From an uncultured Bacteroidales bacterium (GTDB lineage Bacteria > Bacteroidota > Bacteroidia > Bacteroidales > UBA932), in assembly GCA_944325505.1 (NCBI GenBank), contig CALVAJ010000007.1:1-64000 (forward strand): DNA of 64,000 bases. The letters run 5' to 3'. Shown piece by piece: positions 1-64,000 of this stretch. The notes beneath the pieces are model-generated. The model was given only the letters and a program-made list of their open reading frames with translations. It was not told the origin of the DNA and did not search any database. The stretch's first letter is position 1. Every line of letters begins with the position of its first letter. The position numbers and the translations under genes were made by a program.

Positions 1-7
1 TGAGTTC

Positions 8-97
8 GATCGGAAAAATTACCGGGACAGTCTGCCGATTGACTCATAATGACGGAATTAAACGACTGTCCCTAATTTAGATTGGTACTTTCCGATC
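8..97. repeat. Nested inverted repeat at the left edge
   Basis: An outer 9-bp inverted repeat GATCGGAAA (8-16) pairs with TTTCCGATC (89-97), and an inner 9-bp repeat GGGACAGTC (24-32) pairs with GACTGTCCC (64-72). The arms are perfect but unequally spaced, leaving about 31 nt between the inner arms. It could be a terminator of a gene to the left of the window, a small non-autonomous element, or a regulatory hairpin for the gene starting at 146. No coding sequence is visible in 1-145. Confidence 0.5.
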
Positions 98-145
98 TCT
101 ATAAGTCCACTTCTATTCTTCATGTTTTTTTAAAATTATAAGTTT

Positions 146-586
146 ATGAAGGCCTGTATAATCATCATCTTTTTATTATGTAGCCGGGCATGCGCGTTCG
201 GGGACTATGAACTTGATATTACAATTTATAACAATTCCGATTATACATTACTCACTGACGGAAAGTATGAATATCCTGACACGACTTTAAATGAAAAAAT
301 GTACTTTGAAATGACTTTACCACATAGTAAAGGCCGCGCAACATATTCGACGAGAAGATGGGATAGAGTAATAGTCAATGGGAAGATGAGTATTTTCATT
401 TTAGATAAAAATATAGTTGACAATATGTCATGGAAAAAAATCCAAGATGATTATATGATTCTTCAGAAATATGATTTAAGTATAGAAGAATTGGAAGATC
501 TGAACTGGACAATATATTATCCTCCTACACAAGCGATGGAAAATATTTATATGTTTCCCCCTTATGAAGAATCATTAAAAGAATAA
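146..586 (+). CDS. Small secreted protein of unknown function (paralog of the gene at 770)
   Basis: 146 residues. The first ~17 residues form a hydrophobic signal peptide (IIIIFLLCSRACAFG), so the protein is probably exported. The mature part is rich in Tyr, Asp and Asn with no motif I recognise. Its C-terminus (YDLSIEELEDLNWTIYYPP, then a PPYEESLKE tail) matches the gene at 770-1255 (YNLTLEDMQKLNWTITYPP, then PNEDPLTEK), and both begin the mature region with an 'I-x-N-N-S' segment. The pair is therefore a tandem duplication that has diverged strongly. The DNA is clearly AT-richer than the rest of the window, which suggests a laterally acquired or fast-evolving pair. Function unknown; an effector or immunity role can be imagined but nothing in the sequence shows it. 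Confidence 0.7.
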   Translation: MKACIIIIFLLCSRACAFGDYELDITIYNNSDYTLLTDGKYEYPDTTLNEKMYFEMTLPHSKGRATYSTRRWDRVIVNGKMSIFILDKNIVDNMSWKKIQDDYMILQKYDLSIEELEDLNWTIYYPPTQAMENIYMFPPYEESLKE

Positions 587-637
587 CAAGTATGACTATC
601 CGTAAAATACCCTAAGATTATCATTGATACAATGCAG

Positions 638-728
638 CGATGCAGGTCATGCTGAGCCTGACTCAGCATCTGAGGAGTTTCCCGGAAAGGAATTGTTCCG
701 CAGATTCCGGGGCAGGCCCGGAATGACC
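638..728. repeat. Dispersed palindromic intergenic repeat (REP-like), copy 1
   Basis: The stretch between the two small paralogs contains an imperfect palindrome with arms ATGCTGA (649-655) and TCAGCAT (663-669). It is followed at 698-728 by a segment whose reverse complement (GGTCATTCCGGGCCTGCCCC...) matches 33025-33055 almost base for base. Bacterial genomes carry many such short GTCATTCCGGG/CCCGGAATC repeats. The base composition is GC-richer than the flanking genes, as expected for an inserted repeat. Confidence 0.7.
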
Positions 729-769
729 TTGAAGTATATTTGAGGATAGCCGTTATAAAACCACTGATT

Positions 770-1255
770 ATGAAACGCTTTTTAGTCACATTATTTTTTA
801 CAGGCATTGTAATACTTCTTACATCCGTAGACTGCAAAAGAATAACCGGCCAGAGATACATTTTCATTAAAAATAATTCTGATAGACGCATAGATTATTA
901 TTTTGAAGATAATACGCCAAATACAAGTATAAACTGCGATCCTGACAATGAACATCTGTATTTAGTTTTAATCGATCCACACTCTGTTGATTCTTTACAT
1001 ACATACAGGGCTACCTCAGGATGGGATGCTTTTTTAGAAAATGTATTATTAGTCATATTTGATAGTGATATTCATGACAAATATATGTTCGAACCATGTG
1101 ATGCCATACTACAGAATGTCCCTATTCTGGCTACATATAATTTAACATTAGAAGACATGCAGAAACTTAACTGGACTATAACATACCCTCCTACGGAAGA
1201 AATGATAGGAATGGATATTTACCTGCCTAATGAAGATCCATTAACAGAAAAATAA
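770..1255 (+). CDS. Small secreted protein of unknown function (paralog of the gene at 146)
   Basis: 161 residues from the ATG at 770. An in-frame ATG ten codons upstream (740) is less likely because the hydrophobic signal segment begins right after 770 (MKRFLVTLFFTGIVILL). The signal ends near SVDCKR; a Cys is present, but Asp before it makes a lipobox weak. The mature part starts with IFIKNNSDRRIDYYF and ends with a LNWTITYPPTEEM block shared with the gene at 146. The two are diverged tandem duplicates separated by a repeat of about 90 bp. The DNA is AT-rich relative to the window. Function unknown. Confidence 0.7.
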   Translation: MKRFLVTLFFTGIVILLTSVDCKRITGQRYIFIKNNSDRRIDYYFEDNTPNTSINCDPDNEHLYLVLIDPHSVDSLHTYRATSGWDAFLENVLLVIFDSDIHDKYMFEPCDAILQNVPILATYNLTLEDMQKLNWTITYPPTEEMIGMDIYLPNEDPLTEK

Positions 1256-1350
1256 AATACCCATGAAAAAACTATTCTCTTCTTCCTCGCCGACCTTCCC
1301 AATAATTTAACAGAGAAAGCAATGATTATCAACAATTTAGCTTAGAACAC

Positions 1351-1390
1351 ATATGGACGGTCCCGTCACACGGATAGGGACCGTCCATAT
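1351..1390. terminator. Strong hairpin, likely terminator
   Basis: A perfect 14-bp stem ATATGGACGGTCCC (1351-1364) / GGGACCGTCCATAT (1377-1390) with a 12-nt loop lies between the small secreted protein (ends 1255) and the convergent tex (ends 1480). Its position between convergent genes fits a bidirectional terminator. The downstream T tract is poor (GGTATACTTTTC), so processing or another role is possible. The rest of 1256-1479 holds nothing else recognisable. Confidence 0.6.
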
Positions 1391-1479
1391 GGTATACTTT
1401 TCAAGTATCAAGGAATCAGGCAAATACAGATGAAGCCATTAGGAAAGTTGTCCCGCATCAGTTTATGATATCCGTCCGG

Positions 1480-3615
1480 TCATTTCATCAGCCGCAGGCC
1501 GATGCGGCCGCGGTCAAGATCGAGGCTGATGACCGTGACGGTGACATGCTGGTGGAGTTTCAGGACTTTTGACGGGTCGGAAAGTCCGCGCACGCCCATC
1601 TGCGAGACGTGGATCAGGCCGTTCTGCTTGATACCGATGTCTACGAATGCTCCGAAAGCAGTGATATTCGTCACTATGCCCGGCAGTTCCATCCCTTCTG
1701 AAAGGTCATCTATGGTATGGATGTCATCTGCAAAGCTGAACTCCTGCGCCTCCGAACGGGGATCACGTCCAGGCTTGACAAGTTCCTTAAGGATATCGTT
1801 TATGGTCGGAAGACCGAAATCCCCTTCCACGAAATCCTCGGGACGGATTCTGGAACACAGTTCCTTGTTGGCCACCAGTTCGGTAGCAGCTACCCCCAGC
1901 GAAGCGGCCATCTTTTCCACGATATGGTAGCTTTCCGGATGAACGGCAGAATTGTCAAGAGGATTGTCCGCTCCCGGGATGCGAAGGAAACCGGCACACT
2001 GTTCGAAAGCCTTGTCTCCGAGACGCTTGACTTTCAGAAGTTCGGAGCGTGAACGGTACGGCCCGTTCTCCGTCCTGTATTCCACGATATTCTCGGCCAG
2101 CGCGGGACCTATACCAGAAACATAGCTCAGGAGGGACTTGCTGGCGGTATTGAGGTTCACGCCGACACTGTTCACGCAGCTTTCCACGGTATTGTCCAGC
2201 TTTTCTTTCAGAAGGTTCTGGTCCACATCGTGCTGGTACTGCCCTACCCCGAGCGACTTGGGATCTATCTTCACAAGCTCGGCCAGAGGGTCCATCAGGC
2301 GGCGGCCTATCGACACGGCACCGCGTACCGTCACATCATAGTCCGGAAACTCTTCACGTGCGATTTCCGAAGCGGAATAGATGGATGCCCCGTCTTCGCT
2401 TACCATGAATACTCTCACCCCGTCAGGTTTCGGCACACGTTTCACGAAATCCTCCGTCTCACGTCCTGCCGTACCGCTTCCGATGGCTATCACTTCGATC
2501 CGGTACTTGTTTATCATATCGGACAAAGCCCTGATAGACTTGACCTTCTCGCTGACAGGAGGATGAGGGTATATGGTCTCGTTGTGCAAAAGGTTCCCCT
2601 GCTCGTCCAGGCACACGACCTTGCATCCTGTCCTGAATCCCGGGTCAATGGCCAGAGTCCTTTTCTGACCCACAGGAGAAGCGAGCAGAAGCTGCCGCAG
2701 GTTCTCCCCGAATATCTTGACTGATTCTATATCAGCCTTTTCCTTGGCCTGGGAAATGACCTCGTTGGTAATGGACGGTTCCAGCAGGCGCTTGTATGAA
2801 TCATCGATAGCCTCATGTATCTGCTCCGCCAGAGGAGCGGCAGGATATCTGCGTTCCTGACAGAAGTCATAATAGAGTTTCTTGCCGCATTTTTCAGGAT
2901 CGGCATCGATTTTCAGAGTGATATATCCTTCTTCTTCCGCCCTGAGCATGGCAAGAAGCCGGTGAGGGGCTATACGGGAAAGCGATTCGGAATAGTCGAA
3001 ATAGCCTTTGTATTTGGCTGCTTCAGGCCCGACAGCCTTTTTGGTAGCCTTGGACACCAGACGTCTGGTATTGAATATCCCGCGAAGAGTCTCCCTTACG
3101 GAAGCCGTTTCGCTCAGACGTTCGGCTATTATGTCACGGGCACCGGCAAGCGCGTCCTCAGGAGTCGGCACCTTGTCATTCACATATCCGGAAGCCTCAC
3201 GCAACGGATCGGACAGGGAAACTGAGTACATCCTGTCAGCAAGCGGCTCCAGTCCGGCTTCCTTGGCTGCCGTAGCCCTTGTCCTCCGCTTTGGCCGGTA
3301 CGGGAGATACAGGTCTTCGAGTTCACGGCTGTCGACACAGTTCTCGACTGCCGTGCGCAGCTCTGGCGTAAGCTTTCCGAGCCCGTCGACTGTTTCAAGT
3401 ACAGTGGACTTGCGTTTCTCCATTTCCGCGAAAACTTCCGACCAGTGCCGTATCTCTGCTACAGCCACTTCATCCAGGCCTCCGGTCCTTTCCTTGCGGT
3501 AACGGCTTATGAAAGGGATTGTCGCCCCTTCATCAAACAGTTTCACGCAGTTCTCCACCTGCCATTCCTTCACATCGAGCCTCTGAGCTATATTCTTGAT
3601 ATAGATTTCCTTCAT
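1480..3615 (-). CDS. tex: Tex family RNA-binding transcription accessory protein
   Basis: 711 residues, the usual Tex length. The N-terminus (VKEWQVENCVKLFDEGATIPFISRYRKE) is the conserved Tex helical region. The middle holds the YqgF/RNase H-like domain (LAIDPGFRTGCKVVCLDEQG, about residue 320). A helix-hairpin-helix follows (LSYVSGIGPALAENIVEYR, about residue 500), and the C-terminus is an S1 RNA-binding domain (GIVTNITAFGAFVDIGIKQNGLIHVS, about residues 640-710). Tex is a cytoplasmic nucleic-acid-binding protein linked to transcription and RNA metabolism. It is transcribed alone, with a weak -7-like TAAATTTAC 25-33 nt upstream of the start (minus strand, 3640-3648). The next gene upstream, the ClC protein, ends 49 nt away. 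Confidence 0.96.
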   Translation of the reverse strand: MKEIYIKNIAQRLDVKEWQVENCVKLFDEGATIPFISRYRKERTGGLDEVAVAEIRHWSEVFAEMEKRKSTVLETVDGLGKLTPELRTAVENCVDSRELEDLYLPYRPKRRTRATAAKEAGLEPLADRMYSVSLSDPLREASGYVNDKVPTPEDALAGARDIIAERLSETASVRETLRGIFNTRRLVSKATKKAVGPEAAKYKGYFDYSESLSRIAPHRLLAMLRAEEEGYITLKIDADPEKCGKKLYYDFCQERRYPAAPLAEQIHEAIDDSYKRLLEPSITNEVISQAKEKADIESVKIFGENLRQLLLASPVGQKRTLAIDPGFRTGCKVVCLDEQGNLLHNETIYPHPPVSEKVKSIRALSDMINKYRIEVIAIGSGTAGRETEDFVKRVPKPDGVRVFMVSEDGASIYSASEIAREEFPDYDVTVRGAVSIGRRLMDPLAELVKIDPKSLGVGQYQHDVDQNLLKEKLDNTVESCVNSVGVNLNTASKSLLSYVSGIGPALAENIVEYRTENGPYRSRSELLKVKRLGDKAFEQCAGFLRIPGADNPLDNSAVHPESYHIVEKMAASLGVAATELVANKELCSRIRPEDFVEGDFGLPTINDILKELVKPGRDPRSEAQEFSFADDIHTIDDLSEGMELPGIVTNITAFGAFVDIGIKQNGLIHVSQMGVRGLSDPSKVLKLHQHVTVTVISLDLDRGRIGLRLMK

Positions 3616-3664
3616 AACGGTTATCAGTTCTAAAATCCTGTAAATTTACAAAATCCATTTCATA

Positions 3665-5467
3665 TCAGTCGTGCGAAACCTGCCTGAGCTGTTCCCTGTA
3701 TGCAGAGAAAATCTTGGATTTGGACACGAATCCCAGGTAAGTCCTGAACTCGTCCACGACCGGAAGATTCCACGCACCGGTCTTTTCGAACTTGTTCATC
3801 ACGCTGTCCATTTTCTCATTGATATAGACATACTCAGGGGCCGACTTCATGAAATTGTACACATGGAGAGTGTCATATTCCTCTTTTTTGAACATATCCC
3901 TTCTGATATCCTCCAGAGAGACATATCCCTGAAAATGGTCCTTGGAGTCGAGCACCGGGAAGATATTCCTTGACGAAGAAGATATTACATCCACCAGCTG
4001 ACCGAGCGTGTCATCTATCTTAACGGACTTGAAGTCGTTCTCTATCAGATCGGAAGTCTTGAGCAGCGTCAGTACCGCCTGGTCGCTGTCGTGGGTCAGA
4101 AGCTCCCCTTTCTTGGCGATACGCTTGGTATAAATGGAATACTGCTCGACCATCCGTGTAGCCCCGAAAGATATGGTAGAGGTAAGTATCAGAGGTATAA
4201 GGAGTTCGTACCCTCCTGAAATTTCGGCGATTAGGAAGATTGCCGTCATCGGGGCCTGCATCACGCCTGCCATCAGACCCGCCATTCCTACAAGGACGAA
4301 ATTCTGTTCCGGGACAGAGAACGGGTTGTTTATGAAAATCAGGTTTATGGTCCTTGCCACAACGAATCCTGCTATCGCGCCCACAAACAGTGTCGGACCG
4401 AAAGTACCGCCTACCCCGCCTCCGGCATTCGTAAAGGACATGGAGAATACCTTCAGCAGCAGGATAAGCAGGTAGAAAATAGGGATAGACCATGGCTTTT
4501 TCAGAAAGAAAGCCAGTATCGTCTCGCCTTCAAAGGAAATTTCGCCTCCGTTCAGCAGTACTGACAAAGAATCGTAGCCTTCGCCGAAAAGCGGAGGGAA
4601 CAGGAATATCAGAAGACCGAGGCAGGCCGCGGAAAAGAACCATCTTGAATACGGGTTTTCTATGCCTTTGATCTTGTCCTCCAGCCAGAGCGTAGTCCTG
4701 GTAAAATACACCGAGAATGCCGCACAGCACAGTCCCAGAACGATATAGAACGGCAGATTATGCATCGTAAACGGAGAGAGCGTGCACTCGAACGGAAGGG
4801 AATCTCCCAGGAAAAGATATGAAATCACCGTCGCCGATACTGTGGAAAGCAGCAGCGGCAGTATGGAAGTCATCGAGATATTGAAAAGAAGGATCTCAAG
4901 GGTGAACAGCACACCGGCAAGAGGAGCCTTGAAGATGCCGGCGACCGCTCCTGCAGCCCCGCAGCCCAGGAGGATAGTCATGTGCTTGTACGAAAGACCC
5001 ATTTTCCTGGCCACATTCGACCCGATTGCCGCTCCGGTATAGACTATCGGAGCCTCGGCCCCGACAGAACCTCCGAATCCGATGGTCACTGAACTGGCTA
5101 CAAGGGAAGACCACATGTTGTGCGGCTTTATCTTGGATTCGTTCTTGGAAACGGCTACAAGCACCTTTGTGACACCGTGCCCTATGTTATCCTTTATTAT
5201 ATACCGGACAAAAAGCATGGCCAGGAACATTCCTATGCCCGGATATATCAGGTACAGGAAATTATAGTCGAAACCGTCGAACCATGAAGTGAGCAGGTGG
5301 TGTATGTGCTCTATGGCAAGTTTAAGCGCTACTGACGCCAGGCCGCAGGCTATGCCGACCAGAAGGGAAAGGATAAGCAGGAGGTCATGCTCCGAAAGCC
5401 GTTTCCTTATCCTGGTGAGGAAACGGTTCCACAGAGTGATCTCCTTTATCTTGCCGTCTTCGGTCAT
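3665..5467 (-). CDS. ClC family chloride channel/transporter with C-terminal CBS domains
   Basis: 600 residues from the ATG at 5467, which sits 8 nt after the stop of the upstream PurF-like gene and behind an AT-rich leader. An in-frame ATG at 5521 would overlap that gene by 46 nt and is less likely. The membrane part (about residues 25-420) has the ClC gating motif GSVGAEAP with Glu138, and PLAGVLFTLEI. In proton-coupled exchangers the residue after this LE is a second Glu (the internal proton glutamate); here it is Ile192, as in ClC channels and some uncoupled homologs. The last ~140 residues form two CBS repeats (SDLIENDFKSVKIDDTL and VYNFMKSAPEYVYINE), a likely nucleotide-sensing module. 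Inner-membrane protein moving chloride or another anion; direction and coupling cannot be read from sequence. Confidence 0.93.
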   Translation of the reverse strand: MTEDGKIKEITLWNRFLTRIRKRLSEHDLLLILSLLVGIACGLASVALKLAIEHIHHLLTSWFDGFDYNFLYLIYPGIGMFLAMLFVRYIIKDNIGHGVTKVLVAVSKNESKIKPHNMWSSLVASSVTIGFGGSVGAEAPIVYTGAAIGSNVARKMGLSYKHMTILLGCGAAGAVAGIFKAPLAGVLFTLEILLFNISMTSILPLLLSTVSATVISYLFLGDSLPFECTLSPFTMHNLPFYIVLGLCCAAFSVYFTRTTLWLEDKIKGIENPYSRWFFSAACLGLLIFLFPPLFGEGYDSLSVLLNGGEISFEGETILAFFLKKPWSIPIFYLLILLLKVFSMSFTNAGGGVGGTFGPTLFVGAIAGFVVARTINLIFINNPFSVPEQNFVLVGMAGLMAGVMQAPMTAIFLIAEISGGYELLIPLILTSTISFGATRMVEQYSIYTKRIAKKGELLTHDSDQAVLTLLKTSDLIENDFKSVKIDDTLGQLVDVISSSSRNIFPVLDSKDHFQGYVSLEDIRRDMFKKEEYDTLHVYNFMKSAPEYVYINEKMDSVMNKFEKTGAWNLPVVDEFRTYLGFVSKSKIFSAYREQLRQVSHD

Positions 5468-5475
5468 AAATGGTT

Positions 5476-6882
5476 CTAAAATGTGCTGGACCCGTCGAAA
5501 CAGTGTGTGCAGATCTGGCATTTCGGAAGTCCGATAGCCTCTACTAATGTCTCCAATGTATTGAACTTCAAAGAAGTAAGTCCGAACTTAGCCCTTATAG
5601 CCTCTACAAGCCGGCAATACTCAGGAGACCCTGTCTTTGAATATTTTTCGAGATTCTTGTCCGGATCGCCTTCGAATTCGTTGATCATACGGCGCGAAAT
5701 CAGCTCGAGATCGGTCTTGGAAGCTGAAAATCCGATGAAAGGACAGCCGTAGATAAGAGGAGGACATCCTATCCTCATGTGCACTTCCCTGGCACCGTAG
5801 TCATAAAGAATCTTCACATTGTCTTTCAGCTGGGTACCCCTGACGATGGAATCGTCGCAGAAAAGGATTCTCTTCCCCTGAAGCATGGCCCTGTTGGGGA
5901 TGAGCTTCATCTTGGCTACAAGGTTCCTGCGCTCCTGGTTGCTCGGGGTGAAGCTGCGCGGCCAGGTAGGAGTATATTTGGTTATGGCCCTGTGATACGG
6001 AACACCCTTGCCTTCAGCATATCCGAGGGCCTGCCCTACGCCGGAGTCCGGAATGCCGCATATGCAGTCGACTTCGCTGGCGTCCTGCCTGCCCATCTTG
6101 TAGCCGCTTCTGAAACGGACTTCCTCCACATTCTTCCCTTCGTAGCTTGATGTAGGAAAACCGTAATATACCCATAGGAATGAGCATATCTGCATCTGTT
6201 TTTCCGGTTTTCTGAGCTGTTCCATACGGTCCGGCCAGAGTCTGACGATCTCCCCCGGTCCGAGATCCCTCTCGATTTCGAAATCAAGGTTCGGGAAACT
6301 GCATGTCTCGCTGGTAACCGCGTATGCGCCGTCTTTTTTGCCGATAACTACAGGTGTCCTTCCGAGCCTGTCCCTTGCGGCAATGATGCCGTCTTCCGTC
6401 AGCAGGAGCATGGAGCAAGACCCCTTTATGTGTCTGTATACATTTTCTATACCGTCAGTAAAGTCCTTGCCCTGGATGATCAGCAGCGCTATAAGTTCGG
6501 TCTGGTTGGTCGTGCCGGAACTCAGTTCGGCAAGATGCATGTTCTTGGACAGCATCTCGTTTTCAAGCTCATACAGGTTCTGGACCTTGGCCACGGTCAC
6601 TATCGCGAAACGCCCCAGATGCGAGTTTATCACCAGAGGCTGCGCATCCGTATCGCTTATGACGCCGATTCCCGAATTTCCCTTGAACTTGTCGAGTTCG
6701 TCTTCGAACTTGCTTCTGAAATATGCGTTCTGAAGATTGTGTATGGACCTCATGAAGCCCAGATCCGGGTCATAGGTAGCGAGTCCACCTTTCTTGGTTC
6801 CCATGTGAGAGTTGTAATCCGTGCCGTAGAACAGATCGTTCACGCACTTCTGCTTGGAGATAGTCCCGAAAAAACCGCCCAT
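5476..6882 (-). CDS. PurF-like amidophosphoribosyltransferase paralog lacking the catalytic Cys
   Basis: 468 residues with the two-domain layout of glutamine PRPP amidotransferase: an N-terminal Ntn glutaminase-like domain (about 1-230) and a C-terminal phosphoribosyltransferase domain with the PRPP loop ILFCDDSIVRGTQ. A true PurF begins (M)CGxxG, the Cys being the processed N-terminal nucleophile. This protein begins MGGFFG, so that nucleophile is absent. C-terminal cysteines (C455, C458, C461 in LPKCQICTHCFDG) and VDCICGIPDSG resemble the iron-sulfur ligands of Bacillus-type PurF. It may use free ammonia, act on another substrate or be regulatory; glutamine-dependent activity is not expected. 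It is first in a two-gene unit with the ClC gene. I recall similar MGGFFG proteins in other Bacteroidetes, so the change is probably not a local mutation. Confidence 0.85.
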   Translation of the reverse strand: MGGFFGTISKQKCVNDLFYGTDYNSHMGTKKGGLATYDPDLGFMRSIHNLQNAYFRSKFEDELDKFKGNSGIGVISDTDAQPLVINSHLGRFAIVTVAKVQNLYELENEMLSKNMHLAELSSGTTNQTELIALLIIQGKDFTDGIENVYRHIKGSCSMLLLTEDGIIAARDRLGRTPVVIGKKDGAYAVTSETCSFPNLDFEIERDLGPGEIVRLWPDRMEQLRKPEKQMQICSFLWVYYGFPTSSYEGKNVEEVRFRSGYKMGRQDASEVDCICGIPDSGVGQALGYAEGKGVPYHRAITKYTPTWPRSFTPSNQERRNLVAKMKLIPNRAMLQGKRILFCDDSIVRGTQLKDNVKILYDYGAREVHMRIGCPPLIYGCPFIGFSASKTDLELISRRMINEFEGDPDKNLEKYSKTGSPEYCRLVEAIRAKFGLTSLKFNTLETLVEAIGLPKCQICTHCFDGSSTF

Positions 6883-6907
6883 TGTATATTCATTGTTTGA
6901 TTGCAGC

Positions 6908-6916
6908 GCAAAAGTA
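6908..6916 (-). promoter_or_regulatory. Bacteroidetes -7 box upstream of the PurF-like gene
   Basis: Reads TACTTTTGC on the minus strand, 26 nt upstream of the PurF-like start, matching the Bacteroidetes TAnnTTTG -7 consensus. No clear -33 TTTG is visible. Confidence 0.6.
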
Positions 6917-6970
6917 CAAAAAAAGCCATAAATTCCGACCTGACCTGAAAATTTCCATGAATTTTATTCC

Positions 6971-6979
6971 TATCTTCGC
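6971..6979 (+). promoter_or_regulatory. Candidate -7 box upstream of the Gfo/Idh gene
   Basis: TATCTTCGC, one base off the TAnnTTTG consensus, 27 nt upstream of the start at 7007. It is divergent from the promoter at 6908-6916, so the 124-nt intergenic region serves both directions. Confidence 0.5.
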
Positions 6980-7006
6980 GACTGTTTAACCCAGAAACTG
7001 AAAATC

Positions 7007-7990
7007 ATGTTCAAGGTAGGTATAATCGGAGCAGGTCACATTGCCGAAAAGATGGCCACCACACTCCACGGAATGGAAGGAGTGGAAGCATACGCCGTAG
7101 CTGCAAGGCAGCTGGAAAAGGCTCGGGATTTTGCGTCAAGGCGCGGTTTCACCAAAGCATACGGAAGCTACGAAGCCCTGGCAGACGATCAGGATGTCGA
7201 CCTTATATATGTTGCGACCCCGCACTCGCTGCATTACAGCCACGTGAAGATGTGTCTGGAAAAAGGCAGGCCTGTACTTTGCGAAAAAGCGTTCATGGCC
7301 AACGCCCGGGAAGCTGCGGATGTCATCCGCCTTTCTGAAGAAAAAGGCGTCTTCCTCGCCGAGGCCATCTGGACAAGATACCTTCCTTTCAGACAGACGC
7401 TCAGGAAACTCATTGACGGCGGAGCCATCGGACGCACCAGTCTTCTGACGGCCCATCTCGGCTATCCTGTAGCGCACAAGGAACGGATTATGAAGCCGGA
7501 GCTCGGAGGCGGAGCCCTTCTGGACCTGGGGGTATATGCCATCAATTTCGCCCTGATGAACTTCGGCAATGACATAAGGAAGATTTCCTCATGCTGCACC
7601 AAATCGGAAACCGGCGTAGACCTGCAGGACAGCATCACTTTCGAATACACTGACGGACGTATGGCCCAGCTTATGGCCACTGCCTGCTGCGCCAACGACA
7701 GACAGGGCATCATCAACGGCGAAAAGGGGTACATAGTCCTCGACAATATCAACAACCCGCTCAAGGCCGACATCTACTCGAGCGACCACATCCTTGTGGA
7801 CACGCAGTACGCCCCCCAGCAGATTACCGGATTCGAATATCAGGTGCAGGCCTGCATCGACGCCATCCGCGACGGCAGGACAGAAACGGAATTCATGCCT
7901 CACAGCGAAAGCCTTGAAGTCATGAAGATAATGGACTCCCTCCGCAAAGAATGGGGAGTGACATTCCCGAACGACAGTGCTTCCATTTGA
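7007..7990 (+). CDS. Gfo/Idh/MocA family NAD(P)-dependent oxidoreductase
   Basis: 327 residues. The N-terminal Rossmann fold starts at once (VGIIGAGHIAEKMA, a GxGxxA dinucleotide-binding loop). The family motif normally written EKP is CEKAFMANAREA here. The C-terminal substrate domain carries GGGALLDLGVYAINFAL. The family reduces or oxidises sugars, inositols and related compounds, including trans-dihydrodiol-type substrates; the substrate cannot be assigned. It is followed 23 nt downstream by the serine dehydratase on the same strand, and the two may be cotranscribed, although no functional link is evident. Confidence 0.9.
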   Translation: MFKVGIIGAGHIAEKMATTLHGMEGVEAYAVAARQLEKARDFASRRGFTKAYGSYEALADDQDVDLIYVATPHSLHYSHVKMCLEKGRPVLCEKAFMANAREAADVIRLSEEKGVFLAEAIWTRYLPFRQTLRKLIDGGAIGRTSLLTAHLGYPVAHKERIMKPELGGGALLDLGVYAINFALMNFGNDIRKISSCCTKSETGVDLQDSITFEYTDGRMAQLMATACCANDRQGIINGEKGYIVLDNINNPLKADIYSSDHILVDTQYAPQQITGFEYQVQACIDAIRDGRTETEFMPHSESLEVMKIMDSLRKEWGVTFPNDSASI

Positions 7991-8013
7991 AAACGATATT
8001 CTCCCTATATAAA

Positions 8014-9213
8014 ATGAAATCGATACGTGAAATATACAGGATAGGCAAAGGTCCGTCCAGCAGCCATACGATGGGGCCTCACAAGGCCGCCAAGCTATAT
8101 CTTGCACACCACCCGCAGAGCCACAGATTTCTGGTGACTCTTTACGGCTCGCTGGCCGCTACAGGAAAAGGACACCTTACCGATGTCGCTGTTAACGACG
8201 CACTCTCCCAGATGGGACCGGTGCAGATAGACTGGCAGCCGAAGATTTTCCTTCCGGACCATCCCAACGGAATGAAGATAGCGACCGTAGATGACACTGG
8301 AGAAAAGCAGGAAGAATGGACGTTCTACAGTGTCGGCGGCGGAGCCATCAGGTGCGAACAGCTCCCGCAGGACGAATCACCTGACATCTATCCGCTCAAC
8401 ACCATGAATGAACTTCTGGAGTGGTGCAACAAATACGGGAAAGCCTACTGGGAATACGTCAGCGAAATAGAGGATGAAGGCATCTGGGACTATCTTGCCG
8501 AAGTGTGGAAAGTCATGTGCGAAGCCATCGAGCGCGGGCTTGACAAGGAAGGCGTGCTTCCGGGGCCGATCCATCTGCGCAGAAAGGCGGCCCAGTATTT
8601 TATCAGGGCCGAGGGCTACAAGGATGTGCTCCGCACGCGCGGGATGATATTCGCCTACACGCTTGCCGTCAGCGAAGAAAACGCGGCAGGCGGCACTATA
8701 GTTACGGCGCCGACATGCGGTTCATGCGGTGTGCTGCCCGGTGTCCTCTATCATCTGAAAAAGGTTTACGGCTTCAGCGACAAGAGAATCATCCGCTCTC
8801 TGGCGACTGCAGCCCTCATAGGCAATGTCGTAAAAAGGAACGCCTCCATTTCCGGCGCCGAAGTCGGCTGCCAGGGTGAAGTCGGAGTCGCTTGTGCCAT
8901 GACTGCAGGTGCGGCCAACCAGCTTATGGGAGGAAGCCCTTCCCAGATAGAATATGCGGCTGAAATGGGGCTGGAGCATCATCTGGGAATGACCTGCGAC
9001 CCGGTCTGCGGGCTCGTCCAGATTCCATGTATCGAAAGAAATGCATACGCAGCGGCACGTGCCCTTGATGCAAACATCTATGCTCTCTACACCGACGGGC
9101 TGCACCGGGTATCTTTCGACCAGGTGGTGCGTGTCATGAAACAGACAGGAAAAGACCTGCCTTCGCTGTATAAGGAAACCGGAGAAGGAGGCCTGGCCAA
9201 AGAACTCGACTAA
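8014..9213 (+). CDS. sdaA: L-serine ammonia-lyase, iron-sulfur dependent, single chain
   Basis: 399 residues from ATG 8014 (MKSIREIYRIGKGPSSSHTM). An in-frame ATG at 7951 lies inside the preceding gene and is rejected. The N-terminal beta domain has GPSSSHTMGPHKAA and the C-terminal alpha domain has TAPTCGSCGVLPGVLYHL. Cysteines in GCQGEVGVACAMTAGA and GMTCDPVCGLVQIPC are expected to hold the [4Fe-4S] cluster. The enzyme converts L-serine to pyruvate and ammonia in the cytoplasm and is oxygen-sensitive, in keeping with an anaerobe. Beta and alpha parts are fused, unlike the split SdaAA/SdaAB of Firmicutes. A structured repeat follows 17 nt after the stop. Confidence 0.95.
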   Translation: MKSIREIYRIGKGPSSSHTMGPHKAAKLYLAHHPQSHRFLVTLYGSLAATGKGHLTDVAVNDALSQMGPVQIDWQPKIFLPDHPNGMKIATVDDTGEKQEEWTFYSVGGGAIRCEQLPQDESPDIYPLNTMNELLEWCNKYGKAYWEYVSEIEDEGIWDYLAEVWKVMCEAIERGLDKEGVLPGPIHLRRKAAQYFIRAEGYKDVLRTRGMIFAYTLAVSEENAAGGTIVTAPTCGSCGVLPGVLYHLKKVYGFSDKRIIRSLATAALIGNVVKRNASISGAEVGCQGEVGVACAMTAGAANQLMGGSPSQIEYAAEMGLEHHLGMTCDPVCGLVQIPCIERNAYAAARALDANIYALYTDGLHRVSFDQVVRVMKQTGKDLPSLYKETGEGGLAKELD

Positions 9214-9230
9214 TAAGAAATTTCAACATG

Positions 9231-9327
9231 CCGCTGGGCTGTTGCTGTCATGTCCGACATTGGCTCCCGAAAAGGGAGGGGACCCGCCAGGCGGGGAGGA
9301 TCGGCAAAGACGACAACAGCCCTGCGG
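9231..9327. repeat. Long imperfect hairpin element after sdaA
   Basis: Outer arms CCGCTGGGCTGTTGCTGTC (9231-9249) and GACAACAGCCCTGCGG (9312-9327) pair except for one mismatch and a 3-nt bulge. Inside are two small perfect hairpins, CTCCC-gaaaa-GGGAG and CCCGCC-a-GGCGGG. The element fills almost all of the gap between the convergent sdaA and 5'-nucleotidase genes and may serve as a bidirectional terminator. The branched architecture is more elaborate than a simple terminator and no T tract follows, so a REP/MITE-type repeat is also possible. Confidence 0.6.
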
Positions 9328-9342
9328 CTATAATCGGAAAGA

Positions 9343-11082
9343 TCAGTCGAAAAGAAGCTTCATATCCTTTTCCAGCATCCTGCCGGCAAGTTTTTCAGGG
9401 ACGAACTCCCAGTGGCCTATAACGGAAGGATCACCGATAAGGGCCGGATCTATGCTGCCATGCTCCATCAGATAATCATAAAGGATATTGCGGACTTCAG
9501 GATATTTGGCTACTACACGTGCCTCTATGTTGTCCGTATCGATGCCGGCGCCCTCACGCATAATGGCTCCGCCTCCGCTGGCACGGTATGATGTCATGGC
9601 GACATTGTATTTTGCAGACATATCGAACGGGGTCCCGTCAGATAGCGAGGCTATCTCTACCCTGCTTCCATCCGGCCTGGTGACATCGACGGTATAGACC
9701 AGTCCTCCGGCCGAATCGAAATTATATGCCCTTCCGACAAAAGACCAGCGTTTCTGGCCGGTCCTCGGATCCGGCTCATTGGAAATCCTGAGCAGGTGCT
9801 CTCCTGCCTTGCCCGTTACCGTATTGATCCAGGTATCGTATGAATATTCCAGATAGTCCTTTATCTCCTTACCTGTCATTTCTACGACGAACAGCTGGTT
9901 CTCGAACGGATATATTGTAAAAAGATCATTATATACCAGTGTGCCGGCCTGGAGGTAGCCGTTGAAGGTAAGAGGGGCGGCAAATGAAATCTCGGCCGGA
10001 GAGCATGAAAGGCAGAGGGTATGCAGAAGGTTGCTGTAATCCGACATGCCGGTATAGGAATCACGTGTCCTCATATCGCGCACGAGCGTCCCTACCGGCT
10101 TGACGGTAAACGACTTGACCGCTTCATAATCAGCTCTGAACATATCTCTCATCACTGTATCCACGGCCTCTTTGCGTACAGGTATCAGGTCTGCCGACAC
10201 TTCCTTCGACACTACTTTGCCGTCCTTTATCTCTATAGTAACGACCCCATGTCCGATATTGCGGCAGTGACTGCCTGAGTTGATCAGACACAGACCTTCC
10301 TTTGAATACACCACCGGCCTGTGGTCATGGGAACAAACCAGGAAATCCACCCCTTTCAGAGTGTTGTACAGATCGAGGCCCTGGCTCTCAAGCATGGAGC
10401 CGTCACCTTCCCCCGTCCCGGAATGTACCGCAACCACTACCACATGAGGATGCTCTTTGGCAATGACCTTGTCCACATCCTGCTGGACCAGCGGCAGCAG
10501 GGACTCGAAATGCATCCCTTTCCAGAGGTCTTCCGACAGCCAGTTCTTCATATTCGGGTTGGTGAAACCGAGAACCGCCACTTTCAGCCCGTTTTTCCGG
10601 ACTATGGTATAGTCGGCAAAATACGGTCTTCCGTTGTCATTCCGTATAGCGTTCGCCGCCATGAAAGGCATGTCGAGCTGCCGTGAAATCCTGTCGTAGA
10701 CCGGATGCCCGGTCTCGACATCATGGTTGCCGACAGCCACTGCATCGTACTTCATGTAATTTGCCATACGGGCATAAAGATGGACAGAGACAGTATCCAC
10801 ATAGTTGTAATAATATGCGGCATTGTCTCCCTGGAGGCAGTCTCCGGCATCGACGAGAATCACATTTTCAGGACCGTCAGCCTTTCTGACACTGTCCACA
10901 TAATGCGAAACCGCATACAGCGACTGCCGTGTTCCGTTCCCGACATAGAGGGAATCGAAATAACGGCCGTGAACGTCATTGGTGGTGAAGAGCTGCAGAC
11001 GGTAGGTTCCGTCTTTCGGGCCGCAGCATGAAACCAGAGCCAGCAGCGGCAGCAAAAACGCAGATAACAGATTCTTTTTCAT
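9343..11082 (-). CDS. 5'-nucleotidase / UshA-type metallophosphatase lipoprotein
   Basis: 579 residues. The signal peptide ends in a lipobox (LLALVSC, Cys19), so the protein is predicted to be lipid-anchored in the envelope. The N-terminal calcineurin-like metal site has TNDVHGR, DAGDCLQGD, VGNHDVETG and SHDHRPV. The C-terminal 5'-nucleotidase domain includes NNLLHTL-like substrate elements (SDYSNLLHTLCL), FTIYPFENQL and MTSYRASGGGAIM. It should release phosphate and nucleosides from extracytoplasmic nucleotides. Its ATG overlaps the TGA of the upstream amidase gene as ATGA (11082-11079), indicating translational coupling. This gene ends a three-gene unit with the outer-membrane protein at 11930-13180. 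Confidence 0.93.
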   Translation of the reverse strand: MKKNLLSAFLLPLLALVSCCGPKDGTYRLQLFTTNDVHGRYFDSLYVGNGTRQSLYAVSHYVDSVRKADGPENVILVDAGDCLQGDNAAYYYNYVDTVSVHLYARMANYMKYDAVAVGNHDVETGHPVYDRISRQLDMPFMAANAIRNDNGRPYFADYTIVRKNGLKVAVLGFTNPNMKNWLSEDLWKGMHFESLLPLVQQDVDKVIAKEHPHVVVVAVHSGTGEGDGSMLESQGLDLYNTLKGVDFLVCSHDHRPVVYSKEGLCLINSGSHCRNIGHGVVTIEIKDGKVVSKEVSADLIPVRKEAVDTVMRDMFRADYEAVKSFTVKPVGTLVRDMRTRDSYTGMSDYSNLLHTLCLSCSPAEISFAAPLTFNGYLQAGTLVYNDLFTIYPFENQLFVVEMTGKEIKDYLEYSYDTWINTVTGKAGEHLLRISNEPDPRTGQKRWSFVGRAYNFDSAGGLVYTVDVTRPDGSRVEIASLSDGTPFDMSAKYNVAMTSYRASGGGAIMREGAGIDTDNIEARVVAKYPEVRNILYDYLMEHGSIDPALIGDPSVIGHWEFVPEKLAGRMLEKDMKLLFD

Positions 11083-11918
11083 ATTATATTATTTCCATAA
11101 TTTTCCACCTGACACGAGGGAGCAAGTTTCAGGACAGGAAAGCTTTCCCGGAACCGCAGCATGGGAGATTTCTCAAGCTCTCCGTAGACCACCGGAACGC
11201 CGCATACGGCAAAGCGTTTTCCACGGCTTCTCCCCCGATAATCTATGACAGCGGAATTTCCGCTGTAGTCCAGAAGCGGATCGGAGCCTGTCCTGTTGCA
11301 GAAAACCGACCAGCAGGCATTTTCTATGGATCTGGCCTTCAACAGGATATCCGCAGCGACACTACGGGCGACAGGCCAGTTGGCCACATTCAGGTACAGG
11401 TCATACGGATTCCCGGCCTGGTTCCTCGACCATTCAGGAAACCTGAGGTCGAAGCAAATGCCCGGCAGGATTTTCCATCCCTTGTATTCGAACACTTTCC
11501 GTTCTTTTCCGGGAACATAATTTTCCTGTTCGCCGCCGAAAAAAAGATGCGACTTGTCATAATGCTCTTTGCAGATGATATCGCAAGACCCTGCAGGGGC
11601 AGTGAAGAACAGCCTGTTGTACCGTCTCGAACCGCAGTCCTCCACAGGAACGGAACCGGTCACGGCGCATCTGTATTTCAAGGCGGTTTTCTCCATCCAG
11701 GCACATGTCGCAGAAGCATCTTCCGGCTCGGCGGCTTCGGGATTCATAGTAAAGCCTGCAGAAAAGAACTCCGGCAGGACCACCATATCCGGCCTGTCGG
11801 GGACGCTGCCGGAAAAAAGTCCGGCAATGACGCCGTCCAAGGCTTTCATATTCGCCTCCGGCTTTTCCCACTCAGGAGAAAACTCCACCAAAGCCACTTT
11901 CAGTTTGTCTGTCGTCAT
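11079..11918 (-). CDS. Carbon-nitrogen hydrolase, omega-amidase (YafV/Nit2) type
   Basis: 279 residues from ATG 11918 (MTTDKLKVALVEFSPEW). ATGs at 11924 and 11942 are in frame, and the latter overlaps the upstream gene. The nitrilase-superfamily triad is visible: Glu in VVLPEFFSAGF, Lys in CKEHYDKSHLF and Cys in LPGICFDLRFPEWSR. The family hydrolyses amides such as 2-oxoglutaramate; YafV-type omega-amidases recycle the keto acids of glutamine and methionine. Cytoplasmic, with no signal peptide. It lies 11 nt after the outer-membrane protein gene and is coupled by ATGA to the 5'-nucleotidase, so all three are probably one transcript. Confidence 0.9.
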   Translation of the reverse strand: MTTDKLKVALVEFSPEWEKPEANMKALDGVIAGLFSGSVPDRPDMVVLPEFFSAGFTMNPEAAEPEDASATCAWMEKTALKYRCAVTGSVPVEDCGSRRYNRLFFTAPAGSCDIICKEHYDKSHLFFGGEQENYVPGKERKVFEYKGWKILPGICFDLRFPEWSRNQAGNPYDLYLNVANWPVARSVAADILLKARSIENACWSVFCNRTGSDPLLDYSGNSAVIDYRGRSRGKRFAVCGVPVVYGELEKSPMLRFRESFPVLKLAPSCQVENYGNNII

Positions 11919-11929
11919 AGGCATAGCTG

Positions 11930-13180
11930 TCAGATATTCCACCCCGGGAGTCCCCAGTCTTCTATCCTGATCCTTTTCTTCGGCCTGGGGGCCGGCCTGT
12001 TCTTTTCCAGAAGTTTGCCCAGATTGAACCTGACGGTCACCACCTGCTGGAGACCGGAATAGGACCAGTCGTTGAAATGCGCGACTACCGAAGCCCTTAT
12101 GGACATGAAATCCGAGATTGCAGGCTCATAATATACTTCTATCCTGTCATAGAATCCGACACCGGGAGCATCGAGCCTGACCTTATAGAACGCCTCTCCC
12201 ATATAGAGAAGATCCCCGTACATATTGCCTGCCGCATCGTGCCTGCTGTAGTAAGGCATCATGTCGGTACCGTAGAAAAGATAGTTCTCGAGACCGACAT
12301 TCCAGTTGCGCACGGCTGCAGTGAACTCCCCGCCATGAGGGAAAGTGAACTTTCCGATGTTCTTCCTGTCGTTCTGCATGGACTGCAGCCATCCGAGAGT
12401 GAAATCCAGACGCTGCAGGCCGGAGCGCCGTGAAAGGTCCAGGGTGGCAAAAGGGTTTACAAGCGCATTGTCCACTACACCGGAGACATGGGCAGCACCG
12501 GCAAAATGATACAGGTAGGCAGCATATCCGAGAGAAAACATATCGGAAAGCCTTCCTTCACCCGAGGAGAAAATCATGAAGCGTTCCCTCCTGTCCGTAC
12601 CGTACATCCCCATCCAGTCGCAGCCGGCTTCAAAATACGAGGACGGACGCCTGAAAGTAAGCAGAAGCCCCTCGATGTTGTTGTCATAGAACCTTAGGGA
12701 ATCAGAGAAAAAGGCACGTGAATAGCTCCCTTCCATAAAACGTCGCGGGAAAATGCCTGCCGTGATACCTATATCCGTCTTTCCTTTCGTAAAAAGATAC
12801 CTGTAATATAGGGTAATCTCATGGAAAAGATCCAGATTCTCCTTGTTCCGGGACAGTTCATCCGTATTGCCGTCCGAAGCCAGCGACGGAGATATGGGAG
12901 AATCCCCGAAATCCTTCATGACATCTATTCCGAACATCAGGCGGTGCCTGCCTCCGGAGCGTTCATCCAGCTTCAGCCCTACGGAAGGGGTAAGCCGGGC
13001 TCCGAATATTGTCCGGGATCTGGAAAACCGGGAAGGATCGTACTCCCTGTTGTCAAAATTCATCTCAAAATCCACATCGTATGCAAACCTCACCCTTCCT
13101 TCAGTCTCCCGAGGCTCGCCCGCATACAAGGAGGATACGGCACAACACAATAATACACAAAGGCTTATACAGTACTTCAT
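11930..13180 (-). CDS. Outer-membrane beta-barrel protein, unknown function
   Basis: 416 residues. A signal peptide (MKYCISLCVLLCCAVSSLYA) has a clear cleavage site before GEP. The mature part alternates polar and aromatic residues in strand-like blocks (RVRFAYDVDFEMNFD, GLLLTFRRPSSYFEAGCD, VGFYDRIEVYYEPAI), typical of a porin-like barrel. The tail is unusual: a basic stretch RPAPRPKKRIRIE and then DWGLPGWNI at the end. I cannot name the family beyond 'Bacteroidales outer-membrane protein'. It is the first gene of the unit with the amidase and the 5'-nucleotidase. Shared function is not shown, but uptake and breakdown of a nitrogenous or nucleotide compound would fit. Confidence 0.75.
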   Translation of the reverse strand: MKYCISLCVLLCCAVSSLYAGEPRETEGRVRFAYDVDFEMNFDNREYDPSRFSRSRTIFGARLTPSVGLKLDERSGGRHRLMFGIDVMKDFGDSPISPSLASDGNTDELSRNKENLDLFHEITLYYRYLFTKGKTDIGITAGIFPRRFMEGSYSRAFFSDSLRFYDNNIEGLLLTFRRPSSYFEAGCDWMGMYGTDRRERFMIFSSGEGRLSDMFSLGYAAYLYHFAGAAHVSGVVDNALVNPFATLDLSRRSGLQRLDFTLGWLQSMQNDRKNIGKFTFPHGGEFTAAVRNWNVGLENYLFYGTDMMPYYSRHDAAGNMYGDLLYMGEAFYKVRLDAPGVGFYDRIEVYYEPAISDFMSIRASVVAHFNDWSYSGLQQVVTVRFNLGKLLEKNRPAPRPKKRIRIEDWGLPGWNI

Positions 13181-13201
13181 ATTAATGTTCCGAATTTCCC
13201 G

Positions 13202-13210
13202 CCAAATTTA
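13202..13210 (-). promoter_or_regulatory. -7 box upstream of the outer-membrane protein gene
   Basis: TAAATTTGG on the minus strand, 22 nt before the start at 13180. It matches TAnnTTTG and would drive the three-gene unit 13180-9343. Confidence 0.55.
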
Positions 13211-13312
13211 AGAAACTGTTTTCAATTATTCACAATATCCGCGAATAACATGTCATAATAAAAAGTTTCACAATTAAACCGAAGATTCTATTTCGTTTCG
13301 AAAATATATTTA

Positions 13313-13321
13313 TATATTTGC
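13313..13321 (+). promoter_or_regulatory. -7 box of the glpABC operon
   Basis: TATATTTGC, a perfect match to the Bacteroidetes -7 consensus, 33 nt before the glpA ATG. The upstream region is AT-rich with TTTCGTTTCG near the -33 position. Confidence 0.7.
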
Positions 13322-13353
13322 ATTTCGTATTGAAACATATTCTCTTTATCATA

Positions 13354-14973
13354 ATGGTACAGCACGGTATAAAGAATGACAATGAATTCGATGTCATAAT
13401 CATCGGAGGGGGCATTACCGGCGCAGGAACCGCCAGGGACTGCGCCTTGAGAGGACTGAAAGTACTTCTGGTGGAACGCAACGACATAGCCACAGGGGCA
13501 ACGGGAAGGAACCACGGACTGCTGCACAGCGGAGCGAGGTATGCCGTTACGGACCAGGAATCGGCAAGGGAATGTATCGAAGAAAACATGATACTCCGGA
13601 AAATCGCAAGGCATTGCGTCGAGGAGACAGACGGGTTCTTCATCACCCTTCCGGAAGATGACCTGGACTATCAGGCAAAGTTTGTCCAGTCGTGCAATTC
13701 TGCCGGAATAAAAGCCGAAATCATCGATCCGAAAGAAGCCATAAGGCTGGAGCCGTCTGTCAATCCTTCAATTACGGGCGCAGTCCGCGTACCCGACGGT
13801 TCCGTAGACCCGTTCCGCCTTACCAGTGCCAACATAACCGATGCGAAACTCCATGGCGCCAAGGTCATGGTATATACCGAGCTGATATCTTTCATAAAGG
13901 AAGGCGACACGGTCAGAGGCGTGAAAGTCCATAACCGTATCACGGGAGAAGACATGGAGTTCTATGCTCCGGTAACAGTCAACGCCGGAGGCATATGGGG
14001 CCATGCAATCGCGGAAAAGGCCGGTACGACCATAAACATGTTCCCGGCAAAGGGAGCGCTCCTCATATTCGGGCACAGGGTGAACAACATTGTGCTCAAC
14101 AGATGCCGCAAGCCGGCAAACGCCGATATCCTCGTTCCTGGAGACACCGTCTGCGTGATAGGCACCACGTCGAGCCGTGTGCCGTTCGATGAAGTGGATG
14201 ACATGAAAGTGACTCCGGATGAGGTGGATCTGCTCCTGACTGAGGGAGCAAAACTTGCTCCGGCTCTGGCAAGCACCCGTATTCTGCGGGCATACGCAGG
14301 AGTCCGTCCGCTGGTATCGGCCGACAACGACCCTTCCGGCAGGAACATCAGCCGCGGAATCGTCCTTCTGGACCATGAGACCAGAGACGGGATAAAGGGT
14401 TTCATAAGCATAACAGGCGGCAAGCTGATGACATACAGGCTTATGGCCGAATGGGCCGCCGATGCGGTATGCAAAAAGCTGGGTACAGATAAAAAATGCC
14501 AGACGATGGATATTCCTCTTCCCGGCTCAAAAAGCGAAGGGGTCGAAGAGATTTCACGCAAAATCTGGGCACATCCTACCGCTTCGCAGAAAGCCACCGC
14601 CGGAAGGCACGGGGACCTCACGGTCAGAGTGCCGTCTGAAGACGAACTCGACACTTCTCTCGTGTGCGAGTGCGAGGAAGTCAGCGTAGGAGAAGTAAAA
14701 TACGCAATAAACGAACTCGATGTACACAACCTGGTTGACCTCAGACGAAGGACAAGGGTCGGGATGGGTACATGCCAGGGGGAGCTTTGCGCTTGCAGGG
14801 CGGCAGGTCTGCTGGCCCGGGCAAGGAATTGCGCCGAAGGCGAGAGGAATGACCTGAAACGTTTCCTCAACGAAAGATGGAAAGGGATATACCCTGTCGG
14901 CTGGGGCGATGCCCTAAGGGAAAGCGAGTATTCGCAGTGGGTATATTCAGGCGTGTGCGGACTTGAAAAATAA
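13354..14973 (+). CDS. glpA: Anaerobic glycerol-3-phosphate dehydrogenase subunit A
   Basis: 539 residues from ATG 13354; an upstream in-frame ATG at 13318 overlaps the promoter and is rejected. The FAD-binding fold begins with FDVIIIGGGITGAGTARDCA, followed by the DAO motif GATGRNHGLLHSGARYA. The C-terminal BFD-like [2Fe-2S] domain shows CECEEVSVGEV and GMGTCQGELCACRAAGLL (about residues 430-485). GlpA oxidises sn-glycerol-3-phosphate to dihydroxyacetone phosphate and passes electrons via GlpB and GlpC to the quinone pool under anaerobic conditions. First gene of glpABC; no glpK or glpF lies alongside. Confidence 0.95.
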   Translation: MVQHGIKNDNEFDVIIIGGGITGAGTARDCALRGLKVLLVERNDIATGATGRNHGLLHSGARYAVTDQESARECIEENMILRKIARHCVEETDGFFITLPEDDLDYQAKFVQSCNSAGIKAEIIDPKEAIRLEPSVNPSITGAVRVPDGSVDPFRLTSANITDAKLHGAKVMVYTELISFIKEGDTVRGVKVHNRITGEDMEFYAPVTVNAGGIWGHAIAEKAGTTINMFPAKGALLIFGHRVNNIVLNRCRKPANADILVPGDTVCVIGTTSSRVPFDEVDDMKVTPDEVDLLLTEGAKLAPALASTRILRAYAGVRPLVSADNDPSGRNISRGIVLLDHETRDGIKGFISITGGKLMTYRLMAEWAADAVCKKLGTDKKCQTMDIPLPGSKSEGVEEISRKIWAHPTASQKATAGRHGDLTVRVPSEDELDTSLVCECEEVSVGEVKYAINELDVHNLVDLRRRTRVGMGTCQGELCACRAAGLLARARNCAEGERNDLKRFLNERWKGIYPVGWGDALRESEYSQWVYSGVCGLEK

Positions 14974-14980
14974 TTCAGTT

Positions 14981-16231
14981 ATGAAATTCGATACAATTAT
15001 AATCGGAGGCGGACTCTCGGGTCTTGTATGCGGACTGAGGCTCCAGAGGGCCGGCAGGAAATGCGCTATCGTCTCTGCAGGACAGAGCGCAATGCATTTT
15101 TCATCAGGATATTTCGACTTTCTGGACAGGACTCCTGACGGGAAAGATGTGAGTGCGCCGCTCGATGCTGTGGACTTGCTCGATAAGGAGCACCCTTACA
15201 GCAAAATAGGCAAGGCGAGGCTTACGGCTTATGCAGAGGAGGTCAAGGAGTTCTTCAAAGGATGCGGCATCATGCTGGAAGGAGACCCCTGCAGGAACGG
15301 GTTCAGGATTACCCCGACCGGCAACTTCAAGCGCACATGGCTTGCACTGGATGATTTCTCCGTATTCGAGACTGATACATGTCCATGGAATAAGGTGCTG
15401 ATAGTGAACATCGAGGGATTTCTGGATTTCAATACCGCTTTCATCGCACAGTCTCTTGAAAGCAAAGGGACAGTCTGCACAACATCCATTCTTCGTCTGG
15501 AAGAAATGGAGAGAATACGCAAGAACCCGAGCGAAATGAGAGCTGTCAACATAGCCAGGGTCCTCGAGCGCAGGGAAGTTGAAGACAAGGCGGTCGGACT
15601 GATGAAAGATATGGCCGGCGATGCGGATGCAATACTGCTCCCGGCGGTATTCGGGCTCAAGGAGGCCGGAGCAAGGACAAGGATAGAGAAAGCCTTAGGG
15701 AAGAAAGTTTCGTTTGTTGCCACGATGCCGCCTTCAGTGGCCGGGATAAGGACACAAATGAAGCTGAAAGCAGGATTTGAGGCTGCAGGAGGCGTCTTCC
15801 TTCAGGGTGACACTGCCTGCGGTGCTGAAATGGACGGGAGTCATGTCACCGGTATCGGCTCTGTGAATTTCGGAGATATAAGGCTCGAAGCCGACAGCTA
15901 CGTGCTGGCAACCGGAAGCTTCTTCAGCAAGGGACTCACCGCAGCTCCGGGCCATATCGTGGAAAACGTATTCGGGCTGGACACAGACGCTCCGTCAGAA
16001 AGGAAGAAGTGGTACTGCACGGACTTCTTCGGCAGACAGGACTACATATCCTACGGAGTAAAGACAGACAGCAGTTTCCGCTGCATAAAAGGAGGCGGGA
16101 CAATAGACAACCTGTATGCCGCAGGCTCGATACTCGGAGGCTGCAACGCTCTGTATGAAGGGTGCGGAGCAGGTACGGCCATTTTCAGCGCCTTCAGCGT
16201 AGCCGATACGATACTTTCCGAGAATGCCTGA
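14981..16231 (+). CDS. glpB: Anaerobic glycerol-3-phosphate dehydrogenase subunit B
   Basis: 416 residues from ATG 14981, 7 nt after glpA; an in-frame ATG at 14963 overlaps glpA. It has its own flavin-binding start (KFDTIIIGGGLSGLVCGLRLQRAG) and a second nucleotide-binding end (NLYAAGSILGGCNALYEGCGAGTAIFSAF). GlpB pairs with GlpA to form the catalytic dimer. The order and spacing (A-B-C) are those of the classical operon. Confidence 0.93.
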   Translation: MKFDTIIIGGGLSGLVCGLRLQRAGRKCAIVSAGQSAMHFSSGYFDFLDRTPDGKDVSAPLDAVDLLDKEHPYSKIGKARLTAYAEEVKEFFKGCGIMLEGDPCRNGFRITPTGNFKRTWLALDDFSVFETDTCPWNKVLIVNIEGFLDFNTAFIAQSLESKGTVCTTSILRLEEMERIRKNPSEMRAVNIARVLERREVEDKAVGLMKDMAGDADAILLPAVFGLKEAGARTRIEKALGKKVSFVATMPPSVAGIRTQMKLKAGFEAAGGVFLQGDTACGAEMDGSHVTGIGSVNFGDIRLEADSYVLATGSFFSKGLTAAPGHIVENVFGLDTDAPSERKKWYCTDFFGRQDYISYGVKTDSSFRCIKGGGTIDNLYAAGSILGGCNALYEGCGAGTAIFSAFSVADTILSENA

Positions 16232-16262
16232 TCCGTGAATAGTAAAAATTTTTCTGAACGCT

Positions 16263-17483
16263 ATGGAAATACAAGAATACAATATCAGCGAAAACAATTT
16301 CGAGCAGTGCATAAAATGTACGGTATGTACGGTATATTGCCCTGTCGTTCCCGTAAATCCGGAATACCCGGGGCCGAAGCAGGCCGGACCGGACGGAGAG
16401 AGGCTCAGGCTGAAAAAAGGGATATTCTTCGATGAAACACTGAAATACTGCCTCAACTGCAAACGCTGCGAGGTAGCCTGCCCATCCGGCGTAAGAATCG
16501 GAGACATCATCCAGGCTGCAAGAATAAAATACGGCAGAAAGAAGCCGAAACTCAGGGACATGATGCTGGCAGGCACAGACTTTATGGGAAGTATCGCCAC
16601 AAAAGTAGCCCCTGTCGTAAACACGACGCTGAGAATCAAGCCTGTCAAACAGATTATGGACGGCGTACTGAAAATCGACCACCGCAGGACTTTCCCGAAG
16701 TATGCTTCACAGACATTCGAAAGCTGGTTCCGGAAGGAAGCGGCTGCAAGGCAGGAAAAGTTCGACAGGCACATCGCCTATTTCCATGGCTGCTATGCAA
16801 ACTACAACTACCCGCAGCTCGGAAAGGATTTAGTGAAGGTCATGAATGCGCTCGGCTACGGAGTGCGTCTGCTGGACGGGGAAAAATGCTGCGGCGTGGC
16901 GCTCATTTCGAACGGAATGATTGACCAGGCTACCAGGAACGCGAAGACCAATGTAAGGATAATGTCCGAGGCGCTGTCTTCCTGCGAAGCTGTCCTCGGC
17001 ACTTCATCATCCTGCTCGTTTACCCTGCGGGACGAATATCCGCACCTTCTCGGTGTAGACAACAGCGCAGTCCGTGACCATGTGGAACTGGCCGTTAAAT
17101 TCATCTACCGCCTCCTTGAAAGCGGAAAGGCAAGCCTGAAATTCAAGAAGGACTTCAAGGCCAGGATAGCATACCATGTCCCGTGCCATATGGAAAAACT
17201 CGGTTGGGGGATATTCTCTGCGGAACTTGTGAAAATGATCCCTGGAGTGGAATTCACCGTACTGGACTCGAACTGCTGCGGCATCGCCGGTACATACGGA
17301 TTCAAGAAAGAGAACTATGAAGTGTCTCAGGCGATAGGAAAGCCGCTTTTCGACCAGATAAAGGTCATCGATCCGGACTATGTGGCCTGCGACTGCGAGA
17401 CCTGCAAATGGCAGATAGAAATGTCCACAGGATACAAGGTCATGAACCCGGTGTCCATACTTGCAGCAGCACTTGAAGACTGA
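16263..17483 (+). CDS. glpC: Anaerobic glycerol-3-phosphate dehydrogenase subunit C (iron-sulfur, membrane link)
   Basis: 406 residues. Two ferredoxin-type cluster motifs lie near the N-terminus: CIKCTVCTVYCPVVPVNPEYPG and CLNCKRCEVACPSG. Two CCG domains follow (EKCCGVALI about residue 205; DSNCCGIAGTYG about residue 340), as in GlpC and heterodisulfide-reductase-like proteins. GlpC connects the GlpAB dimer to the membrane and carries electrons to menaquinone. It starts 31 nt after glpB and ends the operon; a hairpin follows at 17511. Confidence 0.95.
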   Translation: MEIQEYNISENNFEQCIKCTVCTVYCPVVPVNPEYPGPKQAGPDGERLRLKKGIFFDETLKYCLNCKRCEVACPSGVRIGDIIQAARIKYGRKKPKLRDMMLAGTDFMGSIATKVAPVVNTTLRIKPVKQIMDGVLKIDHRRTFPKYASQTFESWFRKEAAARQEKFDRHIAYFHGCYANYNYPQLGKDLVKVMNALGYGVRLLDGEKCCGVALISNGMIDQATRNAKTNVRIMSEALSSCEAVLGTSSSCSFTLRDEYPHLLGVDNSAVRDHVELAVKFIYRLLESGKASLKFKKDFKARIAYHVPCHMEKLGWGIFSAELVKMIPGVEFTVLDSNCCGIAGTYGFKKENYEVSQAIGKPLFDQIKVIDPDYVACDCETCKWQIEMSTGYKVMNPVSILAAALED

Positions 17484-17510
17484 ACTGCAGACATTATAGA
17501 AAACCGTTTT

Positions 17511-17549
17511 TCAGCTCCGGGGTCTATTTGATCCTGGAGCTGATTTTTT
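17511..17549 (+). terminator. Terminator of glpABC
   Basis: Stem TCAGCTCC (17511-17518) / GGAGCTGA (17536-17543) followed by TTTTTTG. It overlaps the last codons of the convergent DUF6340 gene. Confidence 0.65.
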
Positions 17550-18465
17550 GTCTGAGGCTGCGGGACTGATACAGAGGGCAGTCGCTATCGGAGCGGTCCA
17601 GCCATTCAAGGGCCAGTGCATAGTCCCCGAGCATATAGCAGGCAAGGGAGATATTATACTCGGCACAGGAGCGTTTCTGGAGATTTCCCGTATCGAGGAG
17701 TCCCATCCAGATATCCATGGCATCTTTCCACCGGTAGTCGCTTGCAGCATATGCAGCATCCAGCCATCTTCCGCTGTCATAGTAGATCACGCTGTAGCTC
17801 TCGTTCTTCCATGTAGACAGGAATGAATCAGCAAGCTTCCGGCCGACTGTGGCCGCTGGCTCTCCTATGGCCCTGGCAGCCTTCATTGCAATGATATCAT
17901 CTGGGTCATTCCCGTCCGAATAAGCCACCGGTCTGACTGTGCTCCTTCCTGTAAATGAAAAGACAGAATCAGCCTTGTTCATCGAATCGTACACATCCAG
18001 CCTGACCAGGAAAGGGACTTCGACCTCGGAAAGATATGAAGAATCTGCAGGGACTGCACCGCCTGTCCTGACCTTTACCGGTTCAAGGACTCTCGGACAG
18101 CCGAGTTCAGGAGGCTCTATAAGGAATACAACATCAGTCCCGACATCCATCAGGATATTGACGAGAGTATCCCGGGATGAATAGTCCGCCCCCGGTATGC
18201 TGTCGAGCCTGTAGACATTTATCACACGCTCTCCTGAGAAATAGCCGGACTCCAGGGTCTGCGCGAAGCCGTCTGCCGCTGAAGCTGAAAATGTAGAATC
18301 CGCAAAATCCCCGTTGTCTATATAGACTACGGAAAATGTCTTGCGGCCCAGATCGAGACCTGACCTGGAGATGTCACGCATTTCGACATCCATCAGGAAG
18401 GAAGACGGACCGCAGGATACGGCCATAAGAGACAGGCCGCAAAGTAAAAACACCAACCGCTTCAT
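17524..18465 (-). CDS. DUF6340-type lipoprotein
   Basis: 313 residues. The lipoprotein signal peptide MKRLVFLLCGLSLMAVSCG (lipobox AVSC) is clear. The N-terminal half has an alpha/beta pattern (FSVVYIDNGDFADS, DVVFLIEPPELG). The C-terminal third is helical and TPR-like (WKDAMDIWMGLLD, CAEYNISLACYMLGDYALALEWLDRS). I assign it from memory to the Bacteroidetes DUF6340 lipoproteins; function unknown. It lies 12 nt downstream of rimO and is probably the last gene of that transcript. Confidence 0.75.
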   Translation of the reverse strand: MKRLVFLLCGLSLMAVSCGPSSFLMDVEMRDISRSGLDLGRKTFSVVYIDNGDFADSTFSASAADGFAQTLESGYFSGERVINVYRLDSIPGADYSSRDTLVNILMDVGTDVVFLIEPPELGCPRVLEPVKVRTGGAVPADSSYLSEVEVPFLVRLDVYDSMNKADSVFSFTGRSTVRPVAYSDGNDPDDIIAMKAARAIGEPAATVGRKLADSFLSTWKNESYSVIYYDSGRWLDAAYAASDYRWKDAMDIWMGLLDTGNLQKRSCAEYNISLACYMLGDYALALEWLDRSDSDCPLYQSRSLRQKISSRIK

Positions 18466-18477
18466 CGCTCTAATCTT

Positions 18478-19809
18478 TTAAAGTATCCCTATGATTTCTC
18501 CGATAAGGTCATACTCATCGGCACCTGTTATCTTTACAGTCATGAATTCTCCTACAAGAGAATACGGCTCCACTCCGCCCGTAGCTTCAGGGTCATACTT
18601 TACCAGTATCTCTCCGTCGACTTCCGGACTCTCGAACTCGCTCCTGCAGACATATACTCCGTCGGAGAAACTGTCGGCTATGACCTTGACTTCCGTACCG
18701 ATTCTGGAGCGGTTGAAGCCCAGTGACACTTCACTCTGAAGGTTCATAAGTTCATCGAGCCGGCGCTGCTTTTCGCCTGCGGAAACCGAATCCTTATAAT
18801 GTTCCGCACCGAAAGTGCCTTCTTCTTCCGAATAGGCGAACGCGCCGAGCCTTTCAAACCCGGCCTGGCGGACAAAGTCAAGAAGCTCATTGAATTCCTT
18901 CTTCCCTTCCCCCGGATGGCCGACTATCATCGTGGTCCTGAGCACAACCCCGGGCACCCTGTCCCTCATCTCCTTTATCAGGGCTCTGGTCCAGGCCCCG
19001 TCGACATGCCTGTGCATCATATCGAGCACTTTGTCCGAGATATGCTGGAGAGGGATATCCATATAGCGGCATATTTTCGGATTCCGGGCCATGACCTCGA
19101 GCACGTCCCGAGGAAAGCCGTCCGGATAAGAATAGTGTATCCTGATCCATTCTATGCCTTCTATCTCCGACAGTTTTTTAAGAAGCGGGGCAAGCATCCT
19201 CTTTCCGTAAAGGTCGAGACCGTAATATGTAGTGTCCTGAGCGATGACTATCAGCTCCTTCACGCCCCTGGAGGCAAGCATCCCGGCCTCAGCGACAAGC
19301 TCTTCCACAGGTATGGAGACATGCCTGCCCCTTATATGCGGAATGGCACAGTAGGCGCATCTGCGGTCACATCCTTCGGAAATTTTCAGATAGGCATAAT
19401 GGGACGGGGTAGTAAGATACCTCCTTGTCTCAAAATCGGAAGACGCTTCCACTCCGAGATAACGCAGAAGCGGGGTAAAGTCCCTGGCTCCGAACCATGC
19501 ATCCACCTCCGGTATGAGCTCGGGCAGCTCGTCCCTATACCTTTGGGAAAGACAGCCGAAGACAACTATGCGTCTGCAGTCTCCGCTTTTTTTCCTCTCG
19601 ACAGCCTGCAGTATCATCTGTACCGACTCCTCCTTGGCATCCCCGATAAAACCGCAGGTGTTAATCAGCAGGATGTCCGCTTTCCCTTCCCAATCTTCCG
19701 GCAGTATATCATAGCAAGAGACCGCCTGGGCCAGGATATGCTCCGTGTCCACGCGGTTCTTCGAACAGCCCATCGTAATGGCCTGCAGTGTCTGTCTCCT
19801 TTCCTCCAT
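18478..19809 (-). CDS. rimO: Ribosomal protein uS12 methylthiotransferase RimO
   Basis: 443 residues with the three MTTase domains in order. The N-terminal UPF0004 domain has the start TMGCSKNRVDTEHI and INTCGFIGDAKEES. The radical-SAM domain has CDRRCAYCAIPHIRGRH (CxxxCxxC). The C-terminal TRAM domain spans about residues 375-440. RimO adds a methylthio group to an aspartate of ribosomal protein S12 using SAM and two [4Fe-4S] clusters. It begins 2 nt after the stop of the DUF5606 gene, so they are surely cotranscribed. Confidence 0.96.
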   Translation of the reverse strand: MEERRQTLQAITMGCSKNRVDTEHILAQAVSCYDILPEDWEGKADILLINTCGFIGDAKEESVQMILQAVERKKSGDCRRIVVFGCLSQRYRDELPELIPEVDAWFGARDFTPLLRYLGVEASSDFETRRYLTTPSHYAYLKISEGCDRRCAYCAIPHIRGRHVSIPVEELVAEAGMLASRGVKELIVIAQDTTYYGLDLYGKRMLAPLLKKLSEIEGIEWIRIHYSYPDGFPRDVLEVMARNPKICRYMDIPLQHISDKVLDMMHRHVDGAWTRALIKEMRDRVPGVVLRTTMIVGHPGEGKKEFNELLDFVRQAGFERLGAFAYSEEEGTFGAEHYKDSVSAGEKQRRLDELMNLQSEVSLGFNRSRIGTEVKVIADSFSDGVYVCRSEFESPEVDGEILVKYDPEATGGVEPYSLVGEFMTVKITGADEYDLIGEIIGIL

Positions 19810-19811
19810 CG

Positions 19812-20246
19812 CTATTCCTTGTCCGCTTCAGATCCGGACTCCTGCCCTTCTTCCTCTACAAAATCAAGGGATGCGTATTTCTTCAAAGCATTGTACCAGT
19901 CGACGACCTTTTTCATATGTGATACATAGAAACGGTTCCTGTCATAGTCCGGAAGAGCCTTTTCGAAGAAGGACTTGAGTTCCTCGGCAGATGACTTGGA
20001 ACCTGGGGCGTCTGCATCACCGAGCGTCTCCTTCATCTTCAGGAACACTTCCTTGAGCTTCGTCTCCCCTTCGTCCGTATATATTGAAATATCAGCCAGG
20101 GTGGTGATTCTGCTGTTCATCCCGAAACAGCTTCTCTTCTTGTCGGCAAGAGACTCCACTATGGCTCCGGTCCTTGCCTGTGAGATATAATTGAATAAAC
20201 CGCTTTGTCCGGAAATGGACAGAATCTTGGTAAGATCAGTTTTCAT
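19812..20246 (-). CDS. DUF5606 family protein
   Basis: 144 residues from ATG 20246 (MKTDLTKILSISGQSGLFNYI). Longer readings to 20417 run into the coaE coding region and ignore the promoter at 20280. The N-terminal ~60 residues resemble a small SH3-like fold (GLFNYISQARTGAIVESL). The C-terminal part is charged and helical and ends acidic (EEEGQESGSEADKE). The family is conserved in Bacteroidetes without a known role; coupling to rimO hints at translation or ribosome biology. No signal peptide. Confidence 0.8.
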   Translation of the reverse strand: MKTDLTKILSISGQSGLFNYISQARTGAIVESLADKKRSCFGMNSRITTLADISIYTDEGETKLKEVFLKMKETLGDADAPGSKSSAEELKSFFEKALPDYDRNRFYVSHMKKVVDWYNALKKYASLDFVEEEGQESGSEADKE

Positions 20247-20279
20247 AATTCCGTTGTTCATTAATTCATTATTACGGTC

Positions 20280-20288
20280 GCAAATATA
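20280..20288 (-). promoter_or_regulatory. -7 box upstream of DUF5606-rimO
   Basis: TATATTTGC on the minus strand, 34 nt before the DUF5606 start, within the coaE-DUF5606 gap. It gives the DUF5606-rimO-DUF6340 unit its own promoter. Confidence 0.65.
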
Positions 20289-20295
20289 ACAAATT

Positions 20296-20913
20296 TTAGA
20301 TTGCCTTGCACATTGCCTCATATACGGCGTCAGCTTCTGCAAGCAGGGTACCGACGTCGGAATCGTTGACAATGACAAAGTCGGCGCCGGAGTCAGCCTT
20401 GCCTTCGGATATGTCATTCAGAAGTTTCTGGCCTTCCATCCTTTTAAGTATGCTCTCCCTGGATACTCCGTCCCTGCTGCAGGCCCTTTCGAGCCTTGTC
20501 CGCAAAGGGGCGTCAACCAGAAGCACCTTATCAGCAATGCCGTTGAACAGAGGCTTTTCCAGAATGATTGCAGACTCCATCACGACAAACGGCACCGCAT
20601 CCGGCAAAAAAGAATCCCGCCAACATACAAAATCCTCTTTTACCGCCGGGTGGACTATACTTTCCACAACATGCAGTTTCCCGGGATTCGAAAAAATGAC
20701 CGAAGAAAGTTTTCCGGTATCGATTCCTCCCTTTTCATTGAGGATACCGCCTCCCAATGCTGTATCAAGACGCCGGACCATCTGCCTGTCCTCATCGTAA
20801 AGGCGCCTGGCCCTGCTGTCAGAATCATATACGGGAATCCCTTTCGAAGCAAAATGGCGGCATACGGTAGATTTCCCGCTGCCTATGCCTCCTGTAACTA
20901 CCAGAGTCTTCAT
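20296..20913 (-). CDS. coaE: Dephospho-CoA kinase
   Basis: 205 residues from ATG 20913 (MKTLVVTGGIGSGKST). The ATG overlaps the TGA of the YbbR gene as ATGA, which fixes the start and indicates translational coupling; a start at 20934 is rejected. The P-loop GGIGSGKST, the DSDSRARRLY segment and the lid region RACSRDGVSRESILKRM are as expected. It phosphorylates dephospho-CoA in the last step of CoA synthesis. Confidence 0.95.
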   Translation of the reverse strand: MKTLVVTGGIGSGKSTVCRHFASKGIPVYDSDSRARRLYDEDRQMVRRLDTALGGGILNEKGGIDTGKLSSVIFSNPGKLHVVESIVHPAVKEDFVCWRDSFLPDAVPFVVMESAIILEKPLFNGIADKVLLVDAPLRTRLERACSRDGVSRESILKRMEGQKLLNDISEGKADSGADFVIVNDSDVGTLLAEADAVYEAMCKAI

Positions 20914-21887
20914 TCTCCGTCCTTTGCGACACATTCAAACACCTTGGGGGATATCGAATAATTGATGACACCGGACGGCAGGGAGGAAATGCGCCCGAGG
21001 CACCGTCCTCCTATGGAGGAAACGAATTCATTGTAATCGACGAAGGCCCTCACCCCTTCGGAAAAGTCCGATGCTACAGGGAAAGCACACCTAAGTGTCA
21101 CCGTAGCGACAGAAGGATATACCATCAGAGACTTGCCGGGCGGCACGTTGCGCGGCTGCACGCTTACGGTCACCGGAATCTCCACATATCTCGTCGCAGG
21201 CATGGAATAGTGCACCTCGGTCTGGGACATTCTCACACCTTTAATGTGCTCGAGCCTTGCCATGCCGTGGATTCCGGAGGATATGTCGCTTACCTTGATG
21301 GCTTCGGTATTGACCCTGGCAATATCATTGAGATGGGCAGGCTCGCCATATACCGTGACGGAATCGGGCTCGATCTCCAGAGGAGTCACGGCCGTATACT
21401 GCGGTCTGAAAGACAATACATGTACCGGATTTACCGGAACACGCTTGTGATATTCATACGGGAACCTGAAAAAGAGGGTATCGGTAATAAAATATTCTAT
21501 CTGGACATTGTCGCCGAAAATCAGATGCGCGGACTCCTTCAGCTCGGATGAAGTTATGTAATATGTCTCACCTGACTTATGGTGAAGTGACGAAGCATCG
21601 AAGGCAACCGTAATCTTGCGTTTGCCTGAAAAAAGGCCGCTCCTCAGGATATTGAAGCCGGTCGTCTGGCACCTTGCTATTATGTCGCTTCTGTTGGACG
21701 AGCGGTAATAGTGGCCCTCGATATTGCTTGTAGCCTCGACCGAGGCCTGAAGGAACTCCGTATAACGGAGAGACAGGTTATGTATAAGCCATATACTGAA
21801 TGCCAGCAGGAGGGACAGTAAAAGAACTGCACCGTCCCTCCCGCTGATATTCAACATTTTCAATATCCTATGGACCAATTTTCCCAT
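20910..21887 (-). CDS. YbbR-like domain membrane protein
   Basis: 325 residues. One N-terminal membrane segment (GAVLLLSLLLAFSIWLIHNLS, about residues 18-38) precedes an extracytoplasmic part of beta-rich YbbR repeats (VPVNPVHVLSFRPQYTAVTPL, VEIPVTVSVQPRNVPPGKSL). In Firmicutes YbbR (CdaR) regulates a diadenylate cyclase, but no cyclase gene is adjacent, and in Bacteroidetes the gene usually sits with yajC and coaE as here. The function in this lineage is not established. Starts 16 nt after yajC. Confidence 0.88.
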   Translation of the reverse strand: MGKLVHRILKMLNISGRDGAVLLLSLLLAFSIWLIHNLSLRYTEFLQASVEATSNIEGHYYRSSNRSDIIARCQTTGFNILRSGLFSGKRKITVAFDASSLHHKSGETYYITSSELKESAHLIFGDNVQIEYFITDTLFFRFPYEYHKRVPVNPVHVLSFRPQYTAVTPLEIEPDSVTVYGEPAHLNDIARVNTEAIKVSDISSGIHGMARLEHIKGVRMSQTEVHYSMPATRYVEIPVTVSVQPRNVPPGKSLMVYPSVATVTLRCAFPVASDFSEGVRAFVDYNEFVSSIGGRCLGRISSLPSGVINYSISPKVFECVAKDGE

Positions 21888-21903
21888 TACGGCATACCGC
21901 CTT

Positions 21904-22230
21904 CTACTGCTGGGCTGTCTCCGAGAAATCCTTGACTACCGAATTCTTGTCGACCTTGATCTTGACATTGCTGTCCACCTCGATAAGCAGGGTCTTTTCC
22001 TTGATCTCGACGACAGTTCCGTAAATACCTCCGATAGTCACTATCTTGTCACCTTTCTGCAGGCCGTCACGGAACTTCTGCAGTTCTTTCTGCTGCTTTC
22101 TCTGCGGACGGATCATAAAGAACCACATCACTACGATGATAAGGATAAACATAACCCACATCGACCATCCGCCGCCGGCAGGCTGCTGTCCTGCAGCCTG
22201 AGCCTGTAATACTAATGTAAGAAAATTCAT
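21904..22230 (-). CDS. yajC: Preprotein translocase accessory subunit YajC
   Basis: 108 residues from ATG 22230; a TTG two codons upstream is the only alternative. One membrane helix (MWVMFILIIVVMWFFMI) is followed by the family signature RPQRKQQKELQKFRDGLQKGDKIVTIGGIYGTV. YajC associates with SecDF in the inner membrane. A Gln/Gly-rich stretch (AQAAGQQPAGGG) precedes the helix, as in other Bacteroidetes YajC. Confidence 0.95.
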   Translation of the reverse strand: MNFLTLVLQAQAAGQQPAGGGWSMWVMFILIIVVMWFFMIRPQRKQQKELQKFRDGLQKGDKIVTIGGIYGTVVEIKEKTLLIEVDSNVKIKVDKNSVVKDFSETAQQ

Positions 22231-22257
22231 TTTCAATCAGGTTTATAAATAAAGTTG

Positions 22258-22266
22258 TCAAAAATA
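22258..22266 (-). promoter_or_regulatory. Possible -7 box upstream of yajC
   Basis: TATTTTTGA on the minus strand, 28 nt before the yajC start and just downstream of the nusB stop. Near-consensus; readthrough from nusB is the alternative. Confidence 0.4.
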
Positions 22267-22290
22267 AATCATTATTGTCTAAAATCAAAA

Positions 22291-23250
22291 TCACATCTCC
22301 ACAGCCGCGTCCTTCACGATGAGACCTTCATTCCGCATCGCCGCTATCGTCCGGTCCAGCAGGCCGTTGACAAAAATCCGGCTCTTGGGTGTACCGTAGT
22401 ACTTCGAAATCTCCACATATTCGTTTATTGTGACCTTGACCGGGATGTCCTTAAACTCCACCGCCTCGGCAACCCCCATGACTATGATCGCCATGTCGGT
22501 GCTGACAATCCTTTCATTGTCCCAGTTGGCCACCGCAGCCGCCACCCTGGCCGAGTATTTTTCATACCCCGTGAGGGCAGCCTGGAGAAGACGCGTGACG
22601 AACGCCTTGTCGCTCTGGATCCCGGGCCCGGGCTTCATATCGCTCAGATAAAGCGGAGGAAGATTCCACCTCTCCCCTTTCGCTATGGATTTCAAAGACC
22701 TGCATACATAAGTCAGGGCATAGGCAAGATCATCGTTCCAGTATATGGACATGTCTTCAAGTATCTGTTCCAGCTCTACGCTGTCTACGAACTCGTCTTC
22801 GAAAATCTTTATGAAAAGCCGGCAGTCTTCAGCCAGTGAAGAGGTTTCCGAAGCCATATAGTCGGCATAATACCGTTTCGATGTTATCGAGGTAAGGGTC
22901 TTCTTCAGGAATATGTCGTACTGGTCCCAGGAGAATTTCCTTTTTTTGAATATCTTGACAAAGTCCGGATCACTGTCCAGAAGGACAGCAAGGGCGTTGT
23001 CTGCAAACTTTGTATTCGGGTTGAGATCCTGCTCTGTCGGGGCGATTTTCCTTTTGGCCGACTCCAGCCGCTCCCTGGCTATGGAAGTCAAAGGGGAAAC
23101 GATTCCGAGCATGAATATATAGAGATCCCTCGTAGCCTCGCAGGACATCTCCAGCTGGGCCTTCGCATCGGATAGGGACATATTCCCTGACAGGACACTT
23201 GAATAAAGAACTTTGAATGCCTTGATTCTTAATATTCGTCTGTTGAGCAT
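22291..23250 (-). CDS. nusB: Transcription antitermination protein NusB (long Bacteroidetes form)
   Basis: 319 residues, about twice the length of E. coli NusB. It begins NRRILRIKAFKVLYSSVLSGN, the typical NusB first helix, and ends with the conserved core (DMAIIVMGVAEAVEFKDIPVKVTINEYVEISKYYGTPKSRIFVNGLLDRTI). The intervening helical segment (about residues 60-190) is the lineage-typical insertion. NusB binds boxA RNA with NusE (S10) in rRNA antitermination. First gene of the nusB-yajC-ybbR-coaE run. Confidence 0.93.
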   Translation of the reverse strand: MLNRRILRIKAFKVLYSSVLSGNMSLSDAKAQLEMSCEATRDLYIFMLGIVSPLTSIARERLESAKRKIAPTEQDLNPNTKFADNALAVLLDSDPDFVKIFKKRKFSWDQYDIFLKKTLTSITSKRYYADYMASETSSLAEDCRLFIKIFEDEFVDSVELEQILEDMSIYWNDDLAYALTYVCRSLKSIAKGERWNLPPLYLSDMKPGPGIQSDKAFVTRLLQAALTGYEKYSARVAAAVANWDNERIVSTDMAIIVMGVAEAVEFKDIPVKVTINEYVEISKYYGTPKSRIFVNGLLDRTIAAMRNEGLIVKDAAVEM

Positions 23251-23269
23251 ACGGTTTACGAAATTTTGT

Positions 23270-23278
23270 GCAAATATA
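23270..23278 (-). promoter_or_regulatory. -7 box of nusB
   Basis: TATATTTGC on the minus strand, 20 nt before the nusB start. It is divergent from the box at 23301, only 23 nt away, so the two promoters lie back to back and may interfere. Confidence 0.7.
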
Positions 23279-23300
23279 TATGCATTTTCAGAAAAATCCC

Positions 23301-23309
23301 TAAATTTGC
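23301..23309 (+). promoter_or_regulatory. -7 box of the DUF3276 gene
   Basis: TAAATTTGC, 31 nt before the start at 23340; consensus match. Confidence 0.7.
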
Positions 23310-23339
23310 AAAGATTTACTTATAAAAAGTACGTACGAG

Positions 23340-23699
23340 ATGTATAGTGAAGAATTCGATGAGGTGAATGCCCAGGACCGTTCCGGTGAAGATGTCTATT
23401 CAAAGCCTGTCCGCGCAGGCAAGAGGACATATTTCTTTGATGTCAAGGCCACTAAAGGCAACGACTACTACCTGACCATTACTGAAAGCAAGCGTAAAAT
23501 GGAAAAAGACGGACGCTTCGCTTACGACAAGCACAAGATTTTCCTTTACAAGGAGGATTTCGACAAGTTCTCCGAAGGTCTCCAGGAAGTTATCGGCTAT
23601 ATCAGGGAAAACTGTCTGACTGGAGATTCCGGCACTGAAAACAATCGGAAGGAAAACGGTGGAGACGGTTTCACAGATGTAAAGTTCGAAGAGCTTTAG
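23340..23699 (+). CDS. DUF3276 (PUR-alpha-like) nucleic-acid-binding protein
   Basis: 119 residues. The core KPVRAGKRTYFFDVKATKGNDYYLTITESKRK and KHKIFLYKEDFDKFSEGLQEVIGYI has the strand-strand-strand-helix pattern of the PUR repeat, known to bind single-stranded DNA/RNA in bacterial homologs. A Gly/Asn/Glu-rich tail follows. Monocistronic, with its own promoter and a perfect terminator. The target in the cell is not known. Confidence 0.88.
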   Translation: MYSEEFDEVNAQDRSGEDVYSKPVRAGKRTYFFDVKATKGNDYYLTITESKRKMEKDGRFAYDKHKIFLYKEDFDKFSEGLQEVIGYIRENCLTGDSGTENNRKENGGDGFTDVKFEEL

Positions 23700-23719
23700 C
23701 GGGCGCCTCCCATATAAAA

Positions 23720-23754
23720 AAAGACAGGCCGGTTCAGTGAACCGGCCTGTCTTT
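23720..23754. terminator. Perfect bidirectional terminator between DUF3276 and nadE
   Basis: AAAGACAGGCCGGTTCA (23720-23736) and its exact reverse complement (23738-23754) around a single central G give a 17-bp palindrome. A tracts on the left and T-rich bases on the right suit both convergent genes. Confidence 0.9.
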
Positions 23755-23777
23755 GTCATTCTTGCACCCGCAGCGGG

Positions 23778-25784
23778 TCAATCCTTCAGATCATCCATGA
23801 AAAGAGCGGATGAGGCGTCCGTAGGCATTCTCCAGTCGCCTCTCGGGGAAAGGGACACCGAGCCTACCTTAGGGCAGTCCGGGAGGCACGAGCGCTTGAA
23901 CTGCTGGGAGAAGAAGCGGCGTATAAAGGTTTTAAGCCATTTCCTGAGAGTTTCCGCGTCATAGGTACCGCCAAAGGCTTTTAGGGCGAGGAACAAGAGT
24001 TTTTCCGGAGAATATCCGAACCGGAAAAAGTTGTACAGGAAAAAGTCGTGCAGCTCGTACGGACCTACCAGATCTTCTGTTTTCTGTGAAATATTCCCGT
24101 CCTTGCCCGCAGGAAGGAGTTCAGGGCTGACAGGAGTGTCTATTATATCCAGCAATATGTCCATGGCTTCCGGCATGGAACCGGCGACCCACCTGACAAG
24201 ATGGCGTACAAGTGTCTTCGGAATGCCGGCGTTGACCCCGTACATCGACATGTGGTCGCCGTTGTAGGTCGCCCATCCGAGAGCAAGCTCGGAAAGGTCC
24301 CCCGTTCCTACGACTATCCCGCCGCTCTGGTTCGCAATATCCATTAATATCTGGGTGCGTTCCCTGGCCTGGGTGTTCTCATAAGTCACGTCATGGATAT
24401 TCTTGTCATGCCCTATATCCTTGAAATGCAGGTCGCAGGCAGCGACAATCGGTATCTGCCGTACCGTTACCCCGAGAACGCGCATCAGATCCACCGCATT
24501 GCGCAATGTCCTGTCCGTAGTCCCGTATCCCGGCATGGTAACTCCTATTACCCCTTTGCGGTCAAGCCCCGCCTTGTCAAAGGCCTGGACCGTTACGAGA
24601 AGGGCCAGCGTGCTGTCCAGACCACCGGAAATCCCCACGACAGCGTGTCTGCAGCCGATATGCATCAGACGTGAAGCAAGGCCCGTCACCTGGATGGAAA
24701 ATATTTCACGGCACCGTTCCCCGTTCTCGTCATCCTTGGGAACGAAAGGATGGGGCTCGACATGTCTGTCGAGTTCTTTTTCAAAATCAGTAGCGGCAGG
24801 GGCTCCGAGCACGACCCTTGAATACAGGCCGTAATATGCGCCCGAGGGCGTGCCGTCAGGAGCGACGGAGCCGAACGTACTTGTCTTCTGTCTGAGAACG
24901 GAAAGCTTCTCTATGTCGACATCCGAAACCGTCATCGAAGCGGCGGTGCTGAATCGTTCGTTTTCCGACAGTACCGTACCGTTCTCGCAAATGAGGGCGG
25001 CCCCTGAATAGACCACGTCCTGGGTCGACTCGCCGAACCCGGCGGAACAGTACACATATGCAGAGAGTGTACGTGCGGACTGCTGGCATACAAGGTCCCT
25101 GCGGTAAGCATGCTTCATGAATATGTCATTGCTTGCCGACAGGTTGACGATTACCTGGGCGCCTGCGAGAGCATGATAGGATGAAGGAGGCACCGGAGTC
25201 CACAGATCTTCGCACAGTTCTACGGCAAATGTCGCATTCCCTATCGTAAAAAGCATGTCGGGTGAAATATTACATCTGAAGCCGGCGTACTGTATCTCGG
25301 CATGGAAACCTTCCCTGACCGAGTCCTTCCCGTTAACGAGGAACCGCCCGGCCACGGATGACGGGCCGTCAAGAAAATCCTTTCCTGAAGAAAACCATCT
25401 GGACTCGTAATACTCGTTGTATGTCGGAAGGTATATTTTAGGGACTATGCCTTTAATATTGCCGTTTCGTATTACTACTGCACAGTTATACAGCCTGCCC
25501 GAGAATCTCACCGGAGCCCCTATTACAGCCGTTATGGCTTTCCCGCGCGTATGCTCCATTATCCTCCGGACAGCCTTTTCCGCGTTTTCGAGCAGAAGCT
25601 GCTGGCCGAAAAGGTCTCCGCACGTATATCCTGTCACGCACAACTCCGGAAAGACGACAAGCGAAACCTCTCTGGAAGAAGCCTCGCTTATCATTGTGCA
25701 GATCCTCTCTGCGTTGACATCCGTATCTGCCACTTTGACAACAGGGACTGCGGCAGCCACCCTGAAAAAACCGTAATCTTTCAT
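23778..25784 (-). CDS. nadE: Glutamine-dependent NAD+ synthetase
   Basis: 668 residues, the long glutamine-dependent form. The N-terminal nitrilase-like glutaminase has Glu47 in VVFPELCVTGY, Lys in GIVPKIYLPTYNEYYE and Cys in FAVELCEDLWTP. The C-terminal synthetase has the ATP pyrophosphatase loop VVGISGGLDSTLALL and GTGDLSELALGW. It converts nicotinate adenine dinucleotide, ATP and glutamine to NAD+. Single gene with its own -7 box; it converges with DUF3276 at the palindromic terminator. Confidence 0.97.
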   Translation of the reverse strand: MKDYGFFRVAAAVPVVKVADTDVNAERICTMISEASSREVSLVVFPELCVTGYTCGDLFGQQLLLENAEKAVRRIMEHTRGKAITAVIGAPVRFSGRLYNCAVVIRNGNIKGIVPKIYLPTYNEYYESRWFSSGKDFLDGPSSVAGRFLVNGKDSVREGFHAEIQYAGFRCNISPDMLFTIGNATFAVELCEDLWTPVPPSSYHALAGAQVIVNLSASNDIFMKHAYRRDLVCQQSARTLSAYVYCSAGFGESTQDVVYSGAALICENGTVLSENERFSTAASMTVSDVDIEKLSVLRQKTSTFGSVAPDGTPSGAYYGLYSRVVLGAPAATDFEKELDRHVEPHPFVPKDDENGERCREIFSIQVTGLASRLMHIGCRHAVVGISGGLDSTLALLVTVQAFDKAGLDRKGVIGVTMPGYGTTDRTLRNAVDLMRVLGVTVRQIPIVAACDLHFKDIGHDKNIHDVTYENTQARERTQILMDIANQSGGIVVGTGDLSELALGWATYNGDHMSMYGVNAGIPKTLVRHLVRWVAGSMPEAMDILLDIIDTPVSPELLPAGKDGNISQKTEDLVGPYELHDFFLYNFFRFGYSPEKLLFLALKAFGGTYDAETLRKWLKTFIRRFFSQQFKRSCLPDCPKVGSVSLSPRGDWRMPTDASSALFMDDLKD

Positions 25785-25804
25785 ATGGTCATCCTAATTA
25801 CGGT

Positions 25805-25813
25805 GCAAATATA
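25805..25813 (-). promoter_or_regulatory. -7 box of nadE
   Basis: TATATTTGC on the minus strand, 21 nt before the nadE ATG; consensus match. Confidence 0.7.
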
Positions 25814-25827
25814 CCTAAAACATAAAA

Positions 25828-26310
25828 TCACCCGACCGTCATGGACAAAATCTTCTGAAGTTCCGCCATCGGAATGTTCCCGGTTATGGAAATTACCGAA
25901 GTACTTCCAGGCTCTGTGGCAAGCAATAGGAAATCGGTCACCGTTTCCCCCTTTTTTACGATATACATATGCATCTTCTCCGATTCTTCGACCGCCTCCA
26001 TCAGAAGTTCGAATCTGCCCTGCCTTACCATGGAGTCGATCTCCCGGGCAAGAGATGCGGCAAGGTCGCTGTTCTCAACATCCAGGATGTACATGCCTTC
26101 AAACGACTTTATGACAGAACTGAGGTTTACCTCTCCGTCCTCTACCGGAATATCCGGCAGCTCCTTCATCAGGCCGAACATCGCCGGTGAAATATACACC
26201 GAACTGACACCTTCCTTACCGGAATATCTGTTGTAGATATCCTTTCCGCCCTGGGCATATGCTGACAATGCCGTCAGCACCGTCACTGCGATAATCACTA
26301 TGCGCTTCAT
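25828..26310 (-). CDS. DUF4252 family exported protein (second in sigma operon)
   Basis: 160 residues from ATG 26310; a longer reading to 26343 would overlap the preceding gene. The signal peptide MKRIVIIAVTVLTALSAYAQ ends at a good AxA-type site. The mature part follows the DUF4252 layout: a 'GVSSVYISPAMFGLMKELPDI' start, a middle helix with Met-rich residues (FELLMEAVEESEKMHMYIVKK), and an end GSTSVISITGNIPMAELQKIL. It is related to the protein at 27292-27801 and may have arisen by duplication. Last gene of the ECF sigma operon. Molecular role unknown; a periplasmic sensor or target of the regulon is possible. Confidence 0.85.
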   Translation of the reverse strand: MKRIVIIAVTVLTALSAYAQGGKDIYNRYSGKEGVSSVYISPAMFGLMKELPDIPVEDGEVNLSSVIKSFEGMYILDVENSDLAASLAREIDSMVRQGRFELLMEAVEESEKMHMYIVKKGETVTDFLLLATEPGSTSVISITGNIPMAELQKILSMTVG

Positions 26311-26329
26311 ATGGGTATAATTATTTAAA

Positions 26330-26722
26330 TTATTGTAATTCATTATATTTATTCAAATACAGAGACTTCACCGTCTCCATACTCCTGTCCAGCGTCTTCT
26401 CTGCCTCAGCGGCCTTTTCAAGGCCGGCATTCATCTTTTCAGAGATAGAGAAAAGGGCTTTTTCAACCTCCGCATAGGCAGTTTCCGGATCAGTGAATGT
26501 GTCTTCCGGCCTTCGGAATGTCTCCACTGCCGTCCATATTCCGAAAAACAGGACAATCCCTGCAGCGGCTCCCATGATGCAGGTCATGATCAGTCTTGCC
26601 GGACTCTTGCCGGACGAGAGTATCTTTCCAGCCGCATCCATCGAGTCAATCATGTCGGACAGTTCCTGCTTCAAGCCTGCCGGAACAGCTATCTTTTCCT
26701 GTAAATCCTCTCTTGTATCCAT
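26330..26722 (-). CDS. Small single-pass membrane protein, probable anti-sigma-like partner
   Basis: 130 residues. A short cytoplasmic N-terminus (about 42 residues) is followed by one membrane helix (LIMTCIMGAAAGIVLFFGIW) and a ~70-residue extracytoplasmic helical segment rich in Ala/Glu/Lys (YAEVEKALFSISEKMNAGLEKAAEAEKTLDRSMETVKSLYLNKY), likely a coiled coil. The position directly after the ECF sigma gene (21 nt) and the topology fit an anti-sigma factor or a sensor for one. No ZAS zinc motif (HxxxCxxC) is seen and homology is not recognised, so this is a context-based call. Confidence 0.55.
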   Translation of the reverse strand: MDTREDLQEKIAVPAGLKQELSDMIDSMDAAGKILSSGKSPARLIMTCIMGAAAGIVLFFGIWTAVETFRRPEDTFTDPETAYAEVEKALFSISEKMNAGLEKAAEAEKTLDRSMETVKSLYLNKYNELQ

Positions 26723-26743
26723 GGCCCTATGTGTTAATATACA

Positions 26744-27259
26744 TCAGATAAATTCTTTCATTGCCTTCAGGACCGACTTTCTGGCCCTGCTTATCAGGAC
26801 TCTCACATTGACAGGCGAGATTCCGGTCCTGCCGGTAATTTCATCATAACTCATCTGCCTGAAAAACCTCATCTCCATCACAGTCCTCTGCGCAGCCGGA
26901 AGGTCGTCCATGGCACGGGACAGGCTGCCGAGAATCTCTCTGCCGATTATCTTCCTGTCGGCCGCCGGAGATACCGGCGTGTCAGGGAAACCGCTCCCGG
27001 AGAATTCCGTTATTTCCGGACCTGCAGGCTCCTCACCGCGCGACCTTATCCTGTCGATGCATATGTTCCTCAGAATCCTTGTCCCGTATGCGGCAGGAGA
27101 CTGTATCCTCACAGGCGAGTCCCTTAAAGTCCAAAGTTTTATATAAAGGTCCTGAAGTGCATCCCTGGCATCAGGCTCAGACCCCAGAATGGAATACGCC
27201 ACCCGATAGAACCTGTCCGAAAGAGGCAGCCAGATATCCTTGAATTCCTGTTTTTCCAT
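26744..27259 (-). CDS. ECF-type RNA polymerase sigma factor
   Basis: 171 residues. Region 2 is ILGSEPDARDALQDLYIKLWTLRD followed by SPAAYGTRILRNICIDRIRSR; region 4 is LPAAQRTVMEMRFFRQMSYDEITGRTGISPVNVRVLISRARKSVLKAM. No region 3 or 1.1, as in extracytoplasmic-function sigma factors. It sits between two DUF4252 genes and upstream of a small membrane protein, an arrangement seen elsewhere in Bacteroidetes. Probably controlled by the membrane protein and likely to transcribe this cluster; the signal is unknown. Confidence 0.93.
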   Translation of the reverse strand: MEKQEFKDIWLPLSDRFYRVAYSILGSEPDARDALQDLYIKLWTLRDSPVRIQSPAAYGTRILRNICIDRIRSRGEEPAGPEITEFSGSGFPDTPVSPAADRKIIGREILGSLSRAMDDLPAAQRTVMEMRFFRQMSYDEITGRTGISPVNVRVLISRARKSVLKAMKEFI

Positions 27260-27291
27260 TTCTTCAGGTCTTTACTGCAAGATGCACAATA

Positions 27292-27801
27292 TCAGTTCTG
27301 CGATGCTTCTCTGGCAATATTTTCCAGTTCCGACACGGGCATGTCCCCGAGCATGAGGATTACGGCAAGCTCGGAGTCGGATACAATGGCCATCTCAGAT
27401 ACGGTATCGTCAGATGGCATGTTGAAATATATGCTCATGCTGTCTTCTCCGTCTTTCATCTCCATGGCGGTTTCATATCCTTCAAGAGCCTTTCCCAGAT
27501 CCGCGGAAATATCGTTTTTCAGTCCCGGAGCCGCCTCTTCGGCAGAAAATACGGCCATCTTGTCTATGTATTTCAGTATATTCCCTCCTTCATCGTCCGA
27601 TGCCGCCATCCTTGCAATCCCCATAAGGAACGATCCCAGGACAATGGATTCGACGCCGTCGCAGCCGTCATATTTCCTTATGACCTTCATTATCTGCGAG
27701 TGTTTGCCCGGCCTTGCCTGCATCACCGGAGCGGAAACGAGGCCTATGGCAAATACCGCAACGGCAAACTTAAGGCATACCGACATGAAATTCCTTTTCA
27801 T
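27292..27801 (-). CDS. DUF4252 family exported protein (first in sigma operon)
   Basis: 169 residues. The signal peptide MKRNFMSVCLKFAVAVFAIGLVSAPVMQA precedes a DUF4252-like mature part (GVESIVLGSFLMGIARM, DSELAVILMLGDMPVSELENIA). It shares the end pattern 'ILMLGDMPVSELENI' / 'ISITGNIPMAELQKI' with the gene at 25828. The sigma gene starts 33 nt after it, so it heads the operon. No clear TAnnTTTG box is visible upstream in 27802-27918; the promoter may be of the ECF type. Confidence 0.85.
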   Translation of the reverse strand: MKRNFMSVCLKFAVAVFAIGLVSAPVMQARPGKHSQIMKVIRKYDGCDGVESIVLGSFLMGIARMAASDDEGGNILKYIDKMAVFSAEEAAPGLKNDISADLGKALEGYETAMEMKDGEDSMSIYFNMPSDDTVSEMAIVSDSELAVILMLGDMPVSELENIAREASQN

Positions 27802-27918
27802 TCTACCTGATATTTTAATAAGTTATACAAAAACGCTTTCAAGCCTGTCCATGGAAAGACCGTTCTGCATACAGGACGGAATTTTCCTGCATATGTTACA
27901 AAAAATTTATAAAAATTA

Positions 27919-27927
27919 TATCTTTGC
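27919..27927 (+). promoter_or_regulatory. -7 box of the MFS gene
   Basis: TATCTTTGC, 53 nt before the start at 27981, within an AT-rich leader (AAAAATTTATAAAAATTA just upstream). Consensus match. Confidence 0.65.
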
Positions 27928-27980
27928 GCCCCCTGAACAATTCCAGGCTCATCAAAAACGCCTGTTTAAAATATCAGAAA

Positions 27981-29177
27981 ATGAAAGACAGACTGGTTTC
28001 ACGCGATTATTGCTTCATATTGCTGGCGAATTTCCTGCTCTACTTCGGTTTTTTCCTTCTGATGCCGGTCCTTCCGTTCTATCTGGTAGAGGAATTCGGA
28101 ATAAGCGAAGGGAAAATAGGTTTCATACTATCATGCTATACGATAGCGGCTCTGGTAGTAAGGCCTTTTTCCGGATATCTGCTGGATACGCTTCAGCGAA
28201 AACCGCTCTATCTGGTTTCATTCCTGATATTTACAATGATTTTCGGGGGTTACATAGTAACAGGCTCTCTGCTTGTGTTCATCATGCTCAGAATAGTGCA
28301 CGGACTTTCTTTCGGCACGGTCACAGTAGCGGGCAATACCATAGTAATCGATATAACCCCTTCATCCAGAAGGGGCGAAGCCTTGGGATACTACGGTCTT
28401 GCGAACAACATCGCAATGGCTCTCGGCCCGATGATAGGACTCTTCCTGCATGACTACTATTCTTTTACCACTATCTTCCAGTGCGCACTCATATGCTGCG
28501 CTCTGGGATTCTGTGCCGCCGTTGCAGTAAGGACTCCGAAAAAGCAGCTGATGCAGAAGAACATACACCTTTCCTTAGACAGGTTCATACTGGTGAAGGG
28601 ACTGCCTTTAGGCGCAGACCTCCTGCTACTTTCGATCCCGTATGGAATAAACACCACTTATGTGGCGATGTATGCCAAGAGTATCGGCATTGCTTCCGGT
28701 ACCGGGCTTTTCTTCACCTTCATGGCGGCAGGACTTGCCATTTCAAGGCTGTTTTCCGGGAAACAGGTGGATAAAGGGCGGATTACACAGGTGATCATGC
28801 TGGGAATGTACATAGCGACGGCTGCGTTTTTCGGGCTGTCCGCATGCGAGTCCCTCATGGGACATTTCCCCGTATTCGCCAAAGTGTTCTTCTACGCGAT
28901 GGCACTCGTGCTGGGTATCGGATTCGGCTCCATGTTCCCTGCCTTCAATACCATGTTCGTCAATATGGCCGAACACAACCAGCGAGGTACGGCCACATCC
29001 ACCTATCTGACTTCCTGGGACGTAGGCATAGGCCTGGGGCTCATTGTCGGAGGCCTTATAGGAGAAATGGCATCCTTCTCATACGCGTATCTTGCAGGAA
29101 CGGCCCTGTGCATCGTTTCGATGCTTTTCTTCCGCTTCTACAATATACGCGATTTCGAGAGGAAACGTGTGCGGTAG
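27981..29177 (+). CDS. Major facilitator superfamily transporter
   Basis: 398 residues from ATG 27981 (MKDRLVSRDYCFILLANFLLYF); the in-frame ATG at 27924 lies within the promoter. About 12 membrane helices are visible. The motif-A position between helices 2 and 3 reads GYLLDTLQRKPLYL, and STRRGEALGYYGLANNIAMALGP-like residues (SSRRGEALGYYG) occur near helix 5. It is a single-gene unit converging with ffh, whose stop lies 8 nt away. The substrate cannot be assigned; drug/metabolite exporters and sugar transporters share this layout. Confidence 0.9.
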   Translation: MKDRLVSRDYCFILLANFLLYFGFFLLMPVLPFYLVEEFGISEGKIGFILSCYTIAALVVRPFSGYLLDTLQRKPLYLVSFLIFTMIFGGYIVTGSLLVFIMLRIVHGLSFGTVTVAGNTIVIDITPSSRRGEALGYYGLANNIAMALGPMIGLFLHDYYSFTTIFQCALICCALGFCAAVAVRTPKKQLMQKNIHLSLDRFILVKGLPLGADLLLLSIPYGINTTYVAMYAKSIGIASGTGLFFTFMAAGLAISRLFSGKQVDKGRITQVIMLGMYIATAAFFGLSACESLMGHFPVFAKVFFYAMALVLGIGFGSMFPAFNTMFVNMAEHNQRGTATSTYLTSWDVGIGLGLIVGGLIGEMASFSYAYLAGTALCIVSMLFFRFYNIRDFERKRVR

Positions 29178-29185
29178 TGCTCTGA

Positions 29186-30505
29186 TTACCTGCGGCGGCG
29201 CATCATGTTGGACAGGTTCCCTGTCATGACGGTCTTCATTACTTTTCTGGTATCTTCGAACTGCTTCAGCAGTCTGTTGACCTCGGCAACGGATGTACCG
29301 CTGCCGTCGGCAATACGCTTGCGGCGGCTGCCGTTTATGATTTCAGGACTTTCACGCTCAGCCGGAGTCATGGAAAGGATTATGGCTTCAATCCCCTTGA
29401 ATGCGTCATCCTTGATCTCCACATCCTTGAGCGCTTTGCCCATACCCGGGATCATCGAGGCAAGATCCTTTATGTTTCCCATCTTTTTCACCTGCTGGAT
29501 CTGATCGTAGAAATCCGATATGGTGAACTGGTTCCTGGCCAGTTTCTTTTTCAGCTTGCGTGCCTGCTCCTCATCGAACTGCTCCTGCGCCTTTTCCACG
29601 AGGGTCACGACGTCACCCATTCCGAGGATACGGTCGGCGATACGTTTCGGATGGAATACATCCAGGGCTTCCATCTTTTCTCCGGTGCTTACGAACTTGA
29701 TAGGCTTCCCTACCACAGCCTTGATGGAAAGGGCGGCACCTCCACGCGTATCGCCGTCCATCTTGGTGAGCACCACGCCGTCGAAGTCGAGCCTGTCGTT
29801 GAAAGCCCTGGCTGTCTCAACGGCGTCCTGTCCGGTCATGGCATCGACCACGAACAGGGTCTCGGTAGGCTTCACGGCAGAATGCACTGCAGCTATTTCG
29901 TCCATCAGTTCCTGATCGACCGCAAGACGACCAGCAGTATCGACGATCACCACCGAATACCCTTCTTTCTTTGCGTAAGCTACGGCGTTCCTTGCCACCT
30001 TTACGGGATCCTTCTCTTCCGGCTCGGAATATACCGGCACCCCGACCTGCTCTCCGAGGACTTTCAGCTGGTCGATGGCTGCAGGACGGAAAGTGTCGCA
30101 GGCGGCAAGAAGCACTTTCATTCCCCTCTTGCTCTTTATATACAGGGCAAGCTTTCCGGAGAAGGTGGTCTTACCGGAACCGTTCAGACCGGCAACCAGC
30201 ACCACTCCCGGCTGCCCCTTGATGTTGATGTCGCTGGATTCGCTTCCCATCAGGGCGGCAAGTTCGTCATGCACGATCTTGACCATCATCTGCTCCGGCT
30301 TCACCGCCGTAAGCACATTCTGGCCGAGCGCCTTGGCTTTCACGTCATCGCAGAACTGCTTGGCTATCTTATAGCTGACATCGGCATCCAGAAGGGCGCG
30401 CCTTATGTCTTTAAGAGTCTCGGCTACATTTATTTCGGTGATCTTGCCTTCACCTTTCAGTATCTTGAACGAACGTTCAAGGCGGTCAACTAAGTTTTCG
30501 AACAT
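29186..30505 (-). CDS. ffh: Signal recognition particle protein Ffh
   Basis: 439 residues with the N-G-M domain order. N domain about 1-90. G domain with GLNGSGKTTFSGKLA (P-loop), DTFRPAAIDQL, DTAGRL and TKMDGDTRGG. Methionine-rich M domain from about 300 to the end (IPGMGKALKD, GSRRKRIADGSGTSVAEVNRLLKQFEDTRKVMKTVM). It binds 4.5S RNA and signal sequences and hands ribosomes to FtsY. No 4.5S RNA gene was seen nearby. A 20-nt gap separates it from lysA upstream, so they may be cotranscribed. Confidence 0.97.
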   Translation of the reverse strand: MFENLVDRLERSFKILKGEGKITEINVAETLKDIRRALLDADVSYKIAKQFCDDVKAKALGQNVLTAVKPEQMMVKIVHDELAALMGSESSDINIKGQPGVVLVAGLNGSGKTTFSGKLALYIKSKRGMKVLLAACDTFRPAAIDQLKVLGEQVGVPVYSEPEEKDPVKVARNAVAYAKKEGYSVVIVDTAGRLAVDQELMDEIAAVHSAVKPTETLFVVDAMTGQDAVETARAFNDRLDFDGVVLTKMDGDTRGGAALSIKAVVGKPIKFVSTGEKMEALDVFHPKRIADRILGMGDVVTLVEKAQEQFDEEQARKLKKKLARNQFTISDFYDQIQQVKKMGNIKDLASMIPGMGKALKDVEIKDDAFKGIEAIILSMTPAERESPEIINGSRRKRIADGSGTSVAEVNRLLKQFEDTRKVMKTVMTGNLSNMMRRRR

Positions 30506-30525
30506 ATTTATCTGCTTTTAAATTT

Positions 30526-31773
30526 TCAGTCAACATATCCACGGCTGCGCTCCGGGTGAGATGCCGGCATGCTGAAGTAGTCCGTATAGCATGGTGCGCT
30601 GTCCAGCTCATCGGAAAATACCGCAGGGGCGAAATCCCTGAGGTTGTAACGGCTGGCCATTACCTGTCCGTATGCTCCGGCGCTTCTTATCGCCATCAGG
30701 TCCCCCCTGACGCTCAGCGGCAGCAGCCTTCCCTGTCCCCAGACATCGCTCGACTCGCATACGGGACCTACGACATCATAGGCCTGCATCTCTGAAAAGC
30801 CTTTCCTGAAGCAGGACGACAGGTTCTCTATCTTATGGTACGCCCCGTACAGGGCCGGACGTATAAGGTCGTTCATTCCGGCATCGAGGATCAGGAAATT
30901 CTTGGTCTCGCCGCTTTTGACGAACAGCACCCTCGTAACCAATGTCCCGCACTGAGCCACCACCGAACGGCCGGGCTCGAAATGGAGACTCTGCCCGGGA
31001 CGGCGGCAGTAACTGCCGGTAATTGTCCTGAACCATGTTTCGAACGGCGCGACCGGACTTGCATCCGGAGCCTCGTAATCGACTCCGAGTCCTCCTCCGA
31101 AATCCACGCTGCCCACATGCAGCCCCTTATCCTCAAAATATGTCACTATTTCACCGACCCTTTCAGCCTCCAGTGCAAAAACGCTCCCCACTTCAGTGAT
31201 CTGCGATCCGATATGGAAATGCAGTCCGGTAAAATCGATATTGCCGCACCGCCCGAGAAGCTCGGCGAGAGTGTCGAACTCATGGTGCGCTATTCCGAAT
31301 TTGTTTTCGAACAGACCCGTAGTCACGTACTGATGGGTATGGGCATCGATATTCGGATTTATCCTCGCCGCTACCCTCGCCCTCAGCCCGAAGGCTGCGG
31401 CCATGGCATTGATCACATAGATTTCATGAAGCGACTCGCAGTTGAACGCCTCGATTCCGGCATTCATGGCTTCATAAATCTCCCTGTCGCTCTTTCCTAC
31501 TCCGGCAAAGACGGTCCGGTCGGCGGGGAAACCGCATTCCAGAGCCCTCCGGACCTCGTTCCCGCTCACACAGTCCGCACCGATTCCGCGGCTGCTGACC
31601 GTTTCCAATATACGTTTCTCGACATTGGCCTTGACAGCATAGTGGACATTTACATCATATTTCCGGGCAAGGTCTGCAAGAGTATCTACCGTATGGCCAA
31701 GCAGCTCCATATCATAATAATAGAAAGGAGTCGCAATCTGCTCGAATTTCTCTATGGATGCCTGGTCAAACAT
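30526..31773 (-). CDS. lysA: Diaminopimelate decarboxylase
   Basis: 415 residues from ATG 31773 (MFDQASIEKFEQIATPFYYYD). A reading to 31848 would overrun the promoter. The PLP-lysine motif is VHYAVKANVE. GGGLGVDYEAP binds the phosphate, and the C-terminal sheet domain has GPVCESSDVWGQGR and RSAGAYGQVMASRYNLR. The reaction is meso-diaminopimelate to L-lysine. The protein ends FSMPASHPERSRGYVD: the SHPERSRG tail resembles translated REP-type repeat sequence and is likely a local extension. Divergent from the deoxyhypusine-synthase-like gene. Confidence 0.95.
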   Translation of the reverse strand: MFDQASIEKFEQIATPFYYYDMELLGHTVDTLADLARKYDVNVHYAVKANVEKRILETVSSRGIGADCVSGNEVRRALECGFPADRTVFAGVGKSDREIYEAMNAGIEAFNCESLHEIYVINAMAAAFGLRARVAARINPNIDAHTHQYVTTGLFENKFGIAHHEFDTLAELLGRCGNIDFTGLHFHIGSQITEVGSVFALEAERVGEIVTYFEDKGLHVGSVDFGGGLGVDYEAPDASPVAPFETWFRTITGSYCRRPGQSLHFEPGRSVVAQCGTLVTRVLFVKSGETKNFLILDAGMNDLIRPALYGAYHKIENLSSCFRKGFSEMQAYDVVGPVCESSDVWGQGRLLPLSVRGDLMAIRSAGAYGQVMASRYNLRDFAPAVFSDELDSAPCYTDYFSMPASHPERSRGYVD

Positions 31774-31795
31774 AAAATTTAAGTGCAAAACGGTT

Positions 31796-31804
31796 GCAAA
31801 AATA
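31796..31804 (-). promoter_or_regulatory. -7 box of lysA
   Basis: TATTTTTGC on the minus strand, 23 nt before the lysA ATG; consensus match. Confidence 0.65.
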
Positions 31805-31898
31805 GGGAAAAAATCGTTAATTCGCGCTTTGAATTCTGACTTTGTCAAAGTTCACGGGACAATTTGGAAAAAATACTAAAAATCTGATTGTTAGAACA

Positions 31899-32873
31899 AT
31901 GGAAAAAGGACCTATTTCACAGTTCATTACACATCACTACCGCCATTTCAACTCTGCGGCTCTGGTAGACGCGGCAAAAGCATACGACGAGCACATGAAC
32001 AGAGGTGGAAAAATGATGTTGGCAATGGCCGGAGCCATGAGTACGGCCGAACTCGGACTCTCTCTCGCAGAGATGATCCGTCAGGACAAGTTCCAGATAG
32101 TTTCATGCTCGGCAAACAACCTTGAGGAAGATATCATGAACCTGGTGGCCCACTCCCACTACTACAGGGTACCGGGTTACAGGGACCTGACTCCTGCACA
32201 GGAAAAGGAACTCCTCGACAACCACATGAACCGTGTCACCGACACCTGTATCCCAGAGGAAGAGGCATTCCGCCGTCTCGAGCACCATCTTCTCGATGTA
32301 TGGAAAGACATGCAGGCAAAAGGTGAAAGGCTCCTTCCGTATCAGGTAATGTACAGGCTGCTCAGGAGCGGGGTTCTCGAGCAGTACTATGAAATCGACC
32401 CGAAAGACAGCTGGGTACTTGCAGCATGCGAGAAGAACATCCCTATCGTCGTGCCTGCATGGGAAGACAGCACCACCGGCAATATTTTCGCCGCACACTG
32501 CATCAAAGGCGAGCTCGACCCCCATATCATCAAGAACGGTATCGAGACAATGATGTTCCTGACCGACTGGTACAAGAACAACTCCGGCGGAGAAGGCGTA
32601 GGCTTCTTCCAGATCGGCGGCGGTACTGCGGGCGACTTCCCTATCTGCGTGGTTCCGATGATGGAGCAGGATCTGGGATGGACCGGTACTCCGCTCTGGA
32701 AATATTTCTGCCAGATCTCGGACAGCACCACCTCATACGGTTCATATTCAGGCGCAGTGCCTAACGAGAAAATCACCTGGGGCAAGCTGGATGTGGACAC
32801 CCCGAGGTTCATAGTGGAGTCCGATGCGACTATCGTGGCGCCGCTGATGTTCGCATATATTCTCGGCTGGTAA
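31899..32873 (+). CDS. Deoxyhypusine synthase family protein
   Basis: 324 residues from ATG 31899 (MEKGPISQFITHHYRHFN); an in-frame ATG at 31842 is too close to the divergent promoter. It shows the family NAD-binding and active-site segments: LAMAGAMSTAELGLSLAEMI, WEDSTTGNIFAAH, FFQIGGGTAGDFP, SYGSYSGAVPNEKITWGK. Lys296 in ITWGK corresponds to the lysine that forms the enzyme-butylimine intermediate in eukaryotic deoxyhypusine synthase. Bacteria have no eIF5A to modify, so bacterial members are thought to act on small polyamines (homospermidine-type chemistry) or an unknown acceptor. The neighbour, divergent lysA, is not informative. Ends 5 nt before a structured repeat. Confidence 0.9.
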   Translation: MEKGPISQFITHHYRHFNSAALVDAAKAYDEHMNRGGKMMLAMAGAMSTAELGLSLAEMIRQDKFQIVSCSANNLEEDIMNLVAHSHYYRVPGYRDLTPAQEKELLDNHMNRVTDTCIPEEEAFRRLEHHLLDVWKDMQAKGERLLPYQVMYRLLRSGVLEQYYEIDPKDSWVLAACEKNIPIVVPAWEDSTTGNIFAAHCIKGELDPHIIKNGIETMMFLTDWYKNNSGGEGVGFFQIGGGTAGDFPICVVPMMEQDLGWTGTPLWKYFCQISDSTTSYGSYSGAVPNEKITWGKLDVDTPRFIVESDATIVAPLMFAYILGW

Positions 32874-32878
32874 CCTAT

Positions 32879-32999
32879 CAGAATCAGATATAATGCTGAT
32901 TTCCGCGTTATGCCTGTTCCTCATATCATCATTACCTGCAGGTAACTCCGGTATTCGGAACGGCGCATGCCTTGAAATCACCTGTTATCTCTGATTCTG
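32879..32999. repeat. Structured intergenic element, copy A1
   Basis: 121 nt right after the deoxyhypusine-synthase-like gene. Outer perfect inverted repeat CAGAATCAG (32879-32887) / CTGATTCTG (32991-32999). Second stem GATTTC (32898-32903) / GAAATC (32974-32979). Inner perfect palindrome TTACCTGCAGGTAA (32932-32945), followed by CTCCGGTATTCG. The core (TTCCTCATATC..TCATTACC, GGTAACTCCGGTATTCG, GCATGCCTTGAAATC) recurs at 48861-48971 and, inverted, at 49001-49101 and 49129-49229, but the outer stem sequence is private to this copy. Confidence 0.8.
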
Positions 33000-33024
33000 C
33001 CATACAAGATTATCCTGGAAATAC

Positions 33025-33055
33025 GGTCATTCGGGGCTTGACCCGGAATCTGCGG
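33025..33055. repeat. Dispersed palindromic intergenic repeat (REP-like), copy 2
   Basis: GGTCATTCGGGGCTTGACCC continuing into GGAATCTGCGG. It is the inverted counterpart of 698-728, differing at a few bases. It lies 25 nt after the structured element A1, and its own centre CGGGGCTTGACCCG can form a small hairpin. Confidence 0.7.
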
Positions 33056-33082
33056 ATAATCATATTTTTATGTAGCATACAG

Positions 33083-33113
33083 TATTCCGGAGGATCGGCG
33101 GTTCTCCGGAATA
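33083..33113. terminator. Hairpin before the AraC-type gene
   Basis: Stem TATTCCGGAG (33083-33092) / CTCCGGAATA (33104-33113), 11-nt loop, followed by TTTAAG. Together with the repeats it fills most of 32874-33151. It could terminate transcription from the deoxyhypusine-synthase-like gene or lie in the leader of the AraC-type gene. Confidence 0.5.
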
Positions 33114-33151
33114 TTTAAGAAAAAGATTTTTAACCAATTTTCCGTTTTGCT

Positions 33152-34321
33152 GTGAGTTTTTCGTATCTACTTGACACACAAGCTTTCCATCTTTATGCAC
33201 TGGTAGTGGCATCTACTTTGGCGCTGATACTCCTGCTTATCAGGATACCCAAGACCGAGTATGCAAAAAAACTCGCACGGTCGAAATACACAATAGCCAC
33301 CAGCTACATGATCGGGGCGTTTACATTCGGATACGCATTCTACAACGCAGATGCCCCGATGTACGAAGAATTCTCTACCATAGCCATGCTTATCGTGGTG
33401 GCATTCATCTCGATCATCGTATCGTTTTCACTGATAAACCTGCTGATGCCCAGGTTCATAGACGGAGGCAAGTTTCTTGTCAGCATATTTCTGGTTTTCG
33501 TAGCCAGCGTGATTCTGGTGGAATCCTTCTTTTCAGGGAATATGAGACTGCACAAGATAACCCTCTATACGGGCGTGGCGCTTTTCGTTGTCCAGAGCTG
33601 TTCACTGATAATAATCTTTGACCGGGCCTACAAGCGGTCTATCGGAATCCTGGAAAAGTACTACGATGAAGACGAGGAACACAAGATAAAATGGATAAGG
33701 TTCTGCTATATCCTTACCATGCTCACAGCCATGTTCATCCTGGTATATGTTTTCCTTCCGGACAAGGGCTTCATCAGGCTGTACATGTTCTTCTATATCC
33801 TGTACATGATCTATTTTGCAGGAAACTACATTTCGTTTCTCGGCAGCCACAAGCTTCTCCTGGATGCGGTAGGGCACTATGCGCTTTCTGAGCAGAATCC
33901 TATATTCCAGAAAAAAAAGAAATCGAGGCAGGGCGCAGGCAATAATCCCCGGAGCAGTAAGGAAGACGACAGTTTTGCCCTTCTGGGAAAGGCTCTGGAC
34001 AAATGGGTAAAGGAAAAACGTTTCCGCGAATACGACAAAAGCCGGGAAGAAACGGCTCGGGAACTCGGCACTACCAAGGAAGTCCTGCAGATGTACTTTA
34101 CAGACAGAATGGGCGTGGACTTCCGCAGCTGGAGGACAGAACTGAGAATCAGAGAAGCCAAGGACATGCTTCTGAAGCACAAGGACTACTCGATAAACTT
34201 CATCGCGGAAGCCGTAGGTTTCAGCGACCGTTCCAACTTCCACCGGCAGTTCTCCAAATCGGTAGGATGCTCTCCCAAGGAGTGGAGAGACACCGATGGT
34301 CATCCCGAACTGAGGGCATAA
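33152..34321 (+). CDS. Membrane-embedded AraC-family transcriptional regulator
   Basis: 389 residues starting at a GTG (33152). No ATG gives the first helix, and the first in-frame ATG loses one or two helices, so GTG is preferred. Seven hydrophobic helices (about residues 12-240; e.g. LYALVVASTLALILLLI, IAMLIVVAFISIIVSFSLI, LYMFFYILYMIYFAGNY) precede a Lys-rich linker. A C-terminal AraC helix-turn-helix follows (GTTKEVLQMYFTDRMGVDFRSW and INFIAEAVGFSDRSNFHRQFSKSVGCSPKEWR). Such a layout suggests a membrane receptor that binds DNA directly. Signal and target genes are unknown; it is a single gene bounded by hairpins. Confidence 0.85.
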   Translation: MSFSYLLDTQAFHLYALVVASTLALILLLIRIPKTEYAKKLARSKYTIATSYMIGAFTFGYAFYNADAPMYEEFSTIAMLIVVAFISIIVSFSLINLLMPRFIDGGKFLVSIFLVFVASVILVESFFSGNMRLHKITLYTGVALFVVQSCSLIIIFDRAYKRSIGILEKYYDEDEEHKIKWIRFCYILTMLTAMFILVYVFLPDKGFIRLYMFFYILYMIYFAGNYISFLGSHKLLLDAVGHYALSEQNPIFQKKKKSRQGAGNNPRSSKEDDSFALLGKALDKWVKEKRFREYDKSREETARELGTTKEVLQMYFTDRMGVDFRSWRTELRIREAKDMLLKHKDYSINFIAEAVGFSDRSNFHRQFSKSVGCSPKEWRDTDGHPELRA

Positions 34322-34326
34322 AAAAA

Positions 34327-34346
34327 GAGGTGCCGGACGGCACCTC
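34327..34346. terminator. Terminator between the AraC-type gene and DUF4301
   Basis: GAGGTGCC-GGAC-GGCACCTC, an 8-bp perfect stem with an A tract on the left and weak T content on the right. It lies between convergent genes, 5 nt after the AraC-type stop. Confidence 0.75.
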
Positions 34347-34369
34347 AAATACTATCCTGCACTTTCCTG

Positions 34370-35947
34370 TCAGTCGGCCGGCTGGTGGGCCGGACGGAGA
34401 AGGTCAAGGACAGTCTTCACCGGGTTGAATGTCTCTGACGGCACCTCAACGAAAAGCGTATTCCAGTCGCTCATGGATCCGTTCCAAAGCCCAGGAAGCT
34501 CGAGGGCCTTGAGTTCACGTCCCTGATAACTCTTTGAACTTATGAAGCCGGCCTCACGGTCCACGTACTTCTGAAGGTCAAAACTGTTGCCCTTATAGTC
34601 GTGCAGGCAGCAGACGATATCCACAGGATTGAAGTGCGTAGCCTCCGACAGGGCCTTGCGGGCAGTCTCGTCAGCCATATTGATCTGCACGCTCTCCAGT
34701 ATCTGCAGGGATGTAGTGCCGTCTTTCTCGGAGATGATGAAAGGCCCGCCGCCCGGCTCTCCTTCGTTCTTCACCATTCCGCAGACACGTATAGGACGGT
34801 CGAGCTTGCGGCGGATCATCATGACCCTCGACTTGCAGTCATCGCTTTCCGGCAGGCTGATGCACAGCTCCTTCTCCAGGAACTCCTGGATATCGTTGCA
34901 CAGCAGCTGGCATTCCGGCTTCAAGTAGACCTCGTCCTTCCCCACAGGGGAATAACCGGGCAGGTAAGGCTCCGGATACGAGATGTAGTTCTCTGTGACT
35001 GCATCGAGTTCACGCAGATACCCGTGTATCCTGTCCCTGATCTCCAGGCATTTGCCCATGAGCACTTTCTTGTAGCGGGCTGTCGCCGGGAGATACCTGT
35101 CATGTGCTACATTGTCTATATTCTTGATGGAAACCAGCTCCTCTGAAAGGGCATTGAGATTGTTAATGAGGGCCCCGTGTCCGGCAGGACGGAACAGGAG
35201 GGAATCGGTCTCGGTACGGAACGGGTTGTTGTTTACATCCACGGCCACTGTATCGGTGGCCTTGTCCTGATAGGTGAAAGTCACATTGTACTTCACACCG
35301 TATCTCTTTTCATATTTTTCCTTCACAGACTCCAGCACTTCCCTGAAAAGATGCTCGTGCTCCGGAGAGATGGTCACGACGATATTGGCCGTACCGTCCG
35401 CATTCCTCATATATTCCTGCGCTTCGACAAGATGCTCCTCGAAAGCAGTGCGCACCTCGTCGGCATATCTGTGGAACTTGATTACACCCTTGGGTTTCGA
35501 CCCGTATCCGAGAGGCTCTTCCTTCAGGGTCTTTTCCAGGACGGATTCCATATATGCGGAGGTATCCGCCTTTTCGCCATAGACAGACTTGTCATAGAAG
35601 GCGAACTTACCGATATTTTCCACGAACCTGCGTGCAGGAGCTCCGTCAGCAAGACCTTTTCCCTCTTTCAGTGCATCAAGTCCGGCAAACAGATCCTTGA
35701 ACATACGGGATGCGGCTCCGGAAGCCGGAACGAACTTGCACTTTCCTGCGACAGACGCCGATTCATAATATTCCACAGCCTCATCGGCCTCTTTTTCAGA
35801 CAGCACGGCAATGCCTTTCCGAGGAGTGGCAGGCGCACTGATTCTCATCCACGGGAAACCTTTCTTGAATCTTTCTATCTGCTGTTCTACGACAGCTGCA
35901 GAAGAACCTCTGGATTCAATCTGCTTCAAATCGTCCGAGTTGAACAT
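34370..35947 (-). CDS. DUF4301 family protein
   Basis: 525 residues, cytoplasmic, no signal or membrane segment. Conserved-looking stretches include KCKFVPASGAASRMFKDL (about residue 70), KGVIKFHRY (about 155), LLFRPAGHGALINNLN (about 245) and PVRVCGMVKNEGEPGGGPF-like residues (RPIRVCGMVKNEGEPGGGPF, about 385). The 'ASGAASRMF' and 'PGGGPF' segments look like phosphate- or nucleotide-binding loops, reminiscent of nucleotidyltransferases, but this is only inference. The family is common in Bacteroidetes with no known function. It starts 23 nt after pdxB and is likely cotranscribed with it. Confidence 0.8.
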   Translation of the reverse strand: MFNSDDLKQIESRGSSAAVVEQQIERFKKGFPWMRISAPATPRKGIAVLSEKEADEAVEYYESASVAGKCKFVPASGAASRMFKDLFAGLDALKEGKGLADGAPARRFVENIGKFAFYDKSVYGEKADTSAYMESVLEKTLKEEPLGYGSKPKGVIKFHRYADEVRTAFEEHLVEAQEYMRNADGTANIVVTISPEHEHLFREVLESVKEKYEKRYGVKYNVTFTYQDKATDTVAVDVNNNPFRTETDSLLFRPAGHGALINNLNALSEELVSIKNIDNVAHDRYLPATARYKKVLMGKCLEIRDRIHGYLRELDAVTENYISYPEPYLPGYSPVGKDEVYLKPECQLLCNDIQEFLEKELCISLPESDDCKSRVMMIRRKLDRPIRVCGMVKNEGEPGGGPFIISEKDGTTSLQILESVQINMADETARKALSEATHFNPVDIVCCLHDYKGNSFDLQKYVDREAGFISSKSYQGRELKALELPGLWNGSMSDWNTLFVEVPSETFNPVKTVLDLLRPAHQPAD

Positions 35948-35970
35948 AACTTTTATTTATCAGTTTAGTA

Positions 35971-37017
35971 TTATTCTACATAAATCTCACGTCTGTACTT
36001 GTACTCCGAGCGCAGCTGCTCGAACCTGTCCGGCTGCATTCTGAGCATGAAGTCATCAGTGAATATCGGGTAATTATACTGCAGGACAGAGGTTATTTCC
36101 CCCTGGTTCATTCCACGAAGGTCGAGCTTCACAGGCTCATAGTCTGCAGATCCGGTCTCCGGGAAGAAATCATACAGCGGCTCTATGCCGAAATGTCTGG
36201 CAACGGCACGGACAGAGAATGCCGTCCCGTTCTGTTTTCCCTGGTAGGAATACCCGGCTATGTGCGGAGTGGCTATATCCACCATATCCAGAAGGCGTCT
36301 GTTTATATCAGGCTCGTTGTTCCATGTATCGATGATTACAGGCCCGAGCTTCGGGATTGCTTCCATCAGCGCATCTTCATCTACGACCTCTCCCCTTGCC
36401 GCGTTTATGAAAAACGCCCCTGGACGCATCATCGCAAAGAATTCCGCATCGGCCATCCGCCTCGTGGTATCATCAAGAGGGACATGGAGAGTAACTATGT
36501 TGGATGCGGTCAGGAGATGTTCCAGCGAGGTGAAGGCTTCAGGCCCTTCGGCCGCCTCCCTTGGAGGGTCGTACCTGAGGACATCGAATCCGAGGTGTTC
36601 AGCCATGTGCTCGACTTTCTTTCCTACATTTCCGACACCTATTATTCCTATAACAGGGGCATCGAGCTTGATGAACTTGCGTGAAGCCGTACCGTAAAGG
36701 GCGGAAAAGACGTACTGCATTACCCCGCCGGCGTTGCATCCTTCCGCATTGTGCACTTCTATGCCATGGGCGGTGCAATAAGGGAAATCTATATGGTCCG
36801 TACCGATCGTGGCGGTAGCTATCATACTGACCCTGGATCCGTCCAGCAGAGCGGCATTGCACCTGGTCCTGGTACGTATGATCAGAGCATCAGCATCCAG
36901 GACATCGTCCCTGGAAATATCTTTACCGTCAATATAGGACACTTCCGCATAAGGCTCGAAAACCCCTTCAAGAAACGGGATGTTCCTGTCCGCCACTATT
37001 CTTATCTTCCTTTCCAT
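35971..37017 (-). CDS. pdxB: Erythronate-4-phosphate dehydrogenase
   Basis: 348 residues, D-2-hydroxyacid dehydrogenase fold. NAD-binding loop GIIGVGNVGKKVEHMA. Catalytic Arg in INAARGEVVDE, His in ATPHIAGYSYQGK. The C-terminal ~70 residues beyond the core are the PdxB dimerisation domain. The second step of the DXP-dependent pyridoxal phosphate route: 4-phosphoerythronate to 2-oxo-3-hydroxy-4-phosphobutanoate. Located after recF-DUF721 and before DUF4301 on the same strand. Confidence 0.93.
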   Translation of the reverse strand: MERKIRIVADRNIPFLEGVFEPYAEVSYIDGKDISRDDVLDADALIIRTRTRCNAALLDGSRVSMIATATIGTDHIDFPYCTAHGIEVHNAEGCNAGGVMQYVFSALYGTASRKFIKLDAPVIGIIGVGNVGKKVEHMAEHLGFDVLRYDPPREAAEGPEAFTSLEHLLTASNIVTLHVPLDDTTRRMADAEFFAMMRPGAFFINAARGEVVDEDALMEAIPKLGPVIIDTWNNEPDINRRLLDMVDIATPHIAGYSYQGKQNGTAFSVRAVARHFGIEPLYDFFPETGSADYEPVKLDLRGMNQGEITSVLQYNYPIFTDDFMLRMQPDRFEQLRSEYKYRREIYVE

Positions 37018-37074
37018 AACAATCTGTAAAGTTATGAAGAATTGATGAGATGGATTAACTTTTTCCGATTAATT

Positions 37075-37443
37075 TCACCTGAGGACAATATCCTTCACGA
37101 ACACGGTCTTCCCTTCGTCCCTGACAAACAGCTCATCCTTAATCAGGAAATCGTTCATCATCTCCAGTATCCTCTTCTTTTGGAAAAACAGCCGGTTCCT
37201 TACGACAGATGAACTGATGCTGCAGTACAGGACGCCGTTCCTGAGATACCGGCCGACAGTATAGCCTGCAGCACCGGAAACCTGGTCCCAGGCCTCGAAA
37301 ATCCGCTGGCGGTTCAGCCCGTTCACCAGTTTCATTTCGCTGATATAACGGCGCACCAGCTCGTCCATCGAATAGGCCTCTTTCCTGGCAAGCCTGGCCG
37401 GGGCGCCGTTACGGCGCTGTTTGTCCGAAGGGAATCTGTCCAT
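37075..37443 (-). CDS. DUF721 (DciA-like) protein
   Basis: 122 residues from ATG 37443 (MDRFPSDKQRRN); readings beyond 37454 overlap recF and are rejected. Positively charged start, then the DUF721 core (DELVRRYISEMKLVNGLNRQRIFEAWDQVSGAAGYTVGRYLRNGVLYCSI). DUF721 includes DciA, the ancestral DnaB helicase loader, and the place next to recF supports a DNA-replication role. DnaC-like loaders are not in view. Confidence 0.85.
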   Translation of the reverse strand: MDRFPSDKQRRNGAPARLARKEAYSMDELVRRYISEMKLVNGLNRQRIFEAWDQVSGAAGYTVGRYLRNGVLYCSISSSVVRNRLFFQKKRILEMMNDFLIKDELFVRDEGKTVFVKDIVLR

Positions 37444-37453
37444 AGGCGGTCTT

Positions 37454-38587
37454 TCAATCGTTTTCCGGCAGGTCATCGTTCTGCTGTCCGCCGCAAGCAC
37501 GGAACTCCCCTGAGCTGACCTCGAAATAGGCACGGTCATCAGTAATGCGGTCTACTACCCCTGACATGCGCACCTTGTTGCTGTCGGTAATGAATATCTG
37601 TCCGAAATCACTGCTGGAGACCATCGAAAGAAGGTTGGAGATACGGTTCATGTCCAGCTTGTCGAACACATCGTCAAGAAGAAGCAGTGGAGCGACCCCG
37701 CAGCTGCGCTTCATTATTTCATACTGGGCGAATTTCAAGGACACGAGGAATGACTTCTGCTGTCCCTGCGAGCCGCACTTGCGGATGGGCCAGTCTCCCA
37801 TAGTGAACTCGAAATCATCTCTCTGGACTCCGACAGACGTGTATTTCAGGATTTTATCCTTTTCAAAAGAAGATGAGAGGAGATCAGACAGCCCGCCTTT
37901 CTCCAGATCGGAACGGTAGCGCACGTCCACCTGCTCCGAGCCTCCGGAAAGCATACCGTAATATTCCGAAATGACCGGGCGGATATCCTCGGCGAACTTT
38001 TTTCTCGCCTCGAATACAGGCACGGCATAAGCCTGCAGCCTGGAATCGAAAACGGAAAGCAGGTCCCTGTCCACCTGCGTCTCCTTGAGCATTCTGTTCC
38101 GCTGCTGGAGCAGACGGTTATACTGCTGCAGGGAGGACAGGTATTCCCTGTCCATCTGGGAAAGGACGGAATTGACGAACCTGCGGCGTTCCTCTCCGGA
38201 TTCACTCACAAGTGAAATATCCTCCGGAGATACCATTACTACGGGAAGGACACCTATATGGGCGGACACTTTACCGTAAGGCTTGTCGTCACGGCGGACC
38301 TTTTTCTCTCCGGAAGCGTCCACTCGGACGGAAAACCTGCTTTCCAGCGAGTTCTCCATACGGTACGTGCCGCAGAGCGAGAAAGATGAAGTCCCATACC
38401 TGAAATTATACCTGTCGGACGAAGAGAAGGCACTCTTGGTCATTGACAGATAATAGATTGCATCAAGCAGATTGGTCTTGCCCTCCCCGTTATTGCCGGA
38501 AATGCAATTGAGGTTGGGGGAAAATTCAAGCTCCTGGAGCCTGATATTTCTGAAATCGGCTACCGTAATCTTTTCCAGTACAGGCAT
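37454..38587 (-). CDS. recF: DNA replication/repair protein RecF
   Basis: 377 residues from ATG 38587. Walker A GNNGEGKTNLLDAIYYL, the signature-like GSQGQQKSFLVSLKFAQ, and Walker B LLLLDDVFDKLD. RecF is an SMC-like ABC ATPase that helps load RecA at gaps. dnaN/gyrB are not adjacent; in Bacteroidetes recF commonly sits with the DUF721 gene as here (10 nt gap). Confidence 0.95.
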   Translation of the reverse strand: MPVLEKITVADFRNIRLQELEFSPNLNCISGNNGEGKTNLLDAIYYLSMTKSAFSSSDRYNFRYGTSSFSLCGTYRMENSLESRFSVRVDASGEKKVRRDDKPYGKVSAHIGVLPVVMVSPEDISLVSESGEERRRFVNSVLSQMDREYLSSLQQYNRLLQQRNRMLKETQVDRDLLSVFDSRLQAYAVPVFEARKKFAEDIRPVISEYYGMLSGGSEQVDVRYRSDLEKGGLSDLLSSSFEKDKILKYTSVGVQRDDFEFTMGDWPIRKCGSQGQQKSFLVSLKFAQYEIMKRSCGVAPLLLLDDVFDKLDMNRISNLLSMVSSSDFGQIFITDSNKVRMSGVVDRITDDRAYFEVSSGEFRACGGQQNDDLPEND

Positions 38588-38641
38588 AGTCAAAAAGAAA
38601 ATTGTACAGATTCCTTTATCATGTCCTCATAACAAATTCCC

Positions 38642-38650
38642 GCAAATGTA
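38642..38650 (-). promoter_or_regulatory. -7 box of recF
   Basis: TACATTTGC on the minus strand, 55 nt upstream of the recF ATG; divergent from the box at 38695. Confidence 0.6.
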
Positions 38651-38694
38651 TTAAATTCCAATAATGGAATTGCAAGTTATGCAAAAAATTTTTA

Positions 38695-38703
38695 TAAATT
38701 TGC
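38695..38703 (+). promoter_or_regulatory. -7 box of the TPR protein gene
   Basis: TAAATTTGC, 38 nt before the start at 38741; consensus match. Confidence 0.65.
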
Positions 38704-38740
38704 CGCTCGTTTCAGGAAAACAAAAAAAACATATCATAAA

Positions 38741-39409
38741 ATGGCAAAAGAAACAAAACACGAAAACGCCGAAGCGGTCGTAGAGGCGGTTTCCAAAACG
38801 GACCTCTTTTTCAAAGAGAACAGGAACACCATTCTTATCATCCTGGCGGTACTTGTAGTAGCAGGAATCGCGTTTTTCTGCTATCACAAGTTCGTATATG
38901 AAGTACAGCGTGCAGAGGCCCAGGAGCAGATGTATCCGGCAGAAAGCAATTTCCGTAACATGGAATACGAGCTCGCCCTCAACGGAGACGGCAATGTTCT
39001 GGGATTCTCGCAGATAATCAGCGACTACGGAAAGAAAGCAGGCAAGGCCGTGTATTTCTATGCAGGCGTGTGCGAGCTCCAGCTCGGGAACTTCGAGCAG
39101 GCCATCAAGTACCTCAGCTCATATAACGGGAAGGACAAGATTCTCAAGGCCCGTGCGACAGCCTGCATCGGGGATGCCTATGTAGGCCTTGAAGACTATG
39201 CCGCCGCCCTCGGCTATTTCGAAAAGGCCGCGGGCACCGTCGACAACATGTATGCCGCAGGCTACCTTCTGAAGGCAGGAGCCGTATGCGAAAAACTCGG
39301 CCAGAACGACAAGGCCCTTACATTCTACAAAAGGATCAAGGACCAGTATCCGCAGTCAATGGAAGGTTACGATATCGACAAATACATTTCAAGGATAGAA
39401 GCTGAATAA
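38741..39409 (+). CDS. Membrane-anchored tetratricopeptide repeat protein
   Basis: 222 residues. A charged N-terminus (about 27 residues) is followed by one membrane helix (NTILIILAVLVVAGIAFFCYHKF) and then a periplasmic part with two to three TPR units (AVYFYAGVCELQLGNFEQAIKYLSS; ATACIGDAYVGLEDYAAALGYFEKA; AGYLLKAGAVCEKLGQNDKALTFYKRI). The layout is that of YfgM-type proteins, which associate with the Sec translocon, but direct homology is uncertain. Followed directly (1 nt) by the yebC gene. Confidence 0.85.
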   Translation: MAKETKHENAEAVVEAVSKTDLFFKENRNTILIILAVLVVAGIAFFCYHKFVYEVQRAEAQEQMYPAESNFRNMEYELALNGDGNVLGFSQIISDYGKKAGKAVYFYAGVCELQLGNFEQAIKYLSSYNGKDKILKARATACIGDAYVGLEDYAAALGYFEKAAGTVDNMYAAGYLLKAGAVCEKLGQNDKALTFYKRIKDQYPQSMEGYDIDKYISRIEAE

Positions 39410-39410
39410 T

Positions 39411-40154
39411 ATGGGAAGAGCATTCGAATTCAGGAAAGAAAGGAAATTCAAACGCTGGGGGCACATGGCCCGCACATTTACCAAAATCGGTAAGGAAATC
39501 ACCATAGCTGTAAAACAGGGCGGACCGGACGTGACCGGAAACCCGAGGCTCAGGGCCCTGCTCCAGACAGCACGCAGCGAGAACATGCCTAAGGACAATA
39601 TCGAGCGCGCGATCAAGAGAGCCAGCGACAAGGACCAGAGCGACTACAAGGAAATCGTACTTGAAGGATACGGACCTCACGGAATAGCTTTCCTGGTGGA
39701 AGCCGCTACGGACAACAACAACCGTACTGTGGCAAATGTCCGCTCATATTTCACAAAAAGCGGAGGGTCGCTCGGCACGTCAGGCAGCGTAGAATACATG
39801 TTCGACCACAAGAGCATGTTCCGCATCAAGAGCGACAAGCCTGTCGACATAGATGAACTGGAGCTTGAACTTATCGACTACGGAGCCGATGAAGTATTCG
39901 AGGAGGAAGATGAAGACGGAAACAAGGAAATCCTCATCTACGGGGAATACACCGCTTTCAACAACATCCAGAAATACATAGAGGACAACGGATACGAAAT
40001 GATTTCCGGAGAGTTCACGAGGATTCCGAACGTTGACCTGAAGGATGTCGCTCCAGAAGACAGGGCCGAGCTCGACAAACTCATTGAAAGGCTCGAGGAG
40101 GATGATGACGTACAGAATGTATATCATACCATGAAGCCTGCTGAAGAGGAATAA
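39411..40154 (+). CDS. YebC/PmpR family DNA-binding regulator
   Basis: 247 residues. The start MGRAFEFRKERKFKRWGHMARTFTKIGKEI is the family signature (usually MxGHSKWxxIxHRKxxxDxxRxKxFxKLxREI), here in the diverged Bacteroidetes form. NPRLRALLQTARSENMPKDNIERAIKRAS and EGYGPHGIAFLVEAATDNNNRTVANVRSYFTKSGGSLGTSGSVEYMF follow. Members act as transcription regulators, and recent work on the family also links it to relief of ribosome stalling; which applies here is not shown. Ends with a strong terminator. Confidence 0.93.
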   Translation: MGRAFEFRKERKFKRWGHMARTFTKIGKEITIAVKQGGPDVTGNPRLRALLQTARSENMPKDNIERAIKRASDKDQSDYKEIVLEGYGPHGIAFLVEAATDNNNRTVANVRSYFTKSGGSLGTSGSVEYMFDHKSMFRIKSDKPVDIDELELELIDYGADEVFEEEDEDGNKEILIYGEYTAFNNIQKYIEDNGYEMISGEFTRIPNVDLKDVAPEDRAELDKLIERLEEDDDVQNVYHTMKPAEEE

Positions 40155-40180
40155 CAGGCAATATCCGGCTCAGACAGTGC

Positions 40181-40216
40181 AAAAGCCCGGGGCGACAGTA
40201 TTTGCCCCGGGCTTTT
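40181..40216 (+). terminator. Rho-independent terminator after yebC-like gene
   Basis: Stem AAAAGCCCGGGGC (40181-40193) / GCCCCGGGCTTTT (40204-40216), 13 bp perfect, loop of 10 nt, ending in a T run. Confidence 0.9.
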
Positions 40217-40271
40217 CATATTGTTCCATCAACTTTTTTCTCCATATTACTGGAATTAATGAAAGTGTTAA

Positions 40272-40280
40272 TAAATTTGT
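40272..40280 (+). promoter_or_regulatory. -7 box of the Wzi-like gene
   Basis: TAAATTTGT, 24 nt before the start at 40304; one base off the extended TAnnTTTGC. Confidence 0.55.
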
Positions 40281-40303
40281 CCCGGAATTTCACGGAATTG
40301 CAG

Positions 40304-41878
40304 ATGAGACGTCTTTCTTTCTTCCTGGCAGCCGTGCTTCTGGGATTACATGTTTCGGCAAAGGAACCCCTGATTTCAGGATCGGATTCTGCCGCGGTAA
40401 GGATTCTTCCCGGACACTTTCTGCTTGAGCCGGACAGTGAGGCCGGCAGTATGGCAAAACACACAGGCTTGGTGGTATGGGACATTTCCCTCTACGGAGG
40501 CGGTGCCACCCACGGCATGCCTTTCTGGGCGGGGACCAACAGAAGGGGGCTTGTCCCGGAAAACCTTTCGACCGGAAGAAACCGGAACATATCAGGATAC
40601 GGGAACAACCGCGGAGGCATCTCCGGGCTTATGACAGCCGGGACCGAAACGGCGTATATGACAGGATCGGAGATTGTCCTTTCGGCAGGACTGTCCGTAG
40701 CAGGCTATGGCGTGGCTGACAGCTGGAACGGAATGATAGACAGGCTTTATTTCGGTCTGGGCTGGAAAAAGCTGCATCTGGATATCGGAATGAAAGACCG
40801 CTGTCAGGACTATAACGGCTTGTCGCTAACCGGAGGAGACATCGCTTACAGCGGCAATGCCCGCAACCTGCCGGGGTACAATCTCAGCACGGATTTCATC
40901 CATATACCGGGAACAAAAGGGATTCTCGGGTTCAAGGCGAACTTCGCAGACTACATGATGATCGACAACCGCTACACTGACAAGACCCTGCTGCACAATG
41001 AATCGCTGTTCCTGAAAATAACTCCTGTAAAATGCCTTTCCTTTACTCTCGGGGTGGAAATGTGGAGCCAGTGGGGAGGGACATCGCCGAAGTATGGCAG
41101 GCAGCCGGATTCCTTCAAGGATTACTTAAGGGTGATTTTCGGCATGAAAGGCGGTGACGATGCCACAAAAAGCGACCGGATAAATGTCCTCGGCAACCAC
41201 CTCGGACGTGAACTCATCCGTATCGACTGGAATGCCGAAAATTTCACGCTCGTTTTCCAGCATGACATACCTTTCGAAGACAAGTCGGGAATGAGGTTCC
41301 AGAACTTCCCTGACGGGGTCAATACACTGGATTTCTCTTTCCGCAACAGAAACAGATGGGTGACCGACATACTCCTCGAATACGTATATACCAAATGGCA
41401 GTCAGGTCCTTACCACAATGATCCGGAGAACCCTGAAATCGTCCTCGGAGGCATGGACAACTATTTCAACAATGGAGAATACAGGTCCGGCTGGACCTAT
41501 TACGGAAAGACCATAGGGCTTCCCCTGCTGACACCCATGCCTGAACAGGCTGACGGGACAGTGCCCGGTGTAAGCAACAACAGGATAACGGCCTGGCATT
41601 TCGGAATCCGCGGCATGGCGGCGCACGAGATACCGTATAAATTCCTTTTTACATACAGCAGGAATTTCGGGGCATACTCCCAAAGGATAAGCCTTTACGA
41701 CTCCGTTCCGGAACAGTTCTCGCTGGCACTGGAGTGCGAGGTGCCAAGACTCGGTCCGGCTGTCCCGCTGTCGCTCGGGGTCGGTCTTTACGGGGATTTC
41801 GGCCGGCTGTACCAGGATTCTTTCGGGGTCATGGTGCGTCTGTCATTTGCCGGCAGAAGCGTCTTCTCCGGCAGATGA
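40304..41878 (+). CDS. Wzi-like capsule assembly outer-membrane protein
   Basis: 524 residues from ATG 40304 (MRRLSFFLAAVLLGLHVSAKE, signal peptide); starts further upstream lie inside the terminator. The mature protein is an outer-membrane barrel with Wzi-like blocks: GLVVWDISLYGGGATHGMPFWAGTNRRG, IHIPGTKGILGFKANFADY, and EMWSQWGGTSPKYG. Wzi-family proteins hold capsular or exopolysaccharide on the cell surface. No capsule synthesis genes are beside it, so it may serve polymers made elsewhere. Monocistronic. Confidence 0.8.
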   Translation: MRRLSFFLAAVLLGLHVSAKEPLISGSDSAAVRILPGHFLLEPDSEAGSMAKHTGLVVWDISLYGGGATHGMPFWAGTNRRGLVPENLSTGRNRNISGYGNNRGGISGLMTAGTETAYMTGSEIVLSAGLSVAGYGVADSWNGMIDRLYFGLGWKKLHLDIGMKDRCQDYNGLSLTGGDIAYSGNARNLPGYNLSTDFIHIPGTKGILGFKANFADYMMIDNRYTDKTLLHNESLFLKITPVKCLSFTLGVEMWSQWGGTSPKYGRQPDSFKDYLRVIFGMKGGDDATKSDRINVLGNHLGRELIRIDWNAENFTLVFQHDIPFEDKSGMRFQNFPDGVNTLDFSFRNRNRWVTDILLEYVYTKWQSGPYHNDPENPEIVLGGMDNYFNNGEYRSGWTYYGKTIGLPLLTPMPEQADGTVPGVSNNRITAWHFGIRGMAAHEIPYKFLFTYSRNFGAYSQRISLYDSVPEQFSLALECEVPRLGPAVPLSLGVGLYGDFGRLYQDSFGVMVRLSFAGRSVFSGR

Positions 41879-41943
41879 CATGCCGCCGTGCCCCGGCAAT
41901 GCAAATCGGACAAAGTTCGTTTGCATTCCATTCGGTTTCTCAC

Positions 41944-41952
41944 TATATTTGC
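41944..41952 (+). promoter_or_regulatory. -7 box of the carboxylase cassette
   Basis: TATATTTGC, 57 nt before the start at 42010; perfect -7 consensus. Confidence 0.65.
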
Positions 41953-42009
41953 ACGATTTGAGCATCATTGCACAAACGGGAAAAGTATTAATATTAAACA
42001 ATATCTATT

Positions 42010-43572
42010 ATGAGTATCCAGCAGGAAAAGATCAAAGAGCTTGTCGAGCGCAGGGCCAAGGCCCGTATGGGAGGCGGCCAGAAAAGGATCGACGCACAGC
42101 ATGCAAAAGGGAAATTCACAGCCAGAGAGAGGATTGCGATGCTCCTTGACGAAGGCAGTTTTGAGGAATACGACATGTTCGTACAGCACCGCTGCACGAA
42201 TTTCGGAATGGAAAAGACCAAATTCGACGGTGACGGCGTGGTAACAGGACAGGGCACGATCGACGGAAGGCTCGTATATGTTTTTGCGCAGGATTTCACC
42301 GTATCAGGCGGCTCGCTCTCCGAGACCATGGCACAGAAAATCTGCAAGGTCATGGACATGGCCATGAAGAACGGGGCCCCTTGCATCGGTCTGAACGACT
42401 CTGGCGGAGCGCGTATCCAGGAAGGAATCTGCGCACTCGCAGGATTCGGAGAGATTTTCCAGAGGAACATAATGGCATCAGGCGTGGTTCCGCAGATTTC
42501 AGGCATATTCGGCCCTTGTGCCGGAGGCGCGGTCTATTCCCCGGCCCTTACCGACTTCAACATAATGGTGAAGAACACTTCATACATGTTCCTTACAGGA
42601 CCTGGCGTAGTAAAGACAGTGACAGGTGAAGTCGTGACACAGGAAGAGCTCGGAGGAGCCAGCGTCCATGCCACCAAAAGCGGTGTAGCCCATTTCGCTG
42701 CAGAGAACGAGCAGGAAGGAATCCAGATCATCAAGGATATCCTGAGCTACATTCCTCAGAACAACATGGAAGAGCCGCCTTTCGTCCCTACGAACGACCC
42801 TGTCGGCAGGGTGGACGACTCCCTCAACGACATCATTCCGGACAACCCTAACAAGCCTTACGACATGTACAGGGTCATCGGCAGCATCGTGGATGACGGC
42901 AAGTTCCTGGAAATACACAAGAACTACGCAAAGAACATCATCATAGGCTTCGCCCGCATGAACGGAAGGTCTGTAGGTATCGTGGCAAACCAGCCTAAGA
43001 TCCTGGCCGGCGTTCTGGATATCAACGCTTCACGCAAGGCCGCCCGTTTCGTCCGCTTCTGCGACGCATTCAACATTCCGCTCGTAACTCTGGTAGACGT
43101 GCCGGGCTTCCTCTGCGGGACACAGCAGGAGTATGGCGGAATCATCGTACACGGAGCCAAACTCCTCTATGCATACGGAGAAGCTACTGTGCCTAAAGTT
43201 ACGGTAACACTCAGGAAATCATACGGCGGTTCCCATATCGTGATGAGCTGCAAACAGCTGCGCGGAGACATCAACTACGCCTGGCCATCTGCCAACATTG
43301 CCGTCATGGGTGCGGACGGAGCCGTAGAGATCCTCTACTCTAAAGAAATAAAGGCAATCGAGGACCCTGCAGAAAAGGCCCGTGTGGCAGAAGAGAAGAA
43401 GACCGAGTACAACGACCTGTTCTGCAACCCTTACCAGGCTGCAAGCTACGGCTACATCGACGATGTCATCGAGCCGAGGAACACAAGGTTCCGCGTAATC
43501 AGGGCTCTGGAACAGCTTGCAGGCAAGAAAGTGACAAATCCTGCCAAGAAACATGACAACCTTCCTCTTTAA
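42010..43572 (+). CDS. Acyl-CoA carboxylase carboxyltransferase subunit (propionyl-/methylmalonyl-CoA type)
   Basis: 520 residues. Carboxyltransferase family with [22 protein letters not shown] at the start, the first oxyanion region [14 protein letters not shown] (about 133) and [16 protein letters not shown], and the second CT domain with [33 protein letters not shown]. It matches PccB and the alpha subunit of Na+-pumping methylmalonyl-CoA decarboxylase (MmdA); the two cannot be told apart by this subunit. In succinate/propionate-forming Bacteroidales either role is sensible. First gene of a three-gene cassette with a small OadG-like protein and a biotin carrier; no biotin carboxylase and no OadB-type membrane subunit lie next to it. 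Confidence 0.92.
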
Positions 43573-43583
43573 AGAAAAACATC

Positions 43584-43805
43584 ATGAGCGAGATTACACA
43601 AGAAAAAGCAATAGAGATAGCGGCAAATATCAGCCAGGGCATAGGCGGAGAGATATGCGCGGCTATCGCCATGGCGCTTGACCGCTATCAGGAAGGGGAC
43701 GGCGTACATGACCAGGAAAGTTTCGTCATCACGATAAAGCCGGCGCAGACCCCTTGGACTTCAAGGTATGCGACTTTGCGCAGGCTTCCTGAAAGAAAGA
43801 AATAA
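43584..43805 (+). CDS. Small carboxylase-associated protein, resembles the soluble end of OadG/MmdD
   Basis: 73 residues, soluble, 11 nt after the carboxyltransferase. The segment AIEIAANISQGIGGEICAAIAMALDRYQEG, followed by ESFVITIKPAQTPWTSRYATLRRLP, resembles the last ~60 residues of OadG-type gamma/delta subunits of sodium-pumping decarboxylases (an alanine-rich helix and then a short IxxI...W...R end). The membrane helix that OadG has at its N-terminus is missing. It probably bridges the transferase and the biotin carrier; similarity is judged by eye. Confidence 0.65.
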   Translation: MSEITQEKAIEIAANISQGIGGEICAAIAMALDRYQEGDGVHDQESFVITIKPAQTPWTSRYATLRRLPERKK

Positions 43806-43824
43806 CCCATTAACCATCCATACA

Positions 43825-44298
43825 ATGAAACAGTATAATTTCAAGATAAACGGTAACGAATATAACGTAACCATCAACTCGGTCGAAGGCAATGTGGCTG
43901 ATGTGACCGTAGTAGCGTCATACAAGGTAGAACTCGGTGGAAGTTCCGCAATATCAGTACAGCCGTCAGCAGCTCCGGCTCCTTCCGCTGCACCTGCACC
44001 ACAGCAGCAGACTCCGGCTCCTCAGGCAGCACCGGCTCCGGCGCCTGCACCACAGGCGGCACCTGCCCCTGCAGCATCAGGATCAGGCAAGCCTGTCACT
44101 TCCCCGCTCCCTGGAGTAATCGTCGAGATATCAGTGAAAGTCGGAGATGCAGTAAAGACAGGGCAGCAGGTAGCCGTGCTTGAAGCTATGAAGATGGAAA
44201 ACGCCATCGAAGCCGACCATGACGGCACAGTGACGGCAATCCACGTAAACAAAGGCGACTCCGTGCTCGAAGGGGTTCCGATCGTGACTATCGGCTGA
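43825..44298 (+). CDS. Biotin carboxyl carrier protein of the acyl-CoA carboxylase
   Basis: 157 residues from ATG 43825 (MKQYNFKINGNEYNVTINSVEGN). Three parts are seen: an N-terminal beta-rich region (1-45), a Pro/Ala-rich hinge of ~50 residues (PAPSAAPAPQQQTPAPQAAP type), and the C-terminal biotinyl domain (SPLPGVIVEISVKVGDAVKTGQQVAVLEAMKMENAIEADHDG) with the biotinylated Lys in EAMKMEN. The long hinge lets the biotin swing between active sites. Last gene of the cassette; followed by a terminator. Confidence 0.93.
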   Translation: MKQYNFKINGNEYNVTINSVEGNVADVTVVASYKVELGGSSAISVQPSAAPAPSAAPAPQQQTPAPQAAPAPAPAPQAAPAPAASGSGKPVTSPLPGVIVEISVKVGDAVKTGQQVAVLEAMKMENAIEADHDGTVTAIHVNKGDSVLEGVPIVTIG

Positions 44299-44326
44299 TA
44301 AAGGACAGCAAGACATATTTTCATGT

Positions 44327-44363
44327 AATCCCGGCATTGCGATCCACTTTCGCTGCCGGGATT
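44327..44363 (+). terminator. Terminator after the biotin carrier gene
   Basis: Stem AATCCCGGCA (44327-44336) / TGCCGGGATT (44354-44363), 10 bp perfect, 17-nt loop, followed by AATTATTT. Confidence 0.7.
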
Positions 44364-44365
44364 AA

Positions 44366-44428
44366 TTATTTCATCCCGAAAATATATTTTTTCGTCCCGA
44401 AAACCGGTTTTTTCATGTCGAAACCGCA
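44366..44428 (+). repeat. Three tandem 21-bp repeats upstream of the V-ATPase operon
   Basis: Three imperfect units of exactly 21 bp (44366, 44387, 44408) with consensus TTTTTTCRTCCCGAAAACC plus two variable bases. The period equals two helical turns, so each unit presents the same DNA face. They lie 64 nt upstream of the ATPase -7 box and after the previous terminator, a good place for a regulator-binding array. An open frame through them would encode a repeated 'F-x-P-K' heptapeptide, but it lacks a good start or coding character. Confidence 0.7.
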
Positions 44429-44491
44429 CATAATCCGGAAAACGGCAAAAAATACTTGCAATGAATCATTGATTTTTAGAATCCTTTTATA

Positions 44492-44500
44492 TAAATTTGT
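44492..44500 (+). promoter_or_regulatory. Promoter of the V-ATPase operon
   Basis: -7 box TAAATTTGT at 44492-44500 with TTG at 44469-44471, a 20-nt spacing, matching the Bacteroidetes -33/-7 arrangement. The start of subunit E is 41 nt downstream. Confidence 0.7.
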
Positions 44501-44541
44501 TGGATGTATACATGTAATTATTAAATAACACTAATATATAT

Positions 44542-45162
44542 ATGCAGGACAAATTGCAAGAATTGACAGAAAAGCTCTATAACGAGGGACTGTCAAAGGG
44601 AAAACAGGAAGGCGAGGAAATTCTCGCCAAGGCCCGCACTCAAGCAGATGAAATCATCGCAAAGGCGAACACCGATGCCGCTGCCATCAAGGCAGCCGCC
44701 CTTAAAGAGGCGGAAGAGCTGAAGACCAAGATCACAGGCGATGTGAAAATGGCTGCTCTTCAGAGCATAACATCCACAAGACAGGCTATCGAGAACCTGA
44801 TCGTATCCAAGATGATCGATAAAGACACGTCAGAGGCTCTTTCTTCAGCCGATTTCGTAAAACAGATTATAGAAACTGTCGCAAAGGCGTTCTCTCCTGC
44901 TGACCAGGATCCCGTAGATGTGGCTCTGGTGCTTCCGGAAAGCATGAAAAAAGAGCTGACGCCATTTGTCACCAAAGAACTTTCCAAAATTATCAAAGCG
45001 GAAGTCTCCGCTACATTCTCAAAGAAAATATCAGGAGGATTCACTATCGGACCGAAAGACGGGGGCTATTTCCTGAGTTTCACCGATGAGACATTCAAGG
45101 AACTGATCAGCGAATACCTCAGGCCTGCCACAAGGGAGCTCCTTTTCGGAGAAAACAAGTGA
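44542..45162 (+). CDS. ntpE: V-type ATPase subunit E (peripheral stalk)
   Basis: 206 residues. A long N-terminal helix with alternating Glu/Lys/Ala (NEGLSKGKQEGEEILAKARTQADEIIAKANTDAAAIKAAALKEAEELKTK) forms the stator coiled coil. The C-terminal globular part ends GGYFLSFTDETFKELISEYLRPATRELLF. First gene of the operon; its TGA lies 2 nt before the next ATG. Confidence 0.88.
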   Translation: MQDKLQELTEKLYNEGLSKGKQEGEEILAKARTQADEIIAKANTDAAAIKAAALKEAEELKTKITGDVKMAALQSITSTRQAIENLIVSKMIDKDTSEALSSADFVKQIIETVAKAFSPADQDPVDVALVLPESMKKELTPFVTKELSKIIKAEVSATFSKKISGGFTIGPKDGGYFLSFTDETFKELISEYLRPATRELLFGENK

Positions 45163-45164
45163 GT

Positions 45165-45773
45165 ATGAACAATTATTATTACATAGTAGCCAGCCTGCCG
45201 GTTCTGTCCCACGAATGGAAACCCGGAGAGCAGACACCGGACATCATCCGGCATGAGATTCTTGAGCAATGCTCGGAAAAGGACTGCCGGACGATAGGGA
45301 TGCTCGAAAAAGGTTTTACGGACGAGAATCTTACGGCGGACTTCTATCGCCAGGCCCTGGCTGACAAGAACAGGTTCATACGGGAATATTTCCGTTTCGA
45401 CCTGGATGTCAGGAATGCAAAGGTGCGTTATCTGAACGAAGCCCTCGGACGTGATCCGGAAAAGGATGTCATCATCCTTGACGAGGAGGACTCCCATGAC
45501 GGATTCGGGGAGGCTTCGAGGCTTGATACCATTCTCCATGGGAAAGATATCCTGGAAAGGGAGAGAGGGATAGACGACCTGATGTGGGAGAAGATCGATG
45601 AAATGACCACTTATGACTATTTCGACATAGAAGCCATACTCGGCTTCCTGGCCAAGCTCCATATAGTCGAAAGATGGTATATCCTCGATGAAAAGACAGG
45701 ACGCGAGATGTTCCGCAGGCTCGTCGACGAGGTGCGCGGGACTTTCAAGGGTGTCCGGTTCAACGCAAAATAA
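45165..45773 (+). CDS. DUF2764 family protein of the V-ATPase operon
   Basis: 202 residues from ATG 45165 (MNNYYYIVASLPVLSHEW); a GTG at 45159 overlaps the ntpE stop and is the alternative. The acidic, helical body has RDPEKDVIILDEEDSHDGF and MWEKIDEMTTYDYFDIEAILGFLAKLHIVERWYILDEKTGREMFRRLVDEV. The family occurs almost only in Bacteroidetes/Spirochaetes-type V-ATPase operons at the place where subunit C would be expected. That position makes a subunit-C-like (rotor-to-membrane connector) or stator role plausible but unproven. Confidence 0.85.
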   Translation: MNNYYYIVASLPVLSHEWKPGEQTPDIIRHEILEQCSEKDCRTIGMLEKGFTDENLTADFYRQALADKNRFIREYFRFDLDVRNAKVRYLNEALGRDPEKDVIILDEEDSHDGFGEASRLDTILHGKDILERERGIDDLMWEKIDEMTTYDYFDIEAILGFLAKLHIVERWYILDEKTGREMFRRLVDEVRGTFKGVRFNAK

Positions 45774-45794
45774 GAATAAATAAACAATAATCAC

Positions 45795-47552
45795 ATGAGC
45801 AAATCAACTGGAAAGGTTACGGGAATCGTTTCCAACCTCGTCACAGTGCAGACCGACGGACCGGTATCGCAGAATGAAATCTGCTATATCAAGATCGGAG
45901 ACACGAAACTGATGGCCGAGGTCATCAAGGTAAACGGGAAGAACGCCGCAGTACAGGTGTTCGAAAGTACCCGGGGACTGAAAAACGGCAATGAAGTGGA
46001 ATTCGAGGACAAGATGCTTGAGGCTACCCTCGGCCCCGGACTGCTGTCAAGCTGCTACGACGGACTGCAGAACGACCTCACCACCATGACCGGAGTATTC
46101 CTCAAAAGAGGAGAGTACACCGACCCTCTGGACCACGGGAAACTTTGGGACTTCACCCCTATCGCAAAACCAGGGGACAAGGTAATAGCCGCAGACTGGC
46201 TCGGAGAAGTCAAGGAAGGATGGCTGCCGCACAAGATAATGGTGCCGTTCTCATTCAAAGGGGAATATACTGTAAAATCCGTAGTTCCCGCCGGACAATA
46301 CAATATCGACACGGTCATAGCCGTCCTCACTTCGGAAGATGGTGAGGATGTCAATGTGACCATGACACAGAAATGGCCGGTGAAGGTGCCGATCAAAGGC
46401 TACAAAGAAAAGCCGAGGCCGAACAGGATAATGGAGACAGGGGTACGCGTCATCGATACGTTGGACCCTATCGCAGAAGGCGGGACAGGATTCATCCCCG
46501 GGCCGTTCGGATGCGGAAAGACAGTGCTCCAGCATGCCATCGCAAAGCAGGGGGACGCTGAAGTCATCGTGATGGCCGCCTGCGGAGAGCGTGCTAACGA
46601 GGTTGTGGAAATCTTTACCGAGTTCCCTGAACTCATCGACCCTCATACGGGACGACACCTGATGGAAAGGACAACCATCATATGCAACACTTCCAACATG
46701 CCTGTGGCAGCCCGCGAGGCATCGGTCTACACGGCGATGACCATATGCGAATACTACAGGGCGATGGGTATGAAAGTCCTTCTGCTGGCCGACTCCACAT
46801 CACGCTGGGCCCAGGCTCTCCGAGAGATGAGTAACCGTATGGAGGAGCTTCCAGGCGCCGATGCGTTCCCGGTAGACCTTTCAGCCATCATTTCAAGTTT
46901 CTACGCCCGTGCAGGCATGGTAGTGCTGAACAACGGAAAGACCGGGTCTGTAACTTTCATCGGTACGGTCTCCCCTGCCGGAGGTAACCTCAAGGAGCCT
47001 GTGACCGAATCCACAAAGAAGGCGGCACGGTGCTTCTATGCACTCGAGCAGAACAGGGCCGACAAGAAAAGATACCCGGCGGTGAATCCGATAGACTCAT
47101 ACTCCAAATATCTGGAATACCCTGAAATCCGCCGGTACCTGTCAGATACCGTGACCGAAGGCTGGGTGGAAATGGTGGAAAAGACCAAGAACATCATCCG
47201 CAAAGGAAAGGAAGCCAACGAGCAGATCAACATCCTGGGTGATGACGGAGTCCCGATGAGCTACCACGAAATGTTCTGGAAATCAGAGCTGGTAGACTTT
47301 GTCATCCTCCAGCAGGACGCTTTTGACCCAGTGGACAGCGTCACTCCGATGGACAGGCAGAGATACATGCTTGAACTGGTTCTGGAGATCTGCGACAGGG
47401 AATTCACATTCGACGACTACGAGAAATGCCGCGACTACTTCAAAGAGCTTATCAACCTGCTCAGACAGATGAACTACTCGGAGTTCAAGAGCGACAATTT
47501 CAACAAATTCCACGAACAACTCGATAAACTACTTGACAATGGCAACAACTAA
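45795..47552 (+). CDS. ntpA: V-type ATPase catalytic subunit A
   Basis: 585 residues. Walker A GPFGCGKTVLQHAIAKQ at about residue 236, catalytic Glu in CGERANEVVE, Walker B in VLLLADSTSRWAQALREMSNRMEELPGADAFP. The ~90-residue non-homologous insertion before the P-loop typical of V/A-type A subunits is present (GDKVIAADWLGEVKEGWLPHKIMVPF). Its end overlaps the start of subunit B by 14 nt. Confidence 0.97.
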   Translation: MSKSTGKVTGIVSNLVTVQTDGPVSQNEICYIKIGDTKLMAEVIKVNGKNAAVQVFESTRGLKNGNEVEFEDKMLEATLGPGLLSSCYDGLQNDLTTMTGVFLKRGEYTDPLDHGKLWDFTPIAKPGDKVIAADWLGEVKEGWLPHKIMVPFSFKGEYTVKSVVPAGQYNIDTVIAVLTSEDGEDVNVTMTQKWPVKVPIKGYKEKPRPNRIMETGVRVIDTLDPIAEGGTGFIPGPFGCGKTVLQHAIAKQGDAEVIVMAACGERANEVVEIFTEFPELIDPHTGRHLMERTTIICNTSNMPVAAREASVYTAMTICEYYRAMGMKVLLLADSTSRWAQALREMSNRMEELPGADAFPVDLSAIISSFYARAGMVVLNNGKTGSVTFIGTVSPAGGNLKEPVTESTKKAARCFYALEQNRADKKRYPAVNPIDSYSKYLEYPEIRRYLSDTVTEGWVEMVEKTKNIIRKGKEANEQINILGDDGVPMSYHEMFWKSELVDFVILQQDAFDPVDSVTPMDRQRYMLELVLEICDREFTFDDYEKCRDYFKELINLLRQMNYSEFKSDNFNKFHEQLDKLLDNGNN

Positions 47553-48864
47553 GGCATTTCAAAAGACATATACGCAGCTGGAAGCCATCACCAAGGCGAC
47601 GGTATCCCTGAAAGCGAAAGGAGTTTCAAACGATGAGCTCGCCGTAGTGGACGGGAAACTCGCACAGGTGGTGAAGACCAAGGGTGACATGGTGACCCTG
47701 CAGGTGTTCTCCGGCACGGAAGGCATCCCGACCGATGCAGAGGTATCATTCCTCGGCGAACCTCCTACCCTGAAAGTCAGCGACCAGCTGGCAGGCCGTT
47801 TCTTCAATGCATACGGGCAGCCGATAGACGGTGGCCCTGAAATCGAAGGAGAGGAAAGGCAGATCGGAGGCCCGTCCGTAAACCCTTACAAGAGAAGGCA
47901 GCCTTCTCAGCTGATCCCTACCGGTATCGCCGGTATCGACCTGAACAACACACTGGTATCAGGACAGAAAATCCCTTTCTTCGCTGACCCTGACCAGCCT
48001 TACAATAATGTAATGGCAATGGTGGCCCTCCGTGCCGATGTGGACAAGATCATACTCGGAGGCATGGGTCTCTCAAACGACGACTACCTGTATTTCAGGC
48101 ATGAATTCGAGTCAGCCGGAGCATTGGAGAAGATCATAAGTTTCGTGAACACTACGGAACAGCCGCCTGTAGAGAGGCTTCTTATCCCTGACATGGCACT
48201 GACCGCAGCGGAATATTTCGCCGTAGAGAAGAACGAGAAAGTGCTGGTGCTGCTTACGGACATGACGCTTTACGCGGATGCGCTCAGTATCGTGAGCAAC
48301 CGTATGGACCAGATCCCATCCAAGGACTCCATGCCTGGATCCCTCTACTCCGACCTCGCAAAGATATACGAGAAAGCGGTACAGCTGCCTGACGGCGGAT
48401 CAATCACCATCATAGCCGTGACTACACTGAATGACGGAGACATCACGCACGCTATCCCGGACAACACAGGATACATCACTGAAGGCCAGCTTTATCTGCG
48501 AGCAGACCCGGATTCAGGAAAAATCATCATCGACCCGTTCCGTTCGCTTTCCCGACTCAAACAGCTCGTAATCGGGAAACAGACCCGCGAAGACCACAGC
48601 CAGGTGATGAACGCCGCTGTCCGTCTTTACGCGGATGCCCAGAATGCCAAGACCAAGCTGGAGAACGGTTTCGACCTGAGCGACTACGACCTGCGCTGTC
48701 TGGACTACGCCAAAGAGTACGCTACCAGACTCCTCGCCATCGACGTGAACATCAAGATAGACGAAATGCTCGACACGGCATGGGAACTCTTCGCGAAGTA
48801 TTTCTCAAAGGCTGAAACCGGTATAAAACAGGCCTTCATCGACAAATACTGGCCGGTGAATTGA
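47539..48864 (+). CDS. ntpB: V-type ATPase regulatory subunit B
   Basis: 441 residues from ATG 47539 (MATTKAFQKTYTQLEAITKA). There is no Walker A loop: the equivalent place reads TGIAGIDLNNTLVSGQKIPFFADPDQPY, as in all B subunits. VLVLLTDMTLYADALSIVSNRMDQIPSKDSMPGSLYSDLA is the conserved interface. It begins inside the end of ntpA (14-nt overlap), so the two are translationally coupled. The stop codon lies within the outer stem of the structured element A2. Confidence 0.96.
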   Translation: MATTKAFQKTYTQLEAITKATVSLKAKGVSNDELAVVDGKLAQVVKTKGDMVTLQVFSGTEGIPTDAEVSFLGEPPTLKVSDQLAGRFFNAYGQPIDGGPEIEGEERQIGGPSVNPYKRRQPSQLIPTGIAGIDLNNTLVSGQKIPFFADPDQPYNNVMAMVALRADVDKIILGGMGLSNDDYLYFRHEFESAGALEKIISFVNTTEQPPVERLLIPDMALTAAEYFAVEKNEKVLVLLTDMTLYADALSIVSNRMDQIPSKDSMPGSLYSDLAKIYEKAVQLPDGGSITIIAVTTLNDGDITHAIPDNTGYITEGQLYLRADPDSGKIIIDPFRSLSRLKQLVIGKQTREDHSQVMNAAVRLYADAQNAKTKLENGFDLSDYDLRCLDYAKEYATRLLAIDVNIKIDEMLDTAWELFAKYFSKAETGIKQAFIDKYWPVN

Positions 48865-48971
48865 ATGCAGTGATGATTTCTTCGTTATGCTCATCTCTCA
48901 ATCCTCACAACCCCAAAGGTTGCTCCGGTATTCGAGATATCGCATGCCTTGAAATCCTCTACTGCATTCAA
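48861..48971. repeat. Structured intergenic element, copy A2
   Basis: 111 nt beginning at the ntpB stop codon. Outer perfect inverted repeat TTGAATGCAGT (48861-48871) / ACTGCATTCAA (48961-48971), second stem GATTTC (48875-48880) / GAAATC (48951-48956), inner hairpin CAACC-ccaaa-GGTTG (48908-48922). Core similarity to copy A1 is strong (CGTTATGC, GCTCCGGTATTCG, CGCATGCCTTGAAATC). The inner stem has changed from TTACC/GGTAA to CAACC/GGTTG with pairing kept. It opens a 392-nt gene-free stretch (48865-49256). Confidence 0.8.
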
Positions 48972-49000
48972 TTCTCCTCCCTACATTCCGGAAAGGAATA

Positions 49001-49101
49001 TTTTTAGGTTATTTTCGAAGAGAATAAGGAATATGAAATGACGAGTACCGGAGTTACCTGCGGGTAATGAGGATATGAGGAATGAATATGACGAAGTTAT
49101 C
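49001..49101. repeat. Direct repeat copy 1 carrying inverted element B1
   Basis: 101 bp repeated at 49129-49229 (offset 128, about ten differences). It contains the structured-element core in the opposite orientation to A1/A2: TACCGGAGTTACC-tgcg-GGTAATGAGGATATGAGGAAT, with inner stem TTACC/GGTAA at 49054-49067. Unlike the other three copies it has no perfect outer inverted repeat. Confidence 0.8.
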
Positions 49102-49128
49102 AACGGAAATACAAAATTAAACCACGAC

Positions 49129-49237
49129 TTTTTAGATTATTTTCGAAGAGAACAAGGAATATGAAATGACGAATACCGGAGTTACCTGTCGGTAATGAGG
49201 ATATGAGGAATGAATATGACGAAATTATCTTCGAAAA
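49129..49237. repeat. Direct repeat copy 2 carrying inverted element B2
   Basis: Second copy of the 101-bp repeat (49129-49229). Inner hairpin TTACC-tgtc-GGTAA at 49182-49195. It is flanked by a perfect 10-bp inverted repeat TTTTCGAAGA (49140-49149) / TCTTCGAAAA (49228-49237). The right arm ends 19 nt before the ntpD start, so a folded RNA would sit just upstream of its translation start. Confidence 0.8.
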
Positions 49238-49256
49238 GAAACAAAAAGAGAAAGAT

Positions 49257-49861
49257 ATGGCAATTAAATTTCAATATAACAAAACTGCGCTGACCGCCCT
49301 GGGAAAGCAGCTCAAGATGAGGCAGAACGCACTCCCTACCTTGAAGAACAAGGAGTCCGCACTGCGTCTTGAGGTGCGCAAGGCCAAGGCTTACTCGCAG
49401 AAACTTATAGATGATCTTGATGCCTCACTGAAAAGATATGACTACCTCGCAGCACTGTGGAACGAGTTCCAGCCGAGCCTGATTTCCATCAGGGATATCG
49501 ATCTGGTAACGGTGAAAGTGGCAGGAGTGAAGACACCTGAGCTGAAAAGTATCGACTATGAGATACATGAGTTCAATGCATTTACCAAGCCGGCATGGTT
49601 CGCTGACGGAGTAGCCATATTGAAAGAACTTTCCAGACTCGGAATCGAATCCGAAGTCTATATGGAAAAGAGCAGGATACTGGACTTCCAGAGGAAAAAG
49701 ACCACGCAGAAAGTGAACCTCTATGAGAAAGTACAGATACCCGGCTATCAGGAGGCCATCAGAAAGATCAAGCGCTATATGGAAGACGAGGAGAACCTGA
49801 GCAAGGCGGCTTCCAAGATAGTGAAGCAGAGACATGAACTGGAAGAAGAGGAGGCACTGTC

Positions 49862-49865
<4 letters not shown>
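49257..49865 (+). CDS. ntpD: V-type ATPase subunit D (central rotor)
   Basis: 202 residues from ATG 49257 (MAIKFQYNKTALTALGKQLKMRQNALPTLKNKESALRLEV). An in-frame ATG at 49203 falls inside the repeat and would add 18 residues foreign to the family, so it is rejected. Two long helices at both ends, the last being VQIPGYQEAIRKIKRYMEDEENLSKAASKIVKQRHELEE, form the rotor coiled coil. Its TGA overlaps the ATG of ntpI (ATGA at 49862). Confidence 0.92.
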
Positions 49866-52190
<2,325 letters not shown>

Positions 52191-52215
52191 CAGGAACAAT
52201 AACAACACGACAGAA

Positions 52216-52249
52216 AAACAGCCGGACATGGTAACGTGTCCGGCTGTTT
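52216..52249 (+). terminator. Terminator of the V-ATPase operon
   Basis: Stem AAACAGCCGGACA (52216-52228) / TGTCCGGCTGTTT (52237-52249), 13 bp perfect with an 8-nt loop, followed by C and a short GCTGTTGTCT. It also faces the convergent lipoprotein gene ending at 52289. Confidence 0.85.
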
Positions 52250-52288
52250 CGCTGTTGTCTCTTTCAAATTCGATGGATTAAGCTCAAT

Positions 52289-53896
52289 CTACTCGTAGAC
52301 GAATTCGAATTCATCGACGTACATTACGCTTCCCAGACCTCCGGTAAAGTAATCTCCCTTATAGCTTGCGCAGGCAACCACTACCGCATAGGTAGGTGTC
52401 GCATCCGGTCTCCAGTACTCAAGAGGGAGTGTGAATTCCTTGTATGCTCCTCCCGTATCCTCATCGCTCTCGAGTTTTCCATAAGCGATAATACTCTTGT
52501 TCGCTTGCGTCTGATCAACGAAAATACCCTTTGCGGTATTGACTGTGAAAGGCTCGCTCCAGTCTGTCAGAATCACCAGAATCTGACATTTGTCCATCGT
52601 CCCCTTCAGACTTTCGTATGGGGAATCGACATAATCTATCGGTTTTGGAGAATATGAATAATAACCTTTTAACGATGCCGGCCTACCTGTAAAAGGTATA
52701 CCCCAATTAAGGATAGCCCCCATTCCTCCAATCACTGTAGCATTCTTAAATTCTCCCGTATAAATATTTCCCGCAGCAAATTTAGCTACATACATGCTTT
52801 CAAGTCTGGCAGCAGCCTTATTATCCGGATCATCAGTTGCCAATAAATCATACTCGGGAACAGTAGGATTCTTTCCCAGTAACGCCGTACCTCTATTGGC
52901 CGTATCCCATATCTTCACTGTTTCATTCAGATTAGGGAAATAAGTTCCGGAGCCGTTCTGATACCAGTCATCAAACCCCATATTCTCTATCTGGTCAGGA
53001 GTTCCTGTGGTAAATGTAACATCATCTCCGGTATCGCTGTCGGAAACGAAGCGCACATGGTAAAGAGTACCCTCCTCCAGACCGTTAAGTTTGGCAGAAA
53101 GCGATGTCCCGTCGGCGGATACGGACTCGGACTTCGTCCAGTCATCGTCTGTGTCTTTTCTGTATTCAAGCCACGGAACCGTACTGCTGCCATCGAATTC
53201 CCCGGCTATGTCGGCACTGTAACACCACGGATACACTGAGGTTACCCTCAATGAAACGTCCACCGTAAAAACATTCAGAGTCCAGCGGATTACCTCATCC
53301 TTATACTTGACATCAAAATACCGTCGTAACGTGCAGTCCAGCCCAAGCGGGAATTCGAACGGGACAAGAGTCTCGCTGTCTCTGTCGACATACCCTTGGA
53401 ATTCAGCACCTTCCGGTTCAAGCTTCATGTCACGGATCATGATATCGTACAAATGCTGCGTGGAAGAGACTTTCACCTCGGCGACATGATTGGAGACATC
53501 TATCCGGGCATCGCCTATCTGACCGTCGCAGACGACATATCTCTCTATAGGCTGGGTAGCAGATATTGTCCACTCATAATCCCTGTATACGCTGAGTGTC
53601 ACCTTCATCGGCTCTGAAAGGTCTATCACGCTGCCGTTACGCAGCGGAGGGAAACATGCAGTATGCTCGGACAGCGCCATATCAGTTATCCTCAATGCTG
53701 AAATATCCGCAGTCTCCGACAATACTATATTTACAGTCCTGGCCTGCGGGTCAATGCTTACCGATTCCTGCCCTTCCACCGCGAAAGAAGTGAATTCGGT
53801 ACTGACCTTCGGATACGACATATCGTTCTCTATCAGGCAGGCATGGAATACAGACAGGCACAAAGCCGCAAACAAATATCTTCTAAAAGGTTTCAT
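52289..53896 (-). CDS. PCMD-domain surface lipoprotein
   Basis: 535 residues from ATG 53896 (MKPFRRYLFAALCLSVFHAC, lipobox VFHAC). The N-terminal half contains Ig-like repeats (FTSFAVEGQESVSIDPQARTVNIVL), then a fibronectin-type segment (GLEEGTLYHVRFVSDSDTGDDVTFTT), and last a PCMD (putative carbohydrate metabolism) beta-sandwich from about residue 310 (NMGFDDWYQNGSGTYFPNLNETVKIWDTANRGTALLG ... GSVMYVDEFEFVYE). The C-terminal half is a clear paralog of that in the gene at 54787, with matching NMxFDxWY, VPEYD and AAGNIYTGEF blocks. Last gene of the minus-strand operon; probably exposed on the cell surface. Confidence 0.85.
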   Translation of the reverse strand: MKPFRRYLFAALCLSVFHACLIENDMSYPKVSTEFTSFAVEGQESVSIDPQARTVNIVLSETADISALRITDMALSEHTACFPPLRNGSVIDLSEPMKVTLSVYRDYEWTISATQPIERYVVCDGQIGDARIDVSNHVAEVKVSSTQHLYDIMIRDMKLEPEGAEFQGYVDRDSETLVPFEFPLGLDCTLRRYFDVKYKDEVIRWTLNVFTVDVSLRVTSVYPWCYSADIAGEFDGSSTVPWLEYRKDTDDDWTKSESVSADGTSLSAKLNGLEEGTLYHVRFVSDSDTGDDVTFTTGTPDQIENMGFDDWYQNGSGTYFPNLNETVKIWDTANRGTALLGKNPTVPEYDLLATDDPDNKAAARLESMYVAKFAAGNIYTGEFKNATVIGGMGAILNWGIPFTGRPASLKGYYSYSPKPIDYVDSPYESLKGTMDKCQILVILTDWSEPFTVNTAKGIFVDQTQANKSIIAYGKLESDEDTGGAYKEFTLPLEYWRPDATPTYAVVVACASYKGDYFTGGLGSVMYVDEFEFVYE

Positions 53897-53909
53897 AATA
53901 TTCCCGGCT

Positions 53910-54779
53910 TTAATTGTTCTTTCTGACACGATGGTCCCCGGTCGGAATATAGAACGACAGCCCGAACCCTATGGACAGAAGGTTCAGTTTAAAGTTCGCC
54001 CCGCTCTTTTCCAGTTCGCTGAACTCGACCCGGTTGGTATTCTGTACGACTTTCTGATAGTTGAAACCGAGAAGACCGACGGAAACCTCCAAAGCCACTT
54101 CATTGGTAATGAAGGCGCAAAGGCCCGGAACCAGACCTAACTCGAACTTATATATATCCTGGTACGTACCGAACTTCTCACCGTCCTCTTTCCTGTAGCT
54201 TTCAGCCTGGCCGTAGCCTCCCATGGCCCTTACTTCGGTAAACATTGCAAACCTGCGGCTGTTGGCGAACGGAATATAGTTACGGAGCGTAACCGCACCC
54301 GTATATGAATGCTTGAAATAATTGAAATCGCTGATTTCCAAAGAAAGTGCATCCCCCATAGACAGGTTCAGGTTTCCGAGGCCCATGCTGGAGCGGTCAT
54401 AATCGAATCTTACTCCGACGGAAAGGTTGTCATTTATAAAATAGGCGACATACGGAGATATGCCGAACGAAAGCAGGTTGCCGTGAATGTCTCCAAGCAG
54501 GGAAAAGAGCATCGAATATCCGGAATCCGCAGCTCCGTTGCCAATACTGTAATTGTTATATGAGAACGAAACGCCGGCACCCAACGTACCTTTAGGGATA
54601 AATACGGACCTGGACCTCCCGATACCTCTGTCGAAAGGTTCGACCTCGGCCTTCTCCTTATGCGCCACAGTCAGCAGGGAAGTATCCTCTGAAACGGATG
54701 GACGGCCGTAAGCACTGACGGCAAGGATGCCGAATGCAAAAAACGATATCAAAATCGACATTGAAAACTTCTTTTCCAT
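53910..54779 (-). CDS. Outer-membrane beta-barrel protein of the lipoprotein operon
   Basis: 289 residues from ATG 54779 (MEKKFSMSILISFFAFGILAVSAYGR, signal peptide). The mature part has a short polar region and then repeating barrel strands (GAGVSFSYNNYSIGNG, ISPYVAYFINDNLSVGVRFDYDR, GFNYQKVVQN, IGFGLSFYIPTGD). The size fits an 8- to 12-strand barrel. No plug or TonB box is seen, so it is not SusC-like. It lies 7 nt after the lipoprotein gene at 54787 and 13 nt before the next, so it is within the operon and may export or anchor these lipoproteins. Confidence 0.8.
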   Translation of the reverse strand: MEKKFSMSILISFFAFGILAVSAYGRPSVSEDTSLLTVAHKEKAEVEPFDRGIGRSRSVFIPKGTLGAGVSFSYNNYSIGNGAADSGYSMLFSLLGDIHGNLLSFGISPYVAYFINDNLSVGVRFDYDRSSMGLGNLNLSMGDALSLEISDFNYFKHSYTGAVTLRNYIPFANSRRFAMFTEVRAMGGYGQAESYRKEDGEKFGTYQDIYKFELGLVPGLCAFITNEVALEVSVGLLGFNYQKVVQNTNRVEFSELEKSGANFKLNLLSIGFGLSFYIPTGDHRVRKNN

Positions 54780-54786
54780 AAATCTT

Positions 54787-56910
54787 CTAATCCAATTCTG
54801 CCGGGTCATAGACAAACGACAGTTCGTCAATAAATAAAGTGCTACCTTCCGCACCGGTGAAATAATCGCCGTATTTGCTGGCTGCGGCAACGACTACGAT
54901 ATATTGTGGCTTACGATTCACGTCACGGTAATCGAGCCTGATTTCGAATGTATCGTACTCCTCCATTGTCACATTGCTTTCGAAGGATCCGTATGCAAGA
55001 ATGTCACTCCCGTTCACATCTACGAATTTCCCGTCTCCAGTACTGATTTCAAACGGAGCGTTCCAGTCTGCAAGCATGATCTGGATACGGCAGATGTCGG
55101 TCTTTCCGTTCATTCCGCCCTCAGAACCGTGATCCACTGTCTTCGGCTGATACTTGTAATAGCCGCGCAATGCAAGCGGTCTGCTTCCGAAAGGAACTCC
55201 CCACTGCAGTTTCGCTCCCATAGGCATCAGAGTGGCCTGAATGAACTTTCCGGTGTATATATTGCCTGCCGCAAACTTACCGAAAGCTACCGAACTTACG
55301 AGTTTCGCCGCTTTTTTGCCATCCCCGGCCACAGCTACATCGCTTTCCTCAGGGACTGTCGGGACTGTACCTAAAGCAGCTGTTCCTCCATTCGCCGAAT
55401 CCCATACCTTATATGTATCGTCAAGGTTAGGATACCATGCCTCTCCGCTCTTATACCAGCTGTCGAATGACATGTTGTGCAGGGTCTGCTCGGCTTCCGT
55501 CCGGAAACTTATGAGAGTATTGCCGCTGCCTTCCGCAGTCAAAGCCCTGAGGCTGTATTCAGTCTCCGGTCTGAGGCCGCGGATTTCCGCAGTATATGTT
55601 CTGGAAGAAGGATCGGTTTCGACCGTACCGCTGAAATCCGTCCATTCTCCGTCAGGAAGTTCCCTGTACTGGAAAGAAAGGACTTCAGGCTGTGTTTCCG
55701 TCGCCCATCTGGCGACAGCCGTTGCAAAGCGGGCCCACGGGTTTACAGACACGGCTTCTGCCTCTGCACCGGAGACTATCTCCAGCTCTATCCTTTCTTC
55801 CGTAAACACATCGTTGGCATCAACCAGGAAAAAATCAAGGCTGTAGTTTCCTATTGGAAGGTTCATTATATAGGATGTAAGTCTGATATTCAAGGACTTG
55901 TCCCCTTCGGAAGCGGAAGCGGCTTCAATCCCGTCAAGGGCCAATGCGGATATGACATCCCCGCCTGCCCCGACAAGTTCATATACCGGCCCTGTTTCAT
56001 CTCCGGACTTGCCGTAACTGAACCGTATGCTTTTGAAGCCGTCTTCCGAAAGCAGTGTGATGTTCTTTTCCACAGCGTCACCGGCTGAAACTGTCACCGG
56101 CTGTCCTTCCTCATATCCGAAATCGGTAGTGATTTCCGGAACGGTCGTATCATCGAAGTCCAGTTCCAGTCCGACCGACTCCTCTGTCATGGAATCATCT
56201 ACCGTGACGGTAACAGCACCCGCTCCGTCCGCACCGGAATCCTCCTCAATGGAGAATACAAGGGCGTAGTGCCGGTTTGCCTCGACGTCAGTATATTCTT
56301 TCGTAAGGAGTTTATACTGTTTTCCTTCGTTGTTCACAAGCCGGAGAGTCCATGCCAGCGTGCCAGTAACGCTGAAATATCCAGTCCTGTCTTCAGTAGA
56401 AGGCTCTGAGGCATTGCCGAAAACAAGTTCGCCGAACCCGTTGGTGACTGTAAGTTCATATTCTTTGAAGAACTCTTTTATCCCGCTGAAGTCCGCAGTC
56501 ACCTTTACATTTGCAAGCGAGCAAAGAATATCTACACCAGTGGTCTGCCCCGTCTCAATCCTGAATCGGCTGCTGCCGCTATAGAACGGCTCGTCAAAAG
56601 CCGCAGCGCTGTCCGTTCCTGAAGAAGCAAGGGCCGTATATTCCGAACGGCCGGCAGGAAGCACAAGCGGATCGTTTTCCAGTGTCCTGTAATCCTCTGT
56701 ATAAGCGACCTGCTTCCCGAGAGCGTCATAAACCGTGACAGAAAAGACCCTCTCTTCTGACGGTGTACTCCTGACGACGATTTCCTGACTGTCATCCTCA
56801 TCAAGATTCACATACAGATAGCCGTACGCTTCTTCCTGGCCCGACTTGCTGCAGGAAAATGCGGACAGGAGAAAAAGGACGGCTACCGGTATAAGGCCTG
56901 ATCTTTTCAT
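54787..56910 (-). CDS. DUF4493 plus PCMD domain surface lipoprotein
   Basis: 707 residues. Signal with lipobox LLSAFSC. Domains in order: a DUF4493 N-terminal part (YLYVNLDEDDSQEIVV ... FSVTVYDALGKQVAYTEDY, about 30-240), a DUF4493-associated beta domain (about 245-385), a fibronectin-like segment (PEVLSFQYRELPDGEWTDFSG ... GLRPETEYSLRAL, about 390-475), and a C-terminal PCMD domain (NMSFDSWYKSGEAWYPNLDD ... GSTLFIDELSFVYD). Overall layout follows its paralog at 58176. Starts 3 nt after the stop of the 56914 gene. Predicted on the cell surface, possibly binding glycans or an extracellular matrix. Confidence 0.87.
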   Translation of the reverse strand: MKRSGLIPVAVLFLLSAFSCSKSGQEEAYGYLYVNLDEDDSQEIVVRSTPSEERVFSVTVYDALGKQVAYTEDYRTLENDPLVLPAGRSEYTALASSGTDSAAAFDEPFYSGSSRFRIETGQTTGVDILCSLANVKVTADFSGIKEFFKEYELTVTNGFGELVFGNASEPSTEDRTGYFSVTGTLAWTLRLVNNEGKQYKLLTKEYTDVEANRHYALVFSIEEDSGADGAGAVTVTVDDSMTEESVGLELDFDDTTVPEITTDFGYEEGQPVTVSAGDAVEKNITLLSEDGFKSIRFSYGKSGDETGPVYELVGAGGDVISALALDGIEAASASEGDKSLNIRLTSYIMNLPIGNYSLDFFLVDANDVFTEERIELEIVSGAEAEAVSVNPWARFATAVARWATETQPEVLSFQYRELPDGEWTDFSGTVETDPSSRTYTAEIRGLRPETEYSLRALTAEGSGNTLISFRTEAEQTLHNMSFDSWYKSGEAWYPNLDDTYKVWDSANGGTAALGTVPTVPEESDVAVAGDGKKAAKLVSSVAFGKFAAGNIYTGKFIQATLMPMGAKLQWGVPFGSRPLALRGYYKYQPKTVDHGSEGGMNGKTDICRIQIMLADWNAPFEISTGDGKFVDVNGSDILAYGSFESNVTMEEYDTFEIRLDYRDVNRKPQYIVVVAAASKYGDYFTGAEGSTLFIDELSFVYDPAELD

Positions 56911-56913
56911 AAC

Positions 56914-58155
56914 CTACTCCTGATTATCCATAAGAAGGAACGTAAGCGTCTTGGTGAACCGTACGTCATTTGCATCGGTAAGATCCAGAGAGAATTCATA
57001 GCTGTCAGCAGGTAAGCCTAACGTACCTATCAGATTCACGAGAGATGTCAGGGAGAAATCCACTGAAGTCTGTCCTTTCAATTCCTCGCCAAGCGGCATT
57101 GAAGAGTCCATGACCGACAGTAAGCCGATGACTTTCGTATCATTTATAAGATCAATGTAATCGACTCCGCCAGTAGTGATAGCGGATACGGCAGGCTTGA
57201 AATTGTCGCTGACATTGACAATGAACGCCTTGATTCCCGCAGGGACCGTAATTGTAAGGTTTACGTCGGTTTCTCCGATCACGACCGGAGCGAAATCAGG
57301 ATTCGACGGCCATTCCATGACTATGCCGGAGCCGTCCGACGGATCATCCGGATCCGTATCGGGTTCGTCCCCTCCTTCGACAGGAACCTCCTCGAATCCT
57401 GGAACCGTTATGTCTTCGGTAAGATCATCCAGTGTCGGATCGACAGTAAGCGAAACACCGCCTTTTCCCGTTGTGTTCGCACTGATATTGAGAATATAAT
57501 GTTTTGCAGGGGTTACACCCGTGATGGTCTTTACAGAAGTCGCGACAGAAGGCGTATCATCGGAACTGTCCCATCTGTAGCCCTTAACCTTTACTTCCAA
57601 AGAAACCGGTGAAAAATATCCTGACGTGCCGGCCGCCACCTCATCCTTGCCCCATACGAGGGATTTCCCGTTTTCCATCACTTCCGTTACGGTTATCTCA
57701 TAGTCGGGGATTTCCGTCTCGAATCCTTCGGCAAGACTGACCGATACCTTGACATTCGATACGGTACATTCCACATCGACTGACGTTGTAGCCCCGGCCT
57801 CTATACTGAATTTCTCTTCCCCCTTGAAAAGAGGTCCGCCCCACTGGCTGCCGGCAGTCACAGGAGATGTTGCCGTTATCGTATACTCCCCTGATGAAAG
57901 TTCGAGAACCGAAGGCATGTCGGAGTATGCCTTCCATTCATTATGGTATGCTCCGCCAAGCCCGTCGATCACCACGGAAAAACCGCTCACATCGACAGAT
58001 GTTCCGTCTTCCGACTTCGACACTACCGTGAATTCATCATTACCTGTAAGCCCGAGGGAAAGCATCCCGACTCCTTTGTCCGATGGGACGTTCTCCTTTT
58101 TACATCCGGTCAGTACGGATGAAACCGCCAATATTGCAATTATAATCTTTTTCAT
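56914..58155 (-). CDS. DUF4493 domain surface lipoprotein with acidic linker
   Basis: 413 residues. Lipobox SVLTGC. The DUF4493-type N-terminal domain (GMLSLGLTGNDEFTVVSK ... FSVVIDGLGGAYHNEWKAYSDMP) is followed by ASPVTAGSQWGGPLFKGEEKFSIEAG-type residues. A short acidic linker (EVPVEGGDEPDTDPDDPSDG, about residue 265) leads to a C-terminal beta domain (about 285-413). It lacks fibronectin and PCMD domains, so it is the short member of the group. 20 nt after the gene at 58176. Confidence 0.83.
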   Translation of the reverse strand: MKKIIIAILAVSSVLTGCKKENVPSDKGVGMLSLGLTGNDEFTVVSKSEDGTSVDVSGFSVVIDGLGGAYHNEWKAYSDMPSVLELSSGEYTITATSPVTAGSQWGGPLFKGEEKFSIEAGATTSVDVECTVSNVKVSVSLAEGFETEIPDYEITVTEVMENGKSLVWGKDEVAAGTSGYFSPVSLEVKVKGYRWDSSDDTPSVATSVKTITGVTPAKHYILNISANTTGKGGVSLTVDPTLDDLTEDITVPGFEEVPVEGGDEPDTDPDDPSDGSGIVMEWPSNPDFAPVVIGETDVNLTITVPAGIKAFIVNVSDNFKPAVSAITTGGVDYIDLINDTKVIGLLSVMDSSMPLGEELKGQTSVDFSLTSLVNLIGTLGLPADSYEFSLDLTDANDVRFTKTLTFLLMDNQE

Positions 58156-58175
58156 AATATGGATTGTTCTGTCTG

Positions 58176-60359
58176 TTATTCGTAAATCAGTTCTAAATCA
58201 TCTATAATAAGGATACTTCCGCCGTGGACATTGGCAGTCTTGTCTCCTCCGTACGTAACATCGAGCCCGTACTGCCACTTGTCAGAACCTGAGCCGCATA
58301 CGAACTCAATGTAGATGGCGTCCGCTTTCAGGTCCGTCCTGCCGTAATGTATTTCGACATCTGCTCCCTTCCATGAAGAAACCGTCTCTGAAGAAGTGAA
58401 TTCGGCTTCTCCGATCACGGTATCGCCGTTTCTGAGACTGACATATGCCCTGAAGCTGTCCGAATCGCATGAAGTGTACCTGTACCAGAATTTCATTCTG
58501 TCCGGACGCGACAGGAAAGGACGGCTCTGCTCTCCGCCGTACACGCCGGAAAAGATTTTTCCGGAGCGGACTGTAGGACTCGGACAGGTTACGCTCGTAG
58601 CAGTATTGCTTATGGCGATTGTCATCATCTGCGCGGCACGGCCGCCTTCCCTTCCCGGCACATAGGACACCATCGGGAAACTCTTGTATGAGGCACCCGT
58701 GTTGGTCCTGTCCCCTGGAGTGGTCTCCGTGTTGTTGCAGTCCCACCAGATGGAGCTGTCATTCTCATAAGGAGCGTAATTCGTCTGGTAGACGTCATCT
58801 CCCCAGAAGAGTCCGGACTTGTTTACATAATATGTCCATTCTTTCCAATCCTCGAAACCGGCATTTTCCGGCTGGGTATCCGGCTCGGTAGTCAGGGATA
58901 CGATCTCCGATGCAATGTTCTCATTGTGGTTGTAGATAGCACGGAGCTGGTATTCCGTTTCAGGCTCGAGCCCTTTTATATCGTTGAATGTCACGGTACC
59001 GTCTTCAGATACCGAAGCATATCCTACTTCATCCCACGCACCGTCTCCGCCGGACTTTCTGTACTGCAGTACTAAAGGCTCCGGGGTGCCCGCTTCCAGA
59101 GAGGCTGTAACTCCGGTTATCCTTCTGGCATATGCGTTATACTGCTCGGGAGTGTTGAAGGTAAAGCCTGCCTGTTTCTGTGAAATGGAAAATCTGACAG
59201 GTCCGCCGTCCGTATCCGATGTCTTGTCGGCACTGTCAATGACAGTTATCGAGAATTCACCGCTGAAAAGGTCAGTCCCGGCGGTACTGCTTATGCTTTC
59301 CGACAGATGCGCGAAATCCACGTTCGCAAAACGGTTTCCCCTCATGTCACGCACCCACCTGAAGCCTGAGGCTTTCAGAGCCGCCTCCACGTCCGCATCC
59401 ATATCAGGATCGGCAAGGTTCACGCTTTCCGGTACGCCAGCTTTCCGCAGGTAATCGGATTCTACAGTCAGGATACAGTCCCTGATTCCTCCTTTCGCGA
59501 CTATGTTCGCCTGGACATTACGGTATTCCGCTCCTTCATAGAAAGAGAACGCATTTGACCCGTCGAATCCGGAAAGCGCCACAGAAGGGGCATCCTGAGC
59601 CGTCGCCTCAAGCGGAATGTCGTATTCGCAGTCCACTTTCTCGACATCGTCACTGACAGAAACGGAAACCTTGAAGGCTCCTTCCCCCGTATTGAAATCA
59701 ACGTTGAATGTCACAAAAGAATTGGGACCGTACTCTTTTGCAGGTATCTGATAATAAAGCCACTTGCCGGTAGCGCCGTTCTTTACATACAGAACGTACT
59801 CGAGCTGTCCTGCCGGAATATAGCCCGCCCTGGTCTCGTCCTTTACGAACTTCAGTCCTTCCTGCCTGCCGTCCTGCCTTATGACCGAATAGTAATCGGC
59901 ATATGTCGCCTGGATGTTCGGGCCATGGCTGACAGCCACTTTCACTTTGTTCATCCTGGCCGTCGCATCTACCGATTCAACAGTCTGGGGCCGGACGACG
60001 AACTGCCGGTCCGCAGAGAACCAGACAGCATCGAAGCCCACTCCGGAAGAATCTCCGTACTGTGCAAGAAGACGGTACTCGCCGCTGTTGAGAGGGATTT
60101 TCCTGCCGGCGGAATTGGCATATGTATCCCGATACAGCCTTATTCCCTTAGAGTTGTAGATCTCGACTTCAAAGTCATCCGTATCAGGGATATATGTCTC
60201 TTCCGACTTCAATGCCGGACTGACATCGTCACTGCTGCCGTCGGAAGAAAGGACAATCGTAACCTCACCCGTCCCCTCTTCTCCGGAAGGCAGGACATCC
60301 CCTTTGGAGCATGACAGCAAGATGAGAAGTCCCAATGGTAAAAATCTTAATCGTCTCAT
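58176..60359 (-). CDS. DUF4493 plus fibronectin-like plus PCMD-type surface lipoprotein
   Basis: 727 residues. Lipobox LLILLSC, then an acidic, Ser-rich start. DUF4493 domain about 25-240 (FEVEIYNSKGIRLYRDTYANSAGRKIPLNSGEYRLLAQYGDSSG). Middle beta domain about 245-400. Fibronectin-like segment (PLVLQYRKSGGDGAWDEVGY ... GLEPETEYQLRAIYNHNEN). The C-terminal PCMD-like sandwich (NAGFEDWKEWTYYVNKSGLFWGDD ... GGSILIIDDLELIYE) contains a GxxxRxxxM-type block (EGGRAAQMMT). First gene of the five-gene unit, with its promoter at 60393. Confidence 0.85.
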   Translation of the reverse strand: MRRLRFLPLGLLILLSCSKGDVLPSGEEGTGEVTIVLSSDGSSDDVSPALKSEETYIPDTDDFEVEIYNSKGIRLYRDTYANSAGRKIPLNSGEYRLLAQYGDSSGVGFDAVWFSADRQFVVRPQTVESVDATARMNKVKVAVSHGPNIQATYADYYSVIRQDGRQEGLKFVKDETRAGYIPAGQLEYVLYVKNGATGKWLYYQIPAKEYGPNSFVTFNVDFNTGEGAFKVSVSVSDDVEKVDCEYDIPLEATAQDAPSVALSGFDGSNAFSFYEGAEYRNVQANIVAKGGIRDCILTVESDYLRKAGVPESVNLADPDMDADVEAALKASGFRWVRDMRGNRFANVDFAHLSESISSTAGTDLFSGEFSITVIDSADKTSDTDGGPVRFSISQKQAGFTFNTPEQYNAYARRITGVTASLEAGTPEPLVLQYRKSGGDGAWDEVGYASVSEDGTVTFNDIKGLEPETEYQLRAIYNHNENIASEIVSLTTEPDTQPENAGFEDWKEWTYYVNKSGLFWGDDVYQTNYAPYENDSSIWWDCNNTETTPGDRTNTGASYKSFPMVSYVPGREGGRAAQMMTIAISNTATSVTCPSPTVRSGKIFSGVYGGEQSRPFLSRPDRMKFWYRYTSCDSDSFRAYVSLRNGDTVIGEAEFTSSETVSSWKGADVEIHYGRTDLKADAIYIEFVCGSGSDKWQYGLDVTYGGDKTANVHGGSILIIDDLELIYE

Positions 60360-60392
60360 CTGGTTAAAGGGTTTTACGTTTAAATAAACCCT

Positions 60393-60401
60393 GCAAATGT
60401 A
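60393..60401 (-). promoter_or_regulatory. Promoter of the surface-lipoprotein operon
   Basis: -7 box TACATTTGC on the minus strand (60401-60393), 33 nt before the start, with TTG at 60424-60422, a 20-nt spacing. Good Bacteroidetes-type match. Confidence 0.7.
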
Positions 60402-60499
60402 TTATTTTCCTGCATCAAATCCAACATTTTCAACCTTTTTATCGACTTTCGGAATACACTGCGGGCGTTTTATGCTGGAGATTGTCCGATTTTTTTTAG

Positions 60500-60508
60500 T
60501 ATTTTTGC
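60500..60508 (+). promoter_or_regulatory. -7 box of parE
   Basis: TATTTTTGC, 35 nt before the parE start, after a T-rich run; consensus match. Confidence 0.65.
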
Positions 60509-60542
60509 AGAAATTTGGCTTTTAGAAAACGGATATCTGAAT

Positions 60543-62447
60543 ATGGCTGACGAGACAGTGAATTATACCGGTGACAATATCAAGACATTGGAGTGGAACG
60601 AACATATCCGCAAAAGGGCGGGAATGTATATCGGAAGACTCGGCAACGGAGACAACCCCGGAGACGGAATCTATGTCCTGCTTAAAGAAGTGATCGACAA
60701 CTCCATAGATGAGTTCACCATGGGGTTCGGAAAGACCATCAACATTACCATTGAAGGAAAGGAAGTGACTGTCAGGGACTTCGGCCGAGGCATACCTTTG
60801 GATAAAGTGGTGGATGTGGTAAGCAAGCTGAACACGGGAGGAAAGTTCGATGACGCGGCATTCAAAAAGTCAGTCGGCCTCAACGGTGTGGGAACCAAGG
60901 CCGTAAACGCCCTTTCTTCGTCTTTCTTCGTAGAGTCTTTCAGGGACGGCAAAGCCTCCAGCGCTTCTTTCAGCCGGGGAGAACTGCTCGAGTCCGGCAT
61001 GACAGACTCCGGAGAAAAGAACGGGACCCTTACCAGATTCACTCCGGATGAAGAGATGTTCGGGGATTTCTCCTATAATATGGAGTACGTGATATCCATG
61101 GTGAAGAACTACGCCTATCTGAAAAAAGGCCTGACCCTGAATGTCAACGGGACTGCATACACCTCCAGAAACGGTCTTCTGGACCTTATCAATGACTCCA
61201 TGACCGAGCAGCCGCTCTATCCGCCAGTACATCTGGAAGGCGAGGATATCGAAATCGTCCTGACCCACGGGAACAGCTACGGGGAAAACATCGTATCGTT
61301 CGTCAACGGACAGAATACAAGGGACGGAGGCACCCACCTGGCGGCATTCAGGGAAGCCATAGCCAAGACCATAAAGGAGTTTTTCAAGAAGGATTATGCT
61401 CCAGAAGACATCAGGCAGGGTATCGTAGGGGCCATAAGCATACAGATACAGGAACCGCATTTCGAGTCCCAGACCAAAATCAAGCTCGGCTCCACCTATA
61501 TGTGGGAAAAGACGGTAAAGGAAGCCGACGGCTCGCTCAGTACGGACAGGGGACCGACCATCAGGACATTTGTAAACGACTTCATAAAGACCAATCTGGA
61601 CAACTACCTGCATATGCACAAGGATGTCGCTTCGGCAATGCAGGAAAAGATCATAGCTTCCGAGCAGGAGCGCAAGGAAATCTCCGGAATCCAGAAAAAG
61701 ACCAAGGAAAGGAACAAGCGCACAAACGTATATAACAAGAAGCTGCGCGACTGCCGCGTACACTACAATGACAAGCTGCCGGCCAGCCGTCAGGAACTCG
61801 CCGGGCAGACCAGCATATTCATCACCGAGGGAGACTCCGCAAGCGGAACCATCACCAAGGCACGCAACGCCGAGACACAGGCCGTATTCAGCCTCAGGGG
61901 AAAACCTATCAACTGCTATAAGGAAAGCCGCAAGAAAGTGGCCGAAAATGAGGAATTGAGTCTTCTTATCGCCGCTCTCGGAGTCGAGGAAGACATGGAT
62001 AACCTGAGATACAACAACATCATAGTAGCCACCGATGCCGATGACGACGGAATGCACATCCGCATGCTGGTAGTCACTTTCCTTCTGAAATATTATCCTG
62101 ATCTGGTGCGCCGGGGACACGTGCACATACTCCAGACTCCCCTTTTCAGGGTAAGGAACAAGAAAGAGACCCGCTACTGCTACAGCATCGAAGAAAAGGA
62201 AGCGGCGATAAAGGCATTGAAGACAGGTGTAGAAATCACCAGATTCAAAGGTCTCGGGGAAATTTCGTTCGAAGAATTCAGGAATTTCATCGGCGAAGAC
62301 ATAAAACTCGACCTGGTACAGTTGAGCGATGAGGAATCCATCGCCGAGCTCATGGAATTCTACATGGGCGACAACACTATCGACAGACAGAATTTCATCC
62401 GGCAGAACCTCCGCTCCGAGGAGGAACTGGAGGATGTCAACATCTAA
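60543..62447 (+). CDS. parE: DNA topoisomerase IV subunit B
   Basis: 634 residues. GHKL ATPase with VIDNSIDEF, VRDFGRGIPLDKV and GLNGVGTKAVNAL; transducer domain; TOPRIM with FITEGDSASGTI and ATDADDDGMHIRML. The start EHIRKRAGMYIGRLGNGDNPGDGIYVLLKEVIDNSIDEF is the form of Bacteroidetes ParE rather than GyrB (which is longer there). No parC lies next to it within the window; the next genes are lipid-related. First gene of the plus-strand run. Confidence 0.9.
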   Translation: MADETVNYTGDNIKTLEWNEHIRKRAGMYIGRLGNGDNPGDGIYVLLKEVIDNSIDEFTMGFGKTINITIEGKEVTVRDFGRGIPLDKVVDVVSKLNTGGKFDDAAFKKSVGLNGVGTKAVNALSSSFFVESFRDGKASSASFSRGELLESGMTDSGEKNGTLTRFTPDEEMFGDFSYNMEYVISMVKNYAYLKKGLTLNVNGTAYTSRNGLLDLINDSMTEQPLYPPVHLEGEDIEIVLTHGNSYGENIVSFVNGQNTRDGGTHLAAFREAIAKTIKEFFKKDYAPEDIRQGIVGAISIQIQEPHFESQTKIKLGSTYMWEKTVKEADGSLSTDRGPTIRTFVNDFIKTNLDNYLHMHKDVASAMQEKIIASEQERKEISGIQKKTKERNKRTNVYNKKLRDCRVHYNDKLPASRQELAGQTSIFITEGDSASGTITKARNAETQAVFSLRGKPINCYKESRKKVAENEELSLLIAALGVEEDMDNLRYNNIIVATDADDDGMHIRMLVVTFLLKYYPDLVRRGHVHILQTPLFRVRNKKETRYCYSIEEKEAAIKALKTGVEITRFKGLGEISFEEFRNFIGEDIKLDLVQLSDEESIAELMEFYMGDNTIDRQNFIRQNLRSEEELEDVNI

Positions 62448-62452
62448 TAATT

Positions 62453-63004
62453 ATGTGGAAAAGATTTTGCGGATTCTTGCTCAGGTCGATGGGCTGGACG
62501 GCAGTAGAGCCTCCTGTCCCTGAAGACAAATGCGTAATCCTCGGTGTACCGCACACCTCCATGTGGGATTTCGTAGTATCATACCTTTATTACACATCAG
62601 TAGGAGGCCGGGCCAATGTCATGATAGCCAAGGAATTTTTCTGGTGGCCGCTCGGCGCCATCCTCAGGGCACTGGGTGCGGTGCCGGTCGACAGGAAAAG
62701 CCCTACCTCACTGATGGTAAGCCTTATACACGAAATGAACAAGGCCGATAAAATGCATCTGGCCATAGCTCCTGAAGGTACACGGAAAGCCGTCAAAAGA
62801 TGGAAGACCGGGTTCCATACCATAGCTCAGGAATGTAACATACCGGTATATCTGGGCTATTTCGACTGGAAGACCAAACGTGTCGGCAGAGGACAGAAAT
62901 TCGAAATCACTGACGATGCCAGGGCAGACATGCAGCGCATCCAGGAAATCTATGAACAGATGCACATGGAAGGCAAACATCGGGAAGGATATGTAACACA
63001 TTAG
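62453..63004 (+). CDS. Lysophospholipid acyltransferase family protein (PlsC-like)
   Basis: 183 residues, 5 nt after parE. Acyltransferase motif HTSMWD (HxxxxD) in ILGVPHTSMWDFVVSYLYY, then FFWWPLGAILRALGAVPVDR and the acceptor-binding APEGTRKAVKRWKTGFHTIA. It is short, with no clear membrane anchor beyond the hydrophobic stretches, and it resembles small 1-acylglycerol-3-phosphate acyltransferase-like proteins. Substrate not certain. Followed 11 nt later by an acyl-CoA synthetase gene, consistent with fatty-acid channelling into lipid. Confidence 0.88.
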   Translation: MWKRFCGFLLRSMGWTAVEPPVPEDKCVILGVPHTSMWDFVVSYLYYTSVGGRANVMIAKEFFWWPLGAILRALGAVPVDRKSPTSLMVSLIHEMNKADKMHLAIAPEGTRKAVKRWKTGFHTIAQECNIPVYLGYFDWKTKRVGRGQKFEITDDARADMQRIQEIYEQMHMEGKHREGYVTH

Positions 63005-63015
63005 AGACAGGCGAG

Positions 63016-64000
63016 ATGAATATCATATCCAAACAACTGATGAAACTGCGAGAGAAGTATATCGATACGCTGGGCAAACTGTACGAATACTCAACTACCG
63101 TCTACGAAAAGAACCGTCTGTCGCAGATGCTGGACTCAGACATGGGATATACCTACGGCAGTTTCAAGCGCAAATGCGATGAGCTGTCCCATCATCTGTC
63201 CCGGTACGGGATAGGGGCAGGCGACAGGGTGGCGATCCTCTCGCAGAACATGCCCAACTGGACAGTGGCGATGTTCTCCCTGGTCCCGTTCGGAAGGATT
63301 TCTGTCCCCATACTTCCCGACTCGTCCGAAAACGAGGTCACCAATATACTCACGCATTCGGGCAGTAAAGCCATATTCGTCTCCAAAAGGCTCCTTCACA
63401 AGGTCAGCAGGGAGTGCATGGACAGGATGGTACTCGTCATAGACATCGAGACCTTCGAGACGATAAAACGTGACGATGAGGCTTTCACCTGCGACGGGAA
63501 AGTATCGCAGCCGCTCCCGGACGACCTTGCGACCATCATCTACACATCCGGAACTACAGGGAACGCAAAAGGAGTGATGCTCAGCCACAGAAACCTTTGC
63601 TCCAATATCATGGCATCCCTGCACGCACACAAGTGCACGGAAAAGGATGTCTGGCTGTCGATTCTTCCGATGGCCCATACATATGAGCTGAGCATAGGCG
63701 TGCTCTACCCTATTTTCTGCGGAGCATGCGTCTACTATATACAGAAGCCGCCTACACCGACAGTCCTGCTTGCCGCGATGAAGAGCGTCAGGCCTTCCGT
63801 CATGCTGTCCGTTCCGCTTATCATCGAGAAAATCTACAGGAACAGCGTCATACCGACAATACGGAGAAGCCGTGTACTGAAATGGATGAAGCGCCATACC
63901 CCTACCCTGCTTTGCAGGCTCATAGGAATGAAGCTCAAGGCGACATTCGGAGGCAGGCTGAAATTCTTCGGAATAGGCGGTTCGAAACTCGACATCACCG
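63016..64000 (+). CDS. Long-chain acyl-CoA synthetase (AMP-binding), cut by the window end
   Basis: Open from ATG 63016 to the last base, about 328 codons with no stop. Adenylate-forming enzyme: ATP/AMP loop IIYTSGTTGNAKGVMLSHRNL (about residues 173-193), with earlier VAILSQNMPNWTVAMFSLVPFGRISVPI. Members activate fatty acids to acyl-CoA through an acyl-adenylate. The C-terminal small domain lies beyond the window. Same strand and close spacing as the acyltransferase. Confidence 0.9.
   Translation, partial: MNIISKQLMKLREKYIDTLGKLYEYSTTVYEKNRLSQMLDSDMGYTYGSFKRKCDELSHHLSRYGIGAGDRVAILSQNMPNWTVAMFSLVPFGRISVPILPDSSENEVTNILTHSGSKAIFVSKRLLHKVSRECMDRMVLVIDIETFETIKRDDEAFTCDGKVSQPLPDDLATIIYTSGTTGNAKGVMLSHRNLCSNIMASLHAHKCTEKDVWLSILPMAHTYELSIGVLYPIFCGACVYYIQKPPTPTVLLAAMKSVRPSVMLSVPLIIEKIYRNSVIPTIRRSRVLKWMKRHTPTLLCRLIGMKLKATFGGRLKFFGIGGSKLDIT

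Follow-up and report, generated by a model that had tools for sequence, protein, structure and literature searches.

Four intervals of the window, by which we mean the whole 64,000-nt stretch of Bacteroidales DNA analysed here, probably represent a mobile, non-autonomous, MITE-like hairpin that is found in many Bacteroidales. The copies (A1, A2, B1, and B2) each form a single long hairpin with imperfections, in which an outer stem encloses a core of about 82 nt. The arms change together around a constant folded centre, as if the shape of the fold were what is kept. Mobility is supported by the many, patchily distributed copies and by the presence differences and erosion seen at a V-ATPase locus.

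The four copies and their fold

A covariance model (R1), run with filters off, finds exactly four copies in the window at 82.2-94.4 bits, and the next match scores 17.2 bits. R1 rests on eight of 11 copies, including A1, B1, and B2; alignment shifts led to the exclusion of A2, L013, and L015. The pattern ACCGSAG-N13..17-TGAGGAT occurs three times in the window against 0.01 expected, and misses A1, which reads TGATGAT. The sequences and coordinates given for the four copies in the original prediction match the window as stated, as does the inversion of the B copies relative to the A copies. The V-ATPase subunit B gene has its stop codon (48862-48864) within the first outer arm of A2 (48855-48871). 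A separate short inverted repeat, TATTCCGGAGGATCG/CGGTTCTCCGGAATA, lies after A1 at 33083-33113.

Table 1. Window positions of the four copies, the B2 apical stem, and the adjacent genes.
Feature	Position	Strand	Details	Score or domain
Copy A1	32877..33001	(-)	core 32898-32979; outer arms 32879-32893 and 32985-32999	R1 94.4 bits
Copy A2	48855..48977	(-)	core 48875-48956; outer arms 48855-48871 and 48961-48977	R1 82.2 bits
Copy B1	48999..49123	(+)	core 49020-49101; in tandem with B2; closing stem imperfect	R1 91.3 bits, R2 99.8 bits
Copy B2	49127..49251	(+)	core 49148-49229	R1 93.7 bits, R2 120.1 bits
B2 apical stem	49182-49186 and 49191-49195		TTACC / GGTAA	
V-type ATPase subunit B gene	47533..48864	(+)	upstream of A2	PF00006, PF22919
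V-type ATPase subunit D gene	49257..49865	(+)	downstream of B2	PF01813
Deoxyhypusine synthase-like gene	31842..32873	(+)	ends just before A1	PF01916
AraC-type regulator gene	33152..34321	(+)	after A1	PF12833, PF00165

The outer arms are 15 nt long and 93% complementary in A1, and 17 nt long and 94% complementary in A2; the outer stem of B2 is 10 bp and perfect, and B1 has no perfect closing stem. Of the earlier claim of three perfect private outer stems, the private stems therefore stand and their perfection in three copies does not. The change of TTACC/GGTAA to CAACC/GGTTG in A2, with pairing kept, is real. Folding z-scores on the two strands are -7.6 and -6.8 for A1 and -7.5 and -9.2 for A2 (0 of 200 shuffles on either strand in both cases), and -2.7 and -3.2 for B2 (1 of 200 on either strand). 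The folding of B1 is not significant (z of +0.7 on one strand, and -1.7 with 12 of 200 shuffles on the other). In all four copies the lower-energy fold falls on one and the same element strand, which we call sense; it is the minus strand for A1 and A2 and the plus strand for B1 and B2.

From the outside inward, the outer stem private to each copy is followed by a loop, AAGG opposite ACGNNG, then by a short stem of free sequence and a middle stem that in the source genus often has tandem G-A mismatches and a bulged A. Further in come a second loop, CGNAG opposite TGAGNAT, and an apical stem, six pairs long and capped by a loop of about four nt. The stems are free in sequence but paired, while the mismatched loops are near-invariant among 93 distinct sequences; we attribute the near-fixed loops to selection on the fold. 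The sense strand carries the purine mismatches and a near-fixed G-U pair. In a strand test, G-U pairs outnumbered A-C mismatches by 158 to 34, an excess that shrinks to 44 against 34, too little to mark a strand, without two special pairs. The tRNA yardstick (39 G-U among 479 pairs in 22 tRNAs) is biased, as ARAGORN draws standard pairs only.

Copies, ends, and target duplications

The source genome has 36 model matches at E<=1, and 34 of them reach at least 33 bits; two more copies came from a later locus search, one of them in tandem upstream of tRNA-Val. Ten copies are young and near-identical, with the consensus terminal repeat GAGGGTGACTCAAAAGG, and this young subfamily also has core-less short forms and a bare GAGGGTGACTCAAAAGG-repeat palindrome in the same genome (L186, L189, L191, L199, L195). 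Like a MITE, the element is short, non-coding, and present in many copies (34 in the source genome). Across the order, 94 of 393 genomes have a match at E<=0.001; the copy numbers from this search are lower bounds, as no more than 11 candidates were scored in each genome. Within the genus, five of 36 other genomes have a match at E<=0.1, one of them only at 0.078. Two genomes of the genus, G061 and G404, have matches in the order-wide search, and model R2 finds no copy in 200 kb of a third, G016. Named phage and plasmid records gave no element match. An occurrence on viral contigs was considered and set aside: at least 120 stretches fit a loose pattern, but none of the 80 listed loci has a model match, which looks like chance.

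Two further arrangements were seen. Tandem arrays of three copies, spaced by about 110-125 bp, occur in L066 and L115 (G404), like B1/B2. On contig C10 of the source genome (L010, 1602-1709) a copy adjoins, on the opposite strand, a gene of the small SRP RNA family of Bacteroidales (RF04183, 114 bits).

At the V-ATPase locus the gap between the subunit B and D genes is mostly short in relatives (Candidatus Cryptobacteroides, Bacteroidales bacterium). B-type copies occur in this gap in the window and L230, with two in each, and in L214, L217, L222, L252, and L225, where the contig end interrupts the copy. L280 has a diverged copy, short or truncated forms are found in L215, L216, L233, and L239, and remnants were recognised by eye in L218, L221, L229, L231, and L235. 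A2 is present only in the window and L215. The remaining loci of the 80 compared at this gap have no copy at E<=0.1 with R2, whose only other match across them is A1 in the window. The nearest relative by subunit B gene has 88% DNA identity, and the subunit B tree places the window in a supported group with L214, L215, and L217. Between species the closing stem differs and stays paired, as in TTTTCGAAGA/TCTTCGAAAA of B2 and TTTTTGGCGA/TCGTCAAAAA of L217. The simplest reading is a single old B insertion eroding in many lineages; repeated insertion at a V-ATPase hot spot is possible. We rejected the idea that the core alone entered a palindrome already present where A2 stands, as L214, L216, and L217 have no such palindrome there. 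The ntpB-ntpD gap itself looks like a site where repeats collect, since other dispersed repeats, for example TGTCATTTCGACCGTAGTGGAGAAATC and TTCAGAATGACAG arrays, stand there in relatives (L226, L236-L238, L241, L246, L256, L260, L264, L270, L279, L288).

Where ends could be set (G126, G340, G210, G197, and nine single copies), by patterns chosen by eye, the element is 120-144 bp long and of several types. In G126, G340, and the nine single copies elsewhere it measures 142-144 bp, mostly AGTG...CACT, and 14 of 19 copies have an exact 4-bp target duplication. The G210 element is 140-141 bp long and reads GAGTCC...GGACTC or nearly so, with an exact 6-bp duplication in three of six copies; the G197 element, AGGGG...CCCG, is 120 bp long and has an exact 5-bp duplication in three of four. 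In these counts L116 (no ends) and L112 (151 bp, doubtful ends) are both misses. In the 4-bp type the outer stem has the right terminal repeat as its 3' arm, which pairs with a second, internal copy, and the left repeat lies further out. We recognised no target duplication beside the window copies, and none by eye in G350 and G414. The elements of these last two genomes (L118-L133) have an extra 5' hairpin followed by T, like an intrinsic terminator.

Autonomous ISNCY-family transposons (NF033593) with similar ends and 4-bp duplications are found in G340, G126, G082, and G073. Their ends, clear in four of the eight distinct loci examined, are of two kinds and resemble both repeat sequences of the 4-bp-type element; unlike the element, the ISNCY transposons examined lack the core. 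No autonomous partner was found for the 5- and 6-bp types, and the source genome has no ISNCY and no DDE_Tnp_1 match. Neither group holds up as the general mobiliser: ISNCY is present in 18 of the 94 core-bearing genomes and in 34 of the 299 others (p = 0.057, not significant), and DDE_Tnp_1 occurs in seven of 12 genomes, with no match in G000, G350, G414, G197, and G045.

We infer, by analogy with these elements, what moved the window copies: they would have been moved in trans by DDE transposases. The same core is found in elements with different terminal repeats and with 4-, 5-, or 6-bp duplications. Because it rides such different ends and duplication sizes, it may be kept through recognition of one folded strand, RNA or single-stranded DNA, by something other than the transposase. 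A tentative and bolder suggestion, which we think possible but would not favour, is that the core is a selfish folded nucleic acid, dependent on a host factor, that has moved among transposon ends of no common origin within Bacteroidales, with three or more types of terminal repeat and duplication, its arms being recopied as perfect complements, one from the other.

Two further observations count against the MITE-like reading, besides the unrecognised target duplications of the window copies and the ISNCY and DDE_Tnp_1 results above. Several species retain B-type copies at one and the same V-ATPase site. What is more, six copies, from three genomes, stop 20-21 nt short of the first base of a tRNA gene and run in its sense: L065, L066, and L068 in the source genome, two in L076 (G031), and L077 (G024). 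The G031 copies precede tRNA-Tyr and tRNA-Gly in one tRNA cluster. Such placement is not predicted by random insertion.

Covariation of the arms and other explanations

The covariance-model search yields tens of further copies with strong covariation at inner and outer stems, an outcome that the original prediction had named as support. Over 95 hits (93 distinct, from many genomes) the core covariation score, inflated like the others given here by related sequences, is 0.627, against 0.183 in shuffles and at most 0.096 for slid structures; A5 was fitted to the R1 structure and favours it. Two-sided changes occupy 596 cells in these hits versus 164 in shuffles; they touch 25 of 27 pairs, which is barely above shuffles (23.2, with 8 of 500 reaching 25). 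For eight copies the score is 0.500 against 0.188 in shuffles, and for 22 B-type copies, arms included, it is 0.375 against 0.166.

Own-arm pairing was summed over 30 copies of the source genome and reached -592 kcal/mol, versus -223 when partners were permuted (sd 26, best -322). None of 10,000 permutations was as good, so that the complementarity is indeed preserved beyond chance, as had been claimed. The own partner fits better than any other in 16 of the 30, and six copies (L041, L042, L055, L057, L058, L067) pair weakly with their own arm, above -10 kcal/mol.

Covariation alone is no proof of selection, since perfect palindromes can also be maintained by hairpin-templated repair. The arms might then be complementary by mutation alone, one arm being copied from the other with no selection on structure. 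We consider this unlikely, though it could account for part of the data. In nine of the ten young copies (L048 was excluded) there are 11 two-sided Watson-Crick changes, several of them double transversions, where the null mean is 4.6 (3 of 5,000 shuffles reach 11), and half-element deletions at several V-ATPase sites indicate that the fold is not guarded there. However, the same nine copies hold 35 one-sided cells and three two-sided cells that do not pair, and repair alone should have paired the mismatched loops, which it has not done in the 93 distinct sequences. For the mobile hairpin that we favour, the arms would be complementary through selection on the fold, probably helped by hairpin-templated repair; we infer that both act.

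The strand asymmetry brings up a cis-acting RNA element, a leader or processing signal serving adjacent genes. One strand is marked by the purine mismatches and the G-U pair, coding starts follow closely behind the B copies, and the six tRNA-adjacent copies, which would suit a local RNA role, share the sense of the tRNAs that they precede. On the other hand, the neighbouring genes are functionally unrelated and most genomes of the same genus are without the element. Gene orientation, too, is mixed around the 73 copies with both neighbours within 400 nt, which speaks against a general RNA role: 22 copies have flanking genes that run with the element, 25 against it, 23 converging on it, and three diverging, by simple ORF calls and with several copies from the same genome. 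A role of this kind is improbable on balance.

REP and ERIC sequences are imperfect hairpins between genes, and REPs are dependent on Y1 transposases. An element like those of REP/RAYT systems, in which a Y1 (HUH) transposase moves a hairpin of single-stranded DNA, would fit the imperfect, one-strand-marked hairpins found here, which are intergenic, in many copies, and often behind genes. However, Y1_Tnp is present in 26 of 30 copy-bearing genomes versus 23 of 30 others tested; copy-rich G081, G097, G350, and G414 are without it, and the source genome has only three weak matches. The terminal repeats with target duplications in other genomes are, to our knowledge, unlike REPs. This explanation is very improbable, and with it the DNA hairpin used by a recombinase that had been offered earlier finds no support as far as a Y1/HUH partner is concerned, as Y1_Tnp presence does not track copies. 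Intrinsic terminators can hardly be entertained: copies often lie close behind stop codons, but neither window locus has a terminator-like site (a G+C-rich stem and then a T run), and A2, B1, and B2 stand between two V-ATPase genes of the same orientation.

The preferred reading, a MITE-like mobile hairpin, also alters one contrast drawn originally, that of a selected structure as opposed to a plain repeat. The element is a dispersed mobile repeat as well: its presence varies between close species, and elsewhere it has terminal repeats, target duplications, and transposons with similar ends.

Relation to known elements and significance

ERIC, REP, and similar palindromic repeats share with this element the form of imperfect intergenic hairpins; it differs from REPs in that Y1 transposases do not track it. 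MITEs have been described in Bacteroidota, namely MITE239, MITE464/PgRS, and BrickBuilt of P. gingivalis (PMC4596501) and MITECca01 of Cardinium (PMC9769881). In the available text of these papers they are, like the present element, short, non-coding, intergenic, and in many copies; they also have IS-like terminal inverted repeats, as the present element does in other genomes. They appear there as species- or strain-level elements, whereas the present one joins a single covarying core to several end and duplication types in many genera; by those descriptions it is set apart.

Rfam gave no match at gathering score in the window. In E-value mode over 14 loci, the only match above gathering was the neighbouring SRP RNA, and two weak matches that touch elements (22.8 and 17.9 bits) are far below threshold. 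The statement that no described element has this core thus holds for Rfam families at threshold; it is less secure for the candidate RNAs of PMC8040213 (HMP2_4205, HMP2_1032, and others), which may include the element unnamed. As far as its available descriptions go, these are palindromic, 80-132 bp long, and from Bacteroidetes, as here, and identity with one of them is possible. In the literature consulted, PMC8040213, PMC2864571, PMC9769881, and PMC4596501 included, we found no description of the core.

On this reading Bacteroidales would have a small and widespread mobile element, present in roughly one in four of the genomes sampled, yet absent from Rfam, and very high in copy number in some genomes, judging by the 288 matches to its own terminal repeat in G210. 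A fold that outlives changes of transposase would pose a testable question, namely what recognises the core. Covariation as proof of RNA function is a standing difficulty, and the element may offer a natural case for separating selection on structure from hairpin-templated mutation.
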